In this document: positions 1-64,000 of the stretch, piece after piece | How the letters are laid out: every line of letters starts with the position of its first letter | How positions within the stretch are numbered: position 1 is the stretch's first letter | Source: Pseudovibrio axinellae | GTDB taxonomy: Bacteria; Pseudomonadota; Alphaproteobacteria; Rhizobiales; Stappiaceae | DNA length: 64,000 nt | Assembly (NCBI RefSeq): GCF_900110875.1 | Contig: NZ_FOFM01000006.1 | Location: 248,001 to 312,000, forward strand | Direction: 5' to 3' | Notes under the pieces: generated by a model | The model's input: the letters and a program-made list of their open reading frames with translations, nothing else | Databases searched by the model: none | Told to the model about the DNA's origin: nothing | Translations under genes and position numbers: made by a program

Positions 1-458
1 TGTGGAGCTCTGTTGTCTGCAATTTCATGCAGGCGACGCTGCGTCGCCGGGCTCAGGCCCTCAGGCAATGCATCCATCGCAAAAAGCTGCAACTCAGCTA
101 TTTCCATAACAGGTCGCCTCCAGTCCGCATCCTGTCCAGTCAGGACCGCCTTGAACAAGCCCACATGATCTCGCCCTGTTCCCATCCGGTTAAAATACAT
201 GGAAAGCAGCACCAAATCCAAATTGCAGCCGTATCCAGTTTCTTCATACAGTTCTCTGCGTGCTGCCTCGGCCAATGTCTCTCCAGCATCAACCCCACCT
301 CCAGGCAAATACCAGCCTGTTAGGTATTGGTGGCGAACCAGTAAGACACGATTCTCAGAGTCAAAGGCAGCAACCCGTACCCCCAACGTCATGCCGCGCC
401 TCAAAAGTCCAAAGGATTGAACCGCCCAGTTGACAAATCTTGTCTTAAAACTAGCCAA
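1..458 (-). CDS. NUDIX hydrolase (partial, C-terminus off the left edge)
   Basis: The minus-strand frame stays open to the window edge and encodes at least 152 residues. A full NUDIX box is visible: GGGVDAGE, then REL, then EETG, matching GX5EX7REUXEEXGU, the Mg2+-binding signature of enzymes that hydrolyse nucleoside diphosphates linked to another moiety. It is preceded by a YLTGWYLPGG stretch typical of ADP-ribose/NTP-type NUDIX enzymes. I chose a TTG start at 456-458 because GGAGAGG lies 6 nt upstream and the N-terminus (ASFKTRFVNW) then fits the family. An ATG at 390-392 is the alternative and would still keep the fold. The substrate cannot be told from the sequence. Confidence 0.85.
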   Translation of the reverse strand, partial: MASFKTRFVNWAVQSFGLLRRGMTLGVRVAAFDSENRVLLVRHQYLTGWYLPGGGVDAGETLAEAARRELYEETGYGCNLDLVLLSMYFNRMGTGRDHVGLFKAVLTGQDADWRRPVMEIAELQLFAMDALPEGLSPATQRRLHEIADNRAP

Positions 459-918
459 AAGCAACCTCTCCAAACAAATAACTATCTGATATTATACGAT
501 AAAAATATAATATATCATTTATGCAAAAACTGCATACCACCTTTGCAAAACTAACACTACACAACCTACAGGATAGGCGTAGAAAGAGATCAATCAATAA
601 GCATACGCCCAAAAATTAATCAGGGCGCCCCCACCACCTACAGATATCAAAGACCCAATGCGATGCACCACATCGCAGGAGAAACACGTCATGCTTACTA
701 AAGTTCTTGCTCGCTTTCGTCGCACAAATCGCTTCCACTGGTCTCCAGCGATTAACAACGAAAACACACATGATGCAGCTGTCTTGCGTCCATCCTCCTG
801 TCTTTAGATGGCATTTCATCTCCAGCGTTGATAAACTGTTAAAGGCGTTTGAGGGGAATTCCAAAAGAGCAGGAAAAACTCTTGACCGCAGGCGCAATGC
901 AACTGATATGCGTAAGCT
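459..918. other. Intergenic region, no gene recognised
   Basis: This stretch between the divergent NUDIX and phosphoesterase genes is AT-rich around 480-560 and presumably holds promoters for both. Open frames here on either strand show no recognisable family. Confidence 0.5.
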
Positions 919-1854
919 ATGTTTAAGCTTGCTCACTTCTCAGACCCACACTTGGGTCCGTTGCCGGACGTGCAACCTGCTCAGCTCGCCTCCAAGCGCC
1001 TGATCGGCTATCTAAATTGGAGGCGCAACCGCGCCCATGCGATGACCAATTCCTATCTTGATGCATTGATCCACGATATTCATGCACAAGAGCCAGATCA
1101 TATTGCTCTCTGCGGCGACCTCGTCAACATTGCGCTCCCCAAAGAGATTTCGGGTGCAAAAGAGTGGCTCCCGACGGTGGGCTCTCCAGAGGACCTTTCG
1201 CTAACACCAGGCAACCATGACGCCTATGTTCCTGGTGCGCTTAAAAAAGCATATGCAGCCTGGCGCCCATATATGCAAAGTGATCCAGAGCTCGCAGTGG
1301 CCACAACGAACGCCAATCCCCCTCGCTTCCCTTTTGTTCGCAGACGGGGCAAAATTACGATAATCGGCGTTTCATCTGCCAGGGCGTCTAGCCCCTTTCT
1401 GGCAACCGGTTACATAAACAACAACCAGCTACGAGCATTGGGAGAGCAGTTACAGCACGCGAAAGCTCGCGGCGATTTCCGCGTTGTCTTGCTGCACCAC
1501 CCGCCAGTCCGCAATGCGACATCCTGGTACAAACGATTAGTCGGCTCCAGCCGTTTCCGAAATGTCATCGCAGAGCATGGAGCAGAACTGATCTTGCACG
1601 GTCATACTCACCGCGCAACACAGATGGAAATTATTGGCCCAGAGGGGCCGGTCCCCGTCATCTGCGTACCGTCAGCCTCAAATGGCATAGGAAGACACAC
1701 CCCACCAGCACGCTACAACCTCTATTCGATAGAGCAGGACGGGGCTGGGTGGTCTTGCATCGTGGAGGAACGCGGTTTTTCCACTGCTGCAGAAGGTGTT
1801 CACCACATCGCCCAGCATGATCTCCGCATCCCAGGGCTAAGGCTGGCAGCCTAA
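919..1854 (+). CDS. Calcineurin-like metallophosphoesterase
   Basis: A 311-residue protein with the full ordered set of dinuclear metal-binding motifs of the calcineurin-like phosphoesterase fold: DPH near the N-terminus (D9, H11), GDLVN, GNHD, LLHHPP and GHTH. Members hydrolyse phosphomonoesters or phosphodiesters, including cyclic nucleotides, UDP-diacylglucosamine or nucleic acid ends, so the substrate stays open. There is no signal peptide, so it is probably cytoplasmic. The ATG start gives MFKLAHFSDPH, the normal beginning of the family, although no strong Shine-Dalgarno sequence is visible. It appears monocistronic: a terminator follows at about 1903-1937. Confidence 0.87.
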   Translation: MFKLAHFSDPHLGPLPDVQPAQLASKRLIGYLNWRRNRAHAMTNSYLDALIHDIHAQEPDHIALCGDLVNIALPKEISGAKEWLPTVGSPEDLSLTPGNHDAYVPGALKKAYAAWRPYMQSDPELAVATTNANPPRFPFVRRRGKITIIGVSSARASSPFLATGYINNNQLRALGEQLQHAKARGDFRVVLLHHPPVRNATSWYKRLVGSSRFRNVIAEHGAELILHGHTHRATQMEIIGPEGPVPVICVPSASNGIGRHTPPARYNLYSIEQDGAGWSCIVEERGFSTAAEGVHHIAQHDLRIPGLRLAA

Positions 1855-1902
1855 CGCCCTAAACAGGCTTTACGCGAAACAGATACACATATGAAAACAA
1901 GA

Positions 1903-1937
1903 GAACACACGGCAAAACTTGCAGTGTGTTCTTTTTT
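1903..1937 (+). terminator. Rho-independent terminator after the phosphoesterase gene
   Basis: An 8-bp perfect inverted repeat (GAACACAC / GTGTGTTC) with a 13-nt loop is followed directly by six T residues, about 50 nt after the stop codon. Confidence 0.75.
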
Positions 1938-2039
1938 GAAGCTGGCGACGAAGGAAATTTAGCTAAACCTCAGCTCAAAGAGCCGCAACGCAATTGCTTA
2001 CAGCTAAAGAAGACAACGATACGCGTGTCGGACTGAACC

Positions 2040-2669
2040 CTATCCAGAAAAGGGGTTGGCATAGAGTGCCAATGCAACAAGGCCGCCCCCGCCAACAGCA
2101 ATCCCCACAGCAAGCCCACATAGTAAGATGATGAAATCCCGAGCTTTGCTGGGTTTCACCGCAACAGCCTTGCCTTCGCTCACATCCTTCAGCTGGTCCA
2201 GACTGTTGCCGGAAGGCACACTGTTTTGCCGAACACGATTAAGCATCCAGTCGGCTTCCAAGGCACGTTCTTTCTCAATGACCCGCTCTGCAATGTACTC
2301 TGTAATGCAGTCCGCCATATCATCGATATCAGCCGTCTCAAGAAGGACCATCCGCCCCAGCCGTGTTTCCTTCACAAAACGATAGGAATGCTGATCACGC
2401 CCCATCAGAACGTGACTTGTCATATCAATCCAGAGACGGAGTTGAGTGCCCGGCACAATCTGGAAGGCAAACTGATCATCGTCCTCGGGCACTTCCTTAA
2501 ACACGTCAATAAGCTCTTCGCTGAGCAGCTCAAGACGAGTCCTCTCGCTCTCTTGAAGGCCAACAACAACGTCAGTACGTTCCATTTCCGCAATACGCAC
2601 CTTGCGAATGGCATCTCTCAGTGATCGTACCTTCTCATGAGGCACAACGTTGTCATGTAGCTCTGACAT
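2040..2669 (-). CDS. Uncharacterised protein with C-terminal membrane anchor
   Basis: A 209-residue protein that I do not recognise. The first about 130 residues are soluble and rich in charged helices. A stretch around RLWIDMTSHVLMGRD followed by the VKETRLGRMVLLETAD region looks like a small alpha/beta domain. Residues of about 175-200 form a single hydrophobic helix (FIILLCGLAVGIAVGGGGLVALAL) ending only a few residues before the C-terminus, so it is probably a tail-anchored inner-membrane protein facing the cytoplasm. ATG at 2667-2669 was chosen because GGGAG lies 5 nt upstream; a TTG four codons earlier is the alternative. It stands alone, between the phosphoesterase and the acetyltransferase. 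Confidence 0.7.
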   Translation of the reverse strand: MSELHDNVVPHEKVRSLRDAIRKVRIAEMERTDVVVGLQESERTRLELLSEELIDVFKEVPEDDDQFAFQIVPGTQLRLWIDMTSHVLMGRDQHSYRFVKETRLGRMVLLETADIDDMADCITEYIAERVIEKERALEADWMLNRVRQNSVPSGNSLDQLKDVSEGKAVAVKPSKARDFIILLCGLAVGIAVGGGGLVALALYANPFSG

Positions 2670-2964
2670 GGCAGCTCCCAAATACCCGGTTGAACACGCC
2701 CCGTTTCAACCGCTTTCCAACCTACGTACAACCAATCGAGTTAGGTGCGGCCTTCACACATCTTCCACGATTATTCAAAGGTACATGGTAAAGGGAAACT
2801 AACACATCCTAGATAAAACTCTAATGAAACCTGACCAACCGTCCCGTTTTGGGGCACTTTTCCCATATCCCTGTCACCTGATGGTTCCCATAAGGATTGC
2901 AAGCCAGCACGAAATCACGGGGCACTGATCCTACTCAAGCATCAAAGCAGAAAATTACCTACTG

Positions 2965-3576
2965 CTATGCCAAAACCGGGATGTGCGGAGCGGATGAGAC
3001 AACCAAAATCCCTTTCAGCCGCGGGTCATCTGCAACTTCGATCGCACGTTTGTAAGGCACGAAACCGCTGCGAATATAAAACGGCAGAGCCTGTGCGCTG
3101 TCACCTGTACACGTATGCACCCAAAGCCGATCAACCCCCGGTCTTGCAAATGCAAGGTCAATTGCATGGTTCATCAACCATCGGCCTGCCCCGCCTCCAA
3201 TTTGCTCTGGAATAAAACCAAAATACGCAAGTTCCACTTCACTCCCGATGGAAAAATCGAGCTCAAGAAGTCCGATCGCTACCCCGTTTTCCATTACAAA
3301 GTAGAGATCCCGGCTCTCTTCATTAAGAACTTTCGTGAGGTCTTCATCGCTCATCACAAGACGGCCAAACCACAGCCACGGCTCACCAATTTTGCGAAAC
3401 AACCTGCTGTAATCTTGAATATCCACGCGCTCAATCTTTCTCAATAAAAGATCATCGCGTTCAATCAACGTCCTGCTCTGCGGCTTTTCACGCATCTCCA
3501 GATAAGTCACAACAGTCGCAATTTTGTCGGAAGGCAATTCAGTATAGTCATCAAGACTGAGAGGTATCGTTGTCAT
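2965..3576 (-). CDS. GNAT family N-acetyltransferase
   Basis: A 203-residue cytoplasmic protein with the GNAT fold. The acetyl-CoA pyrophosphate-binding motif A is visible as EQIGGGAGRWLMN (Q/RxxGxG/A type), preceded by the beta-4 strand VELAYFGFIP and followed by the LWVHTC...ALPFYIRSGF motif B, where the aromatic YIRSGF segment is typical of late GNAT strands. The family transfers acetyl from acetyl-CoA to an amine of a small molecule or protein; the acceptor is unknown. An AGGTGG ribosome binding site lies just upstream of the ATG. It is separated from flhA by 79 nt and may be carried by read-through from the flagellar operon. Confidence 0.85.
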   Translation of the reverse strand: MTTIPLSLDDYTELPSDKIATVVTYLEMREKPQSRTLIERDDLLLRKIERVDIQDYSRLFRKIGEPWLWFGRLVMSDEDLTKVLNEESRDLYFVMENGVAIGLLELDFSIGSEVELAYFGFIPEQIGGGAGRWLMNHAIDLAFARPGVDRLWVHTCTGDSAQALPFYIRSGFVPYKRAIEVADDPRLKGILVVSSAPHIPVLA

Positions 3577-3655
3577 TATCCACCTGCAATAAAGGTCTTA
3601 TCTTGATAGCCAACGAGCGCATGCTGGACAAGTGAGCTTATCTGCCAATATGGTT

Positions 3656-5830
3656 TTATATAGTCACCACAGTTTTCAACCGGGCGCGAGGGTGAACTTC
3701 ATTTTGGCTCATAACAAATGTGTGCGCCCTGAACCGCTCAACAATTGAGCGCACGAACGGACGCGACTGAGCAGAGCACAACAACACAGGAACTTCACCT
3801 TGGTTTGCTGCGGCATCAAACGCATTGCGAACCAGACCCACAAACTCCTGAAGTTTTGAAGGCGCCATTGCCAGCTGACGGTCATCTCCGTCACCGATAA
3901 TACTCTCAAGGAACGCAGACTCCCATTGCGGGCTCAGGCTGATCAAAGGCAAATACCCACCTGGCGCCTGATTGGCAGCACATATCTGACGTGCCAGACG
4001 CGTGCGAACATGCTCAGCAATACTGCTTGGATTCCGTGTCGATCCAATCGCCTCTGCAATTCCTTCCAAAATGGTTCCCAAGTCACGAATAGAAATACGC
4101 TCCTCAAGAAGAGCCTGCAGTACCCGTTGAATACCAGAGATCGAAATCTGGGCTGGAACAATATCTTCCACCAGTTTGGACTGCTCATCATCCAGCTTTT
4201 TCAACAGAACCTGCACGTCTGCATATGTCAAAAGCTCGGAGATATGGGATTTAATCATCTCTGTAAGGTGCGTAGAAATCACAGTCGCTGGATCAACCAC
4301 CGTATACCCAAGGAGATTGGCCTCCTCACGATACTGCGCTTCAACCCAGGTTGCAGGCAAGCCAAATGTTGGCTCTGTCGTGTGCGTGCCTGGCAAACGA
4401 ACCTGCCCGCCAGCAGGGTCCATTACCATAAATTGGCTCGGGAACAGCGTGCCTCCGCCAGCATCCAGCTCCTTCACCTTGATCATGTATTCGTTCGCAC
4501 CCAGCTGAATATTATCAAGGATACGGACCGAGGGCATGATAACGCCCATGTCAGTCGCTATCTGACGACGCAGCGCTTTGATCTGCTCGCTAACCTGATC
4601 TGTTTCTTGCTTATTGCGCCCGTTAATAATTGGCAGCAGCGCGTAGCCTAATTCAATACGAAGCACATCCATTTTCAGGCTATCGGCAATTGGCGCTTCC
4701 TTCGGTTCCTCAGGTGCTTCCGCTTCTATTTTCGCTGCAACTTCCTCAGCTTTTTCTACGCTTTTACGTTTGCTTGCTTGGCGCGCCAGATAGCCAGCAC
4801 CACCTGCAAGTGCAAGAAACGGTAGCATTGGCATACCTGGCAGGAACGACAGCACAACCATCACAAACGCCGACATGCCAAGGGCTTTAGGGTAGCCTGT
4901 AAACTGAGTGACAAGCGCTTTATCAGCAGCTCCTTCAACACCCGCTTTTGAAACAAGAAGGCCCGCAGCAGTAGACACAATAAGTGCCGGGATCTGAGAG
5001 ACCAGACCGTCACCAATCGTCAGAAGTGTATAGTTCTCAGCCGCTTGTGCAAACGTCAGATTTTGTTGCATCACGCCGATGACGATGCCACCAATAACAT
5101 TGATGAAGGTAATCATCAGGCCGGCAATAGCATCACCGCGCACAAATTTGGAAGCACCGTCCATGGACCCAAAGAAGGTGGATTCCGACTCCAGCTCCTT
5201 ACGGCGGGTCCGCGCTGTTTCCTCGTCAATCAGACCTGCGCCCAGGTCCGCATCAATAGCCATCTGCTTACCGGGCATCGCATCAAGCGTAAATCGTGCT
5301 GAAACCTCAGCAATACGGCCAGAACCCTTTGTAATAACAACAAAATTCACGATCACAAGAATTGCAAAGACGATAATTCCGATAACGAAATTGCCGCCCA
5401 TAACAAAGCTGCCAAAGGCTGCAATCACATTGCCAGCAGCATCAGCTCCTTCATGCCCATGCGACAAAATCAAACGAGTAGACGCCATATTAAGCGCCAG
5501 CCGTAACATGGTTGCAATCAGCAACACTGTTGGAAACGCAGAAAACTCCAATGGCTTTTGAATGAAAAGGCCCACCATCAGGATCATCACAGAGAAGATG
5601 ATCGAGACAGCAAGAAACATATCCAGCAGCATTGCAGGCATGGGTACAATGAGCATCACAAGGATGACCATCACACCAATTGCAAGCCCAAGGTCGCCCT
5701 GCTTTATTGCACCCCAAAGGTCCTTTAGGAACGCAGACTGACCAACAACACCTAATCCGGGCACGCCAGCAGCAGAAGGAGCACTTTCGCCTCCCCCTTT
5801 TGCCGCTTGTGTATTTGCCTCTTCAGACAT
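3656..5830 (-). CDS. flhA: Flagellar export apparatus protein FlhA
   Basis: A 724-residue FHIPEP-family protein. The N-terminal half (about 45-340) holds about eight hydrophobic segments that form the inner-membrane export gate. The conserved cytoplasmic loop signature is visible in SARFTLDAMPGKQMAIDADL (about 180-200), the most diagnostic stretch of the family. The C-terminal half (about 380-724) is the cytoplasmic ring that docks chaperone-substrate complexes for type III export of rod, hook and filament proteins. Length is normal. It is the last gene of the fliF-fliG-fliH-fliN-flbD-flhA run, 17 nt after flbD, so it is likely co-transcribed and under cell-cycle (CtrA) control. The non-flagellar homologue SctV is ruled out by context. 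Confidence 0.97.
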   Translation of the reverse strand: MSEEANTQAAKGGGESAPSAAGVPGLGVVGQSAFLKDLWGAIKQGDLGLAIGVMVILVMLIVPMPAMLLDMFLAVSIIFSVMILMVGLFIQKPLEFSAFPTVLLIATMLRLALNMASTRLILSHGHEGADAAGNVIAAFGSFVMGGNFVIGIIVFAILVIVNFVVITKGSGRIAEVSARFTLDAMPGKQMAIDADLGAGLIDEETARTRRKELESESTFFGSMDGASKFVRGDAIAGLMITFINVIGGIVIGVMQQNLTFAQAAENYTLLTIGDGLVSQIPALIVSTAAGLLVSKAGVEGAADKALVTQFTGYPKALGMSAFVMVVLSFLPGMPMLPFLALAGGAGYLARQASKRKSVEKAEEVAAKIEAEAPEEPKEAPIADSLKMDVLRIELGYALLPIINGRNKQETDQVSEQIKALRRQIATDMGVIMPSVRILDNIQLGANEYMIKVKELDAGGGTLFPSQFMVMDPAGGQVRLPGTHTTEPTFGLPATWVEAQYREEANLLGYTVVDPATVISTHLTEMIKSHISELLTYADVQVLLKKLDDEQSKLVEDIVPAQISISGIQRVLQALLEERISIRDLGTILEGIAEAIGSTRNPSSIAEHVRTRLARQICAANQAPGGYLPLISLSPQWESAFLESIIGDGDDRQLAMAPSKLQEFVGLVRNAFDAAANQGEVPVLLCSAQSRPFVRSIVERFRAHTFVMSQNEVHPRARLKTVVTI

Positions 5831-5847
5831 GCTTGTGCCCTAACCGT

Positions 5848-7221
5848 TTATGCTTCAGCCGAGCCGGCGCGTACATCGCCCGGCCCCGCCACCTCAACAC
5901 CCTCTTTGGTGTAAAGGTTCAGCTTATTGCGTAGGGTACGAATTGAGATACCAAGGATCTTTGCTGCATGTGTTCGGTTGCCCAAACAGTGGTCCAGAGT
6001 GTCCAAAATCAAATCGCGCTCCACATCGGCAACCGTACGGCCAACCATATCGCGCGAAACCGCCTCCGCCGCATAAGCGGCGCGTGCTGCCGTCTGCTGA
6101 CCTGCACCCATAGTGATCGGCGATCCGTCCGGCATGCGAATTGAAGCCGCATCAATTTCAACACCAGTGGAAAGCAAAACAGCGCGATGCATGGTGTTTT
6201 CCAGCTCGCGAACGTTCCCCTTCCAAGGGTTAGCCAAAAGCAATTGGCGACCTTCCTGTGAAATGGGCAGCGCTTTAGTGCCGTTTGCTTTCGCATAGAT
6301 CTCAATAAAGTGACTTGCCAGCTCCAGAATATCGGCTGGCCGCTCCCGCAGTGCCGGCAGCTTCAGGTTCACCACATTCAACCGGTAGAGCAAATCCTCA
6401 CGGAACGTGCCATTGCGCACTTCCTCACCCAAGTCGCGGTTGGAGGTCGCGATAATACGAATGTCAACCGGAACAGGTCGACTGCCACCAACACGATCAA
6501 TCACACGCTCCTGAATTGCGCGCAGTAATTTGGCCTGAAGACGAACATCCATCTCGGAAATTTCATCAAGCATCAAAGTGCCGCCATCGGCTTCTTCAAA
6601 CTTGCCTATACGCCGAGCAACAGCACCTGTGAACGCACCTTTTTCATGACCAAAGAGCTCAGATTCTAACAAATGCTCTGGAATTGCAGCACAGTTGATA
6701 GAGATAAACGGCTTATCCGCACGGCTGGATTTGCTATGTAAAAAGCGAGAGATCACTTCCTTACCAGAGCCGGATTCTCCTGTGATCAAAACGGAAGCAT
6801 CTGAAGGTGCCACTTGTTCTGCAAGCTTAATAACGCTTGCCATTGCAGCGTCACGGTAGATCAGATCTTCACGCTCTTCAGTCACAGCTGCCAGAACCGC
6901 TGCAATCAGCTCCGGGTCGGGTGGAAGAGGAATATACTCTTTGGCACCAGCACGAATGGCAGAAACAGCCGCACGCGCATCCGTTCCCAACCCGCATGCG
7001 ACGAGAGGAACATGGATACGCTCGCGCTCTGTGAGTTCCACCAGTTGACCGATATCTTCGTTGACATCAACCATGAGCAAGTCTGCACCCTGCCCAGAGC
7101 GTAAAACCTTCATAGCCTGAGAAACACCGGGCGCATGAGTAACAGACGCACCACGCTCCATCGCAATCTTGGTTGCGGTCGTCAGCTGACCACCAAGCGT
7201 TCCAACGATCAAGAGCCGCAT
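5848..7221 (-). CDS. flbD: Sigma-54-dependent flagellar regulator FlbD
   Basis: A 457-residue activator with three parts: a receiver-like N-terminal domain (about 1-115), a sigma-54 AAA+ domain with Walker A GESGSGKE, the sigma-54 contact loop GAFTGA, Walker B-like GGTLMLDEI and arginine-finger regions (about 130-370), and a Fis-type helix-turn-helix (THAAKILGISIRTLRNKL) at the C-terminus. FlbD switches on late flagellar genes with RNA polymerase sigma-54 and represses early fliF transcription in Caulobacter. The receiver looks degenerate: the usual acidic pair at the end of strand 1 is replaced by VGTLGG and the conserved Lys-Pro by LPP, which fits the phosphorylation-independent, FliX-type control known for FlbD. 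A sigma-54 type promoter is present upstream of fliK in this window. Confidence 0.94.
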   Translation of the reverse strand: MRLLIVGTLGGQLTTATKIAMERGASVTHAPGVSQAMKVLRSGQGADLLMVDVNEDIGQLVELTERERIHVPLVACGLGTDARAAVSAIRAGAKEYIPLPPDPELIAAVLAAVTEEREDLIYRDAAMASVIKLAEQVAPSDASVLITGESGSGKEVISRFLHSKSSRADKPFISINCAAIPEHLLESELFGHEKGAFTGAVARRIGKFEEADGGTLMLDEISEMDVRLQAKLLRAIQERVIDRVGGSRPVPVDIRIIATSNRDLGEEVRNGTFREDLLYRLNVVNLKLPALRERPADILELASHFIEIYAKANGTKALPISQEGRQLLLANPWKGNVRELENTMHRAVLLSTGVEIDAASIRMPDGSPITMGAGQQTAARAAYAAEAVSRDMVGRTVADVERDLILDTLDHCLGNRTHAAKILGISIRTLRNKLNLYTKEGVEVAGPGDVRAGSAEA

Positions 7222-7252
7222 GTCAGTTCCTTTCCATTACGCCCCATGTTAA

Positions 7253-7591
7253 TCACCGATCTGCCTTGATGATTTCAGTCATAGTGACGCCAAGCTTATC
7301 TTCCACCAGCACAACCTCACCGCGTGCAATAAGCCTGTTATTCACGTAAACGTCTATGGCCTCTCCAACCTTTCGGTCGAGCTCCATAACAATTCCGGTA
7401 TCCAGATGCAGAAGATCAGAAACTTTCATCTTTGTATGTCCAAGCACAGCAGCCAGTTGGACCGGCACGTCGAAGACAGCTTCCAGATCAGCCGCAGCTT
7501 TAACGCCGCCCTCACCATCTGCGCCAAGGCCACCAGTACGCTGAGTACTTTGATGTTGGTCCAACAGCATTCCCTGTTCATCACTGCTCAT
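7253..7591 (-). CDS. fliN: Flagellar motor switch protein FliN
   Basis: A 112-residue protein whose C-terminal about 75 residues form the SpoA/FliN domain: FDVPVQLAAVLGHTKMKVSDLL, then LDRKVGEAIDVYVNNRLIARGEVV and the ending KLGVTMTEII are all hallmark FliN segments. With FliG and FliM it makes the cytoplasmic C-ring that controls rotation direction and docks FliH. No fliM is present in this window. The ATG at 7589-7591 has AAAGG 6 nt upstream; a TTG two codons earlier is also possible. It lies between fliH and flbD, the same order as in Caulobacter. Confidence 0.95.
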   Translation of the reverse strand: MSSDEQGMLLDQHQSTQRTGGLGADGEGGVKAAADLEAVFDVPVQLAAVLGHTKMKVSDLLHLDTGIVMELDRKVGEAIDVYVNNRLIARGEVVLVEDKLGVTMTEIIKADR

Positions 7592-7655
7592 ATTCAACCT
7601 TTCTGATCCTGTACCGGCATCAACCCTGTACGGTCACAGGCAAACAGCCCAAATA

Positions 7656-8336
7656 TCATTCAGTTCTGCTCGCGCGTTCACGAGCTTCGAAATGAGATTT
7701 TATAGCCATTTCAATTTGTTCAACGGTTTTACGACGGTCGCGTATTATGCCGCCGTCTGGCCATTCAATTCGGCAGTCGCCGCGAGTCATATTGTCTGAC
7801 TTAACGACATGCACCTTGCCCTCAAAGCTGCTCTTCAACACCAGACTTGCAACCATGCCTTCCAGCGCGCCAGTATCATCAGCTGGCACTTCGATAAGGA
7901 TCTGAGGGATCTTACGAAGCGGTGTCAGGCATTCTGAAAGCAGCGCGACAACCTCAGCAAGCGGCTCTCGTGCAATGAGGTGGCTACACAAGCGGCGCGC
8001 AATCAAAAAACACATCGAAACCAGATTTTGCTCTTGCGCACGCATTTGTGTCTCAAGGTCCTCAAGCGCGACCTCCAGCCTTTCACGTAAAGCCAACAGC
8101 TCTTTTTGCGCTGCAGCCTGGTGTTGCTCACCCAGCGCCTTCTTAGCTTTCGCCTCCCCGCTCGCAAAAGCTGCTTTCTCGGCCGCCTTTAAGAGCTTTT
8201 TGTGCTCAGCAACCGAAATCATTGGCTCTGGCGCTGGAGCCTCTTCCACACTCGAAGCTGGTTCAATTTCGTCAATTGAGTTGGTATCAAACAAAAACCG
8301 TTGTCGCACAGCACCTTGAGGCATCACTGTAACCAT
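7656..8336 (-). CDS. fliH: FliH/FlbE-type flagellar assembly protein
   Basis: A 226-residue protein with a long charged, Ala/Glu/Lys-rich coiled-coil middle (about 45-120) and a C-terminal domain ending in GDCRIEWPDGGIIRDRR, the segment shared by FliH and SctL stator proteins. FliH holds the FliI ATPase at the export gate through FliN. In Caulobacter the gene in this position, between fliG and fliN, is called flbE. The ATG at 8334-8336 follows GAGGGG with a 7-nt spacer. Overall similarity in this family is low, so the call rests on the C-terminal motif, coiled coil and gene order together. Confidence 0.85.
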   Translation of the reverse strand: MVTVMPQGAVRQRFLFDTNSIDEIEPASSVEEAPAPEPMISVAEHKKLLKAAEKAAFASGEAKAKKALGEQHQAAAQKELLALRERLEVALEDLETQMRAQEQNLVSMCFLIARRLCSHLIAREPLAEVVALLSECLTPLRKIPQILIEVPADDTGALEGMVASLVLKSSFEGKVHVVKSDNMTRGDCRIEWPDGGIIRDRRKTVEQIEMAIKSHFEARERASRTE

Positions 8337-8372
8337 CAATCAGCCCCTCGAACATGCAGATAAAAGAAAAGG

Positions 8373-9437
8373 TTAGTAGACAAGTTCGTCCTCTCCTTTT
8401 TTCTTGTTAAAGCTGATTTCCCCGGCAGCAGCCAGATCTTTTGTTTTCAGCACCAAACTGTTTTGCGCTTCATCCACCTCGCGCAATCGAACAGGGCCCA
8501 TATTTTCCATGTCCTCTTGCAGCATCTTTGCAGCACGTGAAGACATGTTCGCCGTAAAGAATGCAACAGCAGTTTCAGAGGCACCTTTGAGCGCCATGGC
8601 CAACTGGTCTTTCTCAACATTGCGCAGCAAGGTTTGGCAGGCACCAGAATCTAACTTCAACAGATCCTCGAAGGTGAACATCAAATTACGAATGCGCTCT
8701 GCAGATTCTCGGCTGTCTTCTTCCAGCGCAGCCAGAAAACGCCCTTCAGTCTGTCGATCGAAATTGTTAAAGATATCAGCCATCATCTCATGGCTGTCGC
8801 GCCGACTGGTCTGGGACAGGTTCGACATAAACTCTATGCGCAAAGTCTGCTCGACCTTATCCAGAATGTCCTTTTGGATAGATTCCATGCGCAACATGCG
8901 GTTGACCACATCCAGCGCCAATTCTTCATTAAGAAGCGCAAGAACACGAGCAGCATGGTCACTCTGGATTTTTGAAAGCACAACAGCAATCGTCTGCGGG
9001 TATTCATTCTTCAGATAATTCGCAAGCACGTTCTCTTGCACATTGGAGAGCTTTTCCCACATGTTACGGCCTGCAGGACCACGAATTTCCTCCATGATAA
9101 CCGCAACACGGTCTGCTGACAGGAACGAGTTCAACAAACGCTCTGTGACATCTACGTTTCCGTTCAGCGCGCCACGCGTAGAGAGGCGCTTCAGAAAGTC
9201 AACAAAGAGCTCTTCCAGCATGGTCGGCGTAACAGGGCCAAGGTTTGCCATTGCATTGGAAACCTGACGCACTTCGATCTCGTCAAGCCCGTCCCAAATG
9301 GCCTTTCCGTACTCCTGCCCAAGCGCCAAAAGCAGAACGGCTGCACGTTCTGCTCCTCCAAGTTCTCTTTCAGCTATCTCCGATGTAACCGAGAGCCCCT
9401 GCTCACTCGACTCCTGTGCGACGACCTCTTCACTCAT
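8373..9437 (-). CDS. fliG: Flagellar motor switch protein FliG
   Basis: A 354-residue protein of normal FliG length. The N-terminal domain ([14 protein letters not shown]) binds FliF, the middle domain has the [21 protein letters not shown] region, and the C-terminal torque-generating domain begins at [20 protein letters not shown], with the charged helix around [11 protein letters not shown] and [25 protein letters not shown] that meets the MotA stator. The MFTFEDL motif is diagnostic. The ATG follows a GAGG sequence inside the last codons of fliF, so the two are translationally coupled. Confidence 0.97.
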
Positions 9438-9438
9438 A

Positions 9439-11112
9439 TTATGCCGCCTCGTTTAGCCAGCCGCGCACAATATTGACGGCTTCGCTCGGAGTTTCTTCAA
9501 TCATCTCGCTGATTTGCTGAATAGAACTCTGATGGAGGGCTGCCTGGTTTTTCGCATCTTCAATCCACTCTGCAGTTGGTATCTCAGCGTGCATAGTCTC
9601 CACTTCACCCAAGAGACTTTCAAGCTGTGACGTCTCCTTCGCAGTAACAGTTCCATCTGAGAGCATTGGGACGACTCCCTCGGTAAGCGCGCCCTTTTCC
9701 TCTTCGCTGGCAAGGATACGCTTCATCAAAGGCATGACTGCGAAAATGAGGAGCAGAACTGTAATCACGAAGAGAACGCCAAGCTCAGCAAGCTTCATGA
9801 TGTCAGCGCGCGTGAAGTCAAATAGACCGCCCTCATTGTCACCAAAGTCCTGTAGCGGAGCTTCCACAAAGCGCATGTTCACCACTTCTACGGTGTCACC
9901 GCGGCGCTGGCTGAAGCCGACAGCGGTACGAACCAGAGTAGCAATTTGCTCTAGCTCACCTTCAGTGCGGGCCTGATAGGTATGCGTTCCATCAGCGCTC
10001 ACGGTATATGTGCCGTCAACCAGCACCGCCACTGACAGCCGCTCCAGACCACCAGCCTCATAAATCTCAGTGACCGTGCTCTTGGAGATCTCGTAGTTCA
10101 GAATTTCCTCTGAAACATTAGAGTTCTCCTTAGTTCCCGTAGTACCCGAAACTTCTTCTGTGCTTGGCAACTGGTTCCCAACAGAGACAGTCTCTTCACC
10201 ATTGGTCGCGGAGGCATTTTCCTCTTTACTCTGAGAAGACCGTAAAACCTGCCCGGCAGGATCATACAGCTCCTGCGTCTCGGTCTTGCGGTTATAATTT
10301 ATCTCCGCGGCCACACGCACTCGTGCACGTCCCGTACCAACAACGTTATTCAGGATCTCTTCAACCTGTTGCCGCAGGCGAGATTCTAGTGTCAAACGCC
10401 GTTCGTCAAGTGAACCGCCTCCAGCCAAGCCTTCCTTGTCGCCAGTTCCGCTCGCAAGCAAAGCACCCCGTTCATCAACGATAGAAACGTAAGAGGGCTC
10501 CAAGCCTTCGACAGCTGTTGCCACGAGATGCTGAATGGCGCGGATCTGGCCATTCGTCAAAGAACCTTGCACTTTAATAGCGATAGAAGCCGTCGGTGGC
10601 TCCCGGTCACGTTGGAACAATTGCTTTTCAGGAATTACGAGATGAACACGGGCAGAGGAAATGCGGCCAATGCTTCGGATCGTGCGCGACAGCTCACCTT
10701 CGAGCGCCCTAAGGCGATTCAGGTTTTGAACAAAGCTCGTTGCCCCGAGCGTGTCTGTCTTATCAAAGATCTCGTAACCAACGCCGCCGCCGGAAGGAAG
10801 ACCGGTTTCTGCAAGGCTCATTCGCAAGCGGTGAACATTCTCTTCAGGCACGAGAATGCTCCGACCGTTGACGCCAAGTTCATATGAAACGCCCTGTGTT
10901 TCAACTTGGCTGACAATGGCAGCCGCATCTTCAAGAGTGAGATCAGTAAAGAGAGGCACCATTTGAGGCGCCGTCGCACGCACAATAATGAAAGCAAACA
11001 GGCCGATCAGCATAACGGCCATTGCACCCATCGCTGCCAGACGCGCGGGCCCAAGTCCTTTCAGGAAGTCAAGGAGTCCGTTCACAATTGCCGCCCCGTA
11101 CTTTTCAATCAC
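9439..11112 (-). CDS. fliF: Flagellar MS-ring protein FliF
   Basis: A 557-residue protein with an N-terminal transmembrane helix (about 28-48), two periplasmic ring-building modules with the YscJ-like region ([36 protein letters not shown]) and a second hydrophobic helix near 435-460 before a cytoplasmic tail that binds FliG. It forms the MS ring, the base on which the flagellum is built. The annotated GTG start follows a TGA immediately upstream; a GTG ten codons later ([20 protein letters not shown]) also matches the usual family N-terminus, so the start is uncertain. A CtrA box lies about 100 nt upstream. First gene of the six-gene flagellar operon. Confidence 0.96.
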
Positions 11113-11207
11113 TCATTTAAAAAGCGCCAACAACACAGTAATCAACATGGAAATTCGGTGTGATTTACCCGTGACTTGTTGGTAGGTAAAAATTGCCCGC
11201 TTCAGGG

Positions 11208-11222
11208 TTAACAAAAGGTTAA
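11208..11222 (-). promoter_or_regulatory. CtrA-binding site upstream of fliF
   Basis: A perfect TTAA-N7-TTAA site (TTAACCTTTTGTTAA on the minus strand, followed by CC) lies about 100 nt upstream of the fliF start. This is the consensus for the cell-cycle regulator CtrA, which drives class II flagellar operons in alphaproteobacteria. Confidence 0.75.
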
Positions 11223-11413
11223 TAAACCCCTAATAATCCGTAAACAGGAACTCTACCCACAAAGAAGCATTGTGGAGGAACGTAGGAAAGGCCGTTGACT
11301 AGGCTTTTGAAGAGTCTAGTGAATCTCGAATAGCCTATTCGGCAGATTTTGCCGGAGCAGTTAAGACATCATAGTTAATCTGAAAAAGGCGGTCAAAATA
11401 TGACTCATAATGC

Positions 11414-11446
11414 AAAAAGGCCGGCTTTATCAGCCGGCCTTTTTTT
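11414..11446 (-). terminator. Bidirectional terminator between sciP and fliF promoter
   Basis: A long perfect stem (AAAAAGGCCGGCT / AGCCGGCCTTTTT) with a 5-nt TTATC loop and T-runs on both strands. It lies 48 nt downstream of the sciP stop and shields the fliF promoter region. Confidence 0.9.
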
Positions 11447-11493
11447 GAACCTCAAACCCGTATGGGCAACGGCCCTTATTTGCCTGAAGCCTG

Positions 11494-11769
11494 TTAGTTG
11501 CGATAGTCCTGCACCCGTGTAGCTCGTAGTCCAGCTAAACCATGACGGTCGATCGAGTTCTGCCAAGACAGAAACTCTTCTACGGTCAAAGTGTACCTGT
11601 TACATGCTTCATCCAGAGACAATAAGCCTCCACGTACAGCTGCAACCACTTCAGCTTTTCTTCTTATAACCCACCGCTTTGTAGAGGTAGGAGGAAGATC
11701 TGCTATCGTCAAAGGACTCCCATCGGGGCCAATGACATACTTTACTCGTGAACGATAATGTTCGGTCAT
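11494..11769 (-). CDS. sciP: CtrA inhibitor SciP (DUF1153)
   Basis: A 91-residue protein that is almost entirely the DUF1153/SciP domain: VKYVIGPDGSPLTIADLPP, then TKRWVIRRKAEVVAAVRGGL, then the helix-turn-helix SLDEACNRYTLTVEEFLSWQ and the end GLAGLRATR. In Caulobacter this small protein binds CtrA on DNA and blocks recruitment of RNA polymerase, shutting off CtrA-dependent flagellar genes late in the swarmer phase. ATG at 11767-11769 was chosen to give the conserved N-terminus MTEHYRSRVKYV. Its place between two flagellar operons, one with a CtrA box, fits that job. Confidence 0.93.
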   Translation of the reverse strand: MTEHYRSRVKYVIGPDGSPLTIADLPPTSTKRWVIRRKAEVVAAVRGGLLSLDEACNRYTLTVEEFLSWQNSIDRHGLAGLRATRVQDYRN

Positions 11770-11894
11770 TCTACTCTCACACAAACCATGACCAAGCTGA
11801 GGATGAGAATAGAACAAGGCGCTTAAAATTTGGCTAAGCCCCCATCAATCTTTTGGTAAGATTCATAACCGTGGATATAAGTGGATATTAACTA

Positions 11895-12551
11895 CTACAG
11901 AATTCCCTGAACACCGGTCACATCTCCGACTGGAATTTCCAGCTCGCCCATCTGAAGAATGACCACTCCGGTACTGAAATCAATACCGTCCACAACACCA
12001 TTAATTTCAGCCTGAACTACAAAAGGTTCGCCGTTGGCGTCCTTTGTGACAATCTCAATAGAATAAGCGCCATCCCCTTGATTTGTGCCACTGGAGCCCA
12101 CACCATCCCACTCAAAAGTATTATCGCCTTTTTCAAGAACGATCTCTTCCTGATAAATTTCGGCACCCTCATCATTGAATATGGTGATCGTCGCATCACC
12201 CTCTGATGTTGCATCAAGATTCCATGATGCATGGCCATCTTTAAGTTCAGTAGTGCCGCCCTGAGCGGTCACTTCTTTTCCAATATAGTTTACAAACTGA
12301 CTCGCACTTTGCGTCTTAAGCTGGGTCAGCTGTTCCTCCAGTTTTTCTGTGGTAGCAATTTGCTGCTCAACCATAGAGTACTGAACCAATTGATTCGTAT
12401 ATTCCGACGAATCAAGAGGCTCCAGCGGATCCTGATTCTGCACCTGCGTGGTGAGCAACGAAATGAAGAGATCAAAGTTGGCATTGATATTTGCTTGCTC
12501 GGAGGCTCCAGAAGTGCTGGCCTCAGGAGTCAGAGAATTAATTGTCGTCAT
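11895..12551 (-). CDS. flgD: Flagellar hook assembly scaffold FlgD
   Basis: A 218-residue hook-capping protein. The N-terminal FlgD signature is clear: ANFDLFISLLTTQVQNQDPLEPLDSSEYTNQLVQYSMVEQQ, the stretch that enters the hook channel. It is followed by a tudor/fibronectin-like domain with ATITIFNDEGAEIYQ...GDNTFEWDGV. FlgD caps the growing hook so FlgE subunits can add. ATG at 12549-12551 has GAGG nearby; a GTG two codons earlier is the alternative. It lies 23 nt after fliK and both are probably in one late operon behind the sigma-54 site at 14803-14818. Confidence 0.95.
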   Translation of the reverse strand: MTTINSLTPEASTSGASEQANINANFDLFISLLTTQVQNQDPLEPLDSSEYTNQLVQYSMVEQQIATTEKLEEQLTQLKTQSASQFVNYIGKEVTAQGGTTELKDGHASWNLDATSEGDATITIFNDEGAEIYQEEIVLEKGDNTFEWDGVGSSGTNQGDGAYSIEIVTKDANGEPFVVQAEINGVVDGIDFSTGVVILQMGELEIPVGDVTGVQGIL

Positions 12552-12574
12552 TTTCACTTACCTCGTAGGCAGCA

Positions 12575-14737
12575 TCAAACCAAAATATCCAACCCGTCAG
12601 CAGGGGAAGAACCATTAAACTTATTATGAGAAGCAACAGCTGCCTCAGCTAGCAACGCCTCATCAGACGCCATGTCTGCACGTCCCATGGCTTGCTGCTG
12701 GTCACTATTCTGGTCAGCAAATTGATTCTGAGACCCGCCCCCCTCTTGGCGAAGGGAAAACTGAAGAGAACTTTTTTCGCTCTCAACACCTGCTTCCTGA
12801 AGCGCTTTTTCGAGTCCACGCTGATCCTTTTGCAACAACTCAAGCGTTTCAGGTCTCTCAACGACTAAATGTGCCCGCAGCCGACCGTCCTTGCTAAACT
12901 CAAGCGACACATCAACACCACCCAGCTCCCTCGGATCCAAACGGATCTCAAAGCGGTTCACACCGCCACTCGCTTGCCGAGCAATCTCGGGCCAAACAGA
13001 GTTCGCAACGTTTCTGAGCGTTGAGGTTGGAAGAGATGTAATAGCGCGAGATGCAGCATCAGTACGTACTGTCGAAGAGACAACCGCCTCAGAGTTTTCT
13101 AAGTCAAACTCCGTCGCATCTCCTCCTTGCAACCCAGCGGCAAGCCCCCAACCAACTGCTGCAGTTGAACCCGCTTGCTCTTGGGTTTGAGGCACCTTGA
13201 CGTCCACCGTTACAGCAGGTGTCCCTGCTGCCTTGCGCGTTGATGGCGCGGTTTGCTCGGCTCCCTTATTCACAAAGGTCTGGTCATCCACCTCAATCGC
13301 TTCACCAAGCTCAAGTCTGCTCTCCGCAGCCATTGGACTTTGAGGAGTAGCTCCAGCCACCCGGTCCTTACTGTTCAATGAAGGAGTGCCGATAGAAGCT
13401 GGTGTTGTCCGGCTAACCTGCTCTGCAATATGTACAACTGTCTGTGCTTTTTGCGTCTCAGTTGTAACGCCCCCAACAGACGCGCCTGCCTGAAGAGGCT
13501 CAAAAGCTGAAGTTGCAGGTTTTGCAATCACATTGGGAAAGATGATATCGTCGTCATCTGCAACAGATGCAGCGGGCAAAACGCGTTGCTGACTTCCAAC
13601 AAAACTAGTATCTGTCTTGCTAGGTTGCGCATCACTTGCTGGCTTAACAACGTCTGCACCTTCCGCCGCTGGCGGTGTTGGCCGCTCAGGACCTCCAAAA
13701 TTTACATGAACGCCATTTTGAGTGGTCTCAGGTTTGGAGGAAGCTGGCTCAACATTGGCCGTAACGCTCTTTACCTCTGGCGCCGTAGCCAACTCAACAA
13801 CATTTCCCCTTTTCGCAAGGTGAGGTGCCGCAGTACCTGCAACAGGTTCAGACCTGGCAACTGTCGAAGGGCGACTTTCAGAAGCCGCGTCCGACCTCGC
13901 CATCCCTTCAACACCTGCCGGTGCCTGTTGGACCACACCGGCCTCTTTCAACTCACCACCCCGCTCCGCTCCGGTTTTCACAGTCTCGGAAGCTATATGC
14001 TTAGCAGGCTCAGGCAACGAAGGTTGAGAGCGAACCAGATCAGGACCTTTGCGCGTTTCCGTAAGCCCGACATTTTCTGCCTCAGCGCGCGTTACCTTTG
14101 GGGGCGCTGGCATTTCTTGAGGCACCACATCGGCAGGAACCAGAGCAGCGTCATCATTTGCTTGAGGCAAGATTTGCCCATTGCCGGTTTGCTGTGAACC
14201 ACTGACGACCTGCGCCCCAGAGTTTCCCATTGTAGTAAGAGGACCATTCTGCTCCCCGTCCATTTCAACACCACTCGGCTGCTGCAAAGCGTTTTGCGGG
14301 AATGGAATAAAGGGAGGCTTGTCACCAACCAGGTCTGGAGCGCTATCTACATTACCGGTAACAGCGATCGGCACCTCTCCTGCTTCCTGAAGTCTAACAA
14401 CCAAACTCGGAGCACTTGCACCCAAAGGTGAAACAGAAGCATCTGACTGTGGCGCAAGCGGCTCAATACCGACAAATGCGCTCTCTCCATGTTCCTCTTT
14501 GACCTTTAATACAGAGCGATCAACACCCGTCTTCAGCGCTCCTGAAAAAAGATCGACCGCAGTTGCCGCCGCTCCATCCCCTTCTGAAGCTTTAGCAAGA
14601 AGACCGGAGAAAGACCCCGCATCTTCTCCAGACAATCGCTCGCCAGACCGCACACTCCCACCTTGCCCAATGACCGGCCCAGAAGGTGCTTGTGGCTGAA
14701 AGAGTCCGTTTAAACCCAGCAAAGCAGATTGCGACAT
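12575..14737 (-). CDS. fliK: Flagellar hook-length control protein FliK
   Basis: A 720-residue protein: a very long low-complexity N-terminal part rich in Pro, Ala, Glu, Thr and Ser (about 1-580), then the conserved Flg_hook C-terminal domain (about 590-680) with WPEIARQASGGVNRFEIRLDP, then RELGGVDVSLEFSKDGRLRAHLVVERPETLELLQKD and LEKALQEAG. FliK acts as the molecular ruler that measures the hook and makes FlhB switch export from hook to filament subunits. Large for the family, but length varies widely among alphaproteobacteria. GAGGA stands 5 nt before the ATG. flgD follows immediately. Confidence 0.92.
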   Translation of the reverse strand: MSQSALLGLNGLFQPQAPSGPVIGQGGSVRSGERLSGEDAGSFSGLLAKASEGDGAAATAVDLFSGALKTGVDRSVLKVKEEHGESAFVGIEPLAPQSDASVSPLGASAPSLVVRLQEAGEVPIAVTGNVDSAPDLVGDKPPFIPFPQNALQQPSGVEMDGEQNGPLTTMGNSGAQVVSGSQQTGNGQILPQANDDAALVPADVVPQEMPAPPKVTRAEAENVGLTETRKGPDLVRSQPSLPEPAKHIASETVKTGAERGGELKEAGVVQQAPAGVEGMARSDAASESRPSTVARSEPVAGTAAPHLAKRGNVVELATAPEVKSVTANVEPASSKPETTQNGVHVNFGGPERPTPPAAEGADVVKPASDAQPSKTDTSFVGSQQRVLPAASVADDDDIIFPNVIAKPATSAFEPLQAGASVGGVTTETQKAQTVVHIAEQVSRTTPASIGTPSLNSKDRVAGATPQSPMAAESRLELGEAIEVDDQTFVNKGAEQTAPSTRKAAGTPAVTVDVKVPQTQEQAGSTAAVGWGLAAGLQGGDATEFDLENSEAVVSSTVRTDAASRAITSLPTSTLRNVANSVWPEIARQASGGVNRFEIRLDPRELGGVDVSLEFSKDGRLRAHLVVERPETLELLQKDQRGLEKALQEAGVESEKSSLQFSLRQEGGGSQNQFADQNSDQQQAMGRADMASDEALLAEAAVASHNKFNGSSPADGLDILV

Positions 14738-15202
14738 ATATTCCTCAAACTACGCAACGCTCCCCACCGTAACCGGTGACGAGGACATATTGCGCGTAGA
14801 TATGCAAATTGCAGGCCAGTTTTGTTTTTTCGAATAATGGTTGATTTTCAGTAGGATAAAACAGTAGCCCATTCACAAACGAGGGCGATCTAGAACACTT
14901 ATTGCCCCTTGCCCGGCAACAAATGCCCACTCAGAAAATGTTTCCAATCAAAAAGATTGGCCTTCCGTCGAGTTTTAGGTATATTCCCGCTAAGAAACAC
15001 GCTCAAAACGTATGCACGCGTGCAAGCGAAGCGTTTAAAATGAGAGCCTGCGCTAAGCCACCGCCAGAGCGCAGCAAACACAAGCAGATAAAAGCGAGCA
15101 ATCTTCACTACGGACTTCAACACCTCCAAAGCTTGAAATCAGCTCGTGCTATTATAAATAAGGCTCTCAAATGAAACGCACCCACAGGATGAGGTATTTG
15201 GA
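14738..15202. other. Divergent intergenic region between fliK and mnmA
   Basis: No gene recognised. It holds the sigma-54 type promoter for fliK (separate entry). A TATTATAAAT sequence about 60 nt before mnmA could be a -10 element, without a clear -35. Confidence 0.5.
14803..14818 (-). promoter_or_regulatory. Sigma-54 promoter of fliK-flgD
   Basis: On the minus strand TGGCCTGCAATTTGCA matches TGGC-N3-N4-TTGCA with the GG and GC dinucleotides exactly 10 nt apart, the spacing sigma-54 needs. The predicted start of transcription is about 50 nt upstream of the fliK ATG. FlbD, encoded at 5848-7221, is the natural activator. Confidence 0.7.
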
Positions 15203-16405
15203 ATGCTAAACAGTCTTGGCCTGCCCGGCCGCCCGGAAGACACGCGGGTGGTTGTTGCCATGTCAGGCGGCGTAGATTCATCGGTCGTTGCCGGACTGAT
15301 GAAACGCGAAGGCTATGATGTCGTTGGCGTCACATTGCAGCTTTACGATCATGGCGAAGCAATCCAACGCAAAGGTGCTTGCTGTGCTGGGCAGGACATC
15401 CATGATGCCCGCCGCGTAGCAGAAAAGCTCGGTATCCCGCATTACGTTCTGGATTATGAATCTCGCTTTAAAGAGCAGGTCATCGAACGCTTTGCGGACA
15501 GTTATATCAACGGGGAAACCCCAATTCCATGCGTTACATGTAATCAAACGGTCAAGTTCAAGGACCTGCTGGAAACCGCAAAGGATCTGGGTGCTGATGT
15601 TTTAGTAACTGGCCACTACGTTCGCACAGGAATGGAAGGCAATCAGCTTGCTATGTTCCGCCCTGTCGATCTGGACCGCGATCAAAGCTACTTCCTGTTT
15701 GCAACAACGCAGGAGCAGCTCGACTTCCTTCGTTTCCCTCTCGGCGGGATGACAAAGCCAGAAGTACGCGAACTCGCACGGGAATTCGATTTGGCAATCG
15801 CCGACAAGCATGACAGCCAAGACATCTGCTTTGTACCGCAGGGCCGGTATACAGATGTCATTGCCAAGCTTCGTCCGCATGCAGCTGAGCCCGGCGATAT
15901 CGTACACGTAGATGGTCGCATTCTTGGTCAACACAACGGCATCATTCATTACACAATTGGCCAGCGTCGCGGCATTGGCATCTCAGCAGGTGATCCGCTC
16001 TACGTTGTTCACCTCGACGCAGATGGCCGACGCGTGATTGTAGGTCCTAAAGAAGTCCTCACAACGCACAACCTGCTGCTGCGCGAAGTCAACTGGATCG
16101 GCTCTGGCACACTCGATGATCTGCCAGAAAAAGGCATGACAGTTTATGCCAAGGTTCGTTCAACCCGCCCTCCAATCGAAGCTATCCTTCGAAAAGTTGG
16201 AGAGAACATACTTGTAGAGCTCGTCGCCGGCGAAATGGGTGTGGCTCCCGGCCAGGCCTGTGTATTCTTCGATAAAGAAGGCCAGGAAGCTCGAGTTCTG
16301 GGTGGCGGCTGGATCCAGCGTGCAGAAAAACAAGAAGGCCCTGAGGCTGCCCTTAAAGCACTTCTTGGTAAAAGCTGGGAGGCTGCAGGTTTCCCTGCAA
16401 GCTGA
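15203..16405 (+). CDS. mnmA: tRNA-specific 2-thiouridylase MnmA
   Basis: A 400-residue enzyme that adds sulfur to U34 of tRNA-Lys, tRNA-Glu and tRNA-Gln. The PP-loop ATP site is MSGGVDSSV (20-28). The two catalytic cysteines are both present, C113 in [11 protein letters not shown] and C209 in [11 protein letters not shown], and GHYVR and DRDQSYFLF motifs lie between them. The C-terminal beta-barrel domains follow ([16 protein letters not shown]). Length is at the upper end of normal. GAGG 8 nt upstream supports the ATG. It is monocistronic, closed by a strong terminator at 16425-16463. Confidence 0.97.
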
Positions 16406-16424
16406 CCCCCTATTACACATCACG

Positions 16425-16463
16425 AAGCCCCGCAAATCCGATTGGCCTTGCGGGGCTTTTTTT
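16425..16463 (+). terminator. Rho-independent terminator after mnmA
   Basis: AAGCCCCGCAA and TTGCGGGGCTT form an 11-bp stem around a 12-nt loop, followed by a run of T, 20 nt after the mnmA stop. Confidence 0.9.
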
Positions 16464-16697
16464 ATCCTCAAAGTCCCCGTATCAGCTCTGAGCAAAGAAC
16501 GCCAGCCTCAACCCACTACAAGACCCTTTTTCATGAACACCCCTCTCCCATTAAACCCTCTCTAAAAAACTGAGTTTGTTTCCACATCATCCCTCAGTGA
16601 TAAACCAAAAATCACATGTCCAACCTTGTATTAACCCTTGGTTTTCACGCAGTTTTTCACAAGGCTCGACATTTCCACAAAACTTGAATGAGAAAGC

Positions 16698-16726
16698 TTG
16701 ACGGCACGGAGCAAGACCCTTATACC
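16698..16726 (+). promoter_or_regulatory. Sigma-70 type promoter of tRNA-Met
   Basis: TTGACG and TATACC are separated by 17 nt. The predicted transcription start is about 40 nt upstream of the tRNA. Confidence 0.6.
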
Positions 16727-16772
16727 CCCTTCTCACAGCGCAGCGGTCACACCGCAACATAGCGCACCGGAT

Positions 16773-16849
16773 GGCGGGGTAGCTCAGTTGGTTAGAGCAG
16801 CGGAATCATAATCCGCGTGTCGGGGGTTCAAGTCCCTCCCTCGCTACCA
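16773..16849 (+). tRNA. tRNA-Met (CAT anticodon)
   Basis: A 77-nt cloverleaf with an encoded CCA end. The acceptor strands GGCGGGG and CCTCGCT pair over 7 bp with two G-U pairs. The D-arm has AGCTCAGTTGGTTAGAGC. The anticodon stem GCGGA/TCCGC closes the loop ATCATAA, giving anticodon CAT. The T-arm holds GGTTCAAGTCC. The body matches the elongator methionine tRNA of alphaproteobacteria rather than initiator tRNA, which would start CGC. The CAT-reading tRNA-Ile2 is the other formal possibility. Confidence 0.93.
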
Positions 16850-16879
16850 TCTCTCTTCAAAAGAAGATTGAGACGACAA

Positions 16880-16901
16880 GGCACCGAAAGGTGTCTTTTT
16901 T
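16880..16901 (+). terminator. Terminator after tRNA-Met
   Basis: GGCACC and GGTGTC pair around a GAAA tetraloop (one G-U pair) and are followed by six T residues, 30 nt after the tRNA. Confidence 0.75.
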
Positions 16902-17268
16902 GTTTCAGCTCCCAGAGCGCTTTCTTTTGGCATTACCTCCCCTGCACTTATGCAAGCCTCACCAATCTCCGAATTCTGCGCAATAGCTTAACAAGGAATA
17001 GAACAATTCTGACGCCACCCCTTCCATTGCCTAAGGCACAATGCAAGGTCGACCATCACTACCAACTAAGCAGCACAATACTATGTTGGATCCTGTTATA
17101 TGACAGTGGTTTATAAAACTCCTGATCCGCATTTTCGCTAAGCACACCCTTAGCAGCGTCCAAAATCCAATCAATCTCAATAGGAGATGGCATCTAATAT
17201 ATCACCACAATGCGTGAAGGGCGCTCAACGAACGCCCTCTAGCCAATAATGGCCCCTCGAACCTGCGG
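16902..17268. other. Non-coding stretch downstream of tRNA-Met
   Basis: No recognisable gene or repeat. I found no obvious copy of the tRNA 3' end that would mark an integration site. Confidence 0.4.
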
Positions 17269-17655
17269 CTAAAGCCTCTCAAGTTCGGGAAATCTATTCC
17301 ACTTAACCTGACTTTGGTTCGCCTTGCACCAAATACTATTTGGTCGATAATGCGTGATGAGGTCACCCTTTATGACCACTCGAACATATTTTCGCCCTGA
17401 ATAGCCTCCGAACGCATTTTTAGCGTTTAGACGCCCACAGTAACCAATACTCTCATTAGAAAAATTTAATTGATTAGAAAGCTCAGCATCTCGAATGCTG
17501 TACGGATCGTAAAAGTTGTCTACTACTGCATCAATCAGTAATTTTTTATGCGCGGATGTCGGCTTCTTGTCAAACTGCACTTCTTGAACAGTCACCGTTT
17601 GACAACCAGCGAGCAGCAAGATCAAGCCTAATGCAAGAGTACGTGTATATTTCAT
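17269..17655 (-). CDS. Small predicted lipoprotein
   Basis: A 128-residue protein starting with a short positively charged n-region and a hydrophobic core ending in LLLLAGC, a good lipobox with C18 as the lipidated cysteine, so it should be anchored in the envelope. The mature part has no family that I recognise. Cysteines occur at YCGRLNAK and SIWCKA and could pair. The gene stands alone between tRNA-Met and the IS3 remnant, with AT-rich flanks, and may be a recent acquisition. Confidence 0.7.
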   Translation of the reverse strand: MKYTRTLALGLILLLAGCQTVTVQEVQFDKKPTSAHKKLLIDAVVDNFYDPYSIRDAELSNQLNFSNESIGYCGRLNAKNAFGGYSGRKYVRVVIKGDLITHYRPNSIWCKANQSQVKWNRFPELERL

Positions 17656-17780
17656 AATGAGACCAGTACTTAATTAAAAAATAACATTCCACTTTAAGTT
17701 GTCACTGCTATTAATGACAATTAATTTAATTACCTGTCAACGGACCTGGTCTTATCCTATGGGTACAATTGTCTACCGAC

Positions 17781-18020
17781 TTAATTTATGACCGCTGCCC
17801 ATCGCCTTAAATCACTCCCTAAGCACGAGATCGCCTTGCCATCCATAGAGATCTTGTAGTTTATACGCCTCAAGATTTCAGTGAAGATTTGGCTGGTGAA
17901 CTACGAACCTTAGCCACTATAAAAGGTAGCCGACTTACCGTGCTTGTGCAGTGCCTCCTCCAGAGCCTCAACACAAAAGTCTACCTCCAGGCCGGTCAAG
18001 AATTTCCACGACAGCACCTT
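17781..18020 (-). pseudogene. IS3-family transposase (orfB) remnant, frameshifted
   Basis: Two adjacent minus-strand frames carry pieces of an IS3-type DDE integrase core in the right order. The first, KVLSWKFLTGLEVDFCVEALEEALHKHGK, matches the VLSWR...FCVEALEEAL segment of OrfB. After a frameshift near 17920 the second reads FTSQIFTEILRRINYKISMDGK, which corresponds to QFTS...ISMDG. The catalytic region and both ends are missing and an in-frame stop follows at 17781. No terminal inverted repeats were found. It lies just downstream of the photolyase gene. Confidence 0.75.
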
Positions 18021-18114
18021 GGGCAACAACTGAAAGCTTCTGACCAGTTGCCGTATTGATAATAGCCGACCATACGCCTCTTCTCGGTTTACGCTTAGCA
18101 GCGTAACGCTCAAA

Positions 18115-19647
18115 TCACGCTTGCGATCCATCCAACAGGGCAAGAAAACGGCGGCTATCAGTTCGGATCTCTTGCTTCTTGCTGTCGCTCATCTTATCCC
18201 AGGTACGGTAGATCATCGACACTCTGGGATTGCTTCTGAGCTTCTCTTCATTCTGATCCAGAAAATTCCAATAAAGATAGTTGAAGGGACAGGCTTTCTC
18301 ACCTGTCTTCGTAGCGTGCGCATAGACGCAATGCTCACAATAGTTCGACATTTTATTGATGTAGGCACCACTGGCCGCATATGGCTTGGAAGCAAACAGC
18401 CCACCATCTGCAAACAGGATCATTCCATTGACATTAGGCAGCTCTACCCATTCATAAGCATCAGCATAAACCGCGAGATACCATTCACTCACTTCTTTGG
18501 GAGCAAAGCCGGCAAGTAGCGAGAAGTTACCGATCACCATCAGCCGCTGAATGTGATGAGCATAGGCATTTGCCTTTGTTTCAACGATACACTGGTGCAG
18601 ACAATTCATCTGCGTTTCCCCAGTCCAATAAAACTCAGGCAGGTCGCGCGAAGCGCTTAAATAATTAAGCCCTGCATATTCAGGCATGGAATGCCAATAG
18701 ATCCCCCGAATAAACTCTCGCCACCCCACAATCTGCCGGATAAACCCCTCAACAGAGTTCAGCGGAGCAGTGCCGTCAAAATACGCCCGCTCTGCTGCAT
18801 GAACACATTCGAGGGGAAGCAATAGTCCGCAATTGAGGTAGAAGCTGATGTGACTATGAAACATCCAAGGTTCACCCTGAACCATCGCATCCTGATAGTT
18901 CCCAAATTTACTAAGACGCTCAGCAACAAACTGATCCAGCGCCTTGAGCGCATCCTCGCGTGTAACCGCAAGAGAAAACGGTTTCAAGTCACCAAAATGC
19001 TCGGAAAACTGATCCGTCACAAGGGCCAGCACCTCCTCAGTCACCCGGTCTGGTTCAACAGAAAAAGGAGCAGGAACATCCAACCGCTTTGGTGCACTCT
19101 GGCGGTTGTCATGATCATAATTCCACTTTCCACCCAACGGCTTATCACCGTCCATCAAGATATCATGGTTACGCCGCATCTCTCGGTAAAAGTACTCCAA
19201 CCGTAAGCTCTTACGCCCCGACGCCCACTTTTGAAAGCCCTCAGTAGAGCAGAGAAAGCGATCATCTTCACGCAGCTCAACCGGCACACCCAACCGGTCT
19301 TGCCAACTCTCCATCTCATTCAACAGGCGATATTCACCGGGCATTGTCACAATGATTTCAGTGACAGCCTCTGCCTCCTTCAAGCGAAGAACTTCCCCAA
19401 AAAGGCTACCTGTGTTCTCTGGGCAACCGTAGGGCACGTAGACAACGCGGTGTCCCAGAGATCTCAACGCCTCAGCAAAGTGGCGCATCGCTGAAAACAA
19501 AAACGCAATCTTCTTCTTGTGATGCCGGACATAGGTTGCTTCTTCGTTCACCTCAGCCATCAGAATGACATCTTCGCCCAGCTTGACATCGCGCAAGCTG
19601 GAAAGAGGTAAACTCAGCTGATCTCCGAGTACCAGGCGCAAACGCAT
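18115..19647 (-). CDS. phrB: Iron-sulfur bacterial photolyase (FeS-BCP / PhrB type)
   Basis: A 510-residue member of the cryptochrome/photolyase family of the FeS-BCP group, which repairs (6-4) photoproducts with FAD, a lumazine antenna and a [4Fe-4S] cluster. The four cluster cysteines are at C349, C437, C440 and C453, nearly the same positions I recall for Agrobacterium PhrB. The FAD region VGWREFIRGIYW and the MNCLHQC and WVELPNVNGMILFADGG segments are intact. It lies 87 nt after chrR on the same strand and has no RpoE-like promoter of its own, so it is most simply the third gene of rpoE-chrR-phrB. Photolyase is a known RpoE target in Rhodobacter. Confidence 0.93.
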   Translation of the reverse strand: MRLRLVLGDQLSLPLSSLRDVKLGEDVILMAEVNEEATYVRHHKKKIAFLFSAMRHFAEALRSLGHRVVYVPYGCPENTGSLFGEVLRLKEAEAVTEIIVTMPGEYRLLNEMESWQDRLGVPVELREDDRFLCSTEGFQKWASGRKSLRLEYFYREMRRNHDILMDGDKPLGGKWNYDHDNRQSAPKRLDVPAPFSVEPDRVTEEVLALVTDQFSEHFGDLKPFSLAVTREDALKALDQFVAERLSKFGNYQDAMVQGEPWMFHSHISFYLNCGLLLPLECVHAAERAYFDGTAPLNSVEGFIRQIVGWREFIRGIYWHSMPEYAGLNYLSASRDLPEFYWTGETQMNCLHQCIVETKANAYAHHIQRLMVIGNFSLLAGFAPKEVSEWYLAVYADAYEWVELPNVNGMILFADGGLFASKPYAASGAYINKMSNYCEHCVYAHATKTGEKACPFNYLYWNFLDQNEEKLRSNPRVSMIYRTWDKMSDSKKQEIRTDSRRFLALLDGSQA

Positions 19648-19734
19648 CTGCAGTGCTCTCCTCGCAAAAATCCACCAAACTCGCCAAAAGGTAAGGTGGA
19701 AGGAATAACGAAGCCATACCCAGATTTGTCCGCT

Positions 19735-20391
19735 TTAGATCCCAAAGAATGGTTGCAGCAGTTTTGGGAGCAAGCCTTTGAAAGCGAGTGGGGCATCCGT
19801 GACGGCCAGGCAGATGCAATCTTCTTCGGTATCGGCAACTGGTTGATGGTGCACAAGGTCATCTGCCTCTTGAACATCACCAACCTTGTAGCGTCCGGTT
19901 TCGTCACTAAACGAGCCCTTCAATACAAGGGTCATTTCTGATCCATGGTGAGAATGCTCAGGCGTCATGTATCCAGGAGATAACTTCAGCAGACGGGCCT
20001 TTTCTCCCTCGCTGGACTCCACCGGCAGCACAAATTGACGAATACCTGGACCAACCACCTTCCATTTAATGCCGCTGTATCCCTGCCCTAATACACCCCA
20101 AAGATCGCTTGGAACACCCTGTCTGGGTTTTGGTCGACTGATGCAGCTAAGAGAGCGCGAAGGCTTTTCACTCTCAACGCGCAACAAGAGCCTCTCAAAC
20201 AATTCATCAGAAGTATTCAGCTGCTCGCTTGTTTGAAGCAACGCACCTGCAAGCGCCTCGGCTTCTGCCAAACGCCCTTGGCAAGCTTTGCAAAGCTCTA
20301 GATGGCAGGACACGAGCAACGCATGACCTGCTGGCAAGGAGCCTGTCACATAGGCCCATAGAGTTTCATCACTAAGGTGGTGGTTGATCAT
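19735..20391 (-). CDS. chrR: ChrR-family anti-sigma factor
   Basis: A 218-residue zinc anti-sigma factor. The N-terminal ASD domain carries the ZAS-type ligands H5, H30, C34 and C37 (HLELCKAC), which bind zinc and hold RpoE. The C-terminal cupin-like domain has EHSHHGSEMTLVLKGSFSDE, whose His/Glu cluster would bind a second metal and is needed in Rhodobacter for release of RpoE in singlet oxygen. The start codon overlaps the rpoE stop by 4 nt, showing tight coupling with its sigma factor. Confidence 0.94.
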   Translation of the reverse strand: MINHHLSDETLWAYVTGSLPAGHALLVSCHLELCKACQGRLAEAEALAGALLQTSEQLNTSDELFERLLLRVESEKPSRSLSCISRPKPRQGVPSDLWGVLGQGYSGIKWKVVGPGIRQFVLPVESSEGEKARLLKLSPGYMTPEHSHHGSEMTLVLKGSFSDETGRYKVGDVQEADDLVHHQPVADTEEDCICLAVTDAPLAFKGLLPKLLQPFFGI

Positions 20392-20990
20392 GGTTCCACA
20401 CCCTTCAGAAGTTTACGCAACCGCACCAATGCAAGTCTCATTCGTGATTTAACTGTCCCCAGTGGTAGTTGTAGATACTGAGCAATCTTCGAATGACTGG
20501 CGTCCTCATAAAAAGCCAGTTTTATGATTTTCGATTGCTCTGCTGGCAACAGTGGCAATGCTTTTTGCACGCGCTCGCTCAGTTGAGCTTGATGGTGACT
20601 TTCGAACTGCGTCTCATCAACAACAAGTTCTTTTGAAAAGAACCGGTCATCTTTGTAAAGATACCGACGTTCTTTACGAAAATGATCGATGCGCAGATTC
20701 CGTGCGATTGTGTAAATCCACGTTGAAGCTGATGCCTTGCGCTCATCGTACAGCTCAGCTTTTCTCCAGATAATAACAAAGGTTTCCTGAATGAGCTCAT
20801 CAGCAAGCTCCAGACTGGCGCCCCCTTTCAGGAAGTAGTTTTTCAAACGGGGAGCGAAAAAAATAAAGAGTTGGCGGAAGACTTCTTTCGACCGCGTTTT
20901 ACCGAATGATTGCAACAGCACACTTAACTCTTGAGAACTGAGGTAATTCCTACTGCCACCATCATTGCCTTGAAGCTGCATTATTACCAT
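20388..20990 (-). CDS. rpoE: ECF RNA polymerase sigma factor RpoE (singlet-oxygen response)
   Basis: A 200-residue ECF sigma factor. Region 2 reads LADELIQETFVIIWRKAELYDERKASASTWIYTIARNLRIDHFRK, and region 4 reads LPAEQSKIIKLAFYEDASHSKIAQYLQLPLGTVKSRMRLALVRLR, a clear -35-binding helix-turn-helix. Pairing with a ChrR anti-sigma factor and linkage to photolyase and a CFA-like gene identify the ECF group that senses singlet oxygen. I chose ATG at 20988-20990; a GTG five codons upstream and ATG three codons downstream are alternatives. An RpoE-type promoter directly upstream implies autoregulation. Confidence 0.93.
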   Translation of the reverse strand: MVIMQLQGNDGGSRNYLSSQELSVLLQSFGKTRSKEVFRQLFIFFAPRLKNYFLKGGASLELADELIQETFVIIWRKAELYDERKASASTWIYTIARNLRIDHFRKERRYLYKDDRFFSKELVVDETQFESHHQAQLSERVQKALPLLPAEQSKIIKLAFYEDASHSKIAQYLQLPLGTVKSRMRLALVRLRKLLKGVEP

Positions 20991-21023
20991 CGCTCTGCAA
21001 AACACACGGATGTCTCTCAGTCC

Positions 21024-21053
21024 TTTTTACCAAACAGTTTGTCATTTGGATCA
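21024..21053 (-). promoter_or_regulatory. RpoE-type promoter of rpoE-chrR(-phrB)
   Basis: On the minus strand TGATCC is followed after exactly 18 nt by TAAAAA. The same -35 and spacing occur in the divergent promoter at 21071-21100, only 17 nt away, so one intergenic region would fire both units. TGATCC is the RpoE -35 element as I recall it from Rhodobacter sphaeroides. Confidence 0.75.
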
Positions 21054-21070
21054 CTTTTTCCTGCCTAAGG

Positions 21071-21100
21071 TGATCCATTTCTATTCGCCGCTCCTAAAAT
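21071..21100 (+). promoter_or_regulatory. RpoE-type promoter of the FAD oxidoreductase/DUF1365/methyltransferase operon
   Basis: TGATCC, an 18-nt spacer and TAAAAT, placing the transcription start about 20 nt before the ATG at 21127. It mirrors the rpoE promoter on the other strand. Confidence 0.75.
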
Positions 21101-21126
21101 GAGAAACTTCGGATAGGATTAGAGCA

Positions 21127-22467
21127 ATGAAAATCGCAGTGATAGGGAGTGGAATTTCCGGGCTTGCTGCAGCATGGCTGCTTTCTAAGGAGCATCTGGT
21201 CGATATTTATGAGAAAGATGACCGTCTCGGAGGGCATGCAAACACCCAGCAAATTCATATGGATGGAACCAAGGCATCCGTCGATACAGGCTTCATTGTC
21301 TTCAACAAACGTACATACCCAAATCTCACTGCACTCTTCGACTTGCTTGAAGTAGAAACCGTCCCAACGCAAATGTCTTTCTCGGTCTCATTACAGAACG
21401 GAGAAAAAGAATACTCAGGTTCCGGCTTAAAAGGCTTATTTGCCCAAAAATCCAATCTGTTCCGACCTAAATTTCTGCAAATGATCTCGCAGACAATGCA
21501 TTTTTATAAACACGCTTCGAGACATGCAAAAAAGTCAGAATTTCGCGAAACCACCCTTGGCGATTACCTTGTGCAGAAAAACTACTCAGCAACTTTCATT
21601 GATGAGCACCTTCTCCCAATGGGCGCTGCAATCTGGTCAATGCCTCCAAAACAACTGCTGAACTTTCCGTTCCGCACTTTCATCAGCTTTTGCAATAATC
21701 ATGGCCTCCTGCAGCTAAAAGATAGACCGCAATGGCGCACAGTTGCTGGCGGCTCATGTAACTATGTGAGAAAAATTGCCGAAAGAATCTCTGGCAAAAT
21801 TTTCTTAAATACAGCGGTCAAAGATGTTCAGCGCTCCCTTCGTTCCGTCAAAGTTTCAACGAGAACTGGCCAGGAGGCTTCATACGACCATGTGATTTTT
21901 GCATGTCACTCTGATCAGGCACTCGCAATTTTAAACTGCCAAAACAGTGCGTCCGAGGCGGAAACAAAAATACTGGGGTCCATCCGTTATCAGCAAAACA
22001 TCGCCGTCCTTCACCGTGATTTCTCGCTTATGCCGAAACGCAAGGCGGCTTGGTCGGCTTGGAATTTTACAGGCAACCATAATAACAATAACGCGCTCTC
22101 AGTAACCTACTGGATGAACGCTCTTCAGCAGCTCAACATCACCAGAAACGTTTTCGTCACGCTGAACCCAAATCAACAACCAGCCGAGGGTACAATACTC
22201 CGCAGTTTCCAATATGCGCATCCGGTTTTCGATCGCGCTGCGTTGAAAGCTCAAAAGCATGTCTGGCAAATCCAGGGCGAGAACCGCACCTGGTTCTGTG
22301 GCGCGTACCTCGGCTATGGCTTTCACGAGGATGGCTTGCAGGCCGGGTTGGCAGTCGCGGAAGCTCTCGGTGTCGCTCAGCGTGACTGGGTTTGCCAAAA
22401 TCAGAATGGTCGCATCGCCTTACCTGTTGGCTGGCCACTCAGAAGTTATCAGGTGGCTGCGCAATGA
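21127..22467 (+). CDS. FAD-dependent oxidoreductase, amine-oxidase type (candidate fatty-acid desaturase of UfaD type)
   Basis: A 446-residue flavoprotein with an N-terminal Rossmann motif (VIGSGISGLAAAWLLS), the ribose-binding EKDDRLGGHANT, a middle substrate domain (EHLLPMGAAIWSMPP, WRTVAGGSCNYV) and the C-terminal FAD motif (TWFCGAYLGYGFHEDGLQAGLAVAEAL). This subfamily is found with DUF1365 and CFA-like genes next to RpoE-ChrR; as I recall, the Rhodobacter counterparts take part in methylated furan fatty acid synthesis. It would act on membrane phospholipid acyl chains. First gene of a three-gene operon joined by ATGA overlaps and preceded by an RpoE-type promoter. The reaction is inferred from context. 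Confidence 0.9.
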   Translation: MKIAVIGSGISGLAAAWLLSKEHLVDIYEKDDRLGGHANTQQIHMDGTKASVDTGFIVFNKRTYPNLTALFDLLEVETVPTQMSFSVSLQNGEKEYSGSGLKGLFAQKSNLFRPKFLQMISQTMHFYKHASRHAKKSEFRETTLGDYLVQKNYSATFIDEHLLPMGAAIWSMPPKQLLNFPFRTFISFCNNHGLLQLKDRPQWRTVAGGSCNYVRKIAERISGKIFLNTAVKDVQRSLRSVKVSTRTGQEASYDHVIFACHSDQALAILNCQNSASEAETKILGSIRYQQNIAVLHRDFSLMPKRKAAWSAWNFTGNHNNNNALSVTYWMNALQQLNITRNVFVTLNPNQQPAEGTILRSFQYAHPVFDRAALKAQKHVWQIQGENRTWFCGAYLGYGFHEDGLQAGLAVAEALGVAQRDWVCQNQNGRIALPVGWPLRSYQVAAQ

Positions 22468-23321
22468 TTTTGAAAAAACACCGGCAAGAAGAAGACACAC
22501 CGCTTACTATCTACGAGGGCGCGGTGACACACATGCGTCACGGCCGCCTCAAACATAAGCTAAACTACAAAACTGTGTCCTTCACGATCAATATAGATCG
22601 CTTGCCGGAAGTGGATGGCCTCTCTCCGTTCCTATCTGTTAGTCGCTTCAACTTATTCAGTTTTTACCCCGCAGACCATATACAAGGTGGCTATCTCTCT
22701 CTTCGCAGCTTTATAGAAAACACCCTGAAGCAGGCTAGGATAGATACAGTCCCAGAGCGCATCGTTTTACTTGCATTCCCTAGGTTTTTGGGAAAGGTCT
22801 TTAACCCAATCAGTGTGTTTTATTGTTATTCGAAAGGCTGTCTAAAGGCCATCGTTTACCAAGTACGCAACACATTTGGCGACATGCACCACTACGCGGT
22901 TGAAATCTTATCTTCCGAAAATCAAAGCATGACGCATGCCTATCGCCATTCATGCCCCAAGAAACTCCATGTTTCCCCTTTCCTTGAGGTTACAGGTCAC
23001 TACGATTTCGTGGCGCGCCCACCCTCAAATTGTGTTTCTTTGCTCATTCGCCTTACTCAAGACAACCGGCCACAGCTCACCGCACGTTTTCAAGGCACAC
23101 GAAAACAGCCAACCACGTCACGCCTCCTGTTAATCGCCCTGCGGTATTTCCAAAGCTCTGCCAAAGTCCTCGGCCTAATACACTTTGAAGCTCTCAAGCT
23201 TTGGCTCAAAGGCGCAAAGGTCTACAAGCGCCCGCCTCCGCCAGCGTCAATTGTGACAAGCATGAACGCGACAGCTTCTGTGATAAAAGACCCTATCAAA
23301 ACCGCAGGCAAACGCACATGA
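22464..23321 (+). CDS. DUF1365 family protein (candidate UfaO-type)
   Basis: A 285-residue DUF1365 protein, recognised from IYEGAVTHMRHGRLKHKLNYKTVSF near the start and PRFLGKVFNPISVFYCYS...VYQVRNTFGDMHHYAVE in the middle. The biochemistry of the family is poorly known; it nearly always travels with the FAD oxidoreductase and CFA-like methyltransferase seen on either side here. From memory, the Rhodobacter homologue in the RpoE regulon is needed for the oxygen-inserting step of furan fatty acid formation. The ATG overlaps the upstream stop by 4 nt with AGGTGG just before it, and the stop overlaps the next start by 4 nt, so the three genes are translationally coupled. Confidence 0.9.
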   Translation: MILKKHRQEEDTPLTIYEGAVTHMRHGRLKHKLNYKTVSFTINIDRLPEVDGLSPFLSVSRFNLFSFYPADHIQGGYLSLRSFIENTLKQARIDTVPERIVLLAFPRFLGKVFNPISVFYCYSKGCLKAIVYQVRNTFGDMHHYAVEILSSENQSMTHAYRHSCPKKLHVSPFLEVTGHYDFVARPPSNCVSLLIRLTQDNRPQLTARFQGTRKQPTTSRLLLIALRYFQSSAKVLGLIHFEALKLWLKGAKVYKRPPPPASIVTSMNATASVIKDPIKTAGKRT

Positions 23322-24562
23322 GACACAGAGAACGCGCGTCCCTTCATGCTCCGGCCAGCTCGCAAAAAGCAAAGCTGAATTTAAGCTCCAAACTCTGGAA
23401 AGCCTTGCTGGACAAAGTACTCACGAACCTAACTTTGGGTCATTTGTGCATCATTCTGCCCAATGGGCAAGTACTAGCCTATGGCAACCGCACAACCCTC
23501 AGGCCAGCTGTAACCGTAAAAATCCTGCGCGCCCGTTTATTGTGGCGCCTTGTCTCTGGCAACTCTTTGACATTGGCGGAAGCGTACCTTGAAAAGGACT
23601 GGCAGTGTAATAATCTGCGCGCCCTCTTTGACTTGCTGCTTGCCAACAAGCAAATCCTCCACTCAATCAAACATCGTGGCTTCCTCTCAAAAGCTCTGGC
23701 ACGCCTACGCCACTTGGCAAACGCAAATACGCTTGCCGGCAGTAAGCGAAACATCGCGTTTCACTACGATTTAGGGAACGAGTTTTATGGCCACTGGCTA
23801 GATGAAACCATGACGTACTCCTCCGCCTACAAACTTCATAAGGATGAAACGCTTCAGGAGGCTCAACGCAGAAAATACCAGCGCGTTTTGCAACTCACCA
23901 ACACCGTGTCCAACAGTAACATCCTTGAAATCGGCTGCGGCTGGGGCGGTTTTGCAGAACATGCATGCCATTTGGGCAGACACGTTCACGGCATCACATT
24001 GTCACAAGAGCAGCTCAGATATGCCCAAAACCGTCTTCATTCTCAAGAGACAACTGGAGCCGCCTCTTTTGAAATGCGCGACTATCGTGAAACTTTCGGC
24101 CAATACGATGCTATCGTCTCGATTGAGATGATAGAAGCTGTCGGAGAGGAAAACTGGCAAAGCTATTTTCAGCAGCTGAAATCACTCCTCAAACCAGGCG
24201 GAATAGCTGTGATACAGGCAATTTTAATCTCTGATGGAAAATTTCAAGATTATCGACAGAACGTAGATTTCATCCAGCGCTATATCTTTCCTGGTGGTCT
24301 CCTTCCATCCGCGCATGAAATAGAAAAGCAGACAAGACGACAAAATCTGGAGCTAACCACAAAGGAGCTTTTTGGGACGGATTACGAGCAGACGCTCATT
24401 CGTTGGAGGACAGCTTTTTTCAAGAACTGGCCAGCGATCGCAAAACTTGGCTATGATCAACGCTTTAAGCGCATGTGGCATTATTACCTTGCATATTGTG
24501 AAGCAGGTTTTGCAGAAGGCACCATCAATGTCGGGCTCTTCCAAATAAAGAAGCCACTCTAA
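23318..24562 (+). CDS. SAM-dependent fatty acyl methyltransferase, cyclopropane synthase family (candidate UfaM)
   Basis: A 414-residue member of the CFA synthase family. Visible elements are FHYDLGNEFYGHWLDETMTYSSAY (149-171), the SAM motif ILEIGCGWGGFAEHA (202-216), the VSIEMIEAVGEENW helix and FIQRYIFPGGLLPS. Two residues that bind bicarbonate in E. coli CFA synthase appear changed: the Cys of YSCAYW is Ser (YSSAY) and the His of LLHTIG aligns with Gln (VIQAIL), while the Glu and Tyr are kept. That favours a methyl-adding rather than ring-closing enzyme. Third gene of the RpoE-controlled operon. The conserved N-terminus and the 4-nt overlap fix the ATG. Confidence 0.92.
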   Translation: MRHRERASLHAPASSQKAKLNLSSKLWKALLDKVLTNLTLGHLCIILPNGQVLAYGNRTTLRPAVTVKILRARLLWRLVSGNSLTLAEAYLEKDWQCNNLRALFDLLLANKQILHSIKHRGFLSKALARLRHLANANTLAGSKRNIAFHYDLGNEFYGHWLDETMTYSSAYKLHKDETLQEAQRRKYQRVLQLTNTVSNSNILEIGCGWGGFAEHACHLGRHVHGITLSQEQLRYAQNRLHSQETTGAASFEMRDYRETFGQYDAIVSIEMIEAVGEENWQSYFQQLKSLLKPGGIAVIQAILISDGKFQDYRQNVDFIQRYIFPGGLLPSAHEIEKQTRRQNLELTTKELFGTDYEQTLIRWRTAFFKNWPAIAKLGYDQRFKRMWHYYLAYCEAGFAEGTINVGLFQIKKPL

Positions 24563-24599
24563 TCGTCATATATCCACCTTCCAATTGCATCAATGCGGT

Positions 24600-25028
24600 T
24601 TAAATTGACGCACGTGAAGCGATCCACTTAATCATCAATCCTACTATCGGCAGTTTCCGGTAGAAGTGGCGGGAGGCATCCCAATAATCATAATGCGCAC
24701 AGACTTTTGCATCCTTGTCAAAATGCAATTCTGTCAGGCCCCGCACCCCCCATTCACCTAGCAACTTCTGGGTACATGTAAAGTCCCATCGCATAAAGCA
24801 CAGGTCTCTGGACCAGGCCAAATCAAGAATTTTGAATGTCGGCTGCTGCACATCCTCATACATTTTATGAAAGACCTTTTCAAAGCTGTCTCTCCCAACC
24901 ACATCGTTAAACGGGTCAATGAAATGAACATCATCACTGATCAGTGCATGAACCTCGTTTATTCGCTCAGGCGTAACCTTCTCAAAAAAGCATGCATACC
25001 GTCGTGCTGTCGTGTCTCTATCGGTCAC
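24600..25028 (-). CDS. NTF2/SnoaL-like protein
   Basis: A 142-residue single-domain protein with the NTF2-like fold: YACFFEKVTPERINEVHALISDDVHFIDPFNDVVGRDSFEKVF is the classic cone-shaped binding pocket start, followed by RDLCFMRWDFTC and ELHFDKDAKVCAHYDYWDAS. Members bind or transform small hydrophobic ligands. The Rhodobacter RpoE regulon contains a comparable gene beside an SDR gene. The ATG overlaps the SDR stop by 4 nt, so it is the second gene of an SDR-NTF2 pair converging on the methyltransferase operon. Confidence 0.88.
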   Translation of the reverse strand: MTDRDTTARRYACFFEKVTPERINEVHALISDDVHFIDPFNDVVGRDSFEKVFHKMYEDVQQPTFKILDLAWSRDLCFMRWDFTCTQKLLGEWGVRGLTELHFDKDAKVCAHYDYWDASRHFYRKLPIVGLMIKWIASRASI

Positions 25029-25777
25029 CGTTTACTCATCCTTTTCGTAACCCAAAAATAGAGAGCATATGGCAACAACCGCAGACCCTTTAAAATGGCA
25101 GCTAGGCGGAACGGGAAAGCAACCTCGAATTTGCTTCGCTCAAGGCCTCTGTAAATCACTTGAGCCGCCGCCTCAGGAGTGAGAATAAAAGGCATCTCGA
25201 AGGTGTTTTTATCTGTCATTGGCGTTTTCACAAAACCTGGATTTACGAGTGTCAATTTCAGACCTGCACTATCAAAATTTGGCTTCAAAGATTCACAAAG
25301 ATTGATCAGGGCAGCTTTGGTCGGTCCGTAACACCCTGCATTGGGCAAACCACAGTATCCACTTAAGGACGCGAGCACTGCGATATGACCACAACCTTTT
25401 GCCCCCAATGCCGGAAACAAACCTGAGATAACACGCACAGCTCCAAAGTAATTGGTGTCCATTGCCGAAACGCTATTTTCCTCGCTTAAAACATCCACTC
25501 CTCCTGGGTAGTAGATTCCAGAACAGTAAATGGTCAGGTCCGGTAGATCATTATTCTTATTGAACTGCTTGATGGCTGCCAAAACTTGATCCTGACACGT
25601 CACATCAAGTGGAACCACCTTCATCAGCTCAAAGCATGCGGCCATGTCCTGTAGCTTCTGCCGACTGCGAGCGCTGGTAACGACGCGCCACCCAGAACGA
25701 GCATAGAGCCGCGAAAGGCTGGAGCCTATCCCTGAACTCGCCCCAATGATCCAAACAAGCTTCCGACGTTCTGCCAT
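25025..25777 (-). CDS. Short-chain dehydrogenase/reductase (RpoE-linked)
   Basis: A 250-residue classical SDR: cofactor motif GASSGIG (11-17), CSGIYY in place of NNAG, the catalytic Ser in ASLSGY and the YxxxK pair in CYGPTKA, then VNPGFVKTPMT. The C-terminus is hydrophobic (LPYALYFWV) and may touch the membrane. ATG at 25775-25777 was chosen because AGAGG lies 5 nt upstream and an RpoE-like promoter ends about 20 nt before it; the longer reading frame has no support. It shares long identical stretches with the SDR at 33137-33901. Confidence 0.9.
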   Translation of the reverse strand: MAERRKLVWIIGASSGIGSSLSRLYARSGWRVVTSARSRQKLQDMAACFELMKVVPLDVTCQDQVLAAIKQFNKNNDLPDLTIYCSGIYYPGGVDVLSEENSVSAMDTNYFGAVRVISGLFPALGAKGCGHIAVLASLSGYCGLPNAGCYGPTKAALINLCESLKPNFDSAGLKLTLVNPGFVKTPMTDKNTFEMPFILTPEAAAQVIYRGLERSKFEVAFPFRLAAILKGLRLLPYALYFWVTKRMSKR

Positions 25778-25794
25778 AACATCCTCTCTGCTTG

Positions 25795-25824
25795 CTCTTA
25801 CGCCATTAAGAGAGAAGCAGATCA
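25795..25824 (-). promoter_or_regulatory. RpoE-like promoter of the SDR-NTF2 pair
   Basis: On the minus strand TGATCT, an 18-nt spacer and TAAGAG. The -35 differs from the other two sites at the last base; the spacer length is identical. The implied leader is only about 11 nt, just enough for the AGAGG ribosome binding site. Confidence 0.6.
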
Positions 25825-25837
25825 TGTCCATATGCAA

Positions 25838-26860
25838 AAAACTCTCAAAATCCGCTCATTCCTATACTCTTGGCACTTAAAGTGGTCTTGAGTATTGTCG
25901 GTAGAGTATTCAGCACCCTCTATCCGAGTAGTTTTATAAGAACAAACCCTTACTTATCTGTCGCGATTCACCCACTCATTTTGCTCATTCATATGCCTGC
26001 CATTGTCTTTGCTCAATAAGCCCAAAAGTCCTCAGCGAATGCCCAATCACCTCAGCGATTTTCAAATTTTCTCACAATCGAACATTCAAATTGCCGGTTT
26101 CCATGACGCAAACGTCAGGGTCAAACGGGTTGTCCAGCGAAAAATTGTCACTGCAAGATTTGCTCAAGACTTAGGCAAAGAATACACTAAAATCCGTTTT
26201 CTCTTTGATTTACCAAGCTCAAAAAACTCTGGCATTTGTCTCAAAGCAAACAATAGATCACACAATAATTCCGTTTAACTTATTGTTATATATTGGTATT
26301 TTATAAAGACACGTCTCCCAATGATGTCATATAGCTTCACGTCTCTAACGCGAACACGTGTAACGAGGACACCCAAATCTGACCACATCACAAAGCGACG
26401 CAGTTTTGTAGGTAAATTCAGTCTTCCCCCACCACAAGCGTCCGACAAATGAAGAAATTTCCGCAAAATACGATTTAATTAAAGTAATGTTTTATTTCAT
26501 AGCAAAGTCAGCAAATATCTTGCGTGCATAGATCAAACACACACAACCTGAAGAATATAGGTTTACTTTTACGTTCACTCCTATGGCGCTCAATATACTG
26601 GACAACAACACAACTCCATCCAAGTAATATTCATTGACATCTTAAGAGCAAATAACACATCATCTAAATATAAAACTTTAATAATATATACATACCCAAC
26701 TACTTCTCAACACCTATTGATTTTTTACTCGACACGCATGAAAGTATTAATATATTATTTACCATGTTCAACTGCACAAATTACATCCCATAATAAAAAT
26801 AGACTGATCTGGGGTTGTGCCAAAACTTTTATAAACACGCGAAAATCTATAGGGGCTGAG
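25838..26860. other. About 1 kb AT-rich non-coding region upstream of the DSF synthase gene
   Basis: Base composition is clearly richer in A/T than in the surrounding genes, most strongly at 26270-26800. Open frames in it show no known family, no ribosome binding site and no coding-like residue pattern. It probably contains the rpfF control region. Confidence 0.5.
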
Positions 26861-27841
26861 ATGTCTGATCTAATGGGGCATAGATCCAACTTTCCTTCCT
26901 TTGATGGAATTACAAAGCCATCCCTACAGTCAGGGCACAATCCAAACCTTGATGTGTCCACTGTTTCAATTGCACAACAGTTTTCATCGGTTCAGTTAGA
27001 CTGTGTTGATCTTGAATTCGACGAAACAACCAAAGCACTCTGGCTTTACATGAAAAGTGAGGGTCGTCCCTGCTTTACGCCGGAGTTACTTGATGAGCTT
27101 GCGCAATCACAGGCTGTGATGAAGCGCCTCTTCGAAACCTACCAACCAACAGATCCCTGCCCTATCAACTTCAAGGTTGTCGCTTCCCGGATTCCTGACG
27201 TTTACAACCTTGGCGGCGATCTTAACCTCTTTATTGAGCTGATCCGTGAGAACAACCGCGCAAAACTACTGCAATACGCTGTGGCCTGCGTCGACGTAGT
27301 TTACCGGAACGCGGTGTCCTCTGACCTGCCAATTATAACGATTGGTATGATTCAGGGTGATGCTCTGGGTGGTGGCTTCGAAACAGCACTTTCCTGCGAC
27401 GTAATTATCGCTGAGCGCCAGGCAAAGTTCGGCTTACCTGAAGTGCTCTTCAACCTTTTCCCAGGCATGGGTGCTTACAGCTTTTTGTCGCGCATGGTAG
27501 ATGGTCGCGTCGCTGAGAAAATGCTGATGAGTGGGCGTCTCTACTCTGCAGAAGAGCTGCATGAGCTCGGCATCGTGCACGAAGTCGTAGAGCAAGGCGA
27601 AGCGCCTTACGCTGTACAACGATACATTGCCAAGAATGCCAAGAAGCACACCTCTCATTCTGCAATTTACCGAGCGGGCCGCACTGTTCAACCTGTCACA
27701 TATAAAGAACTGATCGACGTGGTCGAGATCTGGGTTGATGCTGCGCTTTCCCTCACAGATCAGGATCTGAAGAAGATGGAGCGCCTGACAAAAGCTCAGG
27801 ATCGCCTATCCGCTCCATCCGCGCAAAAGCAGGCGCTCTAA
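26861..27841 (+). CDS. rpfF: RpfF-type diffusible signal factor (DSF) synthase, crotonase fold
   Basis: A 326-residue crotonase-family enzyme. RpfF makes cis-2-unsaturated fatty acid signals from 3-hydroxyacyl-ACP through dehydratase and thioesterase activity. The segment GDALGGGFETALSCDVIIAE followed by FGLPEVLFNLFPGMGAYSFL is the RpfF signature, with the two catalytic glutamates at E174 and E194, 20 residues apart as in Xanthomonas RpfF (E141/E161). YNLGGDLNLFIELIRENNR also fits. ATG at 26861 has AGGGG 5 nt upstream; a longer reading frame from 26717 lacks a good start. Length exceeds the Xanthomonas enzyme by about 35 residues, mostly at the N-terminus. It converges on the RpfC-type kinase gene with a 14-nt gap. 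Confidence 0.9.
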   Translation: MSDLMGHRSNFPSFDGITKPSLQSGHNPNLDVSTVSIAQQFSSVQLDCVDLEFDETTKALWLYMKSEGRPCFTPELLDELAQSQAVMKRLFETYQPTDPCPINFKVVASRIPDVYNLGGDLNLFIELIRENNRAKLLQYAVACVDVVYRNAVSSDLPIITIGMIQGDALGGGFETALSCDVIIAERQAKFGLPEVLFNLFPGMGAYSFLSRMVDGRVAEKMLMSGRLYSAEELHELGIVHEVVEQGEAPYAVQRYIAKNAKKHTSHSAIYRAGRTVQPVTYKELIDVVEIWVDAALSLTDQDLKKMERLTKAQDRLSAPSAQKQAL

Positions 27842-27856
27842 AAAGCGACTGCCTGC
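27829..27856. terminator. Possible shared hairpin between convergent rpfF and rpfC
   Basis: GCAGGC and GCCTGC pair around an internal GCT/AGC stem and a CTAAAA loop; one strand continues into TAAAAA. It spans the rpfF stop and reaches the rpfC stop. Weak as a terminator because the T-tracts are short. Confidence 0.35.
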
Positions 27857-30459
27857 TAAAAACGATCCAGTGTGCTCAAGCGACTGACAGGGTTAGACCT
27901 TTCTTGCTTGAGCTCCTGCAGGTAGCCTCTGAGGTTTTTGTGGTCGCGCTTGAGCTTGCCTGCCAGTTTACGAAGCATGTCTTCACCCAGAAATTGTATC
28001 TGATGTGAAGGCATGTTTTCCATTTGACCACTCAAATGCACGATGTCCGTGGCACCCAGATTCACGGAGGCAGACCGCAGCGCGTGGGCGCTGGCCCTAA
28101 CTTTTTCACAGTCACGCGCTTCAACAGCCGCTTTAAGATCATGCTGCAACTGTGAGACCTCTTTCAGGTAATCCTCAACCACATTTATTACGAATTCCAG
28201 ACCACCTAAGGATCTTAACTGGGACAGGCTCGCATAGTCGATCCCAGAGGAGACCTCGGATGTAAAGCAAGGATGTTCGGCAATTGATGTGATCTGGCTG
28301 TTCGCAATCTGCTTGCGAGTGATATTCTCATAAACACCACATTCAGTGATCACGTCATCAATCAATGTCAGCAGCCGTTGTGGTTCAATCGGCTTGGTTG
28401 CACACGCATCCGCCCCTGCCTCCTGCGACTTGCTTGCCGAGGAACGACTTGCATCAGCGGTCAACGCAATGATTGGTAACCGGTCCTGTCCAAGCTCTGT
28501 AATCCGTCGCAACTTGATGGTTTCAATACCATTCAGGACAGGCATGTTGATGTCCATGATCGCCAGATCATAAGAGTTCACTTCAAGCTCATCCAAAGCA
28601 AGTTCGCCATTGCCCACCAGCGTACAAGTATGCCCGCCTTTCTGGAGGATTTTCTCAATTACACGCTGATTAGATTTGTTATCTTCAGCGACAAGAATAT
28701 TCAGGCCAATATAACGGCTGAAATAGGCTTGAAGCTCTTCCTTGATCTCCATGCCGCAATGGGCATTTTCAGCACCGGCAGCCCTCAAAGCCCATGCTAC
28801 AGACTGTGTGGAACCTGGCACCTTAATCGAAGAGACAAGGTTAGGCTGCGTTACGCCTGTACTCGCGCTTTCATCGACAGCACCGGAGACAGAGACCAGA
28901 TCGACATTGTGATGCTGTCCCGCAGATTTAAGTGCGTAGTATAAGCTGTCAGAGGCTGTAGCGAGAACATCGTCACCAACAAACAAGACAACCTTGCCAT
29001 CATCGCCGGACGTTTGCTGCCTCAGAGCACTAAACGCCCGCCCAACGGTCTCAAAGCATTCAGCCTCAATACCGCAAGCTTTCAGTGAGGCAACGCACCC
29101 CTCAAGCAAATCCTTACGCTTAGAAACGACGGCAACAGCTCCACCAACCACTTCAAGCTGTGTGGTCTCGTCGCTCACGGCCCGCCCAACGCTCAGCTCA
29201 ATAAAGAAGGTACTGCCCTTCCCAGGCTTACTGCGGACAGAAACCTCACCGCCCATCGCACGCACGACCTCTTGTGCAATGGAAAGACCAAGGCCGGTTC
29301 CGCCAAATCGGTCAACAATGCTCTCATCTGCCTGAGTAAAACGTTCAAAAATGCGAGACTGGGCGTCCTCTGGAATACCAATACCGGTATCTTCCACTTC
29401 CAAGATCAAGCGCACTTCACCACCGGCAACTCCCTTACAAAGCGCGCGAATGGCAACAGATCCCTGCTCTGTAAATTTAACCGCATTGCCTGCAATATTA
29501 AGCAGGACTTCTCGGATATGGCGTGCATCTCCAACCAGCAGCGGCGGCAACTCACTATCCACGAAACGCGAGATGGTCAGGCTTTGACCATGCGCTTGCC
29601 CTTGCACAATCTGAGCAACTTCTTTCAAGATAAAATTGATATCAAAAGTCGTCTGATTGACAATCATCCGTCCACTCTCGATCTGGCTAAAATCAAGAAT
29701 ACCGTTGATCATGGAAAGCAGGGAGTTCCCAGAATATTGGATGGTCTTCGCCATCTCCCGCTGCTCACAATCCAGCTTTGTACCCTGCAGCAACTCGCCC
29801 ATACCATTGATCGCATTCAACGGTGTACGCAACTCGTGACTAACAGCAGTCAAAAACTGTGTCTTGGCTCTATTCGCAGTTTCTGCAGCTTGCTGTGCAG
29901 CTGTCATCGACCTGATGAGTTTACTTGCATAAAGCGGCACAACAACAAGGCAGCCAAGCAGACCTAAACCAAGGATAAATTCCACCTGCCAGTAAGGCGT
30001 TGTAAGCACAACAGCAAACCCACTCACCGAGGCAATGGTGGTAAGCGCAAGGTAATCCAAGCCAAACCGGAAGCCATTCCCGAATATCACCCACAGATAG
30101 ATCGGGAACAGGATTGAAAGGTACTCACCGCCAACATACATGCCGGCAGAGACCGACCCCACATCCAGAAAAATTGCAAAAACGCGGCGTAGCGAATTCA
30201 CTGTTTGAGAATAAAGCAGATGGGCAAGAAGGAAGAACGATCCAACCGCAAACGTGGACATAATGAGCGTGGTTTGAAAGTTCTCGTAGGAACCAAAGGT
30301 AATGTTTGAAGCAAGATAGGGCGTGATGAGCAAGGTGAAAGCAAAGCGGTTTAAAGACATTTCGCCTTCACCACCACCAAGTTGGATGACTTGCTTATAA
30401 AGAGCCTTTATCTCGGCACATGGGAGCACTGGCAGCTTTGAATTTCGGTTATCATTCAT
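27856..30459 (-). CDS. rpfC: RpfC-type hybrid sensor histidine kinase (DSF receptor candidate)
   Basis: An 867-residue membrane kinase. Residues of about 35-185 form about five to six membrane helices; the stretch VFAIFLDVGSVSAG...LWVIFGNGFRFGLDYL and LTTPYWQVEFILGLGLLGCLVVVPLYASKLIRSM closely follow the sensor region of Xanthomonas RpfC. Then come HisKA with VSHELRTPLN (H208), HATPase (NAVKFT, DTGIGIP, GGTGLGLS), a degenerate receiver-like stretch (about 435-565), a full receiver (about 585-705, D636, K689) and an Hpt domain with H792 in SAHALRSASVNLGA. This HK-REC-Hpt phosphorelay matches RpfC. In Xanthomonas RpfC senses DSF and also restrains RpfF. It overlaps the upstream regulator gene by 4 nt. 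Confidence 0.9.
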   Translation of the reverse strand: MNDNRNSKLPVLPCAEIKALYKQVIQLGGGEGEMSLNRFAFTLLITPYLASNITFGSYENFQTTLIMSTFAVGSFFLLAHLLYSQTVNSLRRVFAIFLDVGSVSAGMYVGGEYLSILFPIYLWVIFGNGFRFGLDYLALTTIASVSGFAVVLTTPYWQVEFILGLGLLGCLVVVPLYASKLIRSMTAAQQAAETANRAKTQFLTAVSHELRTPLNAINGMGELLQGTKLDCEQREMAKTIQYSGNSLLSMINGILDFSQIESGRMIVNQTTFDINFILKEVAQIVQGQAHGQSLTISRFVDSELPPLLVGDARHIREVLLNIAGNAVKFTEQGSVAIRALCKGVAGGEVRLILEVEDTGIGIPEDAQSRIFERFTQADESIVDRFGGTGLGLSIAQEVVRAMGGEVSVRSKPGKGSTFFIELSVGRAVSDETTQLEVVGGAVAVVSKRKDLLEGCVASLKACGIEAECFETVGRAFSALRQQTSGDDGKVVLFVGDDVLATASDSLYYALKSAGQHHNVDLVSVSGAVDESASTGVTQPNLVSSIKVPGSTQSVAWALRAAGAENAHCGMEIKEELQAYFSRYIGLNILVAEDNKSNQRVIEKILQKGGHTCTLVGNGELALDELEVNSYDLAIMDINMPVLNGIETIKLRRITELGQDRLPIIALTADASRSSASKSQEAGADACATKPIEPQRLLTLIDDVITECGVYENITRKQIANSQITSIAEHPCFTSEVSSGIDYASLSQLRSLGGLEFVINVVEDYLKEVSQLQHDLKAAVEARDCEKVRASAHALRSASVNLGATDIVHLSGQMENMPSHQIQFLGEDMLRKLAGKLKRDHKNLRGYLQELKQERSNPVSRLSTLDRF

Positions 30460-32642
30460 AGCTCAATTTCCGCCCCAACCAGTACCTTTTGCGGGTATTG
30501 CCCCTGCGCCTTCAAAGACTGCTGTTCCAACAGTAATGAAAACTCTTGTGCAGGCACGGGTTTGCCAAACAGGTACCCTTGCGCCAACTCGCATCCAGCA
30601 TCTTTGAGGTAATCAACTTGCTCACGCGTCTCTACGCCCTCCGCAATAATTGACAAGTCAAGGCTGGCACCCAGGCCAACGATTGCTTTGATGATCACCG
30701 TGCTGTTCGGATCGGTCATCATATCTCGAGTAAAGCACCTATCGATCTTCAGGCAATCAACGGAGTACCTGCTCAGATAAGCCAGAGAGGAGTAACCGGT
30801 GCCGAAATCATCAATCGAGACAGCAATTCCCATCTCGCGAATGACACGTAAATCTCGTACGGTCGCCTCGGACCCGTGCAAGACGATGTTTTCAGTGATC
30901 TCAATCTCCAGCTTTTCTGGAGGCAAGCTGCAAGAAACCAGCGCATCTTTCAAAAGCTGCGGTACATCTTGTTTTCTAAACTGCGTCGGGGAAATATTGA
31001 TTGCAATACGAGGCGTATCCAGCCCCATATCCATCCACTTCTTCGCCTGTTTACATGCTGCAAAGATCACCCACTCCCCAATCGGAAGGATCAGGCCAAC
31101 CTCTTCCGCTGTGCCCAAGAACACGTTTGGCGCCACCACACCATAATCCGGTCGATTCCATCGCAACAGGGCTTCAGCCCCAACAATTTCGTTGTTCTCC
31201 AGGTTGATCTGAGGCTGATAAAACAGCTCAAGCTGATCCTGCTCAATTGCATTGCGCAGCTCGTTTTCCAGCGCGATCGTTTCTTTTACGTGGTGATCCA
31301 TCTTTGAAGAAAACAGATGGAACGTATTTCCGCCATCTGCTTTGGATTGGTACATGGCCATATCAGCACAACGAAGCAGCTCTTCACTGTTCAGACCATC
31401 CTCCGGATACTTAGTAATACCCACACTGGCGCTGGTCTGAAGTTCCCGCCCGCTGATCAAGAAAGTCTCCTCAACCACACTAACAAGATGCTGAGCAAAG
31501 CGAAGGGCCTCTTCAGAGCTTTTCAAGTCTGTCTGTAGAATGGCAAATTCATCGCCGCCCAGTCGCGCCACGAGGTCAGAGCCATCAACACAACGCAACA
31601 ACCGCTCTGCAAGCACCTCCAAAAGCCGATCGCCGATGCGATGCCCCAAAGCATCATTGATGGACTTAAACCGATCTAAGTCCAGGAAATGAAGCGCAAA
31701 ACCACGCCCACTGTTGCGGCACTGGAAGATTTCTTCATCTATGCGGTCGCCAAGCATGGTCCTGTTTGGCAGGCCCGTCAGCGCATCATGATGCGCGATG
31801 TGCAGCAGATGAGCTTCAGCGCGTTTGCGATCTGAGATGTCCGTCGCTGTTGTTACCACATGCGTGGTGTTTCCAGCAGCATCCAGCAGGGGGCTCTTGG
31901 TGACGATGAAATGGAAGACATCGCCTGCATGGTTTCGCTGTTCAATTTCATATGGGGGCAACGCCCTCCCGGTAATGAACACCTTTCGATCCAGTCGGCG
32001 GTTACTCTCTTGAGTAAACTTGTCGAACTTCCCATAGGCATCCTGACCGATGAGTTCTGCAGTCGTCGAATTCAGAAAATTTGCCCATGCCGCATTGGTG
32101 AACGCGCATAATCCATCCAGGGTACAGGTCATGATCATGGCTGGGACGCTGTCAATAACTTGCGCCAGCCGCTCACGAGAATCGCGCAGTGCTTCCTTAC
32201 GTTGCAGCTCAACGTTGACCAGCTCCTGTTCAAGGAACCGCGCATGTCGCTTAACCGCATTCTGCTCTTCGCGCAGTGCAAGCAGATTTCTCGCCCTGCT
32301 CACAAACTCATTGTGATCGACCGGGCTTTGGAGAAAGTCCGTCGCGCCAGCTTCCAACGCCCTAATACGAAATGACCTATCAGTGAAAACAGTGATGACA
32401 ACAACAGGCACGTCACTGCAATGGTCGAGCGCGCGCACCTTCTGCGTCAACTCAGCCCCGTCCATCTCTGGCATACTGTAGTCTGTGATAATCAGGTCGG
32501 GAACAGTGCTCTCCATAAATGCGAGAGCATCAAACGGCGATGCAAAACACTGCACCTTGACAGAGGCACCTACAGCAAGTGCAAGCTTTTCAAAAATACT
32601 TCTATTAATTGCCCTGTCGTCGACAATAACGATTGTTGTCAT
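30456..32642 (-). CDS. Response regulator REC-PAS-GGDEF-EAL (c-di-GMP turnover), RpfC partner
   Basis: A 728-residue four-domain protein: receiver (1-125, D8/D9 and phospho-acceptor D54), coiled linker, PAS (about 158-275), GGDEF (about 285-445, intact GGDEF at 362-366) and EAL (about 460-710, EALLRW at 490-495, DDFGTGYSSL present). It could make and break c-di-GMP. The receiver has Ser106 (LQSPVD) where a Lys-Pro is usual, and the product-inhibition site before GGDEF reads DGSD rather than RxxD. In Xanthomonas the RpfC partner is the HD-GYP protein RpfG; here this protein takes that place, joined to rpfC by an ATGA overlap. PAS-GGDEF-EAL is also the layout of the Burkholderia DSF receptor RpfR. 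ATG at 32640-32642 gives MTTIVIVDD. Confidence 0.92.
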   Translation of the reverse strand: MTTIVIVDDRAINRSIFEKLALAVGASVKVQCFASPFDALAFMESTVPDLIITDYSMPEMDGAELTQKVRALDHCSDVPVVVITVFTDRSFRIRALEAGATDFLQSPVDHNEFVSRARNLLALREEQNAVKRHARFLEQELVNVELQRKEALRDSRERLAQVIDSVPAMIMTCTLDGLCAFTNAAWANFLNSTTAELIGQDAYGKFDKFTQESNRRLDRKVFITGRALPPYEIEQRNHAGDVFHFIVTKSPLLDAAGNTTHVVTTATDISDRKRAEAHLLHIAHHDALTGLPNRTMLGDRIDEEIFQCRNSGRGFALHFLDLDRFKSINDALGHRIGDRLLEVLAERLLRCVDGSDLVARLGGDEFAILQTDLKSSEEALRFAQHLVSVVEETFLISGRELQTSASVGITKYPEDGLNSEELLRCADMAMYQSKADGGNTFHLFSSKMDHHVKETIALENELRNAIEQDQLELFYQPQINLENNEIVGAEALLRWNRPDYGVVAPNVFLGTAEEVGLILPIGEWVIFAACKQAKKWMDMGLDTPRIAINISPTQFRKQDVPQLLKDALVSCSLPPEKLEIEITENIVLHGSEATVRDLRVIREMGIAVSIDDFGTGYSSLAYLSRYSVDCLKIDRCFTRDMMTDPNSTVIIKAIVGLGASLDLSIIAEGVETREQVDYLKDAGCELAQGYLFGKPVPAQEFSLLLEQQSLKAQGQYPQKVLVGAEIEL

Positions 32643-33136
32643 GCAGCTACCACCACGAGTGTCACTGCTGAAGACATAAAAAACCCACAACAGTTAACCA
32701 AATTCACCCCATGGTTTTTGTCGAATAAGGAGTCAACGTTAAGAAATGCCAAATAGTTATCATTAAATGCTTTGTATCAAACGTATGGTTATATATACTT
32801 AAACGTATCCACGAGGCGACAGAAGCCGCTGCTCAAACTCTTTAATTTTATTCATCAACTGAATAAAGCTAGTGTTGTCGGTAGTTTGCACAGAATTGTG
32901 TCACAACAGTTAACTGGCTTAAGAACTTACTGAAACAATTAAAGCGCAATATCTCCAGCCTCTTAAATCACACCAAATAGTTGTTACTATACCCAGTAAT
33001 ACACTCACCCAAAGAGTGTTCGTTTTTGCAACTAGTCAAAGAAAATAGCGCAAATACTGAATTAGTTTTCAAAACTGTTGAACAACAACACCCGGGCGAA
33101 GCGCGCTACTGCCTCAGCCCGCGTTAAAAGCTCGCG
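32643..33136. other. Intergenic region upstream of the REC-PAS-GGDEF-EAL gene
   Basis: No gene recognised. A 13-nt direct repeat (CACAACAGTTAAC) occurs at 32686-32698 and 32902-32914; the first copy is 44 nt upstream of the start codon. The TATATA run near 32790 could be part of a promoter. Confidence 0.4.
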
Positions 33137-33901
33137 CTATGAAGGTCTTTGTTTTCCTGTCGTAAGGCCGACCAGTTTAAAGTAGGCCCAATAAGGAACA
33201 AATCTCATCAGCTTCAGCGCAACAGCCAACGGCAATGGGAATGTGGTTTCAAAGCCTTTACGAGCCAGCCCTTTCTTGATGCGTTTTGCAGCGCTCTCCG
33301 CGCTGATAATAAACGGCATCGGCACCTTACTGTCCTTGGTCATATCCGTTTTCACAAAGCCTGGATTTATCACCGACAGCGTAAGATTAGCCTTGTCAAA
33401 GCTCGGTTTCAGTGACTCGCAAAGGTTAATCAGTGCTGCTTTGGTAGGCCCATAACTAGCCGCAAAGGGCAACCCACCATAGCCGCTAAGCGAAGAGATG
33501 ATAGCCACTTGCCCCGAGCCACGCTTCTTTAGCAATGGAAACAGGTTATGAATGGTCCGAACCGCACCAAAGTAGTTCGTATCCATCGCATTGACACATA
33601 TCTCATCCGTCAATGTAGAAAAGCCTCCTATTGGAAACACACCGGCGCAATAGAGTGTGAGGTCTGGAAGGCAGGCATCAGCATCAAGTTTTTGGACAGC
33701 CAGCGCCACTTCATCCTTGTCGGTCACATCAAGACGCAGCGCTCTTATAGCATCAGAAGTCTCCTCAAGTGCTGCAAGTCGCTCAGCTCGTCGGCCGCTT
33801 GCAATCACCTGCCAGCCGTCTGCGGCATAGATCTTACAAAGCTCCTCTCCAATTCCTGAAGTTGCTCCAATAATCCAGATAATCTTATCCTGAGATGTCA
33901 T
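33137..33901 (-). CDS. Short-chain dehydrogenase/reductase, paralogue of the RpoE-linked SDR
   Basis: A 254-residue classical SDR with GATSGIG, catalytic Ser in SSLSGYGG and YxxxK as SYGPTKAALINLCESLKP, then VINPGFVKTDMT. It shares blocks such as YGPTKAALINLCESLKP and AMDTNYFGAVR with the SDR at 25025-25777, so the two are close paralogues flanking the DSF locus. GGGGGAG lies 5 nt before the ATG. Unlike its paralogue, I see no TGATCC-type promoter upstream. The substrate is unknown; a lipid or carbonyl compound is possible from the family alone. Confidence 0.9.
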   Translation of the reverse strand: MTSQDKIIWIIGATSGIGEELCKIYAADGWQVIASGRRAERLAALEETSDAIRALRLDVTDKDEVALAVQKLDADACLPDLTLYCAGVFPIGGFSTLTDEICVNAMDTNYFGAVRTIHNLFPLLKKRGSGQVAIISSLSGYGGLPFAASYGPTKAALINLCESLKPSFDKANLTLSVINPGFVKTDMTKDSKVPMPFIISAESAAKRIKKGLARKGFETTFPLPLAVALKLMRFVPYWAYFKLVGLTTGKQRPS

Positions 33902-34178
33902 TTACGCTCCCCCAAAGAAAAACTGTTATTTTGTCAGGACGAGCAAAGCACACATTCGGCCTTTACTGCAACACGGCAATACAGCCCATCTTACAACCGC
34001 TTACTAATCACGCATTAAATTTAGAAGGCCTTAGATTTCCGCGTAAAAATTGCACTCTTTACAAAAACTCTATTAGTAATGACGTAGGGAAAGTGCAGAT
34101 AATACCCTCGCTTTAGGCTCATCAACGCAGCTTTCATTCTTGCACGTTTTTATGGAATTTTTCACCTCGCCAAAGACC

Positions 34179-35459
34179 TCAAAAATTGATCGCCATCTCC
34201 AGACCAACAACCCATGCATTTGAGATGTTTGACCGTCCATCCGGGTTGATCACATATTGCCCGTCTACATTCGTGTAAAACCAATCGTTAATCTGAAATC
34301 GGTGGTTTGCCTCAAACACCAGTTCATAGGACTGGCCGGGTAAGTCATCACTAAACAATCCAATATAAAACGCTGCCGCAGATACGTCCTTATCTCGCCC
34401 ATCAAACAGCCCAGTATAGTAGGCACCGCCACTTACACCGTAGGGTAATAGATTAATCGCTTGCTGGGGAGCAAGCGTAACAACGCCCCAAAGATTCAAC
34501 CCTTGCTCAGCATATTCTTCATATACCTTTTGATTGGCAATGAAATACAGCCCCCAGTTTCCCTCTCTGACAGCCTTTGCATCAATAAAGGGGGTGTAAT
34601 CCGAAGTATCGTAATACCCGCCAAGTAAGTATCGGCCTGGCAGACCGGTCCCGCTATTCTCTTGCCCAACGCGCAAACCTGCTTCCGCTATAACCAACAC
34701 ACCGTCCTCAGGGTTGAATTTTAGATTAAACCCCTGCTCCTCATTGTCCTGAGCACTAAAATCAGCATTGTAAGCGCCAGCAGAAAAATAGAAATAATCC
34801 TGCGGGTTTACAGTACCTTGGACACCCCACTGACTATAGGGCGGCGATGTAAACGACGGTACATTGAAGAGAATCTGCGCCGGATTTCCATTCACTGCTA
34901 AACTGACATAATACTGAAATGCGTCACTTGTGGCAAAAGCACTCCCAGTAGAGAGCCGACCAATGGCAAAGTCGATGCGCTCATCCATCAAGGATTGATA
35001 AAAGTTCAACTGTGCCAAACCAAAAAGGTGACCGAGGTAGATTTCGGCCACATCAAAGACGTTCCCAATATCGTCACCAGACAAATCACGTCCCAAACCT
35101 TGATAGAACCCGACACTAAAACCCGTCCCGTTCAGTCCCATCAATTTATCGAGATCAAAGTCAATTGCACCAATAAAACCACCTGCATAGGCCGCGCTTT
35201 GCCGTTCTCCCCCAACAGGGTTTGCTTGCAGGTCGTGCACATAAAGCAGCTCAGGGTCAATACCCGCGTTTTTCAGCCAGGTACGATAGCCCCACCAATC
35301 ACCGCTCGCAGTTTCCCAGCTGCCCCAATCACGCGGCCAAACTGCTGTTTGTGAGTATGCACTATTTTGAAGACATATGTGCAAGCAGAGGCTCACCAAC
35401 AGACGCCCAAATGTGCGTGGTAGCTTGAAAGGCAACAGACTGACCGCAAACACATGCAA
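34179..35459 (-). CDS. OprB-type carbohydrate-selective porin
   Basis: A 426-residue outer-membrane beta-barrel protein. The mature part opens with the OprB hallmark WGSWETASGDWWGYRTWLKNAGIDPELLYVHDLQANPVGG and contains IDFAIGRLSTGSAFATSD and SPPYSQWGVQG, and it ends in the aromatic Phe typical of barrel proteins. These porins pass sugars across the outer membrane. The N-terminus is a hydrophobic signal peptide (LLVSLCLHICLQNSAYS). No ATG is available; TTG at 35457-35459 with GGAGAA about 8 nt upstream is the best start. The sugar ABC operon at 45.7-51.8 kb is a plausible, unproven partner. Confidence 0.85.
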   Translation of the reverse strand: MHVFAVSLLPFKLPRTFGRLLVSLCLHICLQNSAYSQTAVWPRDWGSWETASGDWWGYRTWLKNAGIDPELLYVHDLQANPVGGERQSAAYAGGFIGAIDFDLDKLMGLNGTGFSVGFYQGLGRDLSGDDIGNVFDVAEIYLGHLFGLAQLNFYQSLMDERIDFAIGRLSTGSAFATSDAFQYYVSLAVNGNPAQILFNVPSFTSPPYSQWGVQGTVNPQDYFYFSAGAYNADFSAQDNEEQGFNLKFNPEDGVLVIAEAGLRVGQENSGTGLPGRYLLGGYYDTSDYTPFIDAKAVREGNWGLYFIANQKVYEEYAEQGLNLWGVVTLAPQQAINLLPYGVSGGAYYTGLFDGRDKDVSAAAFYIGLFSDDLPGQSYELVFEANHRFQINDWFYTNVDGQYVINPDGRSNISNAWVVGLEMAINF

Positions 35460-35734
35460 CGGTTGCTTCTCCAGTTATCGAAAACCAAACCGGAAGGAAC
35501 GCAAAACAACTTCATCGGTGCGCCGCTATGCTGGCACAATAGACCGCATTTCTGAATTGCTAGAACTATCAATTCAGTCCCAACAATCCACCATGCTCAC
35601 AGGTCAAAGACCTTTTCATAAAGCCGTTGCTTGCCTTGATTACCCAAAGCAGCTCGGCGAACCGTACAATCTAAATTTCTCTCATTACCCGGGCAGAAAA
35701 AATGAAGAAGCCTGCGACCGAAATACGGTCACCT

Positions 35735-36454
35735 TCAACCCTCGTAAGTTGGATCCACATCAGCAAGGCTTTTGAGTTTACCTAAGTGGGTCACAACTAC
35801 CTTTTTCCGCCCGCTCGTAACAATACCCTTTTTCTCCCAAGCACTTAGCAACCGGCTTACTGTATAAAGAGTCGTACCCGTCATCTCAGAGATGTTCTGG
35901 CGGGTCAGAGGAAAGTCAATTTCCATTCCCTCATCGGTGTTCCGGCTGCTTTGCAATGCAAGCCTCAACAAAGCCCGTGCAACGCGCTGCTCAACTTGCT
36001 GCGTCGCCAGTTCCAAAATGTGGTTGTTGGCCTCCGATAGCCGCTTTCCAACCGTCTTATAGGTCTCGCTCGCAAACCCGTCATATTTCTCTACAAATGT
36101 CGCCCAAAGGCTTGTAGGCCAGGAAAGCACAAGACAATCATCAATTGCCACAGCGCTTGCCGGGTAGGTTGTACGGCCAATAGCAGACGCGATCCCCATC
36201 AACTCACCGCTAACAATGTGCCGGGCGATAACCTGGTCACCAGCTGCCGTAGTGCGGACCACACGGACATGACCATCCAACAAGAGGTAAAACCGTTCGG
36301 CTGGTTCATCTTCTTCAAAGATTGCCTGCCCAGCGCTAAAACGCTTTGGCGTCGTGGCATCCAAAATCTCTCTAATATCAGAACGTTCCAGCTTCCGGAA
36401 CGGAGGGATATGCGAGATAAGATTTTCATCAAGACTTCTCAAAGAAGACACCAT
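35735..36454 (-). CDS. Crp/Fnr family transcriptional regulator
   Basis: A 239-residue regulator with a cyclic-nucleotide-binding-type beta-roll (AGQAIFEEDEPAERFYLLLDGHVRVVRTTAAGDQVIARHIVSGELMGIASAIG), a long dimerisation helix and a C-terminal HTH_Crp (PLTRQNISEMTGTTLYTVSRLLSAWEKKGIV). It lacks the N-terminal cysteine cluster of FNR, so it should not carry an iron-sulfur cluster; Dnr/NnrR-like heme sensors share this layout. No target genes are obvious nearby, though the divergent methylarginine locus starts 430 nt away. Confidence 0.9.
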   Translation of the reverse strand: MVSSLRSLDENLISHIPPFRKLERSDIREILDATTPKRFSAGQAIFEEDEPAERFYLLLDGHVRVVRTTAAGDQVIARHIVSGELMGIASAIGRTTYPASAVAIDDCLVLSWPTSLWATFVEKYDGFASETYKTVGKRLSEANNHILELATQQVEQRVARALLRLALQSSRNTDEGMEIDFPLTRQNISEMTGTTLYTVSRLLSAWEKKGIVTSGRKKVVVTHLGKLKSLADVDPTYEG

Positions 36455-36885
36455 AGGTCAGAAACAAAATACATTGGCACGCGCCCTTAACGCACATCTT
36501 GATGCACACTCAGAACAGCGGTTTGCTTATAGCAGAAAACACTAAAAAGTTTACAGCGAACTCATTGGCACAAATGAATTATTTTCCGCTGTGAATTGCT
36601 GAAGCCTGCAACTCCAACGCTATATCCCAGGATGATCAGCAAAATATTCAAGCTGCATTTAGAATTAATTGGTCTCCCAAAGTAAAAATGCACCCCAACC
36701 TCACCATAGGACAGTTTTACCCTCTGGCTCCTTCTGATGTTAGCTGTACAATCTTTTTGCATTTCAATTCATGTATTATGCTCAACATTGAAAGAGCAAA
36801 AACTCTGCATCCATTCAATTGACTTACTCTGATTAATTGGGAACTCTATTAAGGAGTTTTACGCACATTTAGGATTCTGCACCGA
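36455..36885. other. Divergent intergenic region, no gene recognised
   Basis: It separates the Crp/Fnr gene from the ddaH operon. No Fnr-type TTGAT-N4-ATCAA box was found. Confidence 0.4.
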
Positions 36886-37680
36886 ATGAATACTGACCTT
36901 AAGGTATATAATTTCAACAATGCAATTCTGCGTCGCCCTTCCAAATCTGTTGTAAATGGCTTGCGCGATGATAACCGCGGCAACCCAACCTACGAAGGCG
37001 TTGTAGCTGAGCATGATGCATATTTAAAAGCGATGGAAGAGGCAGGCGTAAACTTGCACATTCTCCCAGCGCTGGAAGAGTTCCCCGACTCCATCTTCGT
37101 TGAAGACCCCGCGCTTGTTTTCCCAGAAGGAGCCATTTTGTTGCGCCCCGGTGCAGCGACCCGCGAAGGCGAAACAACAGCAATCGCAAAAGACATTCAC
37201 AAGCTCTTCGATACCGTCCTGCAAATCGAAGCTGGCTACGTGGATGGTGGCGACATTCTCAACACACCAGACGCAGTCATGATTGGCCTGTCCGCGCGCA
37301 CAACACGCGAGGGTGCGCAGGCCCTGATTGAATGCCTGGCAAAAATCGGGCGCAAGGGCGTATTGGTTGAGACCCCCGCAAATGTTCTGCATTTCAAGTC
37401 AGACTGCTCTTTGCTGGACGACAACACCATGCTCTCCACCAAACGCCTGTCAGTTTCCGGGGTGTTTGAAGGCCTCAACGTGCTGCACACGCCTGATGGA
37501 GAAGAAGGCGCTGCAAATGCACTGCGCGTAAACGATGTTGTGTTTGTCGGCTCAGATTTCCCGCAGACCATCAAAATGTTGCAGGACGCCGGCTATTCCG
37601 TGGTGCCTTTAGCGACCTCACAGATTGCAAAGATTGATGCAGGACTGTCCTGCATGTCACTTCGATATTTTCAAAAATAA
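36886..37680 (+). CDS. ddaH: Dimethylarginine dimethylaminohydrolase (DDAH)
   Basis: A 264-residue guanidine-modifying enzyme of the pentein fold, hydrolysing N-omega-methylated arginines to citrulline plus methylamine or dimethylamine. Motifs seen are FVEDPALVFPEGAILLRPGA, YVDGGDIL, the catalytic His in NVLHFKSDCSLL (H169) and the nucleophile Cys in DAGLSCMSLRY (C256), spaced as in Pseudomonas DDAH. The length fits DDAH and is much shorter than arginine deiminase. It heads an operon with an amino acid binding protein (20-nt gap) and two permeases, so methylarginine is probably imported and used as nitrogen source. Confidence 0.9.
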   Translation: MNTDLKVYNFNNAILRRPSKSVVNGLRDDNRGNPTYEGVVAEHDAYLKAMEEAGVNLHILPALEEFPDSIFVEDPALVFPEGAILLRPGAATREGETTAIAKDIHKLFDTVLQIEAGYVDGGDILNTPDAVMIGLSARTTREGAQALIECLAKIGRKGVLVETPANVLHFKSDCSLLDDNTMLSTKRLSVSGVFEGLNVLHTPDGEEGAANALRVNDVVFVGSDFPQTIKMLQDAGYSVVPLATSQIAKIDAGLSCMSLRYFQK

Positions 37681-37699
37681 ATCTTAAAGAGGGGAAACT

Positions 37700-38503
37700 A
37701 TGAAACTTAAAGCGCTTTTGGGCACGCTCAGCGTCGCCGCACTCACCACCTTGTCCGTTGCAAACGCTGCTGATGCAGTCCGCGTAGGTATCGCACCAGA
37801 ACCTTACCTTCCATTCAGCACACTTACCGCCGCAAACGAATGGCAGGGGTTTGAGCCAGACCTGCTTCGCTCACTGTGCGAGGAAGTAAAAATAGAATGC
37901 AGCTTCAACGCAGTCGCTTGGGACGGCCTCATCCCTTCATTGAAAGAAAACAAACTCGACCTCATCGTTGGTGCCTTTTCCATCAATGAAGAACGCCAGA
38001 AGATCGTTGACTTCTCAACGCCATACATCTTTGAAGCGTCGGTCGTTATCGGCATGAAGTCAGACAGCAAACAGGTCGCTGTAAAAACAGATCCTAACAA
38101 TGCAGAAGGCAAAGTCATCGATGATGCAAACCTTTCTGGTATGTTGCTTGGCACGCAAGCTGCCAGCGTACAGTCTGTCTATGCAGACACCTACCTGGGC
38201 GAGATGACCACCAAATATTACGACACCGCCGACAACGTTGTCGCTGACCTCACCGCTGGCCGGGTGGACTACGCACTGCTGCCAGAAGCTTATGTCGGTC
38301 CATTCTTGAACACGGCTGACGGCGCTGATTACACCGTAAAAGCAGTCGTGCCGTCCAACGCGGTTCTCGGCAACGGCATCGGCATGGCAGTCGACAAAGG
38401 CAACACAGAGCTGATGGGCAAACTCAACGCGGGCCTTGCCGCTCTGGAGGCATCTGGCAAGCTGACAGAAATCACCGTGAAGTGGTTCCCGGTTCGCAAG
38501 TAA
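37700..38503 (+). CDS. Polar amino acid ABC transporter, periplasmic binding protein
   Basis: A 267-residue family 3 solute-binding protein with a signal peptide cleaved near ANA-AD (residues 21-24). The mature N-terminus RVGIAPEPYLPFST and WQGFEPDLLRSLCEEVKIECSF, then AWDGLIPSLKENKLDLIVGAFSIN and INEERQKIVDFSTPY, are the family signature for basic or polar amino acids. GAGGGG lies 7 nt before the ATG. Its position behind ddaH suggests arginine or methylated arginine as ligand; this is inferred. Confidence 0.92.
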   Translation: MKLKALLGTLSVAALTTLSVANAADAVRVGIAPEPYLPFSTLTAANEWQGFEPDLLRSLCEEVKIECSFNAVAWDGLIPSLKENKLDLIVGAFSINEERQKIVDFSTPYIFEASVVIGMKSDSKQVAVKTDPNNAEGKVIDDANLSGMLLGTQAASVQSVYADTYLGEMTTKYYDTADNVVADLTAGRVDYALLPEAYVGPFLNTADGADYTVKAVVPSNAVLGNGIGMAVDKGNTELMGKLNAGLAALEASGKLTEITVKWFPVRK

Positions 38504-38588
38504 CCTCATGACCCGCCGACCATGTGAGGCTCACACCCCGTGAGCCTCATTTCCATCCGAAATACGTCTTCGCACAACATAGGCTGTC

Positions 38589-39308
38589 ATGGATCACTCA
38601 ATATGGACATTGCTGTCATTTGGTGACGCAGGCTGGGGCGATGAATTCGCTTCCGGGTTTTGGCTCACCATAAAAGTATCCATAGCCTCCTATTGCGTCT
38701 CCGTCGCAATAGGTCTTGTTGCTGCCGTGGCAAAGCTTTCAAAGTCCAAAACAGCACGCGCGGTTGCAGAAGTTTACACAACCGTCGTTCGCGCTATTCC
38801 TGAGCTCCTGCTCATTCTGCTTTTGTATTATGCAGTTGCAACCTCTGCCTCCAACTTGCTTATCTCAATCGGGCTTGCCTCCAAAGGCTTTCAGATCAGC
38901 CCGTTCATTGCAGCAGTTTCTGCCCTTGGCTTTGTGTCTGGTGCATTTATGACAGAAGTCTTCCGCGCTGCGTTCAACGCCATTTCAAAAGGTCAGGCAG
39001 AAGCTGCAAATGCACTGGGCCTTAGTCCGCTGCAAACACTCAGGCTTGTCACCCTGCCGCAAATGGTAAAACGCGCTATTCCTGGCATGGCAAACCTTTG
39101 GCTTTCCATCACCAAGGAAACTGCGCTTATCAGCGTCTTAGGAAGCTTCCACGAGCTGCTTTACGTCGGCTACCGCGCAGCAGCCAACACCAAACACTAC
39201 AGTTTCTTTTACGGCTTCACCGCCGCACTCTTCCTGCTCATCACCTTGATCTCGGTCCTCATCATCCGAAAAGTGGAAGGCAATCTCTCAAAGGGCTACA
39301 GCAAATGA
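38589..39308 (+). CDS. Polar amino acid ABC transporter permease (HisQ-type)
   Basis: A 239-residue inner-membrane protein with about five membrane segments and the EAA loop AEAANALGLSPLQTLRLVTLPQMVKRAIPG that contacts the ATPase. The TVVRAIPELLLILLLYY segment is typical of His/Gln/Arg permeases. The stop codon overlaps the start of the next permease by 4 nt, so they form a heterodimer from one mRNA with the binding protein upstream. Confidence 0.92.
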   Translation: MDHSIWTLLSFGDAGWGDEFASGFWLTIKVSIASYCVSVAIGLVAAVAKLSKSKTARAVAEVYTTVVRAIPELLLILLLYYAVATSASNLLISIGLASKGFQISPFIAAVSALGFVSGAFMTEVFRAAFNAISKGQAEAANALGLSPLQTLRLVTLPQMVKRAIPGMANLWLSITKETALISVLGSFHELLYVGYRAAANTKHYSFFYGFTAALFLLITLISVLIIRKVEGNLSKGYSK

Positions 39309-40000
39309 TTGAATCCTTCGAGATCTATTGGGCAATGTTTTTAAAGCTGCTCGCCGCAGCACCGCTTTCCATTTTCCTCACCGCTGTTGCAGGCACACTT
39401 GGCCTCATCATTGGCGGAGCAACAGCGATTGCCCGCCTGTCCTCGCTCAAATGGATTGCAGCCCCTGCTGAATCCTATTCATTCATGTTTCGCGGCACCC
39501 CTGCTCTCGTTCAGATCTACCTGATCTACTACGGGCTCGGCGAAGTCCTGCCAGATACCTGGGTGCGCCACAGCTTCTTATGGAAGTATCTGCGCGATGG
39601 ACTTTGGTATGCCATCCTCGCCCTTAGCCTCAATCAGGGCGCTTATCTGTCGGAAGTCTTCAAAGGTGCGATTAAGGACGTCCCCAAGGGCTTAAAAGAG
39701 GCCGCAGCTGCAGCAGGTCTCACCAAGTGGCAGACCTTGCGCTTCGTCACGCTCCCCATCGCATTTCGCACAAGTTTGCCAATTATCGCGTCAGACACCA
39801 TTATCCTGCTCAAAACCACCAGCCTTGCCTCCACAATCACAGTAATGGAACTGATGGGGACGGCACGCGTCATACAACGCAAAACCTTCTCTATCTACGA
39901 ACCGCTCCTTTTGACTGGTCTCATTTACTTTGCCGTTGTCGTGGCAATCAGCTTCTCCATGAAGAAGGTCGAAAAACGATACGCAATCCTTGCGCACTAA
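39305..40000 (+). CDS. Polar amino acid ABC transporter permease (HisM-type)
   Basis: A 231-residue permease with the FRGTPALVQIYLIYYGLGEVLP motif of the HisM/QM family and the EAA loop KEAAAAAGLTKWQTLRFVTLPIAFRTSLP. ATG at 39305 overlaps the previous stop by 4 nt; a longer reading frame upstream is an artefact inside the first permease. No ATPase gene of the matching HisP/GlnQ type follows: the operon ends at a terminator and the next ATPases belong to a peptide-type system on the other strand. Confidence 0.92.
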   Translation: MIESFEIYWAMFLKLLAAAPLSIFLTAVAGTLGLIIGGATAIARLSSLKWIAAPAESYSFMFRGTPALVQIYLIYYGLGEVLPDTWVRHSFLWKYLRDGLWYAILALSLNQGAYLSEVFKGAIKDVPKGLKEAAAAAGLTKWQTLRFVTLPIAFRTSLPIIASDTIILLKTTSLASTITVMELMGTARVIQRKTFSIYEPLLLTGLIYFAVVVAISFSMKKVEKRYAILAH

Positions 40001-40004
40001 ACGC

Positions 40005-40033
40005 AAAAGCCCCACCGGATCGGCGGGGCTTTT
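40005..40033. terminator. Bidirectional terminator between amino acid and peptide transporter operons
   Basis: AAAAGCCCC and GGGGCTTTT form a 9-bp stem extended by CCG/CGG past one mismatch, with T-runs on both strands, placed between two convergent stops. Confidence 0.85.
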
Positions 40034-40055
40034 CTCATAGATCAGTGCTTGAAAA

Positions 40056-40886
40056 TCAGCTATCGCCAAAAAACTCAGCGTCATAGCCCATAGAGGCTTT
40101 CAGCAGTTCCTGCGTATAAGCTGTTTTGGGTGTGGAGTTACGCATCGCGTCCACATCCATCACCTCCACAACCTCACCAAACTGCATAACAGCAATCTCA
40201 TCACACATATGCGCAACCACAGCCAAGTCATGCGTTACCATCACATAAGTCAGATTATGCTCTTTGCGCAGCTCTGCAAAAAGGTTGAGAATCTCTGCCT
40301 GCACAGAAACATCCAGCGCCGAAGTTGGTTCATCCAACAACAAGATTTCCGGCTCAAGCATAAGCGCACGTGCAACTGCAACTCTCTGACGTTGACCACC
40401 AGAAAGCTGGTGTGGATAGCGGAACCGAAAATCAGCGCCAAGCCCAACATCATCCAGCGCACGCAGCACACGGCCATCAATACCGTCAAAACCGTGCAGC
40501 TTCAGCGGCTCCGAAAGCACCCGGTCAACCGTATGACGCGGGTGAAGAGACGCATACGGGTCCTGAAACACCATCTGGATCTTACGAGCAAATGCCTTGT
40601 TGCGTTTATGCGAAACTGGAGCACCGTCTATATCGATCTCCCCATCCCAGCTCTCAACCAAACCGCACACAGCACGCAATACAGTTGACTTGCCAGAGCC
40701 AGATTCGCCAACAATGCCAAAACTGCCGCCTTGCTGCACACTGACGCTCACATTTTTCACCGCCTGAAAACGCTCGCTTCCTTCACCGAAGTACACATTG
40801 AGGTTTTTGATCTCAAGACGAGCATCAGCGGCTGTTTCTGCACTCAAACTCTTAGGTTCCATTAAAGCACTATCAGACACGGGCAT
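40056..40886 (-). CDS. Peptide/nickel-type ABC transporter ATPase (DppF-like)
   Basis: A 276-residue ATPase with Walker A GESGSGKST, Q-loop FQDPYASLHPR, signature LSGGQRQRVAVARAL, Walker B ILLLDEPTSALD and the switch His in VTHDLAVV. The PYASLHPRHTV stretch marks the oligopeptide-type F subunit. ATG at 40884-40886 has AGGAGG upstream and overlaps the end of the partner ATPase gene by 14 nt. Last gene of a five-gene transport operon. Confidence 0.93.
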   Translation of the reverse strand: MPVSDSALMEPKSLSAETAADARLEIKNLNVYFGEGSERFQAVKNVSVSVQQGGSFGIVGESGSGKSTVLRAVCGLVESWDGEIDIDGAPVSHKRNKAFARKIQMVFQDPYASLHPRHTVDRVLSEPLKLHGFDGIDGRVLRALDDVGLGADFRFRYPHQLSGGQRQRVAVARALMLEPEILLLDEPTSALDVSVQAEILNLFAELRKEHNLTYVMVTHDLAVVAHMCDEIAVMQFGEVVEVMDVDAMRNSTPKTAYTQELLKASMGYDAEFFGDS

Positions 40887-41733
40887 CGACACTTGCCTCC
40901 TGCTTCCAGCTGTCTTGACGCTGCAACGCTTCCAGACGTCCCTTGGGCTCCTCAATCCGTGGCAACGCATTCAGCAAACCACGCGTATAAGGATGGGTCG
41001 CTTTATGCAGCTCACTGGCCCGACAGGTTTCAACAATACGCCCCGCATACATAATGATGATACGATCACAGAACGATGAGACAAGGTTCAGGTCATGGCT
41101 GATGAAGATCAGCCCCATCCCCCGCTCTTGCACCAGCTTATCCATAATCGCCAGCACCTTCATTTGCACAGTCACATCCAGCGCAGAGGTTGGTTCATCA
41201 GCAATCAGCAGCTGCGGATCAGTAATGAGCATCATCGCAATCATCACCCGTTGCCCCATTCCGCCTGAAAGCTCATGCGGGTACGAGCGAAACACGCGCT
41301 CAGGATTACGGATCTGCACAGCTTCCAGCATCTCCAGCGCACCCTGCCGGGCTTGCTTACGAGAGACCTTTGTATGCAAGCGTAGCGCTTCACAGATCTG
41401 CTTACCAACACTGTGAACAGGATTGAGAGAAAACTTGGGGTCCTGCATCACCATAGAAATCTGGTGTCCCCGTATCTTCCGCATCTGCCGCTCTGAGTAC
41501 TCAAGCAGGTTATCGCCGTTGAAGGTTATGGACTTTGCTTCCATTTGCCCTGGCGCACGGATCAACCGCAAAATACTGCGGCCTGTCATGGACTTGCCCG
41601 AGCCGCTCTCGCCCACGATACCCACACGTTCGCGTCCCACAGAAAACGAAATCCCACGCACGGCATCCACTGTGCCAGTGCGGGTCGGAAAGCGAACCCA
41701 AAGGTCCTCAACGCTTAAAAGCGTGTCACTCAT
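40873..41733 (-). CDS. Peptide/nickel-type ABC transporter ATPase (DppD-like)
   Basis: A 286-residue ATPase with GESGSGKSM, MQDPKFSLNPVHSVGKQI, LSGGMGQRVMIAMML, LLIADEPTSALDVT and FISHDLNLV. The MQDP...LNP Q-loop and the C-terminal HPYTRGLLNALPR zinc-finger-like tail are typical of the D subunit of dipeptide, oligopeptide and nickel transporters. In this protein the signature reads GGMGQR rather than the common GGMRQR. Confidence 0.93.
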   Translation of the reverse strand: MSDTLLSVEDLWVRFPTRTGTVDAVRGISFSVGRERVGIVGESGSGKSMTGRSILRLIRAPGQMEAKSITFNGDNLLEYSERQMRKIRGHQISMVMQDPKFSLNPVHSVGKQICEALRLHTKVSRKQARQGALEMLEAVQIRNPERVFRSYPHELSGGMGQRVMIAMMLITDPQLLIADEPTSALDVTVQMKVLAIMDKLVQERGMGLIFISHDLNLVSSFCDRIIIMYAGRIVETCRASELHKATHPYTRGLLNALPRIEEPKGRLEALQRQDSWKQEASVDARV

Positions 41734-41744
41734 GGTCCTCTCCC

Positions 41745-42686
41745 TTAGCTCTGGCTCTTTTTCGGATCAAGAATATCGCGCAAGCCGTCACCCAGCAGGT
41801 TGAAGCCCAATGATACGATAAAGATCGCCATACCCGGCATGGCAGCAACCCACCACTGGTCCAGCACAAACTTACGCCCGGCAGAGATCATAGCCCCCCA
41901 CTCCGGTTCAGGTGGCTGGGCACCAAGACCAAGGAAGCCAAGCCCCGCAGCAGTCAAGATGATGCCCGCCATATCCAACGTAACGCGAACAATGATAGAG
42001 GACAGACACAGCGGCCAGATATGACCGACAATGATGTGCATGATACCCGCACCCTGCAAACGCACAGCGCTAATGTAATCAGCATTGCGAATAGTTAGAG
42101 TTTCTGCTCGGGCAATCCGCGCATAAGGTGGCCACGCTGTTAGGCTGATAGCGATAATCGCACTCTCAATACCTGCCCCGATCGCGGCAACAAATGCCAG
42201 CGCAAGCACAAGGCGAGGAAACGCAAGGAAGATATCAACCAGCCGCATCAGTACCTGATCAACCCATCCACCAAGATAGCCTGCAACAGTCCCGATAAGC
42301 AGACCAAACACAGGCGCAGTGAATGCTACAATACCGACAATCAGCAGTGTGATGCGAGAACCATACACAAGGCGGCTATATATATCCCGGCCAAGTTCGT
42401 CTGTGCCCAGCAAATGGCCACTCGTCCCAGGAGCTAACAAACGCTTGGAAAGGTCTTGCGCATTGGGCTCTGTCGTTGCCAGCAACGGCGCAAACGCTGC
42501 GATCAGCACCAAACTAAAAATGATCAGAAAGCCAAGAAACGCGAGCTTATTCTCATAGAGCTTCAGCCATCCAAGATAAAGCTGAACAGCACGCGCATGA
42601 CCGCGAGAGGCAGGTGCATCAGAGCTAAGCCAGGCTTTCAAACCAGAGCGGGATGGCACGTTAGATTTTACAGGTGCTGTTGTCAT
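41745..42686 (-). CDS. Peptide/nickel-type ABC transporter permease (DppC-like)
   Basis: A 313-residue inner-membrane permease. After a soluble N-terminal tail and a first helix it shows HLLGTDELGRDIYSRLVYGSRITLL, the C-subunit signature, and the EAA-type loop ISAVRLQGAGIMHIIVGHIWPLCLS. Its ATG overlaps the stop of the DppB-like gene by 4 nt. Confidence 0.93.
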   Translation of the reverse strand: MTTAPVKSNVPSRSGLKAWLSSDAPASRGHARAVQLYLGWLKLYENKLAFLGFLIIFSLVLIAAFAPLLATTEPNAQDLSKRLLAPGTSGHLLGTDELGRDIYSRLVYGSRITLLIVGIVAFTAPVFGLLIGTVAGYLGGWVDQVLMRLVDIFLAFPRLVLALAFVAAIGAGIESAIIAISLTAWPPYARIARAETLTIRNADYISAVRLQGAGIMHIIVGHIWPLCLSSIIVRVTLDMAGIILTAAGLGFLGLGAQPPEPEWGAMISAGRKFVLDQWWVAAMPGMAIFIVSLGFNLLGDGLRDILDPKKSQS

Positions 42687-43750
42687 CGTGCCCTCGGATC
42701 AACCACTTTGTACATAAAGTCAGAAAAGAGATTGAGGCCAACAAAGACAGCGCCAACCACAACAGTCCCCCCCATAACCGCATTCATATCGGCAGAGAGC
42801 AATGCATTGGTGATGTAGTTGCCCAACCCCGGCCACGAGAAGATAATCTCGGTAAGCACAGAACCTTCCAACAGGTTTGCATAGGACAGAGCAATCACCG
42901 TGATCAGCGGGATCATCACATTGGGCAGAGCATGGCGCCAGATGACAGCCGTTTCAGAAACACCTTTAACGCGCGCGGTGGTGATGTATTCCTGAGAAAA
43001 TTGCTCCAGCATAAAAGAACGAGTCATGCGGGAAATGTAAGCAATGGAATAGTAGCCAAGAATGCTCGCAGGCAGGATGATGTGACTCACCGCATTCCAA
43101 AAGATTGTAAAATCGCCCTCAAGCAAACTATCAATCAAAATCATTCCAGTGACTGAGGGAATAATATCTTCATAGTAGATCTCGATCCGGCCCGGGCCAC
43201 CAACCCAGCCAAGAATTCCGTAGAAAATCAGCAGGCCCATCAGGCCAAACCAGAAGATCGGCATGGAATAGCCAAACAACCCAACAAGGCGGATGAGTTG
43301 ATCAGGCCAGCGACCTTCATTCACGGCAGCCAAAACCCCCATCGGCACACCAATGCCAACACCAGCAATGGTCGCCAGTGTTGCAAGCTCCAATGTCGCC
43401 GGAAAAACGCGGGCAATATCTTCAACAACGGGCCGCGCTGTCAGCGTCGACATCCCAAAGTCACCCACCGCCACTTGCTTCAAAAACAGCCAGAACTGCA
43501 CATACAGCGGCTGATCAAGGCCCATAGCTTTGTAAGCAGCATCATAAATTTCTTGTGTGGCGCGCTCGCCAACAACCGACAAAACCGGATCAACAGGCAT
43601 GACGCGCGCAATAATAAAGGTGACGAAAAGAAGCCCTACCATGGTGATGGCAACGGAGAAAAGGCCAGCGATTAAACCTTTTAAAACCTTGTAGAGCGGC
43701 GAGGAAACCCCTCGCCGCGCCACAGTCGCTGTAGAGTCAGCGATGCTCAT
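42683..43750 (-). CDS. Peptide/nickel-type ABC transporter permease (DppB-like)
   Basis: A 355-residue permease with about six to seven membrane helices. AYKAMGLDQPLYVQFWLFLKQVAVGDFGMS and TTARVKGVSETAVIWRHALPNVMIPLITV are standard for B subunits. Between helices there is an extra segment (GGPGRIEIYYEDIIPSVTGMILIDSLLEGDF) longer than in enteric DppB, as seen in some rhizobial homologues. Confidence 0.93.
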   Translation of the reverse strand: MSIADSTATVARRGVSSPLYKVLKGLIAGLFSVAITMVGLLFVTFIIARVMPVDPVLSVVGERATQEIYDAAYKAMGLDQPLYVQFWLFLKQVAVGDFGMSTLTARPVVEDIARVFPATLELATLATIAGVGIGVPMGVLAAVNEGRWPDQLIRLVGLFGYSMPIFWFGLMGLLIFYGILGWVGGPGRIEIYYEDIIPSVTGMILIDSLLEGDFTIFWNAVSHIILPASILGYYSIAYISRMTRSFMLEQFSQEYITTARVKGVSETAVIWRHALPNVMIPLITVIALSYANLLEGSVLTEIIFSWPGLGNYITNALLSADMNAVMGGTVVVGAVFVGLNLFSDFMYKVVDPRAR

Positions 43751-43766
43751 TTGTTACCAGCCAATC

Positions 43767-45377
43767 CTATTTTTTTACAGGCCAGTAGAATACATCGGTG
43801 ATAGCGCCGCCTGGATTGAAGCCAGTTACACTTGCACCCATGGAGTTTTGCTCAATTTGCTGGAACATAACTGCAAATGGAGCCTCCTTCTGGAAGACCT
43901 TCTGGGCTTCAACATACATAGTTGCACGCTTCTCGCGGTCACTCTCCTGAACAGCTAGATCAGTCAAAACGGTCAGGTCTTTTGCTGGGTAAGCATTACG
44001 CCATGCCAGCTTGCCCGTCAGCTTGGCTTCATCTGAGTTGTTCGGGTTGTTTGCAAAGGTATCAGCATTTGTATGCGGATCCGGGTAGTCTGGTCCCCAT
44101 GCGCCAAGGTAGATCTGGAAGTCACGCGCGCGGTAACGACCAAGGATCTGTTTACCGGTGCCCTGCGAGATGGAAGCACGAATACCTGCCTGGCCAAACG
44201 TATTTTGCAGGCTCTGCGCAATCTCTACACGTTCAGTCACGTTACGGACAATGAACTCAACATCAAAACCATCAGCATAGCCAGCCTGCTCCAAAAGCTC
44301 TTTCGCCTTTGCAACATTCAAGGAGTAAGGCGTATCCTTCAGTTCACCCATATAGGTCTGTGGAAGGAACGCTTGTTGAATAGTGTACTGCCCCTTCAGG
44401 AAAGAGCCAGCCATGCCTTTGTAGTCGACAAGGTACTTCAGCGCTTCAGCAACCTTCGGATGGGAAAGTGCCTTATCCTTCTGGTTGAACGAAATGTACA
44501 TCAGCCGGCCACGCAGCGTGTCTTCTACCTTAAGGTCTTCATTGGTAGAAATCGCAGCAATGTCTTCAGGAGACAGGTGACGGGCAACATCAACGTCGCC
44601 TTTTTCCAACATCAAACGCTGAGAGGCAGATTCTGCGACATGGCGTACAATAACGCGCTTCATCGCAACTTCACCGCGCCAGTATCCAGGAACAGCAGTC
44701 AGTGAGTAGGACTCACTTGGCTTCCAGTTCTGCAGTTTAAACGCCCCGGAACCCGCTGAGTTTGTTTTCAGCCAGCCATTCCCCCAGTCGCCGTCAACTT
44801 CGTTGGACTTGACCAGCTCACTATCCACGATAGAAGCGATCGCAGAGGTGAAACAGTTCAGCACGAATGACGGCGCATATTTCTTGTCAGTGGTGATCTG
44901 GAACGTGTTCTCATCAACGGCTTTGATTGTCTCGCTCATGTTCTCAGGCGTGAAACCAAATTGCGTCAGGATGAAAGACGGCGTTTTCTTCATCGCGACG
45001 GCGCGGCGCAGGCTGTACTCAGCATCCTTCGCAGTGACTGCGTTACCAGAGTGGAACTTGATGCCTTCGCGCATCTTAAAAGTAAAAGTCTTCCCGTCCT
45101 CTGAGATCTCCCAGCTGGTCGCCAGCCCTGGCTCATAACCTTTTGCCAGATCAGATGGATTTAACTGCACCAAACGATCATAAATATTGTTCACCATATC
45201 CATGCCAGAAAACTCAAACATTTCCTGCGGATCGAGAGAAATGAGGTCATCAATACGGTCAGCAACGATAAGCATGCTTGGAGGTGTGGCAGCTCCAGCT
45301 TCAGTGATAACGCCTGAAATTGGCATGGCAACACTTGCAGCAAGTGCAAGCGAAAGAAGACTACGCTTAAATTTCAT
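43767..45377 (-). CDS. Peptide/nickel-type ABC transporter binding protein (family 5)
   Basis: A 536-residue periplasmic binding protein with a signal peptide (about 1-29, cleavage near AGA-AT). SBP family 5 features include LDPQEMFEFSGMDMVNNIYDRLVQLNP, LATSWEISEDGKTFTFKMREGIKFHSGNAVTAKDAEYSLRRAV and YMGELKDTPYSLNVAKAKELLEQAGYADG. The ligand, a short peptide, an opine-like compound or a metal chelate, cannot be read from sequence. First gene of the operon, preceded by a leader with repeated GTGAAG/CTTCAC motifs. Confidence 0.92.
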   Translation of the reverse strand: MKFKRSLLSLALAASVAMPISGVITEAGAATPPSMLIVADRIDDLISLDPQEMFEFSGMDMVNNIYDRLVQLNPSDLAKGYEPGLATSWEISEDGKTFTFKMREGIKFHSGNAVTAKDAEYSLRRAVAMKKTPSFILTQFGFTPENMSETIKAVDENTFQITTDKKYAPSFVLNCFTSAIASIVDSELVKSNEVDGDWGNGWLKTNSAGSGAFKLQNWKPSESYSLTAVPGYWRGEVAMKRVIVRHVAESASQRLMLEKGDVDVARHLSPEDIAAISTNEDLKVEDTLRGRLMYISFNQKDKALSHPKVAEALKYLVDYKGMAGSFLKGQYTIQQAFLPQTYMGELKDTPYSLNVAKAKELLEQAGYADGFDVEFIVRNVTERVEIAQSLQNTFGQAGIRASISQGTGKQILGRYRARDFQIYLGAWGPDYPDPHTNADTFANNPNNSDEAKLTGKLAWRNAYPAKDLTVLTDLAVQESDREKRATMYVEAQKVFQKEAPFAVMFQQIEQNSMGASVTGFNPGGAITDVFYWPVKK

Positions 45378-45694
45378 TTAAAGATGCTCCCCTATTTTAT
45401 AAGGCCTTCACAGCACTGTCCCAGTGAAGACAAAATATTTGTGAAGGCATACAAATACCGCCACTGATTAAATTGTTTCACTTTTTAAATAACCGAACAA
45501 GTACCCTGGGTTGAGCAGCTTCAAAGACTGCCCTTCAATACCCCTCTCTTCTCCCTCGATTTTCTAGCTCGTCTTGCTGCTTTCACCGCACATAAAACGC
45601 TGCCTTATGCGCCTGTCAGTTGCTGTCGCAATCCTGCAATGGTAGGTGATATTTCAATGATTTAATCGTTTGAATATGAGGCTATACCACCCCC
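45378..45694. other. Upstream region of the peptide transporter operon
   Basis: No gene recognised. GCCTTCAC at 45404-45411 and GTGAAGGC at 45441-45448 form an 8-nt inverted repeat, with a further GTGAAG at 45424-45429, all within the likely leader of the binding protein gene. Confidence 0.4.
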
Positions 45695-45726
45695 AAAAAG
45701 AAAACGCCGCGCACAAGGCGCAGCGT
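45695..45726 (-). terminator. Terminator of the sugar transport operon
   Basis: Read on the minus strand, ACGCTGCGC and GCGCGGCGT pair (one mismatch) around CTTGT and are followed by TTTTCTTTTT. It lies about 50 nt after the stop of the ATPase gene. Confidence 0.75.
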
Positions 45727-45773
45727 AAAAGTAAAATGCCAATTTGGAGTGAGGTTGTGACAAAATTTATTTG

Positions 45774-46901
45774 TCACGCGCCTTCAAGAGCACCCGTCTT
45801 TTTTGGTTGCCCCAACGGCATAACCTTGGAAACCGCGAATCCGTCACCACGAAACACCTGTGCGTGCTCACGATCGAATTTCACCAAACAGCTTTCTCCG
45901 GCCCGAACCTGCGCATCGCCCCGTCCCTGAACGGTGATCAAAGCCCCGTTAGAAAGACGCATATGCAAGAAGTGGCTCTCGCCCAGTTCTTCGATAACTT
46001 CAATTTTGCCAGAAAGATCGCCCGTTGTACCGGCCCCAAGGTGTTCAGGGCGGATCCCGTATTCAATGCGCTCGCCAACGCTCAGGCCATCAGGCACGAC
46101 GTCAACCTTTACGGGTTCAGACCCAGCCACAGAAACCTCAACACCGCTCTCAGCCACAGAGACGACCGTTGCCTCAATAAAATTCATCTTTGGAGAGCCA
46201 ATGAAACCTGCCACAAACTTATTGCGCGGTCGGTGATAAAGCTCCAGCGGAGAGCCAACCTGCTCAATGCGCCCAGCGTTCAGCACGACAATCCGGTCTG
46301 CAAGCGTCATGGCTTCCACCTGATCGTGGGTGACGTAAACCATGGTCGCGTCCATATCCTGATGCAGCTTGGCAATCTCGATGCGCATCTGCACGCGCAA
46401 AGAGGCATCAAGGTTGGAAAGTGGCTCATCAAACAGGAAGACTTTAGGGTTGCGGACAATCGCACGCCCAATCGCAACACGCTGGCGCTGTCCACCAGAA
46501 AGCTGCTTGGGTTGGCGTTCGAGCAATGGTGTAAGCTCAAGAATGCGAGCAGCCTCCATCACCTTGTCTTTAATATCCTTTTTCGAGTGCTTTGAAAGCT
46601 GAAGCCCAAAAGCCATGTTCTCATAAACACTCATATGCGGATAAAGCGCGTAGCTTTGGAACACCATGGCAATTCTGCGTTCCTTAGGGGAGCACTGGTT
46701 TACCAGCTCCCCATCAATGAACATCTCACCATCAGAAATATCCTCAAGCCCGGCAATCAGGCGCAGCAAGGTTGACTTGCCACAGCCCGAAGGCCCAACA
46801 AAGACGATCAGCTCACGGTCTTTGATCTGCAAATCAACACCGTGAATGATCCGGGTTGACCCGAAATCCTTGACGATACCCTTTAGTGTTACATCTGCCA
46901 T
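45774..46901 (-). CDS. Sugar ABC transporter ATPase (MalK/UgpC/ThuK type)
   Basis: A 375-residue ATPase with GPSGCGKST, the signature LSGGQRQRVAIGRAIVR, VFLFDEPLSNLDASLR and VTHDQVEAM, followed by a C-terminal TOBE/OB region (about 240-375) typical of MalK-like subunits that serve carbohydrate importers. It is the last gene of the operon, 15 nt after the alpha-glucosidase gene, and supplies energy for the two permeases upstream. Confidence 0.93.
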   Translation of the reverse strand: MADVTLKGIVKDFGSTRIIHGVDLQIKDRELIVFVGPSGCGKSTLLRLIAGLEDISDGEMFIDGELVNQCSPKERRIAMVFQSYALYPHMSVYENMAFGLQLSKHSKKDIKDKVMEAARILELTPLLERQPKQLSGGQRQRVAIGRAIVRNPKVFLFDEPLSNLDASLRVQMRIEIAKLHQDMDATMVYVTHDQVEAMTLADRIVVLNAGRIEQVGSPLELYHRPRNKFVAGFIGSPKMNFIEATVVSVAESGVEVSVAGSEPVKVDVVPDGLSVGERIEYGIRPEHLGAGTTGDLSGKIEVIEELGESHFLHMRLSNGALITVQGRGDAQVRAGESCLVKFDREHAQVFRGDGFAVSKVMPLGQPKKTGALEGA

Positions 46902-46916
46902 GGTATTGCCCTCAGC

Positions 46917-48581
46917 TTAGTTCTTAGAGATTTGCAAGTAAGCCACTTGCCAAGCTGGCAGGGTGAGCGCCTCGCCGTCCATTCCAGCACTAAATCCATG
47001 CCCGTCCAGTAAAGTAGAAGAGCTGTACGCTCCCAGTGCAACACTCATAGGCTCATTCGTCAGGTTAAAGACGCAAAGCATTTTCTCTCCCTCATACTCA
47101 CGTACAAACGCCAGAACGTCCTCTCCCAGATCAACAAACTCCAAAGACCCTTTCTGCAGCACTTTCCGGCCCTTACGCCAATGAAGGTATTTTGCAGTCC
47201 GGCGCATGGCAGAGGTCTCATCACCAGCCTGCACTTCGGCACAGTGCTCCAGATGTTCGCCAGCCATTGGCAGCCATGGCTTGCCAGAGGTAAACCCGCC
47301 ATCTTTGGTCCATGCAATCGGCGTACGACACCCATCGCGGCCCTTAAACTCAGGCCAGAACTCAATTCCATATGGATCTTGCAGCTCTTCAAAAGCAACA
47401 TCAGCTTCCTTAAAGCCCAGCTCTTCTCCCTGATAGATACAGGGGCTGCCGCGTAATGAAGCGCTCAAAGCCATCAGAACAGGCGTTGCAACCTGCGGAT
47501 CAACACCCTCCGGCAACCGCGAGCCCATGCGCTTCACATCGTGGTTGGACATCGCCCAGCTAGGCCAGCCGTCAGTTACAACCTCCTGCAGCTTCGCGAC
47601 ACGTTCGCGCACATATTGGGCGGTTGGCGTACCGGAAAGCAGGTCAAAACTATACGCCATATGCAGACGGTTGTTGCCGCTGGTATATTGCGCCATAACT
47701 TGGCTTGCTTCGTGCCCGGCCCCAATTTCGCCAACAGTCGTGGTGTTGGGAAACTCATCCATCACACCGCGCAAACGCTCAAGAAATGTCAGGTTCTCAG
47801 GCTGGGTCTTGTCAAACTTGTGATCCTGGAATGCATAAGGGTTAACGCCCATCACATCAGCGAGACTGTCGGGGTCGCCGTAAGGTGGGTTATCACGCAA
47901 CTGTTTATCATGAACATAAAAGTTCACGGTATCCAGACGGAAGCCATCAACACCCAGCTCCAGCCAGAATCGGCCCGCATCAAGCACTGCCTGCTGGACT
48001 TCCTCACAATGGAAATTCAGGTCAGGCTGTGACCGCAGGAAGTTATGCAAATAGTATTGGCAACGTCGGCTATCCCACTGCCATGCGGACCCACCAAAAA
48101 GGGAAAGCCAGTTGTTTGGCGCAGACCCATCGGCTTTAGGATCGGCCCACACATACCAGTCAGACTTACTATTGGTCTTGTTGCGACGACTTTCCTTAAA
48201 CCACTCATGCTCTTCTGATGTATGCGAGATCACCAGGTCGATCAAAACACGAAGGCCCATTTCATGTGCTTTGCTCACCAGCGCTTTAAAGTCATCCAGT
48301 GTTCCGAACATCGGATCAACCGCTTCATAGTCGGACACGTCATACCCAAAGTCCGCCATGGGAGACTTCATGAAAGGAGAAATCCAGATCGCATCTGCGC
48401 CCAGCTGTGAAATATACTCCAGACGCCCTGTGATTCCAGGAAGATCACCAATGCCATCACCGTTGCTATCGGCAAAAGAACGTGGGTAGATCTGATAGAT
48501 GACAGCGCCCCGCCACCAATCTTGATCATTGGCCAGAACCTGATGGCTTGTGTTTTTGTTGATTGGGGTTGAAAGGTTCAT
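46917..48581 (-). CDS. Alpha-glucosidase, GH13 family
   Basis: A 554-residue cytoplasmic GH13 enzyme that splits imported alpha-glucosides. Ordered motifs are VIYQIYPRSFADSNGDGIGDLPGI, DLVISHTSEEHEWF, the nucleophile in VDGFRLDTVNF (D217), acid/base in TTVGEIGAG (E285) and the transition-state Asp in SNHDVKR (D348). The short QYYLHNFLRSQPDLNF segment is typical of alpha-glucosidases rather than trehalose synthase. ATG at 48579-48581, six nt after the permease stop, was chosen; the longer frame reads back through the permease gene. Within a trehalose/maltose-type transport operon, the likely job is intracellular cleavage of the disaccharide. Confidence 0.93.
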   Translation of the reverse strand: MNLSTPINKNTSHQVLANDQDWWRGAVIYQIYPRSFADSNGDGIGDLPGITGRLEYISQLGADAIWISPFMKSPMADFGYDVSDYEAVDPMFGTLDDFKALVSKAHEMGLRVLIDLVISHTSEEHEWFKESRRNKTNSKSDWYVWADPKADGSAPNNWLSLFGGSAWQWDSRRCQYYLHNFLRSQPDLNFHCEEVQQAVLDAGRFWLELGVDGFRLDTVNFYVHDKQLRDNPPYGDPDSLADVMGVNPYAFQDHKFDKTQPENLTFLERLRGVMDEFPNTTTVGEIGAGHEASQVMAQYTSGNNRLHMAYSFDLLSGTPTAQYVRERVAKLQEVVTDGWPSWAMSNHDVKRMGSRLPEGVDPQVATPVLMALSASLRGSPCIYQGEELGFKEADVAFEELQDPYGIEFWPEFKGRDGCRTPIAWTKDGGFTSGKPWLPMAGEHLEHCAEVQAGDETSAMRRTAKYLHWRKGRKVLQKGSLEFVDLGEDVLAFVREYEGEKMLCVFNLTNEPMSVALGAYSSSTLLDGHGFSAGMDGEALTLPAWQVAYLQISKN

Positions 48582-48586
48582 TCCAG

Positions 48587-49414
48587 TTATCCTTTGACCG
48601 CGCCAGCTGTCAGGCCCGCAACGATTTTCCGTTGAAATACAAGTACAAGAACCACGATAGGGACGGTTACAAGTACAGAAGCAGCCATGATATTGCCCCA
48701 TGGCAATTCATACTTAGATGCACCGGACATAAGCGCGATAGCCACCGGTACAGTGCGAACTTCGTTAGATAAGGTGAAGGTGAGCGCGAACAGGAACTCG
48801 TTCCATGCGCCAATAAAGGCCAGCAAACCTGTTGTGACCATGGCCGGCCACATCAAAGGCAGGAAGATCCGGCGCACGATGGTTAGGGGAGATGCGCCGT
48901 CCACGACAGCAGCTTCTTCCAGTTCTTTAGGCAACTCTTTCATAAAGGTCGTCAGCACCCAAACTGTAAACGGCAACGTCAACACGGTGTTGGGGATGAT
49001 CAGTCCGGGAAGCGAGTTGTAAAGCCCCATAGAGCGGATCAGCTCATACATGCCAGACAGGATCGCAACCTGTGGGAACATGGAGACTGACAGGATTGTC
49101 ATCAACAACAGGCCGCGCCCCCGAAAATGAACGCGAGCCAATGCATAAGAGGCCGTTACCGCAATTATGAGCGATAAAACCACGACAGACGTCGCAACAA
49201 TCACCGAGTTCAAAATGTTGCGGCCAAAGGGCTGTTCATTAAAGATGGCAAAGTAACTGCTAAGGTCGAAGCTGGTTGGCAATGCAGAAGGGTTAAACAA
49301 CTCCTGCCCACTTCTAAAGCTTGTGATAATTGCGTAGTAAAACGGAAAAACCGAGAACACCACCACCACAACAACAAGCGCATAAAAGAGAACGGTCTTC
49401 AGCTGTCGGTTCAT
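48587..49414 (-). CDS. Sugar ABC transporter permease (ThuG/MalG type)
   Basis: A 275-residue permease with six predicted membrane helices and the EAA loop LEEAAVVDGASPLTIVRRIFLPLMWPAMVTTGLLAFIGAWNEF, the standard MalG-type ending. The FPFYYAIITSFRSGQELF start is also typical. Its ATG overlaps the ThuF-like stop by 4 nt. Confidence 0.92.
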   Translation of the reverse strand: MNRQLKTVLFYALVVVVVVFSVFPFYYAIITSFRSGQELFNPSALPTSFDLSSYFAIFNEQPFGRNILNSVIVATSVVVLSLIIAVTASYALARVHFRGRGLLLMTILSVSMFPQVAILSGMYELIRSMGLYNSLPGLIIPNTVLTLPFTVWVLTTFMKELPKELEEAAVVDGASPLTIVRRIFLPLMWPAMVTTGLLAFIGAWNEFLFALTFTLSNEVRTVPVAIALMSGASKYELPWGNIMAASVLVTVPIVVLVLVFQRKIVAGLTAGAVKG

Positions 49415-50376
49415 GACTGCTCTCCTTCATTAAGTTTCAGCCCGCCAGCCATCACAGTCAAAGTTGTAAGCAGAGCAATCACGACAAACAGCAGGGTTGC
49501 CGCAGCCGAACCGTACCCGACCTCCTGAAAATCAACTAGTTGTTGTCTTGCATAAACTGACATGGACATGGTGGTGGAGGAGTTGGACGTCAAAACGTAA
49601 ATCAAGTCGAATACACGCAGCGCATCCAGACTGCGAAACACCACAGCAACCAAAATGGCAGGGCGGATCAGCGGAAGGGTCACTTTAAAGAACACACGTA
49701 CCGGGTGAATGCCGTCAACCTTGGCTGCCTCATAAATATCGCCCGGCAACATCTGAAGCGCTGCAAGCGTAAGCAACGCCATGAACGGTGTCGTCTTCCA
49801 CACGTCCACCATAATGACGGCCCACATTGCGGTGGAAGGGTCAGCAGTCCATGCAATCGGGTCAGAGATAAGCCCAACCCCCAAAAGAATTTCGTTAATC
49901 ACACCAAACTGATCATGAAGCATCCAGCTCCACATCTTGGCAGAAACAATTGTCGGGATCGCCCATGGAATGAGTACCGCAGCCCGAACGATACCGCGCC
50001 CTTTAAACTGCGCATTCAGCAGCAGCGCAACAAACAGCCCGATCAGCGTCTCAAGGCCAACGGATATGACCGAGAACCAAAGCGTATTCCAAACCGCATT
50101 CCACCAGTCAGGGTCAACCAGCACGCCATAGGCTTCGCCATCGTAATAGGAAAGGTAGTTCTCAAACCCGATAAACTGAGAGTGGCTCAAGTCTGTAAGG
50201 TTAGCATCGGTAAACCCGAGCCAGATGGTGCGGATAAGAGGCCATCCGGCAACAACGGCCAACGCAATCATCATGGGAGCGAGAAAGAGCCAAGCAGCGC
50301 GTAATCTGGCAGTACTCAGATTAGATCGCTTTGCCTTTCGTTGGCCAGAGCCATCCTGCTGCAGAGCAACGGTCAT
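49411..50376 (-). CDS. Sugar ABC transporter permease (ThuF/MalF type)
   Basis: A 321-residue permease. LRAAWLFLAPMMIALAVVAGWPLIRTIWLGFTDANL is characteristic of trehalose/maltose-type rhizobial permeases. The EAA loop is YEAAKVDGIHPVRVFFKVTLPLIRPAILVAVVFRSLDALRVFD. It follows the binding-protein gene after 113 nt that contain two hairpins, which may lower its expression relative to the binding protein. Confidence 0.92.
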   Translation of the reverse strand: MTVALQQDGSGQRKAKRSNLSTARLRAAWLFLAPMMIALAVVAGWPLIRTIWLGFTDANLTDLSHSQFIGFENYLSYYDGEAYGVLVDPDWWNAVWNTLWFSVISVGLETLIGLFVALLLNAQFKGRGIVRAAVLIPWAIPTIVSAKMWSWMLHDQFGVINEILLGVGLISDPIAWTADPSTAMWAVIMVDVWKTTPFMALLTLAALQMLPGDIYEAAKVDGIHPVRVFFKVTLPLIRPAILVAVVFRSLDALRVFDLIYVLTSNSSTTMSMSVYARQQLVDFQEVGYGSAAATLLFVVIALLTTLTVMAGGLKLNEGEQS

Positions 50377-50408
50377 GGGCTAACCCCCCGTTTCTTTATT
50401 TCTGGGAA

Positions 50409-50465
50409 ACTCCGAGAAAACGTCCCGGAGTCTGGTGCAGTGTTGCGCCCCGCAGGCCGCAACAC
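50409..50465 (-). repeat. Two intercistronic hairpins between binding protein and permease genes
   Basis: One stem pairs ACTCCG (50409-50414) with CGGAGT (50426-50431). The second, stronger, pairs GTGTTGCG (50440-50447) with CGCAACAC (50458-50465). Neither is followed by a T-run. Their place after a highly expressed binding-protein gene suggests 3' mRNA protection or partial termination, as in malE-malF. Confidence 0.65.
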
Positions 50466-50489
50466 AGATCACACGTCGTAACAGCTGAC

Positions 50490-51764
50490 TTACCAGCCTC
50501 TACGCTTAATGCGCTTCAGGTTCCTCTCAAGTTTCGCAAGAGAGGCGCTGGCTTCACTTTCACCGGAAAGCACGTCATGCACCGCATTGTAAAATGCATT
50601 GGAAACCTTGTTGTAGTTGGACCCCGTTGCTCGCGATGGCCGCGCAACAGCATTGGTGAAGGTATCCTTCAGCTGCCCCATAAACGGGCTTGCTTCCAGA
50701 ATATCTGCATCAGTGTAAAGTGCTGCAATTGTTGGGTTATACGAGCCTTCAATAGCGCGGCGTTTCTGCTCTTTTTTACTCGTCAGGTACATAACGAGAT
50801 CTGCTGCAATCTCAGGAGATTCAGAGTATTTGGAAACAGCAAGCTGCCAGCCACCCAGTGTACCGGTTTGTTTGCCCTCTTCACCACCTTTTGGCAAAGC
50901 CATCACACCGATTTTGTCCTTAACCGGGGAATCGTCAGCCTGCCCAAGTGACCACGCATAAGGCCAATTGCGCATAAACACCGCGTTACCAGATTGGAAC
51001 ACCCCGCGAGCATCTTCTTCCTGATAGGAAAGAACACCGCCGGGAGCAATGGTTCCGGTCCAGCTGGCCGCAAGCGTCAAAGCCTGAGCTGCCTTTTCGT
51101 TGTTGATGGTGATGTCACCTTGAGCGTTCACAACGGCACCACCACCAAAGCTGTCGATCCACTCAAGAGCGTCACAGGTTAGCCCCTCATAGGCTTTTGC
51201 CTGATAAACAAAGCCCCACATTTTGGAGTTCCCGGCAGCCCGTTCACCGTCTTGAATCATCTTCGCAGTCGCGGTCAAATCACCCCATGTTTTAGGAGCA
51301 TCAGCGCCATACTTTTCAAGCAAGTCTTTGCGGTAAAACAGCAAACCAGCATCGGTGTACCAAGGCATCGCAACCAGCTTACCCTGATAGGTATTGTTTG
51401 AGACGATAGGCTGGAAATGCTCTGCTTCTACACCATTGGAATAGGGTGCCAGATCAAGAAGGTGATTTCCTAAAATACCGGGCCAAATCACATCGATCAT
51501 GATGATATCAAGATCGGAGCCACCAGAACTCAAAATTTGCTGATAAAGAGCCAGCTGCTCTGTCGTGGATGTCGGAACAGAAAAGAGGCGAACTGTATTG
51601 CCAGTTGCTTCAGACCATTCCTCAACAGCCTGCTCGCAGATAGACTGTTCCTGACCAACACTACCACAAGAAATCGTCAGTTCAGCAGCCATTGCATAAC
51701 CAGCAACACCAGCTATACCAGCAAAACCAACAGCGGAACTCAATAATGTACGACGGATACCCAT
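50490..51764 (-). CDS. thuE: Sugar ABC transporter binding protein (ThuE-like, trehalose/maltose)
   Basis: A 424-residue family 1 solute-binding protein with a signal peptide ending near AMA-AEL (about residue 27). The start of the mature part, AELTISCGSVGQEQSICEQAVEEWSEATGNTVRLFSVPTSTTEQLALYQQIL, and DIIMIDVIWPGILGNHLLDL resemble Sinorhizobium ThuE, the trehalose/maltose/sucrose binding protein, rather than AglE. First gene of the operon SBP-permease-permease-alpha-glucosidase-ATPase. A LacI-type operator lies about 120 nt upstream. The symbol is by resemblance only. Confidence 0.88.
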   Translation of the reverse strand: MGIRRTLLSSAVGFAGIAGVAGYAMAAELTISCGSVGQEQSICEQAVEEWSEATGNTVRLFSVPTSTTEQLALYQQILSSGGSDLDIIMIDVIWPGILGNHLLDLAPYSNGVEAEHFQPIVSNNTYQGKLVAMPWYTDAGLLFYRKDLLEKYGADAPKTWGDLTATAKMIQDGERAAGNSKMWGFVYQAKAYEGLTCDALEWIDSFGGGAVVNAQGDITINNEKAAQALTLAASWTGTIAPGGVLSYQEEDARGVFQSGNAVFMRNWPYAWSLGQADDSPVKDKIGVMALPKGGEEGKQTGTLGGWQLAVSKYSESPEIAADLVMYLTSKKEQKRRAIEGSYNPTIAALYTDADILEASPFMGQLKDTFTNAVARPSRATGSNYNKVSNAFYNAVHDVLSGESEASASLAKLERNLKRIKRRGW

Positions 51765-51883
51765 AATGGGACGCCTCCCTGTTTCGTCCTTGGCCCTTCT
51801 TCAACGAATTCCCAATCGTTGTCGGCCAGTCTAACCCCTCCCAACCGAAGGGCTCCCCAAACACCGGTCATCTCATCAAGATT

Positions 51884-51899
51884 ACCAAAGCGCTTTGAG
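51884..51899. promoter_or_regulatory. LacI-type operator upstream of the sugar operon
   Basis: The palindrome CAAAGCGCTTTG (51886-51897) sits about 120 nt upstream of the binding-protein start and shares its core with the larger palindrome at 52091-52114. Confidence 0.75.
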
Positions 51900-52090
51900 C
51901 TAAAGAAGTTTAATCATCGGTCTAAGTCAATAGTAAAAAACCATAGAGGCCTTTTGCGAGAGGTGATATTCCTGCAAAATCTAACCCCCCAATATCCAAA
52001 AAATAGCTGATTTCTCTTATTCCTAGCCGCCCTTACTCGTGGTATTTTACGCCCTCTTGAAAGATATCAGTTTTCCACCGCCTCTTTTCA

Positions 52091-52114
52091 ATTTTCCAAA
52101 GCGCTTTGGAAAAT
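52091..52114. promoter_or_regulatory. 24-bp perfect palindromic LacI-type operator
   Basis: Half-site ATTTTCCAAAGC followed by its exact reverse complement, with the central CpG typical of LacI/GalR operators. It lies about 110 nt upstream of the LacI-family gene and probably mediates autoregulation and, with the second site 200 bp away, looping. Confidence 0.85.
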
Positions 52115-52225
52115 ACTCATATACCACTAGTTTTTCTTAGGTTTAATGACTAAACTTCTCACAAGCATGCGAGAGCAAAAGGGGCTATAAACAAGGCGCA
52201 TAGCAAGTTTGAGCCATTGAAAAAA

Positions 52226-53251
52226 ATGAATCTTAAGACATTAGCCAGTCATCTTGGCCTTTCACAAACGACAGTGAGCAGAGCGCTCAACGGGTATACC
52301 GATGTATCTTTGGCAACCAGAAACAGGGTCGCCGAAGCTGCAAAGAACTTTGGTTACCGTCCCAATGTCAACGCCCGCCGCCTCGCAACCGGGCGCTCTA
52401 GTGTGATTGGGATCGCCTTCCCAACCGACATGAACATGTTTCTCGATCCGCATTTCATCGAGTTTCTGGCAGGATTGTCGGAAAAAGCCTCGCAGCTGGA
52501 CTACGATATAATGATCTCCTCCTCCCAAAACGATGAGGTTGATGTCTACCGACGGTTTGCCGAAAAAGGCACCGTGGATCTGGTCATTCTATCAAACGTG
52601 GATCTAAGCGAGGAACGCATTCGTTTGCTACAAGACCTCAATATCCCGTTTATCGTGCATGGACGAACAGCAACCTGTGACACCTATTCCTATATCGACA
52701 TCAACAACTACAGCGTGTTCCATGACCCCACCAAGATGCTGTTGGAACTGGGGCACGAGAAGATTGCGATTTTGAACGGACACCCGGACCGTGTTTACGC
52801 CATAGAGCGCTTTCATGGCTGGCAAGATGCTCTTAACGAACGCGGCATTACGCCAAATCCAGACTATGTGCGTTCTGGCGTTATGTCTGAGGAAAACGGC
52901 TACAGCTTTGCCATGGAAGTCCTTCAACTTGGCGAACGCCCAACCGCACTTTTATGCTCCAGCGTCATCATGGCAAAAGGCGCTTACAAAGCCTGCAGTG
53001 ACCTCGACATCAAGGTTGGTTCAGACATCTCAATTCTGGCACATGATGACAGCGTGCCACTGGCCAATGCAACCGAAATGGACCCACCTTTGACGGTAAC
53101 CCGCTCGCCACTACGTGATGCAGGCAGAGAGATCGCTATTATGGCGATGAAGTATCTTAAAGGAACCGATATCAAAGAGCTGCAATGTTTATGGCAGCCA
53201 GAGCTGATTTTCAGAAAATCTGTCGCTGCTCCGCCAAGGGATGATATTTGA
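52226..53251 (+). CDS. LacI family transcriptional regulator of the sugar operon
   Basis: A 341-residue repressor. The N-terminal helix-turn-helix reads MNLKTLASHLGLSQTTVSRALNGY and the hinge helix is NVNARRLATGRS; the rest (about 60-335) is a periplasmic-binding-protein-like effector domain (VIGIAFPTD, EKIAILNGHPDRVYAIERFHGWQDAL). It is divergent to the transport operon, with two CAAAGCGCTTTG operators between them, as for Sinorhizobium AglR/ThuR. ATG at 52226 gives the usual N-terminus; a TTG three codons upstream is possible. No strong ribosome binding site is visible. Confidence 0.92.
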   Translation: MNLKTLASHLGLSQTTVSRALNGYTDVSLATRNRVAEAAKNFGYRPNVNARRLATGRSSVIGIAFPTDMNMFLDPHFIEFLAGLSEKASQLDYDIMISSSQNDEVDVYRRFAEKGTVDLVILSNVDLSEERIRLLQDLNIPFIVHGRTATCDTYSYIDINNYSVFHDPTKMLLELGHEKIAILNGHPDRVYAIERFHGWQDALNERGITPNPDYVRSGVMSEENGYSFAMEVLQLGERPTALLCSSVIMAKGAYKACSDLDIKVGSDISILAHDDSVPLANATEMDPPLTVTRSPLRDAGREIAIMAMKYLKGTDIKELQCLWQPELIFRKSVAAPPRDDI

Positions 53252-53349
53252 ATGAGGAAATTGAACAATTCCTTTTAGGTAGGCATTGCCACTCAACCTG
53301 AAATTGAGGCTATACTAGCGCATAGCTGCACATTCAGGTTGGGGCCCTT

Positions 53350-54057
53350 ATGCCAACGCCAGTATTCATCGCGGACAATATCACCAAAACCTACACTACA
53401 AACAAAGTGGAGGTGCACGCTCTGCGAGGGGTCTCGATGACCCTTTATGAGGGCGAGATGGTCGTGCTGCTTGGCCCCTCAGGTTCGGGCAAGTCAACCT
53501 TCCTGAACATTTTGGGAGGCCTGGACAACGCCACCACTGGCACGGTCTCGTTCCTGCAACAAAACCTGACAAACTTCAGCGAAAGCAAGCTCACACGCTT
53601 CCGGCGCGATTATGTCGGGTTTGTCTTCCAGTTCTACAACCTGATTCCCAGTCTCAATGCCTGGGAAAACGTTGCCCTCACAACCGAAATTGCCAAGAAC
53701 CCGCTAGACCCGCAAGAAGCATTGGAACTTGTTGGTCTGGGCAACCGCAGCTCGCACTTTCCCGCTGAAATGTCTGGCGGCGAACAGCAGCGGGTTGCCA
53801 TTGCCCGCGCCATTGCCAAGCGCCCGGAAGTCCTGCTGTGCGACGAGCCCACCGGCGCACTCGACACCCAAACCGGCACACTAGTTCTGGAAGCCCTGCA
53901 ACGCATCAACGTGGAACTGGGTACAACGACTGCAATCATCACGCACAACACAGCCATTCAGGAAATGGCGAACCGTGTCTACATTTTCAAAGACGGTGCC
54001 ATTGCAAGCACTCATGAAAACGAACAACCCAAGCAACCCTCGGAGGTTGCATGGTAA
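53350..54057 (+). CDS. ABC exporter ATPase (MacB/LolD type)
   Basis: A 235-residue ATPase: Walker [10 protein letters not shown], the [21 protein letters not shown]-loop diagnostic of the MacB/LolD/FtsE group, signature [30 protein letters not shown] and IITHN. This group powers mechanotransmission systems that move substrates within or out of the periplasm. The gene end overlaps the permease start by 7 nt. It heads an ATPase-permease-fusion protein operon. Confidence 0.93.
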
Positions 54058-56423
54058 CTCTGCCTGTCCTCGACCGAAAAGTGATCCGCGACCTGAAACG
54101 CCTTTGGGCGCAAGTGCTCGCGATTGCTTTGGTCATGGCCTGCGGAGTAATGACGCTGATCCTCGCCCAAGGTGCCTACCGCTCCCTTAGCCAAACGCAG
54201 GAAACCTATTACGATCAGTACCGCTTTGGCCACATCTTCGCGCAGGCCGTTCGGGCACCAGATCATCTGAAAGAACGCATCGCGGCCATTGATGGTGTAT
54301 CTGCAGTCGAAATGCGCATCGTGCGCTCTGCTATCTTGGACATTCCGCAAATGGCAGAGCCCGCCGCGGGAATGGCCTTGTCCCTCCCCTCTGGCAGAAA
54401 GCCCGCCGTCAACCGCCTTTACCTCAAAACCGGACGTCTGCCCGAAGGATCACGCACCAACGAAGTCGCACTGGACTCCCGCTTTGCCAAAGCACATGGT
54501 CTCAAACCCGGCGACACGTTCAGCGCCACCCTCAACGGCAAGAAACTGCACCTCGAAATCACTGGCATCATCCTCTCCCCGGAGTTTATCTACGCACTAG
54601 GCCCGGGTGATCTGGTGCCCGATGACCGCCGCTTCGCCGTCTTCTTCATGGCCCAATCCGCCATGGAAGGCCTGTTCGACATGAAGAACGCCGCCAACGA
54701 CATCTCACTCAGGTTGCTCAGAGGTGCTTGCACACCGTGCGTTCTTGAAAAACTTGACCGCCTCCTCAAACCATACGGCGGCACTGGCGCATACAAACGC
54801 AAAGATCAGCAATCTCATGCGTTTTTGGATGCGGAACTCACCCAGCTCTCCGCCATGGCGAAAGTGTTGCCACCCATATTCCTGCTGGTCTCCGCCTTTC
54901 TCGTCAATATGATCCTGTCACGCCTGATCGCTTTGGAGCGCGAGCAAATCGGCCTCCTGAAAGCCTGCGGATACGCCTCATGGTCCGTCGCAGGTCACTA
55001 CGCCAAACTGGTTTCAATCGTCGCTTTCCTTGGCGTCGGCATCGGATCAGTTGCAGGCAATTACATGGGCCGCTTGATGACGCAAATGTATGCGCAATAC
55101 TTCTCGTTTCCATTCCTCGTGTTTGATGACAGCCCAGACCTCTACCTCATCGCAGCCGTAATCTCACTGATCGCAGCTTTGGGCGGCGCGTTCTCTTCCA
55201 TCATGAAAGCCGCGCGCCTGCCTCCCGCCGTGGCCATGCGTCCACCTGCTCCGCCGCGGTTTCGCAGTTTCTTGTCGCTTAGGTCCCAGCGCTTGCGCAT
55301 CCTGTCTCAGCTCAGCACCATGGGCCTGCGCCATCTCATGCACAATCCGCTGCGCAGCCTGCTCACCAGCCTTGGTGTCTCTTTCTCCCTCGCGCTGCTC
55401 GTCTCAGCCCTGTTCCTGACCAATTCCATGGACCACATGATCAATGTGGCTTTCAACAAAGCAGAAACCGCAGATGCCCGCTTGACACTGGCCGACGACA
55501 AAGCACCAACCGTACTCGGCGACATCATGCGCTTGCCCGGCGTTCTCACAGCAGAAGCTTACAGGCAAGAACCTGTCATCCTGCGTTTTGGTCCCAAAGA
55601 AAAGCGGGTGGCGATCACAGGCCGCCCGGCCAAAGCCGCGCTTTCTCGCATTTTGGACCTCAACGAGCGCGCAATAGAAATGCCAAGCACTGGCCTGATG
55701 CTGCCAACCCACCTTGCCAACCAACTGGGTGTTCAACCTGGTCAAATGCTGGATGTTGAGCTGACGCAGCACAACTCAATTATAAAACAAGTGCGGGTAG
55801 CAGGCGTTATAACAAGCTATATGGGGCTGTCTGCCTCCATGCATATTGATGCACTCAACGCTCTGGTCCCAAACGGCCCGCGCATATCAGATCTGGCAGT
55901 GAATATTGATCGCACCCGATTGAACGACCTGTACGACGCGGTAAAGGAAACACCCGGCCTTGGTGGCATTGCGCTGCAAATGCTTTCGCGTGCAAAATTC
56001 CGCGAGCTCATGGACCAGAGTTTCACCTCAATGCTCACCGCTTACATCACAATCGCAGTGATTGTTGCTTTTGGCGTAGTGTACAACGCAGCGCGCATCC
56101 AGCTCTCTGAGCGCGGACGTGAGCTGGCAAGCCTGCGCGTGATTGGCTTTTCCAAGCAGGAAGTCTTCCATGTGATCCTGGTGGAAATGGCCATGATCGT
56201 CCTCATTGCTCAGCCCTTGGGGTGGCTCCTCGGCTATGGCATGGCAGCAGGTATGATAAAGGGGTTTGCCAGTGACCTGTTCCGCATTCCGCTTGTTGTT
56301 CTGCCAAGTACCTACGCCATAGCCAGCTTTGTCATTCTCAGTGCCGCACTGGCCTGTGCGCTGATTGTCCGCCGCCGTGTGGGCAAACTTGATCTCATCA
56401 AAACCTTAAAAACGAGGGAATAG
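54051..56423 (+). CDS. ABC exporter permease with two FtsX domains
   Basis: A 790-residue permease. One N-terminal helix is followed by a large periplasmic MacB_PCD-type domain (about 45-265), three helices forming the first FtsX core (about 270-390, with [16 protein letters not shown]), a linker, a second helix and periplasmic part (about 425-660) and a second FtsX core ending in [28 protein letters not shown]. Duplicated FtsX permeases of this size act as a complete membrane unit. The substrate is unknown; lipids, peptides or drugs are possible. Confidence 0.9.
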
Positions 56424-56425
56424 GA

Positions 56426-57622
56426 ATGAACGGTAAATACGTCAAACGAGGCGCTTATATTGCTGTCGCTCTGCTCGTTCTTCTTCTTTTCGGCTGGGCC
56501 TTGCAGGAAAAGCCAATCTTGGTCGAAACAGCAAAAATCACCCGAGGCGACCTGATTGTTACCGTTGAAGAAGACGGCAAAACCCGCGTGAAAGAGGTCT
56601 ACAAGGTGTCCGCCCCTATCGCCGGACGGGTGGACCGCTCCCTGCTTGACGTTGGCGACCAAGTCATACACGGCAAAACCGTTGTGGCCACCATCAACCC
56701 GTTGACCACACCATTCATGAACGCCCGCACCAAGGCAGAAGCACAGGCAAATGTTGGCACAGCACAGGCCGCAATTGCTCTGGCACAAGCACAGCTCGCC
56801 TCTGCCAAAGCCGAACATAAGCTGGCAGCATCCGAGCTCACCCGCGCCCAGCGACTCAACCGAACCAAAACCATTTCAGATGCTCAGCTGGAGCGTGTCG
56901 AAATCGACGTCACGCTCAAGGCCGCCAAAGTTCAAAGCGCACAGGCTCAAATTGCCCAGCGCCAAAGCGACCTGCAAAGTGCAAAAGCACGCCTGATAGA
57001 ACCTCAGCTTGCACTGGACCCTGAACGCTCCGAGGAACTGGCAGTTCGCATGATCTCGCCCATCAATGGTGTCGTTCTCACCCTCGCAGTGGAAAGTGAG
57101 CAAACCATCAACTCCGGTGATTTGCTGGTGGAGTTGGGCGATCCCTCCGACATCGAAGTGGTGGTAGACCTGCTCTCAACTAAAGCCGTGAAAATTAAAA
57201 AGGGTGCCAAGGCCAATCTGGTTGACTGGGGAGGCAACACCTTACAAGCCACCGTCCGCCGCATTGACCCAGCAGGTTTCACAAAAGTCTCATCTTTGGG
57301 AATTGAGGAACAGCGCGTGAATGCAATTTTGGACCTGAATGCCCCAGCCCCACAGCTCGGCCACGGCTTTCACCTGCGCGCCGCCATTGAGACATGGCAC
57401 GGCCAAAACGTCCTACGCATTCCCATGACCGCCCTCTTCCGCGAAGGCAACGACTGGGCCACTTTCAAGATTGTTGGTGGTACAGCCCAGCTCCAACTTC
57501 TAACAATCGGCGCGTTCAACCAAGACATCGCCGAAGTAACATCCGGCCTCACCCAAAACGACACCGTAATTCAGTTCCCGGGAGATACGGTCTCTCATGG
57601 CACGGCAGTTGTGGCGGAGTGA
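56426..57622 (+). CDS. HlyD/MacA-type membrane fusion protein
   Basis: A 398-residue periplasmic adaptor with a single N-terminal membrane anchor (about 9-26), a biotinyl-lipoyl-like domain (VSAPIAGRVDRSLLDVGDQVIHGKTVVATI), an Ala/Gln-rich alpha-helical hairpin of about 100 residues (about 105-200), the return lipoyl half (SPINGVVLTLAVESEQTINSGDLLVELG) and a beta-barrel. It starts 2 nt after the permease stop and completes an ATPase-permease-adaptor export system; no outer-membrane TolC gene is present in the window. Confidence 0.92.
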   Translation: MNGKYVKRGAYIAVALLVLLLFGWALQEKPILVETAKITRGDLIVTVEEDGKTRVKEVYKVSAPIAGRVDRSLLDVGDQVIHGKTVVATINPLTTPFMNARTKAEAQANVGTAQAAIALAQAQLASAKAEHKLAASELTRAQRLNRTKTISDAQLERVEIDVTLKAAKVQSAQAQIAQRQSDLQSAKARLIEPQLALDPERSEELAVRMISPINGVVLTLAVESEQTINSGDLLVELGDPSDIEVVVDLLSTKAVKIKKGAKANLVDWGGNTLQATVRRIDPAGFTKVSSLGIEEQRVNAILDLNAPAPQLGHGFHLRAAIETWHGQNVLRIPMTALFREGNDWATFKIVGGTAQLQLLTIGAFNQDIAEVTSGLTQNDTVIQFPGDTVSHGTAVVAE

Positions 57623-57624
57623 GC

Positions 57625-58092
57625 ATGAGCAAACAAAGCGACTGCTTATTTTGCAAAATCGCACGAAAGGAAATCAACGCCTACGAGATTTATCGTGACA
57701 AGGCGATGGTAGCCTTTCTCGACATAGCACCTATCCGTCCCGGCCACGTTCAGATTATCCCGCTTGAGCATTACGCATACTTTGATGATCTGCCAACAGA
57801 TCTAGCTGCGAGTATGATGCAACTCGGCCAGCGCATCGCCAAAGTACAAAAGCAAATCTGCTACGTGGACAGGGTAGCGTTGCTTTTCACCGGCGGAGAC
57901 ATCCCTCATGCACATGCCCACTTGGTTCCCATGCATGAAAAGACAGATATCACCTCACGCCGCTACATCGCAGAAGAGAACATCACCTTTTGCTCTACAC
58001 CCCGGGCAAGTGGTGAGGAGCTAAGTGCAATGGCTGAGCGTTTGGCACAGGCTCTTGGGCAGAAAGGTGTGTTTTTGCCCAATCAAGTGTAG
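57625..58092 (+). CDS. HIT family protein
   Basis: A 155-residue histidine-triad protein. The N-terminal CLFCKIARKEINAYEIYRDKAMVAFLDIAPIRPGHVQIIP and the catalytic triad HAHAHLVP (HxHxHxx) are clear. HIT proteins hydrolyse nucleoside phosphoramidates or dinucleoside polyphosphates through the middle-to-last His. ATG at 57625 lies 2 nt after the fusion-protein stop, so it is co-transcribed with the exporter, although no functional tie is known. Longer reading frames upstream lie inside the exporter gene. Confidence 0.92.
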   Translation: MSKQSDCLFCKIARKEINAYEIYRDKAMVAFLDIAPIRPGHVQIIPLEHYAYFDDLPTDLAASMMQLGQRIAKVQKQICYVDRVALLFTGGDIPHAHAHLVPMHEKTDITSRRYIAEENITFCSTPRASGEELSAMAERLAQALGQKGVFLPNQV

Positions 58093-58167
58093 ACCACGAA
58101 TGTCATCCTACACTTGATGAGTGACGTGGCGGAGCAGAACCATGCTCCCCGCAAACCCAGACGCCAG

Positions 58168-58902
58168 TTACGCAGACTTCGCCGCTGCCGCCTTATCTGC
58201 CGCTGCCTGCTCCCGCCGTGCAAGTTCAATCTTCCACCAGCGCTCTCGCAGTATGACGCGGTTCTCCCTGTAGCGCTCCTCTAGAACGTCTAGTTGCTCC
58301 ACACGGTCAGTACGGAATGCCCGGAAGTCCTCGCGCAACTCGCACCACGCAACAATCATTCGCGACTGGGCAAAAAACGCCAGTGTCAAAGGCCAGATAA
58401 CCCGCTCACTGGCGGCGCCATTTCCATTCGTATAAGCAATTTTAAGTTTGTTCTGTCGGCGCATGGCGCGGCGCACATCACCCAGCTCAATGCAGGCAGA
58501 AGGAACAGGCTCCCTGCGAACATCAGCTGCATAAAGCGGGGCTTCAATAAACTCATCGCGAGCCTCAGCAGAAAGCACCGCTGATATCTTGGCAATCACA
58601 TCGCTCGCCGTGCGGATCAGCTGCTCATCCCCCCGGTCCTGCACATGGCGCAGGCCCATCATCACCGCTTCCAGCTCATCACTGGTAAACATCAGCGGCG
58701 GTAGGTCATACCCATCCTCAAGGACATACCCAACCCCCGCCTCCCCGCGTATGGGCACACCAGTAGATTGCAGGCTAACTATATCGCGGTAGAGCGTGCG
58801 TACAGAAACCTCTAGCTCCTCCGCAATTGCATCAGCTGTCACCGGCCCGCGCTGACGGCGCAGCACCTGCACAATCTGCAATAGCCGATCTGCTCTACGC
58901 AT
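58168..58902 (-). CDS. HTH/WYL-domain transcriptional regulator (YafY type)
   Basis: A 244-residue regulator with an N-terminal HTH_11 domain (MRRADRLLQIVQVLRRQRGPVTADAIAEELEVSVRTLYRDIVSL) and a middle WYL-type ligand domain (about 135-215, VIWPLTLAFFAQSRMIVAWCELREDFRAFRTDRV). ATG at 58900-58902 has GGGGG 5 nt upstream. It is divergent to the glutathione S-transferase gene, its most likely target. The C-terminal tail is Ala/Lys-rich. Confidence 0.9.
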   Translation of the reverse strand: MRRADRLLQIVQVLRRQRGPVTADAIAEELEVSVRTLYRDIVSLQSTGVPIRGEAGVGYVLEDGYDLPPLMFTSDELEAVMMGLRHVQDRGDEQLIRTASDVIAKISAVLSAEARDEFIEAPLYAADVRREPVPSACIELGDVRRAMRRQNKLKIAYTNGNGAASERVIWPLTLAFFAQSRMIVAWCELREDFRAFRTDRVEQLDVLEERYRENRVILRERWWKIELARREQAAADKAAAAKSA

Positions 58903-59004
58903 AAGTTCCCCCAACAAAACTTCATGGAGCGAAACACTCCTGACACCATGCTGTCAGGAGCACCTTGCTATCAACCCCTCATTGAACACAAGCGGAGATA
59001 TAAA

Positions 59005-59724
59005 ATGCTCACACATATGAAATTCAGCGCTGAACTCAATGATATAAGCGCAAGCCCATTTTGCATGAAAATCGATATTCTCCTCGCTATGGCCGGGTTG
59101 CAGCACGAAGAGTCCATTGGCCCGGAAGCTGTGATGAAAGCCCCTAAAGGCAAACTTCCAGTCATGAAAGACGGCGAAGAGCTGATCGCAGATTCCGAGT
59201 TCATCAAGAAGCTTTTGGAGACCAAGTATAACGCCGACTTCTCCGGCGGCTACACCGAGGCTGAATTGGCTGTCGCACATGCCTTCACCCGCATGGCAGA
59301 ACACTCCCTCTACTTCGTCACAGTATGTACCCGCTGGCTTCCAGACGAGAACTTCGCGATCATTGAGAAGGAGTTCTTCGGATTTATGCCTGATCAAATG
59401 CGCAGCACCTTCGCAAACAAAGCGCGTGATACTGTGCGCAAAAAGACAAACCACCATGGCTACGGCCAGCACACACTGGAAGAGCGCCTTGCATTGGGCC
59501 GCGATGACCTTCAGGCAATCGCAACGCAGCTTGGCGACAAGCCGTATCTGATGGGCGAAACTCCCTGCTTCGCCGATGCCGCCGTGGGCGCACAGATCCT
59601 TGGTACCCTCGCTGACCTGCCGGACAGCAGCTCGAAGGAAACCACCGAAAAATTCCCGAACCTCGTAGCTTATGCGGAGCGCATCAAAAAAACCTACCCC
59701 GTACGCGCAAAAACAGCCGCTTAA
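59005..59724 (+). CDS. Glutathione S-transferase family protein
   Basis: A 239-residue protein with a thioredoxin-like N-terminal domain (ISASPFCMKIDILLAMAGLQHE, then KGKLPVMKDGEELIADSEFIKKLLE, the glutathione-contact cis-Pro and ADSEFI motif) and an all-helical C-terminal domain with GDKPYLMGETPCFADAAVGAQIL. The SPFC position and this C-terminal motif resemble metaxin/Tom37-like bacterial GSTs. ATG at 59005 has GGAG about 8 nt upstream. A terminator follows. Confidence 0.9.
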   Translation: MLTHMKFSAELNDISASPFCMKIDILLAMAGLQHEESIGPEAVMKAPKGKLPVMKDGEELIADSEFIKKLLETKYNADFSGGYTEAELAVAHAFTRMAEHSLYFVTVCTRWLPDENFAIIEKEFFGFMPDQMRSTFANKARDTVRKKTNHHGYGQHTLEERLALGRDDLQAIATQLGDKPYLMGETPCFADAAVGAQILGTLADLPDSSSKETTEKFPNLVAYAERIKKTYPVRAKTAA

Positions 59725-59730
59725 GAAACG

Positions 59731-59766
59731 CCCCCGCCGGATACCTTCCATTCGGCGGGAGCTTTT
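59731..59766 (+). terminator. Terminator after the GST gene
   Basis: CCCGCCG and CGGCGGG pair around a 13-nt loop, followed by AGCTTTT. It is located between the convergent GST and TRAP permease genes. Confidence 0.7.
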
Positions 59767-59789
59767 CACCAATCACCGCAAGCCCAGCC

Positions 59790-61826
59790 CTAAGCGTCTT
59801 GCATCATCAGCTGCTGGTTCTTGCGTGCCATCACTTGCCGCACCACAACCGGCAGCATAAGCACGCCACCAATCGCCATGGTTTGTAAGCCCGGAGCCAC
59901 AAAGAACATCGCCGCAAAGGCAGTCCAATACCGTTCCAGCCTATTCAAACCAGCTAGCATGTAGCCAGAGAACGCCACACCCAGCAGACCAATACCGCAC
60001 ATGGCACCTGCAAGCGTTACGGTCAGGTCATACCAGGTGAACTCTGGCGTCACCAACAGCAGTGCTGGAGAGTAAACGAACACAAACGGCACCAATGCTT
60101 TTGCGATACCAAGGCGGAAAGCGGTGTTACCAGTCTTGAACGGGTTCGCCCCTGCAATCCCAGCCCCGGCATAAGCAGCCAGCGCCACAGGTGGTGTAAT
60201 GTCCGCCAGCACCCCGTAGTAGAACACAAAGAAGTGCGCCACCAGCGGCTGAACGCCAAGCAAGGCAAGCGCAGGTGCAGCAATGGAAACCAGAATGATG
60301 TAGGTCGCCGTTGTCGGAATACCCGCTCCCATGATGATACAGGCAACTGCCGTAAACAGCAGGGTAAAGAACAGCGTCAGCCCATTCTGCGTCACATACT
60401 CGGCAAGCCAACCAGAAGAGATAAACCCGCCCAGATCCGAGGCCGCCTGCGTCACCACAAAGGAGAGCCGGAAGCCCGTGCCCGTGAGCGTAACCACACC
60501 AACGATAATGCCAACTGCCGCAGCTGCCGCCCCCACAGCCAGCGAGTACTTGGCCCCAGTTGCCAAGGACTCAATCAGGTCTTTGATGCCCATCCGGTTA
60601 TGCGGGTTTAAAATCCCAACAACCACACAAGCGGTAATCCCCCAAACAGCTGCAAAATCAGGTGTTTTACCGGAGATGATCAAATAAACCAGAATGCCCA
60701 GCGGGATGACGGAGAGCCAGTGCTGCTTCATCACAATCAGTGCTTTGGGCAGCTCATCTCTGGTCAGCCCACGCAAACCAAGACGTTTGGCTTCCAGATG
60801 CACCATCACAAAGATGCCGAAATAATGAAGCATCGCCGGGAACATCGCCGCAAGCAGCACCTCGCGGTATGGGATCTCCAGAAACTCCACCATGATGAAG
60901 GCAGCAGCCCCCATGATCGGCGGCGTAATCTGCCCGCCCGTTGATGCAGTTGCTTCCACTGCACCTGCAAAATGCGGCGGATACCCCACCTTCTTCATCG
61001 CTGGAATGGTGAGTGACCCTGTTGTCACCGTATTGGCAATGGAACTACCAGAGATCGTGCCCAGCATCGCAGAGGAGAAGATAGCAACCTTCGCCGGCCC
61101 GCCTGCATAGCGTCCGGCAATCACCGAGGCCAGATCAATAAACAGTTGCCCAAGACCAATTCGGGTCGCCAAAACACCAAACAGCACAAACAAAAACACA
61201 TATTTGGCAACCACCCCGATGGCGATGCCATAAACTCCCTGGTTCGTCATATAAAGGTGGTTGATGAGGCCCGTCCAACTGGCACCTGGATGCTGCAAAG
61301 CCCCCGGTGCATAACGGCCAAACACAGCATACCCAACAAAAATCAGTGCAATCAGCGGCAATGTGGGCCCAACAGACCGGCGTGCGGCCTCCAGCACCAA
61401 CACCAGCAACACCGTGCCCATAAACACATCAATCGGCGCAGGCGCCCCAACACGGGAGGCAACCGCCTCAGCTGGCAACAGTGGCAAGTACATTGCCGCA
61501 AACACAGCCATCGCCGCCAGCACAATATCCCACAGGTGTACACCACTCGGGCGCCACCACGCAGACGGTGCAGGCTGACTGCTCGTGCTCTTGATGAAGC
61601 TGAAAAGCACAAACACCAGCCCCAGCACAAACGAGAGGTGAATGCCGCGATGGACAAGCTCTCGTATAAGCCCAAAGCCGGACGCGTAGTAATGATAAAG
61701 CGACATGGCAACGAGTGCCGCTGTTATAACAACAGCAAGCACCGGACCAGCCGCTCTGAATGTGAGGTCTGGATCGTACTTGCGTTCCAGATCCTCAAAG
61801 GATTGATCTGTCGTATCCTGAGACAT
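59790..61826 (-). CDS. TRAP transporter fused permease (DctQM type, TAXI-associated)
   Basis: A 678-residue fused TRAP permease: an N-terminal four-helix small subunit (about 25-170) joined to the large DctM-like domain. Hallmarks are IDLASVIAGRYAGGPAKVAIFSSAMLGTISGSSIANTVTTGSLTIPAMKKVGY and EATASTGGQITPPIMGAAAFIM. TRAP systems import organic acids and related solutes with the sodium gradient. The binding protein gene lies directly upstream (86-nt gap). Confidence 0.94.
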   Translation of the reverse strand: MSQDTTDQSFEDLERKYDPDLTFRAAGPVLAVVITAALVAMSLYHYYASGFGLIRELVHRGIHLSFVLGLVFVLFSFIKSTSSQPAPSAWWRPSGVHLWDIVLAAMAVFAAMYLPLLPAEAVASRVGAPAPIDVFMGTVLLVLVLEAARRSVGPTLPLIALIFVGYAVFGRYAPGALQHPGASWTGLINHLYMTNQGVYGIAIGVVAKYVFLFVLFGVLATRIGLGQLFIDLASVIAGRYAGGPAKVAIFSSAMLGTISGSSIANTVTTGSLTIPAMKKVGYPPHFAGAVEATASTGGQITPPIMGAAAFIMVEFLEIPYREVLLAAMFPAMLHYFGIFVMVHLEAKRLGLRGLTRDELPKALIVMKQHWLSVIPLGILVYLIISGKTPDFAAVWGITACVVVGILNPHNRMGIKDLIESLATGAKYSLAVGAAAAAVGIIVGVVTLTGTGFRLSFVVTQAASDLGGFISSGWLAEYVTQNGLTLFFTLLFTAVACIIMGAGIPTTATYIILVSIAAPALALLGVQPLVAHFFVFYYGVLADITPPVALAAYAGAGIAGANPFKTGNTAFRLGIAKALVPFVFVYSPALLLVTPEFTWYDLTVTLAGAMCGIGLLGVAFSGYMLAGLNRLERYWTAFAAMFFVAPGLQTMAIGGVLMLPVVVRQVMARKNQQLMMQDA

Positions 61827-61912
61827 CAGCCCTGCGTTTCGTTTAGATTGAAAACAGCAGCGCCCGGCAGATGTCTACCGGGCACCGCAAAATCATCAAA
61901 GATGGCGAGGCC

Positions 61913-62932
61913 TTACTTGATCAGGCCAGCTTCTTTGTAGAAACGCTCAGCACCCGGATGCAGCGGCACACCAAGACCGTCCGTCGCGCTTTCCAGCGTA
62001 ATAGTTTTGCCTTTGGAATGGCCAACATCCAGCAACTTGCGGGTCTTGTCGTTCCACATGGCTTTGGTGATGTTGTAGATCAGCTCGTCCTCTTCTTTCG
62101 CACTGGTGATCCACTGTGCACCAACGGTCAAAGTGGTTGTTGCATCCACTCCCTGATAGGCATCAGCTGGAATGTCGGAGCTTGCAAAGAAGCCGTACTT
62201 CTCAACAAGGCCTTCCGCTTCAGGGCCAGTGATAGGCACGATCTTGATGTCTTCAGCAGATGCAAGTTCAACAACTGCACCAGTTGGGAAACCAGCAACC
62301 ACAAAGAACGCATCAACCTTGCCGTTACGCAGTGCTTCTGCAGCAGCAGACCCCTTCAGCGCTTCAGCAGTGATATCAGAGGCTGACAGCCCATAAGCAG
62401 CAAGGATCAGGTTCGCATCCGTATATGTGCCAGATCCCGGCTCATCCAAAGACACGCGCTTGCCTTTGAGGTCGGCAACTGAGTTGATGCCGCTGTCAGC
62501 TTTCGCAATCAGGTGAATATGCTCTGGGAACAACGCTGCAATCGAGCGCAGATCCTTCATCGGCTCTTTGCCTTCCATGGTGCCAGTACCGGAAAACGCC
62601 CAGTAAGCAACATCAGACTGTGCGAAACCAGAGTTACGCAGGCCGGAGTTGATCGCGTTCACGTTATCAACGGAACCACGGGAAGAAACAGCAGAAGCAA
62701 TCAGACCCGGCACACCGCAAGACCCACCAGCATCACAGGCGCGCGAACCGGGAGGGTTAGAGATTGCATTGGCAATCATACCGCCCACTGGGTAGTAGGT
62801 GTAAGCGGTCCCACCCGTACCGATTGTAAAAAACGTAAGATCCTGCGCAAATGCCTGCCCAGTAAACAGCGCCGCGCTGCCAGCAATCGCAGCAGCTGTC
62901 GCCAACTTAGTAATAGAAGAAAAAAGCATCAT
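61913..62932 (-). CDS. TAXI family TRAP transporter binding protein
   Basis: A 339-residue TAXI-type binding protein with a signal peptide ending near AFA-QD. FFTIGTGGTAYTYYPVGGMIANAIS is the TAXI signature, followed by ALFPEHIHLIAKADSGINSVADLKGKRVSLDEPGSGT. Typical ligands are glutamate or other carboxylates, unknown here. ATG at 62930-62932 is used; the next codon is also ATG with better spacing to GGGTGG, and a GTG lies two codons upstream. First gene of a two-gene operon. Confidence 0.93.
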   Translation of the reverse strand: MMLFSSITKLATAAAIAGSAALFTGQAFAQDLTFFTIGTGGTAYTYYPVGGMIANAISNPPGSRACDAGGSCGVPGLIASAVSSRGSVDNVNAINSGLRNSGFAQSDVAYWAFSGTGTMEGKEPMKDLRSIAALFPEHIHLIAKADSGINSVADLKGKRVSLDEPGSGTYTDANLILAAYGLSASDITAEALKGSAAAEALRNGKVDAFFVVAGFPTGAVVELASAEDIKIVPITGPEAEGLVEKYGFFASSDIPADAYQGVDATTTLTVGAQWITSAKEEDELIYNITKAMWNDKTRKLLDVGHSKGKTITLESATDGLGVPLHPGAERFYKEAGLIK

Positions 62933-63495
62933 AGCCACCCAAGGAAAAGAAATAGGATAAAGATGCCTGCATCACACAATGCAATGCGAGCGTACCACTT
63001 CAAACATAATGGAAAGCCAGAGCCTCAAACCAAACCGGCCAGCTAAACCCCAGCGATCTATGAGAAGGTGAATAGGTTATATTCACGCGAATTAGAAAAC
63101 ACCGTTCAACCTTTGAGCGCAAGAGAAATACGCAATTTTTCGGAGACAGCACGAAGAAAGCGTAATTTCACAAAATACAGAACAACAAAATCGCACCAAT
63201 ATTTCATGATCAAACCGGAAAATGCACAAAGATTATACCAATGCCGTTTCACAGTGCGAGCGCACATAGTCGCCATAGAACGATTAACTCAACTCAGTAA
63301 GTAGGAGAGATGGCAACACAAGAGAGCGCTGCCGCACAACACACCTTATCTTTTTCTGGTTGTCCTGCGCGTGAAACTACAAATTGAGGGTAAGGTGCCC
63401 TTCCCAAATTACTTTATATGCATGCAACGGCCACTTTTTGCGGTATATGCGCATTTAAGATTCATTGAAGTTGCGGTCAGCGGAGAGCATGTTTT
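62933..63495. other. Divergent intergenic region, no gene recognised
   Basis: About 560 nt between the TAXI binding-protein gene and the hydrolase gene. Small open frames on both strands have no family likeness. It presumably holds both promoters. Confidence 0.45.
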
Positions 63496-64000
63496 ATGTC
63501 GTTCAGCCCTAAAAACATTTTCCTGAGTTTCATCATCTTGGGCGGCCTGATGTTTGTCGGTGCTGCTGGCTTCGTATGGTGGATGCAGCAACAGCCATTC
63601 TATACACCCGGCACGCTCGCCCAGCGCACTGACCTAGAACCAATCGGCAAAACAGACGGCTACTGGCAGGTTACAAAGGATGTTCAGCTTAAAACCTTTG
63701 CCACAGGCAAAGGGCGAAATATCCTCTTCATCCACGGTGGTCCTGGCATGCCCTTGCAGCAAAGCGCACCTGCATTTGATCTGCTGCAAAACGACTACCG
63801 CATCAACTACTACGATCAGCGTGGCTCTGGTGGGTCAACACATCCGTTTATCAGATTTCCGGTAGAGCGGGATAAATGGTCCAATGCCCAGCAGCTGGAA
63901 AGCAAACTTGGCATCGCCCAGCAGCTTGCAGATATAGAACGTGTCCGCCGCTTACTTGGCGACGACAAACTTATTTTGGTCGGTCACTCCAATGGTGCAC
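63496..64000 (+). CDS. Alpha/beta hydrolase, proline iminopeptidase-like (partial, right edge)
   Basis: The first 168 residues of a protein cut by the window edge. An N-terminal membrane anchor (about 8-30, IFLSFIILGGLMFVGAAGFVWW) is followed by an alpha/beta hydrolase domain with the oxyanion motif HGGPG, NYYDQRGSGGS and the nucleophile elbow GHSNG. HGGPG plus DQRGSG is typical of proline iminopeptidases. The membrane anchor suggests a periplasm-facing enzyme. GGAGAG lies about 9 nt before the ATG. Confidence 0.85.
   Translation, partial: MSFSPKNIFLSFIILGGLMFVGAAGFVWWMQQQPFYTPGTLAQRTDLEPIGKTDGYWQVTKDVQLKTFATGKGRNILFIHGGPGMPLQQSAPAFDLLQNDYRINYYDQRGSGGSTHPFIRFPVERDKWSNAQQLESKLGIAQQLADIERVRRLLGDDKLILVGHSNGA

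Follow-up and report, generated by a model that had tools for sequence, protein, structure and literature searches.

A predicted RpfF/RpfC/RpfG-type signalling locus with an exchanged output module in Pseudovibrio

Gene content and surroundings of the locus

The window, the whole stretch of 64,000 nucleotides that was analysed, comes from a Pseudovibrio genome of 5.1 Mb (99.9% complete) and holds a block of three genes resembling the diffusible signal factor (DSF) locus of Xanthomonas. All three open reading frames described in the initial annotation were found, as was the convergence of rpfF and rpfC that it had likened to Xanthomonas. The features are as follows:

26861..27841, + strand: rpfF-like gene, 326 aa, predicted DSF-type synthase of the crotonase superfamily (catalytic E174/E194, oxyanion-hole G119/G171)
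27842..27855, no strand: spacer of 14 bases between the convergent rpfF and rpfC stop codons
27856..30459, - strand: rpfC-like gene, 867 aa hybrid sensor kinase (membrane sensor at residues ~1-185, HisKA H208, HATPase, REC 588-700, Hpt H792)
29845..30456, - strand: RpfC sensor, aligned with 71 homologues in alignment A2
30346..30381, - strand: sensor-motif codons L27-GGGEGEMSLN-R38, counterpart of Xanthomonas RpfC R15-A-D-S-E-H-A-Q22 and the next residues
30456..32642 (from ATG), - strand: rpfG-counterpart gene, 728 aa REC-PAS-GGDEF-EAL response regulator

The open frame of the rpfF-like gene could be extended upstream to a TTG at 26717, and the response regulator gene has an alternative open start, a TTG at 32690. 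Because its TGA stop codon overlaps the ATG of rpfC, the response regulator gene and rpfC read as one putative operon in the order rpfG-rpfC. Both this order and the convergence with rpfF are the same in Xanthomonas, whose rpfGHC operon (PMC4504480) was used for the comparison, except that the Pseudovibrio block is without rpfH. Inquilinus-type loci (L022, L031, L039) and L156:4862-5785 hold short separate copies of this kinase's sensor domain between rpfC and the response regulator gene, the position that rpfH takes in Xanthomonas. The nearest named relatives of the synthase are those of P. denitrificans and Pseudovibrio sp. Ad37 (87%).

Two paralogous SDR genes in the same orientation (51% identical) lie one on each side of the block, at 25025-25837 and 33137-33901; they were rejected as members of the system, most other Pseudovibrio loci being without them beside rpfF. 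The region at 19735-25837, which encodes an ECF sigma factor with a ChrR-like cupin partner, an amine oxidase, a DUF1365 protein, a cyclopropane-synthase-type methyltransferase, a SnoaL-like protein and an SDR, looks like a cluster for photo-oxidative stress and fatty-acid modification.

The synthase and its association with an RpfC-type kinase

Judged by its sequence, the product of 26861-27841 is a true RpfF-family crotonase. Among solved structures, Xanthomonas RpfF is the one nearest to it in sequence (E 7e-58; 40% identity), and its identity to the Burkholderia synthase is 36%. The two glutamates that the initial annotation had recognised as catalytic, E174 and E194, align with Xanthomonas E141 and E161 at a spacing of exactly 20 residues, and the GGGFETALS and GLPEVLFNLFPGMGAYSF contexts are present as it had described them. 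The oxyanion-hole residues G119 and G171 correspond to Xanthomonas G86 and G138, and the further Xanthomonas residues kept are L136, G137, W258 and L276 (catalytic and oxyanion-hole residues as named in PMC9040811). An AlphaFold model of the protein (pLDDT 89.9) fitted 3M6M best, with an rmsd of 1.4 and 38% identity, DspI and ordinary or catabolic hydratases fitting it far more poorly.

The phylogeny that had been put forward as a check places the window protein inside the RpfF clade, apart from the catabolic hydratases. The tree comprised 87 proteins, namely 79 of RpfF type (including Xanthomonas 3M6M and Burkholderia 5FUS), seven hydratases of the same genome and DspI, and it separated the RpfF-type group from the genome's enoyl-CoA hydratases and DspI with an SH-aLRT of 100, as obtained by a quick method and with long outgroup branches; Pseudomonas aeruginosa DspI thus stood with the ordinary hydratases. 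The protein also passes the cut-off of NCBIfam PRK08788 (375.6 versus 177 bits), a wider model that takes both proven synthases, from Xanthomonas and Burkholderia. It lies below the cut-off of NF053515, the model for Xanthomonas-type RpfF (244 versus 550 bits), but since the proven Burkholderia enzyme falls short as well, this cut-off marks a Xanthomonas/Stenotrophomonas subset and the shortfall was rejected as a disproof of RpfF identity. The name that the NCBI family model gives the window synthase is merely crotonase family protein.

The adjoining kinase has the hybrid HisKA-HATPase-REC-Hpt layout with phosphorelay residues. Its membrane region, compared with the sensor alone of a near-Xanthomonas RpfC (from a genome with an RpfF 98% identical to that of Xanthomonas campestris), scores 74 bits, and the RpfC sensor domain occurs as a single copy in the Pseudovibrio genome, so the likeness to RpfC in the membrane sensor, previously noted, holds. 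Functional linkage of kinase and synthase is supported by genome comparisons, for which co-occurrence is the best test. Across 385 evenly drawn Alphaproteobacteria, RpfF above the family cut-off was present in 24 genomes, the RpfC sensor domain in 24 and both in 22, compared with 1.5 expected (Fisher p 2e-31, a value that overstates the number of independent events, as the sampled genomes are akin, although the matches nevertheless fall in ~20 genera); the excess over chance includes cases where the two lie on different contigs. Among the 80 nearest RpfF homologues, an RpfC-type kinase lies within 9 kb in 65 (convergent in 58), and a response regulator is present too in 62. In the even class sample RpfC was found near rpfF in 16 of the 24, convergent in all 16, several of the others being truncated by contig ends. 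Sensor homology, convergent order and this strong co-occurrence all back the proposed RpfF/RpfC pairing. We file the kinase as RpfC-type, with a putative role as DSF receptor, rather than as a proven one, because four of the five residues known to be needed for DSF sensing are replaced.

Sensor input domain and output protein

In Xanthomonas RpfC, residues R15, D17, S18, E19 and Q22 beside the membrane are required for DSF sensing, and position 18 accepts only Ser or Thr (PMC5391125). The corresponding motif in the window, L27-G-G-G-E31-G-E-M34, retains just E19 (as E31) of these five, and the same is true of all eight Pseudovibrio sequences in the alignment, in each of which R15 is replaced by Leu or Ala, D17 and S18 by Gly, and H20 by Gly, Leu, Thr or Ala, while a new pattern, GGE-x-EM, is fixed. 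The pattern RPD[S/T]EH prevails in RpfC-type sensors outside Pseudovibrio: among 81 such homologues R15 is kept in 59, D17 in 71, Ser or Thr at 18 in 56, E19 in 80 and H20 in 65. At position 22 the homologues have Gln, Met, Ile or Leu, and many sensors encoded beside rpfF have one of the last three. With R, D, S and H gone, the Pseudovibrio sensor is altered in exactly the part with which Xanthomonas reads DSF. This replacement of four residues is the first of two new points, and it may point to a different ligand or a different mode of reading. PA1396 of Pseudomonas aeruginosa, which has an RpfC-like input domain by description, senses DSF via helices IV and V, much of its N-terminus being dispensable (PMC6536496).

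The second new point, a six-helix topology of the RpfC input domain, we infer rather than present as a result. An AlphaFold model of the sensor built with 72 homologues (pLDDT 92.9) has six long hydrophobic helices. Of the 72 sequences, 71 have a higher Lys and Arg content in loops 2 and 4 than in loops 1, 3 and 5, and the remaining one is a tie; under the positive-inside rule this alternation fits six spans that start from a cytoplasmic N-terminus. The seven Xanthomonas-type sequences follow the trend, but less clearly. The published topology, predicted for RpfC and supported in PA1396 by PhoA/LacZ fusions, comprises five helices and puts the N-terminus in the periplasm. The PA1396 fusion data agree with six helices for the last loops but disagree in the first half, where two fusions ahead of the first helix are, in our reading, hard to interpret. 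Contrary to the five-helix models, the modelled structure and the charge pattern suggest six membrane helices, and an N-terminus in the cytoplasm, throughout the RpfC input family. Helix counting on Kyte-Doolittle profiles was dropped as too noisy, and a structure search with the sensor model returned no significant match (best E 0.44). One structure job was run without three plasmid rows.

The receiver of the third gene is the genome's top match to the Xanthomonas RpfG receiver, with 86 bits compared with 58 bits for the next best of 32 receivers. Its output is PAS-GGDEF-EAL with intact GGDEF and EAL signature residues, and HD-GYP, the RpfG output, is absent from this protein and from the Pseudovibrio genome. 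The third gene product is best regarded as a counterpart of RpfG whose output has been exchanged, and the name RpfG itself is not applied to it. The suggestion that the locus has its own c-di-GMP effector thus stands insofar as a c-di-GMP protein adjoins, though as a REC-PAS-GGDEF-EAL protein and not an HD-GYP RpfG. On the receiver tree the output type switches just 3-4 times, with HD-GYP in Gammaproteobacteria and GGDEF-EAL in the window's relatives. The alphaproteobacterial rpfF-rpfC-response regulator blocks (L009-L088, L116-L139) have the same gene content and arrangement as the window; in the even sample their output is mostly a histidine kinase, unlike that of the window, while GGDEF-EAL prevails among its nearest relatives.

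The Pseudovibrio block therefore shares with Xanthomonas the synthase family, the membrane sensor, the HisKA-HATPase-REC-Hpt kinase and the RpfG-type receiver, and differs in its PAS-GGDEF-EAL instead of HD-GYP output, the altered sensor motif, the lack of rpfH, an RpfF of only 40% identity and a HATPase-REC spacing of ~165 aa compared with ~45 in Xanthomonas RpfC. Like the RpfF-RpfR systems of Burkholderia and Cronobacter, it has a synthase of this family (36% identity) and encodes a PAS-GGDEF-EAL protein close to rpfF, but RpfR carries an FI domain and PAS ligand residues where Pseudovibrio has a receiver and a membrane kinase. Loci of Methylobacterium, Sphingomonas and a relative (L090:8844-11174, L091:8892-11006, L143:5553-7925) have rpfF convergent with the gene of a GGDEF-EAL protein having a similar-looking hydrophobic N-terminus that lacks a Pfam match, and neither RpfC nor a recognisable FI domain was seen beside rpfF; this protein may represent an additional class of receptor for signals of the DSF type.

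Proposed signalling, alternatives and significance

We consider it likely that the locus is a form of the RpfF/RpfC/RpfG signalling locus proper to Alphaproteobacteria, including the proposed signal relay. Confidence in its identity as a conserved DSF-type locus is high. The analysis shows the gene content and order, the position in the RpfF clade, intact catalytic signatures in all three proteins, the sensor homology and co-occurrence and the RpfG-type receiver; signal production and sensing are predicted, and that the window sensor reads a cis-2 fatty acid is held with moderate confidence. For this locus we infer the product, the ligand, the phosphotransfer, the direction of the c-di-GMP change and the control of RpfF. 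RpfF would dehydrate its substrate and release a cis-2-unsaturated fatty acid, predicted to be straight-chain because substrate supply sets the product. The signal would be perceived by the RpfC-type membrane sensor and lead to autophosphorylation of the kinase, from which the phosphate would be relayed via the REC and Hpt domains of RpfC to the adjoining RpfG counterpart's receiver. Phosphorylation of this receiver would switch the GGDEF/EAL output and with it cellular c-di-GMP and surface behaviour, and by analogy with Xanthomonas, unstimulated RpfC may restrain RpfF via its REC domain.

Against this explanation stand the four of 16 Pseudovibrio species that are without an RpfF gene and the replaced DSF-sensing residues of Pseudovibrio RpfC, the latter mitigated by PA1396. 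A refinement of it rather than its opposite would be that RpfF makes a fatty-acid signal and that the remodelled sensor is specific for another signal of this family, distinct in chain length, unsaturation or head group. This is a serious possibility, albeit not the one we favour: the loss of R15, D17, S18 and H20 with E19 kept and GGE-x-EM fixed throughout Pseudovibrio speaks for it, as does the finding that all Xanthomonas S18 replacements tested other than Thr lowered DSF sensing (PMC5391125), but N-terminal mutants are known for one receptor only, the variable position 22 in sensors adjacent to rpfF implies that the essential residues are not all universal, and PA1396 can do without much of its N-terminus in DSF sensing (PMC6536496). 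A joint reading, in which a six-helix RpfC input with a cytoplasmic N-terminus reads the signal with its motif at the inner membrane face and the Pseudovibrio motif is remodelled for a different, undescribed fatty-acid signal from its own RpfF, appears doubtful.

That the third protein and not RpfC is the receptor, binding the fatty acid in its PAS domain in the manner of RpfR, is very unlikely. The PAS-GGDEF-EAL order is common to both and the overall match to Burkholderia RpfR reaches 331 bits, but similarity begins at the PAS domain, a receiver occupies the N-terminus in place of the RpfF-binding FI domain, and the four tested BDSF ligand residues of the RpfR PAS domain, S168, N171, R186 and N201 (PMC6361424), are all lost, the window protein having N, L, a gap and K; RpfR identity was rejected for want of the FI domain and these PAS residues. 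We find it harder still to believe that the crotonase is a metabolic enzyme and a chance neighbour of a two-component system. Crotonases are common, with 15 matches in the Pseudovibrio genome at E<=0.001, yet tree and structure group this one with proven synthases and its kind co-occurs class-wide with the RpfC sensor far above chance, so that a simple catabolic crotonase was rejected.

The preferred reading, an alphaproteobacterial RpfF/RpfC/RpfG-type locus, supports the initial annotation, within limits, and is not a one-off: with RpfF in 24 of 385 sampled Alphaproteobacteria (6%, about one in sixteen) and the block conserved, the locus is not rare and is a variant of the known system. RpfC-RpfG pairs have been listed in Alphaproteobacteria in KEGG-based work (PMC8895600), and a review recognises two DSF core pathways, RpfC/RpfG and RpfR (PMC4504480); our search, confined to the open-access literature, turned up no report of an RpfF tested in this class. 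The E. coli plasmids also hold such a gene (RpfF-like, 32% identical), at ~22286-23035 of both NZ_CP060058 and NZ_CP060062; E. coli has been described as being without a DSF synthase (PMC6361424).

A genome study of two Pseudovibrio strains concluded from the absence of luxI that quorum-sensing molecules are responded to and not synthesised (PMC3806328). A candidate signal of its own can now be proposed for this genus of marine-animal symbionts, RpfF being encoded in 12 of 16 Pseudovibrio species genomes. Across its occurrences the block keeps synthase, sensor and receiver while the output module is swapped among HD-GYP, GGDEF-EAL and histidine kinase, which separates the fixed from the interchangeable parts of the system, and the natural variation of the sensor motif offers a ready series for working out how sensor residues match particular fatty acids and at which membrane face the signal is read.

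Follow-up and report, generated by a model that had tools for sequence, protein, structure and literature searches.

The rpf cluster of Pseudovibrio axinellae

The window, a 64,000-nucleotide stretch of the P. axinellae genome (contig NZ_FOFM01000006.1, positions 248,001 to 312,000), carries three adjoining genes in the order rpfF-><-rpfC<-regulator. The regulator gene (30456..32642, minus strand) is an open reading frame of 728 amino acids from its ATG, and its receiver (REC), PAS, GGDEF and EAL domains all score above the Pfam cut-offs; it is treated here as an RpfG-type gene with a swapped output. The regulator stop and the start of the rpfC-like hybrid kinase gene (27856..30459, minus strand) overlap by 4 nt, ATGA (30456..30459, minus strand). 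The domain content and the overlap had both been given in a preliminary description of this DNA, and both are borne out. Convergent with rpfC lies an rpfF-like gene for a crotonase-fold synthase (about 26860..27841, start uncertain, plus strand).

The RpfF-like protein has Xanthomonas RpfF as its best solved relative (3m6m, E 7e-58); the two catalytic glutamates, in GGGFE and GLPE, are both present, and the score with the NCBIfam RpfF equivalog model, 244 bits, is below the cut-off of 550. No second good RpfF match was found in the P. axinellae genome, where rpfF is single-copy. The RpfC-like kinase contains HisKA, HATPase_c, REC and Hpt domains above the Pfam cut-offs, preceded by about five hydrophobic segments (from hydropathy only), which agree with the five membrane segments of Xanthomonas RpfC. 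Its phospho-acceptors H208 (HisKA), D636 (REC) and H792 (Hpt) are invariant in 76 RpfC homologues. In Xanthomonas RpfC, residues Arg15, Asp17, Ser18, Glu19 and Gln22 are essential for DSF sensing (PMC5391125). Most of these contacts differ in the window RpfC, which keeps only the Glu; some other alphaproteobacterial RpfCs retain R-P-D-x-E-H. With four of the five residues changed, the ligand of the window RpfC may differ from DSF.

The RpfC-like kinases of five other loci (L102, L103, L104, L112 and L126) gave no Hpt match with the window Hpt as query; the domain may be divergent, cut or absent. At Inquilinus-type loci (L066, 4145-5053; L075; L083), one or two extra short genes lie between rpfC and the regulator and encode an RpfC-like membrane part and HisKA without an ATPase domain, reminiscent of rpfH. 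The L083 contig is labelled Mycobacterium sp. KBS0706 and bears an Inquilinus-like rpf cluster; the record is probably mislabelled or contaminated.

The preliminary description held that the HD-GYP protein of RpfC-RpfG systems had been replaced, and the place beside rpfC is indeed taken by the REC-PAS-GGDEF-EAL gene. An independent HD-GYP partner elsewhere, which it had named as counter-evidence, was looked for, and HD-GYP (PF13487) had no match in the P. axinellae genome (99.9% complete). None was found in 15 other Pseudovibrio genomes either; most other sampled genera of the same family do have HD-GYP.

Two similar short-chain dehydrogenase genes (25025-25837 and 33137-33901) lie one on each side of the rpf cluster. 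The region 18115-25837, for part of which Pfam was run, holds short-chain dehydrogenase, SnoaL-like, CMAS, DUF1365, amine-oxidase, ECF-sigma-like, cupin anti-sigma-like and photolyase-like genes, a group which we take to resemble the ChrR-sigmaE singlet-oxygen cluster.

Receiver and PAS domains of the regulator

The receiver (32280..32642, minus strand; Pfam residues 4-117) keeps D8, D9, D54 and T84 and has Ser106 in place of the usual Lys. Its kinship was examined with the receiver and following helix of an HD-GYP-bearing RpfG (L112, checked with Pfam) whose gene adjoins rpfC and rpfF in an assembly from a gammaproteobacterium. In the P. axinellae genome this query matched the regulator's receiver at 134 bits and 46% identity, and the runner-up, the best of 36 other matches, reached 49 bits. 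In a receiver tree the REC-PAS set formed a single clade, with SH-aLRT support of 98, adjacent to ten RpfC-linked RpfGs, and other REC-HD-GYP proteins fell outside both groups; the tree is built on few columns, and the RpfGs' grouping among themselves is weak (support 38). By sequence, the receiver is akin to that of RpfG. The score and the clade together mean that the gene is best read as an RpfG with an exchanged output, and the recruitment of an unrelated regulator beside rpfC was set aside on the same receiver matches and tree position.

In CheY-type receivers a conserved Lys couples phosphorylation to conformational change. At the equivalent position 106, the REC-PAS receivers of the first locus set have Ser in 66 of 71, Thr in 4 and Ala in 1 (a count that leaves out the L112 row), and those of a class-wide sample have Ser in 14 of 15 and Thr in the other, two of the 15 being repeat contigs of the first set. 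RpfC-linked RpfGs have Lys (9/10) or Arg (1/10), and the RpfC receivers have Lys in 76 of 76. With Ser at the switch position, phosphorylation may act differently or weakly in the regulator. This near-uniform Ser or Thr would also suit a receiver that works without phosphate, docking RpfC or RpfF and placing the enzyme under protein-contact control, with the Ser-for-Lys exchange marking a changed switch; there is a precedent for docking within the DSF system, as the RpfC receiver of Xanthomonas binds RpfF (PMC13220807). However, D8, D9, D54 and T84 are present in every REC-PAS receiver with letters at those positions, as expected if phosphorylation is kept, and the Hpt His of RpfC is invariant, which makes a phosphate-free receiver unlikely.

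The PAS domain (31821..32153, minus strand; Pfam residues 164-274) bears on the proposal of the preliminary description that the locus joins the RpfC route to that of RpfR, the receptor of Burkholderia and Cronobacter. RpfR contacts BDSF through S169, N172, Y183, R187 and N202, and its FI domain binds RpfF (PMC6361424). It resembles the window regulator in its PAS-GGDEF-EAL order and in having rpfF beside its gene, and these features would fit a dual receptor with direct binding of a DSF-family fatty acid at the PAS and phosphorelay control added by the receiver. The predicted PAS model is confident (pLDDT 94.6), and the range of folds it matches in VIA-align includes the RpfR PAS (Z 12.7 and 12.6, ranks 30 and 36; BDSF-bound 6dgj, 12.6). 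These scores are tied with those of FixL (heme) and LOV (flavin) PAS domains, so that RpfR is not singled out, and phmmer with the regulator's PAS against PDB sequences gave chance-level matches only. The RpfR BDSF-contact residues are not kept. Two Burkholderia RpfRs (L133, L134) have four of the five, with Phe at position 183; the regulator reads N, L, L, I and T at the five positions in turn, in an alignment of divergent domains that is uncertain in places, and among 47 relatives the R187 position is mostly Glu and the N202 position mostly Thr. The FI domain is absent, the N terminus being REC, and the N-terminal halves match at E 0.34 only. The GGDEF-EAL half is no closer to RpfR (317 bits) than to GGDEF-EAL proteins of Methylobacterium and Sphingomonas (347 and 329 bits), and the same PAS family also occurs ahead of histidine-kinase outputs. 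That the PAS and enzyme half are kin to RpfR was rejected on the contacts, the missing FI domain and the GGDEF-EAL scores; the RpfR half of the earlier proposal falls with it, and direct sensing of a DSF-family fatty acid by the PAS is rather improbable, somewhat more so than the docking receiver. The PAS probably acts as a structural relay or as a sensor of something other than RpfR-style BDSF.

The GGDEF-EAL half and the proposed relay

The GGDEF domain (31326..31796, minus strand; residues 283-439) has an intact GGDEF motif and lacks the RxxD inhibitory site, and the EAL phosphodiesterase domain (30558..31265, minus strand; residues 460-695) has all nine of the catalytic residues checked. 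This residue reading upholds the earlier statement that both motifs are intact. In the 59 relatives the nine EAL residues are invariant (59/59), whereas the GGDEF motif is exact in 53, with SGDEF, GGDQF, GADEF and GADDF among the other six; an RxxD site is present in 24 of the 59.

Because EAL never varies and GGDEF decays in some relatives, phosphodiesterase is favoured as the constrained activity, and these residue patterns lead us to lean towards a net output like that of RpfG, with the EAL domain hydrolysing more c-di-GMP. Net synthesis is possible given the intact GGDEF motif of the window protein. A main output by the diguanylate cyclase, with the signal raising c-di-GMP, would fit the exact motif here and in most relatives, the missing inhibitory site, and Rup4959 of Pseudomonas putida, which has the same REC-PAS-GGDEF-EAL architecture and makes c-di-GMP according to PMC4951495, in a passage that does not link it to RpfC or RpfF. 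Against this stand the invariance of the EAL residues and the six departures from GGDEF, and both of the core DSF routes that have been described, RpfC-RpfG and RpfR, lower c-di-GMP (PMC4504480). A cyclase output is doubtful, though it is the strongest of the alternatives to net hydrolysis and phosphorelay considered here.

The regulator is probably the RpfC partner in a DSF-type system in which the receiver of RpfG has been kept, the output exchanged and the relay alters c-di-GMP. The RpfF-like enzyme would make a fatty-acid signal, and the membrane domain of RpfC would sense it, upon which the kinase would autophosphorylate. Phosphate could then pass along the acceptors present, from H208 to D636, to H792 of Hpt and on to D54 of the regulator's receiver. 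Through a long helix to the PAS, the receiver would reorganise the GGDEF-EAL dimer. In the full-length model of the regulator (pLDDT 88.8, pTM 0.47), residues 110-164 form an unbroken helix that links the receiver to the PAS; with this pTM, the placement of the domains is unreliable.

Distribution and relation to known DSF systems

A set of 94 non-redundant rpfF loci was assembled from the window, relatives in its family and order, and named genome contigs; it leans to near relatives, as the query was the window's own RpfF. REC-PAS-GGDEF-EAL lies beside rpfC in 59 of the 94, from many families. REC-PAS-histidine kinase occurs in 8/94, REC-PAS only in 4/94 and REC-HD-GYP in 1/94, and the remaining loci have no such gene or are broken off by contig ends. 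Counted as REC-PAS only is the locus of a Stappiaceae genome (L047, G030) whose rpf cluster is interrupted by several stop codons and shifts of frame. The recurrence of the same neighbourhood in many alphaproteobacterial families argues that the adjacency of regulator, rpfC and rpfF is not due to chance. There are many receivers and kinases in the genome, and the regulator might serve another kinase and lie beside rpfC by accident; the conserved linkage, the 4-nt overlap and the RpfG-type receiver make this very improbable.

An even sample of the class comprised 289 genomes, 19 of them with rpfF. Here, 12 of 14 regulators beside rpfC and rpfF were REC-PAS-histidine kinases and two, those of the window and L149, were REC-PAS-GGDEF-EAL. 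Among the best 14 matches to the PAS profile in the 289 genomes, 10 lay within 5 kb of rpfF. Pfam found HisKA and HATPase_c in example REC-PAS-histidine kinases, HisKA_2 in that of Skermanella (L103), whose regulator lies on the opposite side of rpfF, and REC-PAS without further output in Crenalkalicoccus. On a REC-PAS tree the output labels needed three changes, and holding the GGDEF-EAL and REC-PAS-only rows together was not rejected (p-AU 0.85); the last tree excludes one frame-broken locus and the rows whose branches were very long. The pairing of RpfC and regulator that the preliminary description had pointed out is present here, but the description missed that it is common in Alphaproteobacteria and often has a histidine-kinase output. 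The balance is even on whether the alphaproteobacterial RpfC relay is a receiver-PAS adaptor with a Lys-to-Ser switch and exchangeable outputs, namely histidine kinase, GGDEF-EAL or none. A histidine-kinase output, if true, would be a case of a kinase relaying to a kinase. A scan of IMG/VR with the regulator found no relative.

Like the Xanthomonas RpfF-RpfC-RpfG system (PMC4504480), the window has convergent rpfF and rpfC, the RpfC architecture with Hpt, and an RpfG-type receiver gene adjoining rpfC; it differs in having PAS-GGDEF-EAL for HD-GYP and Ser for the receiver Lys. RpfR, for its part, has FI where the window regulator has REC, different residues at the BDSF contacts and an enzyme half of no special kinship, and lacks the RpfC alongside. 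PA1396/PA1397 of Pseudomonas aeruginosa and BCAM0227/BCAM0228 of Burkholderia are likewise DSF-sensing kinases with a non-HD-GYP output (PMC4504480), but their outputs are DNA-binding regulators and not c-di-GMP enzymes or kinases. A search of literature mostly from outside subscription journals found nothing relevant on DSF systems in Pseudovibrio or other Alphaproteobacteria, and the Gluconacetobacter Pal5 genome paper makes no mention of rpf. The window system is a widespread alphaproteobacterial variant of RpfC-RpfG, of which no description was found in the literature searched. This third DSF arrangement, RpfC and an RpfG-type receiver with other outputs, is common among Alphaproteobacteria, with examples from marine, soil and acetic-acid genera. 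It opens to experiment both the way in which a single type of receiver drives unrelated outputs and the effect of Ser at the Lys position.

Another rpfF arrangement, with a GGDEF-EAL gene beside rpfF and no rpfC, was seen in Methylobacterium (L135, 8862-11192) and Sphingomonas (L136, 8892-11006), both of whose GGDEF-EAL proteins have a hydrophobic N terminus, and in two genomes of the window's order (L049, L050); in three of these four loci the genes are convergent.
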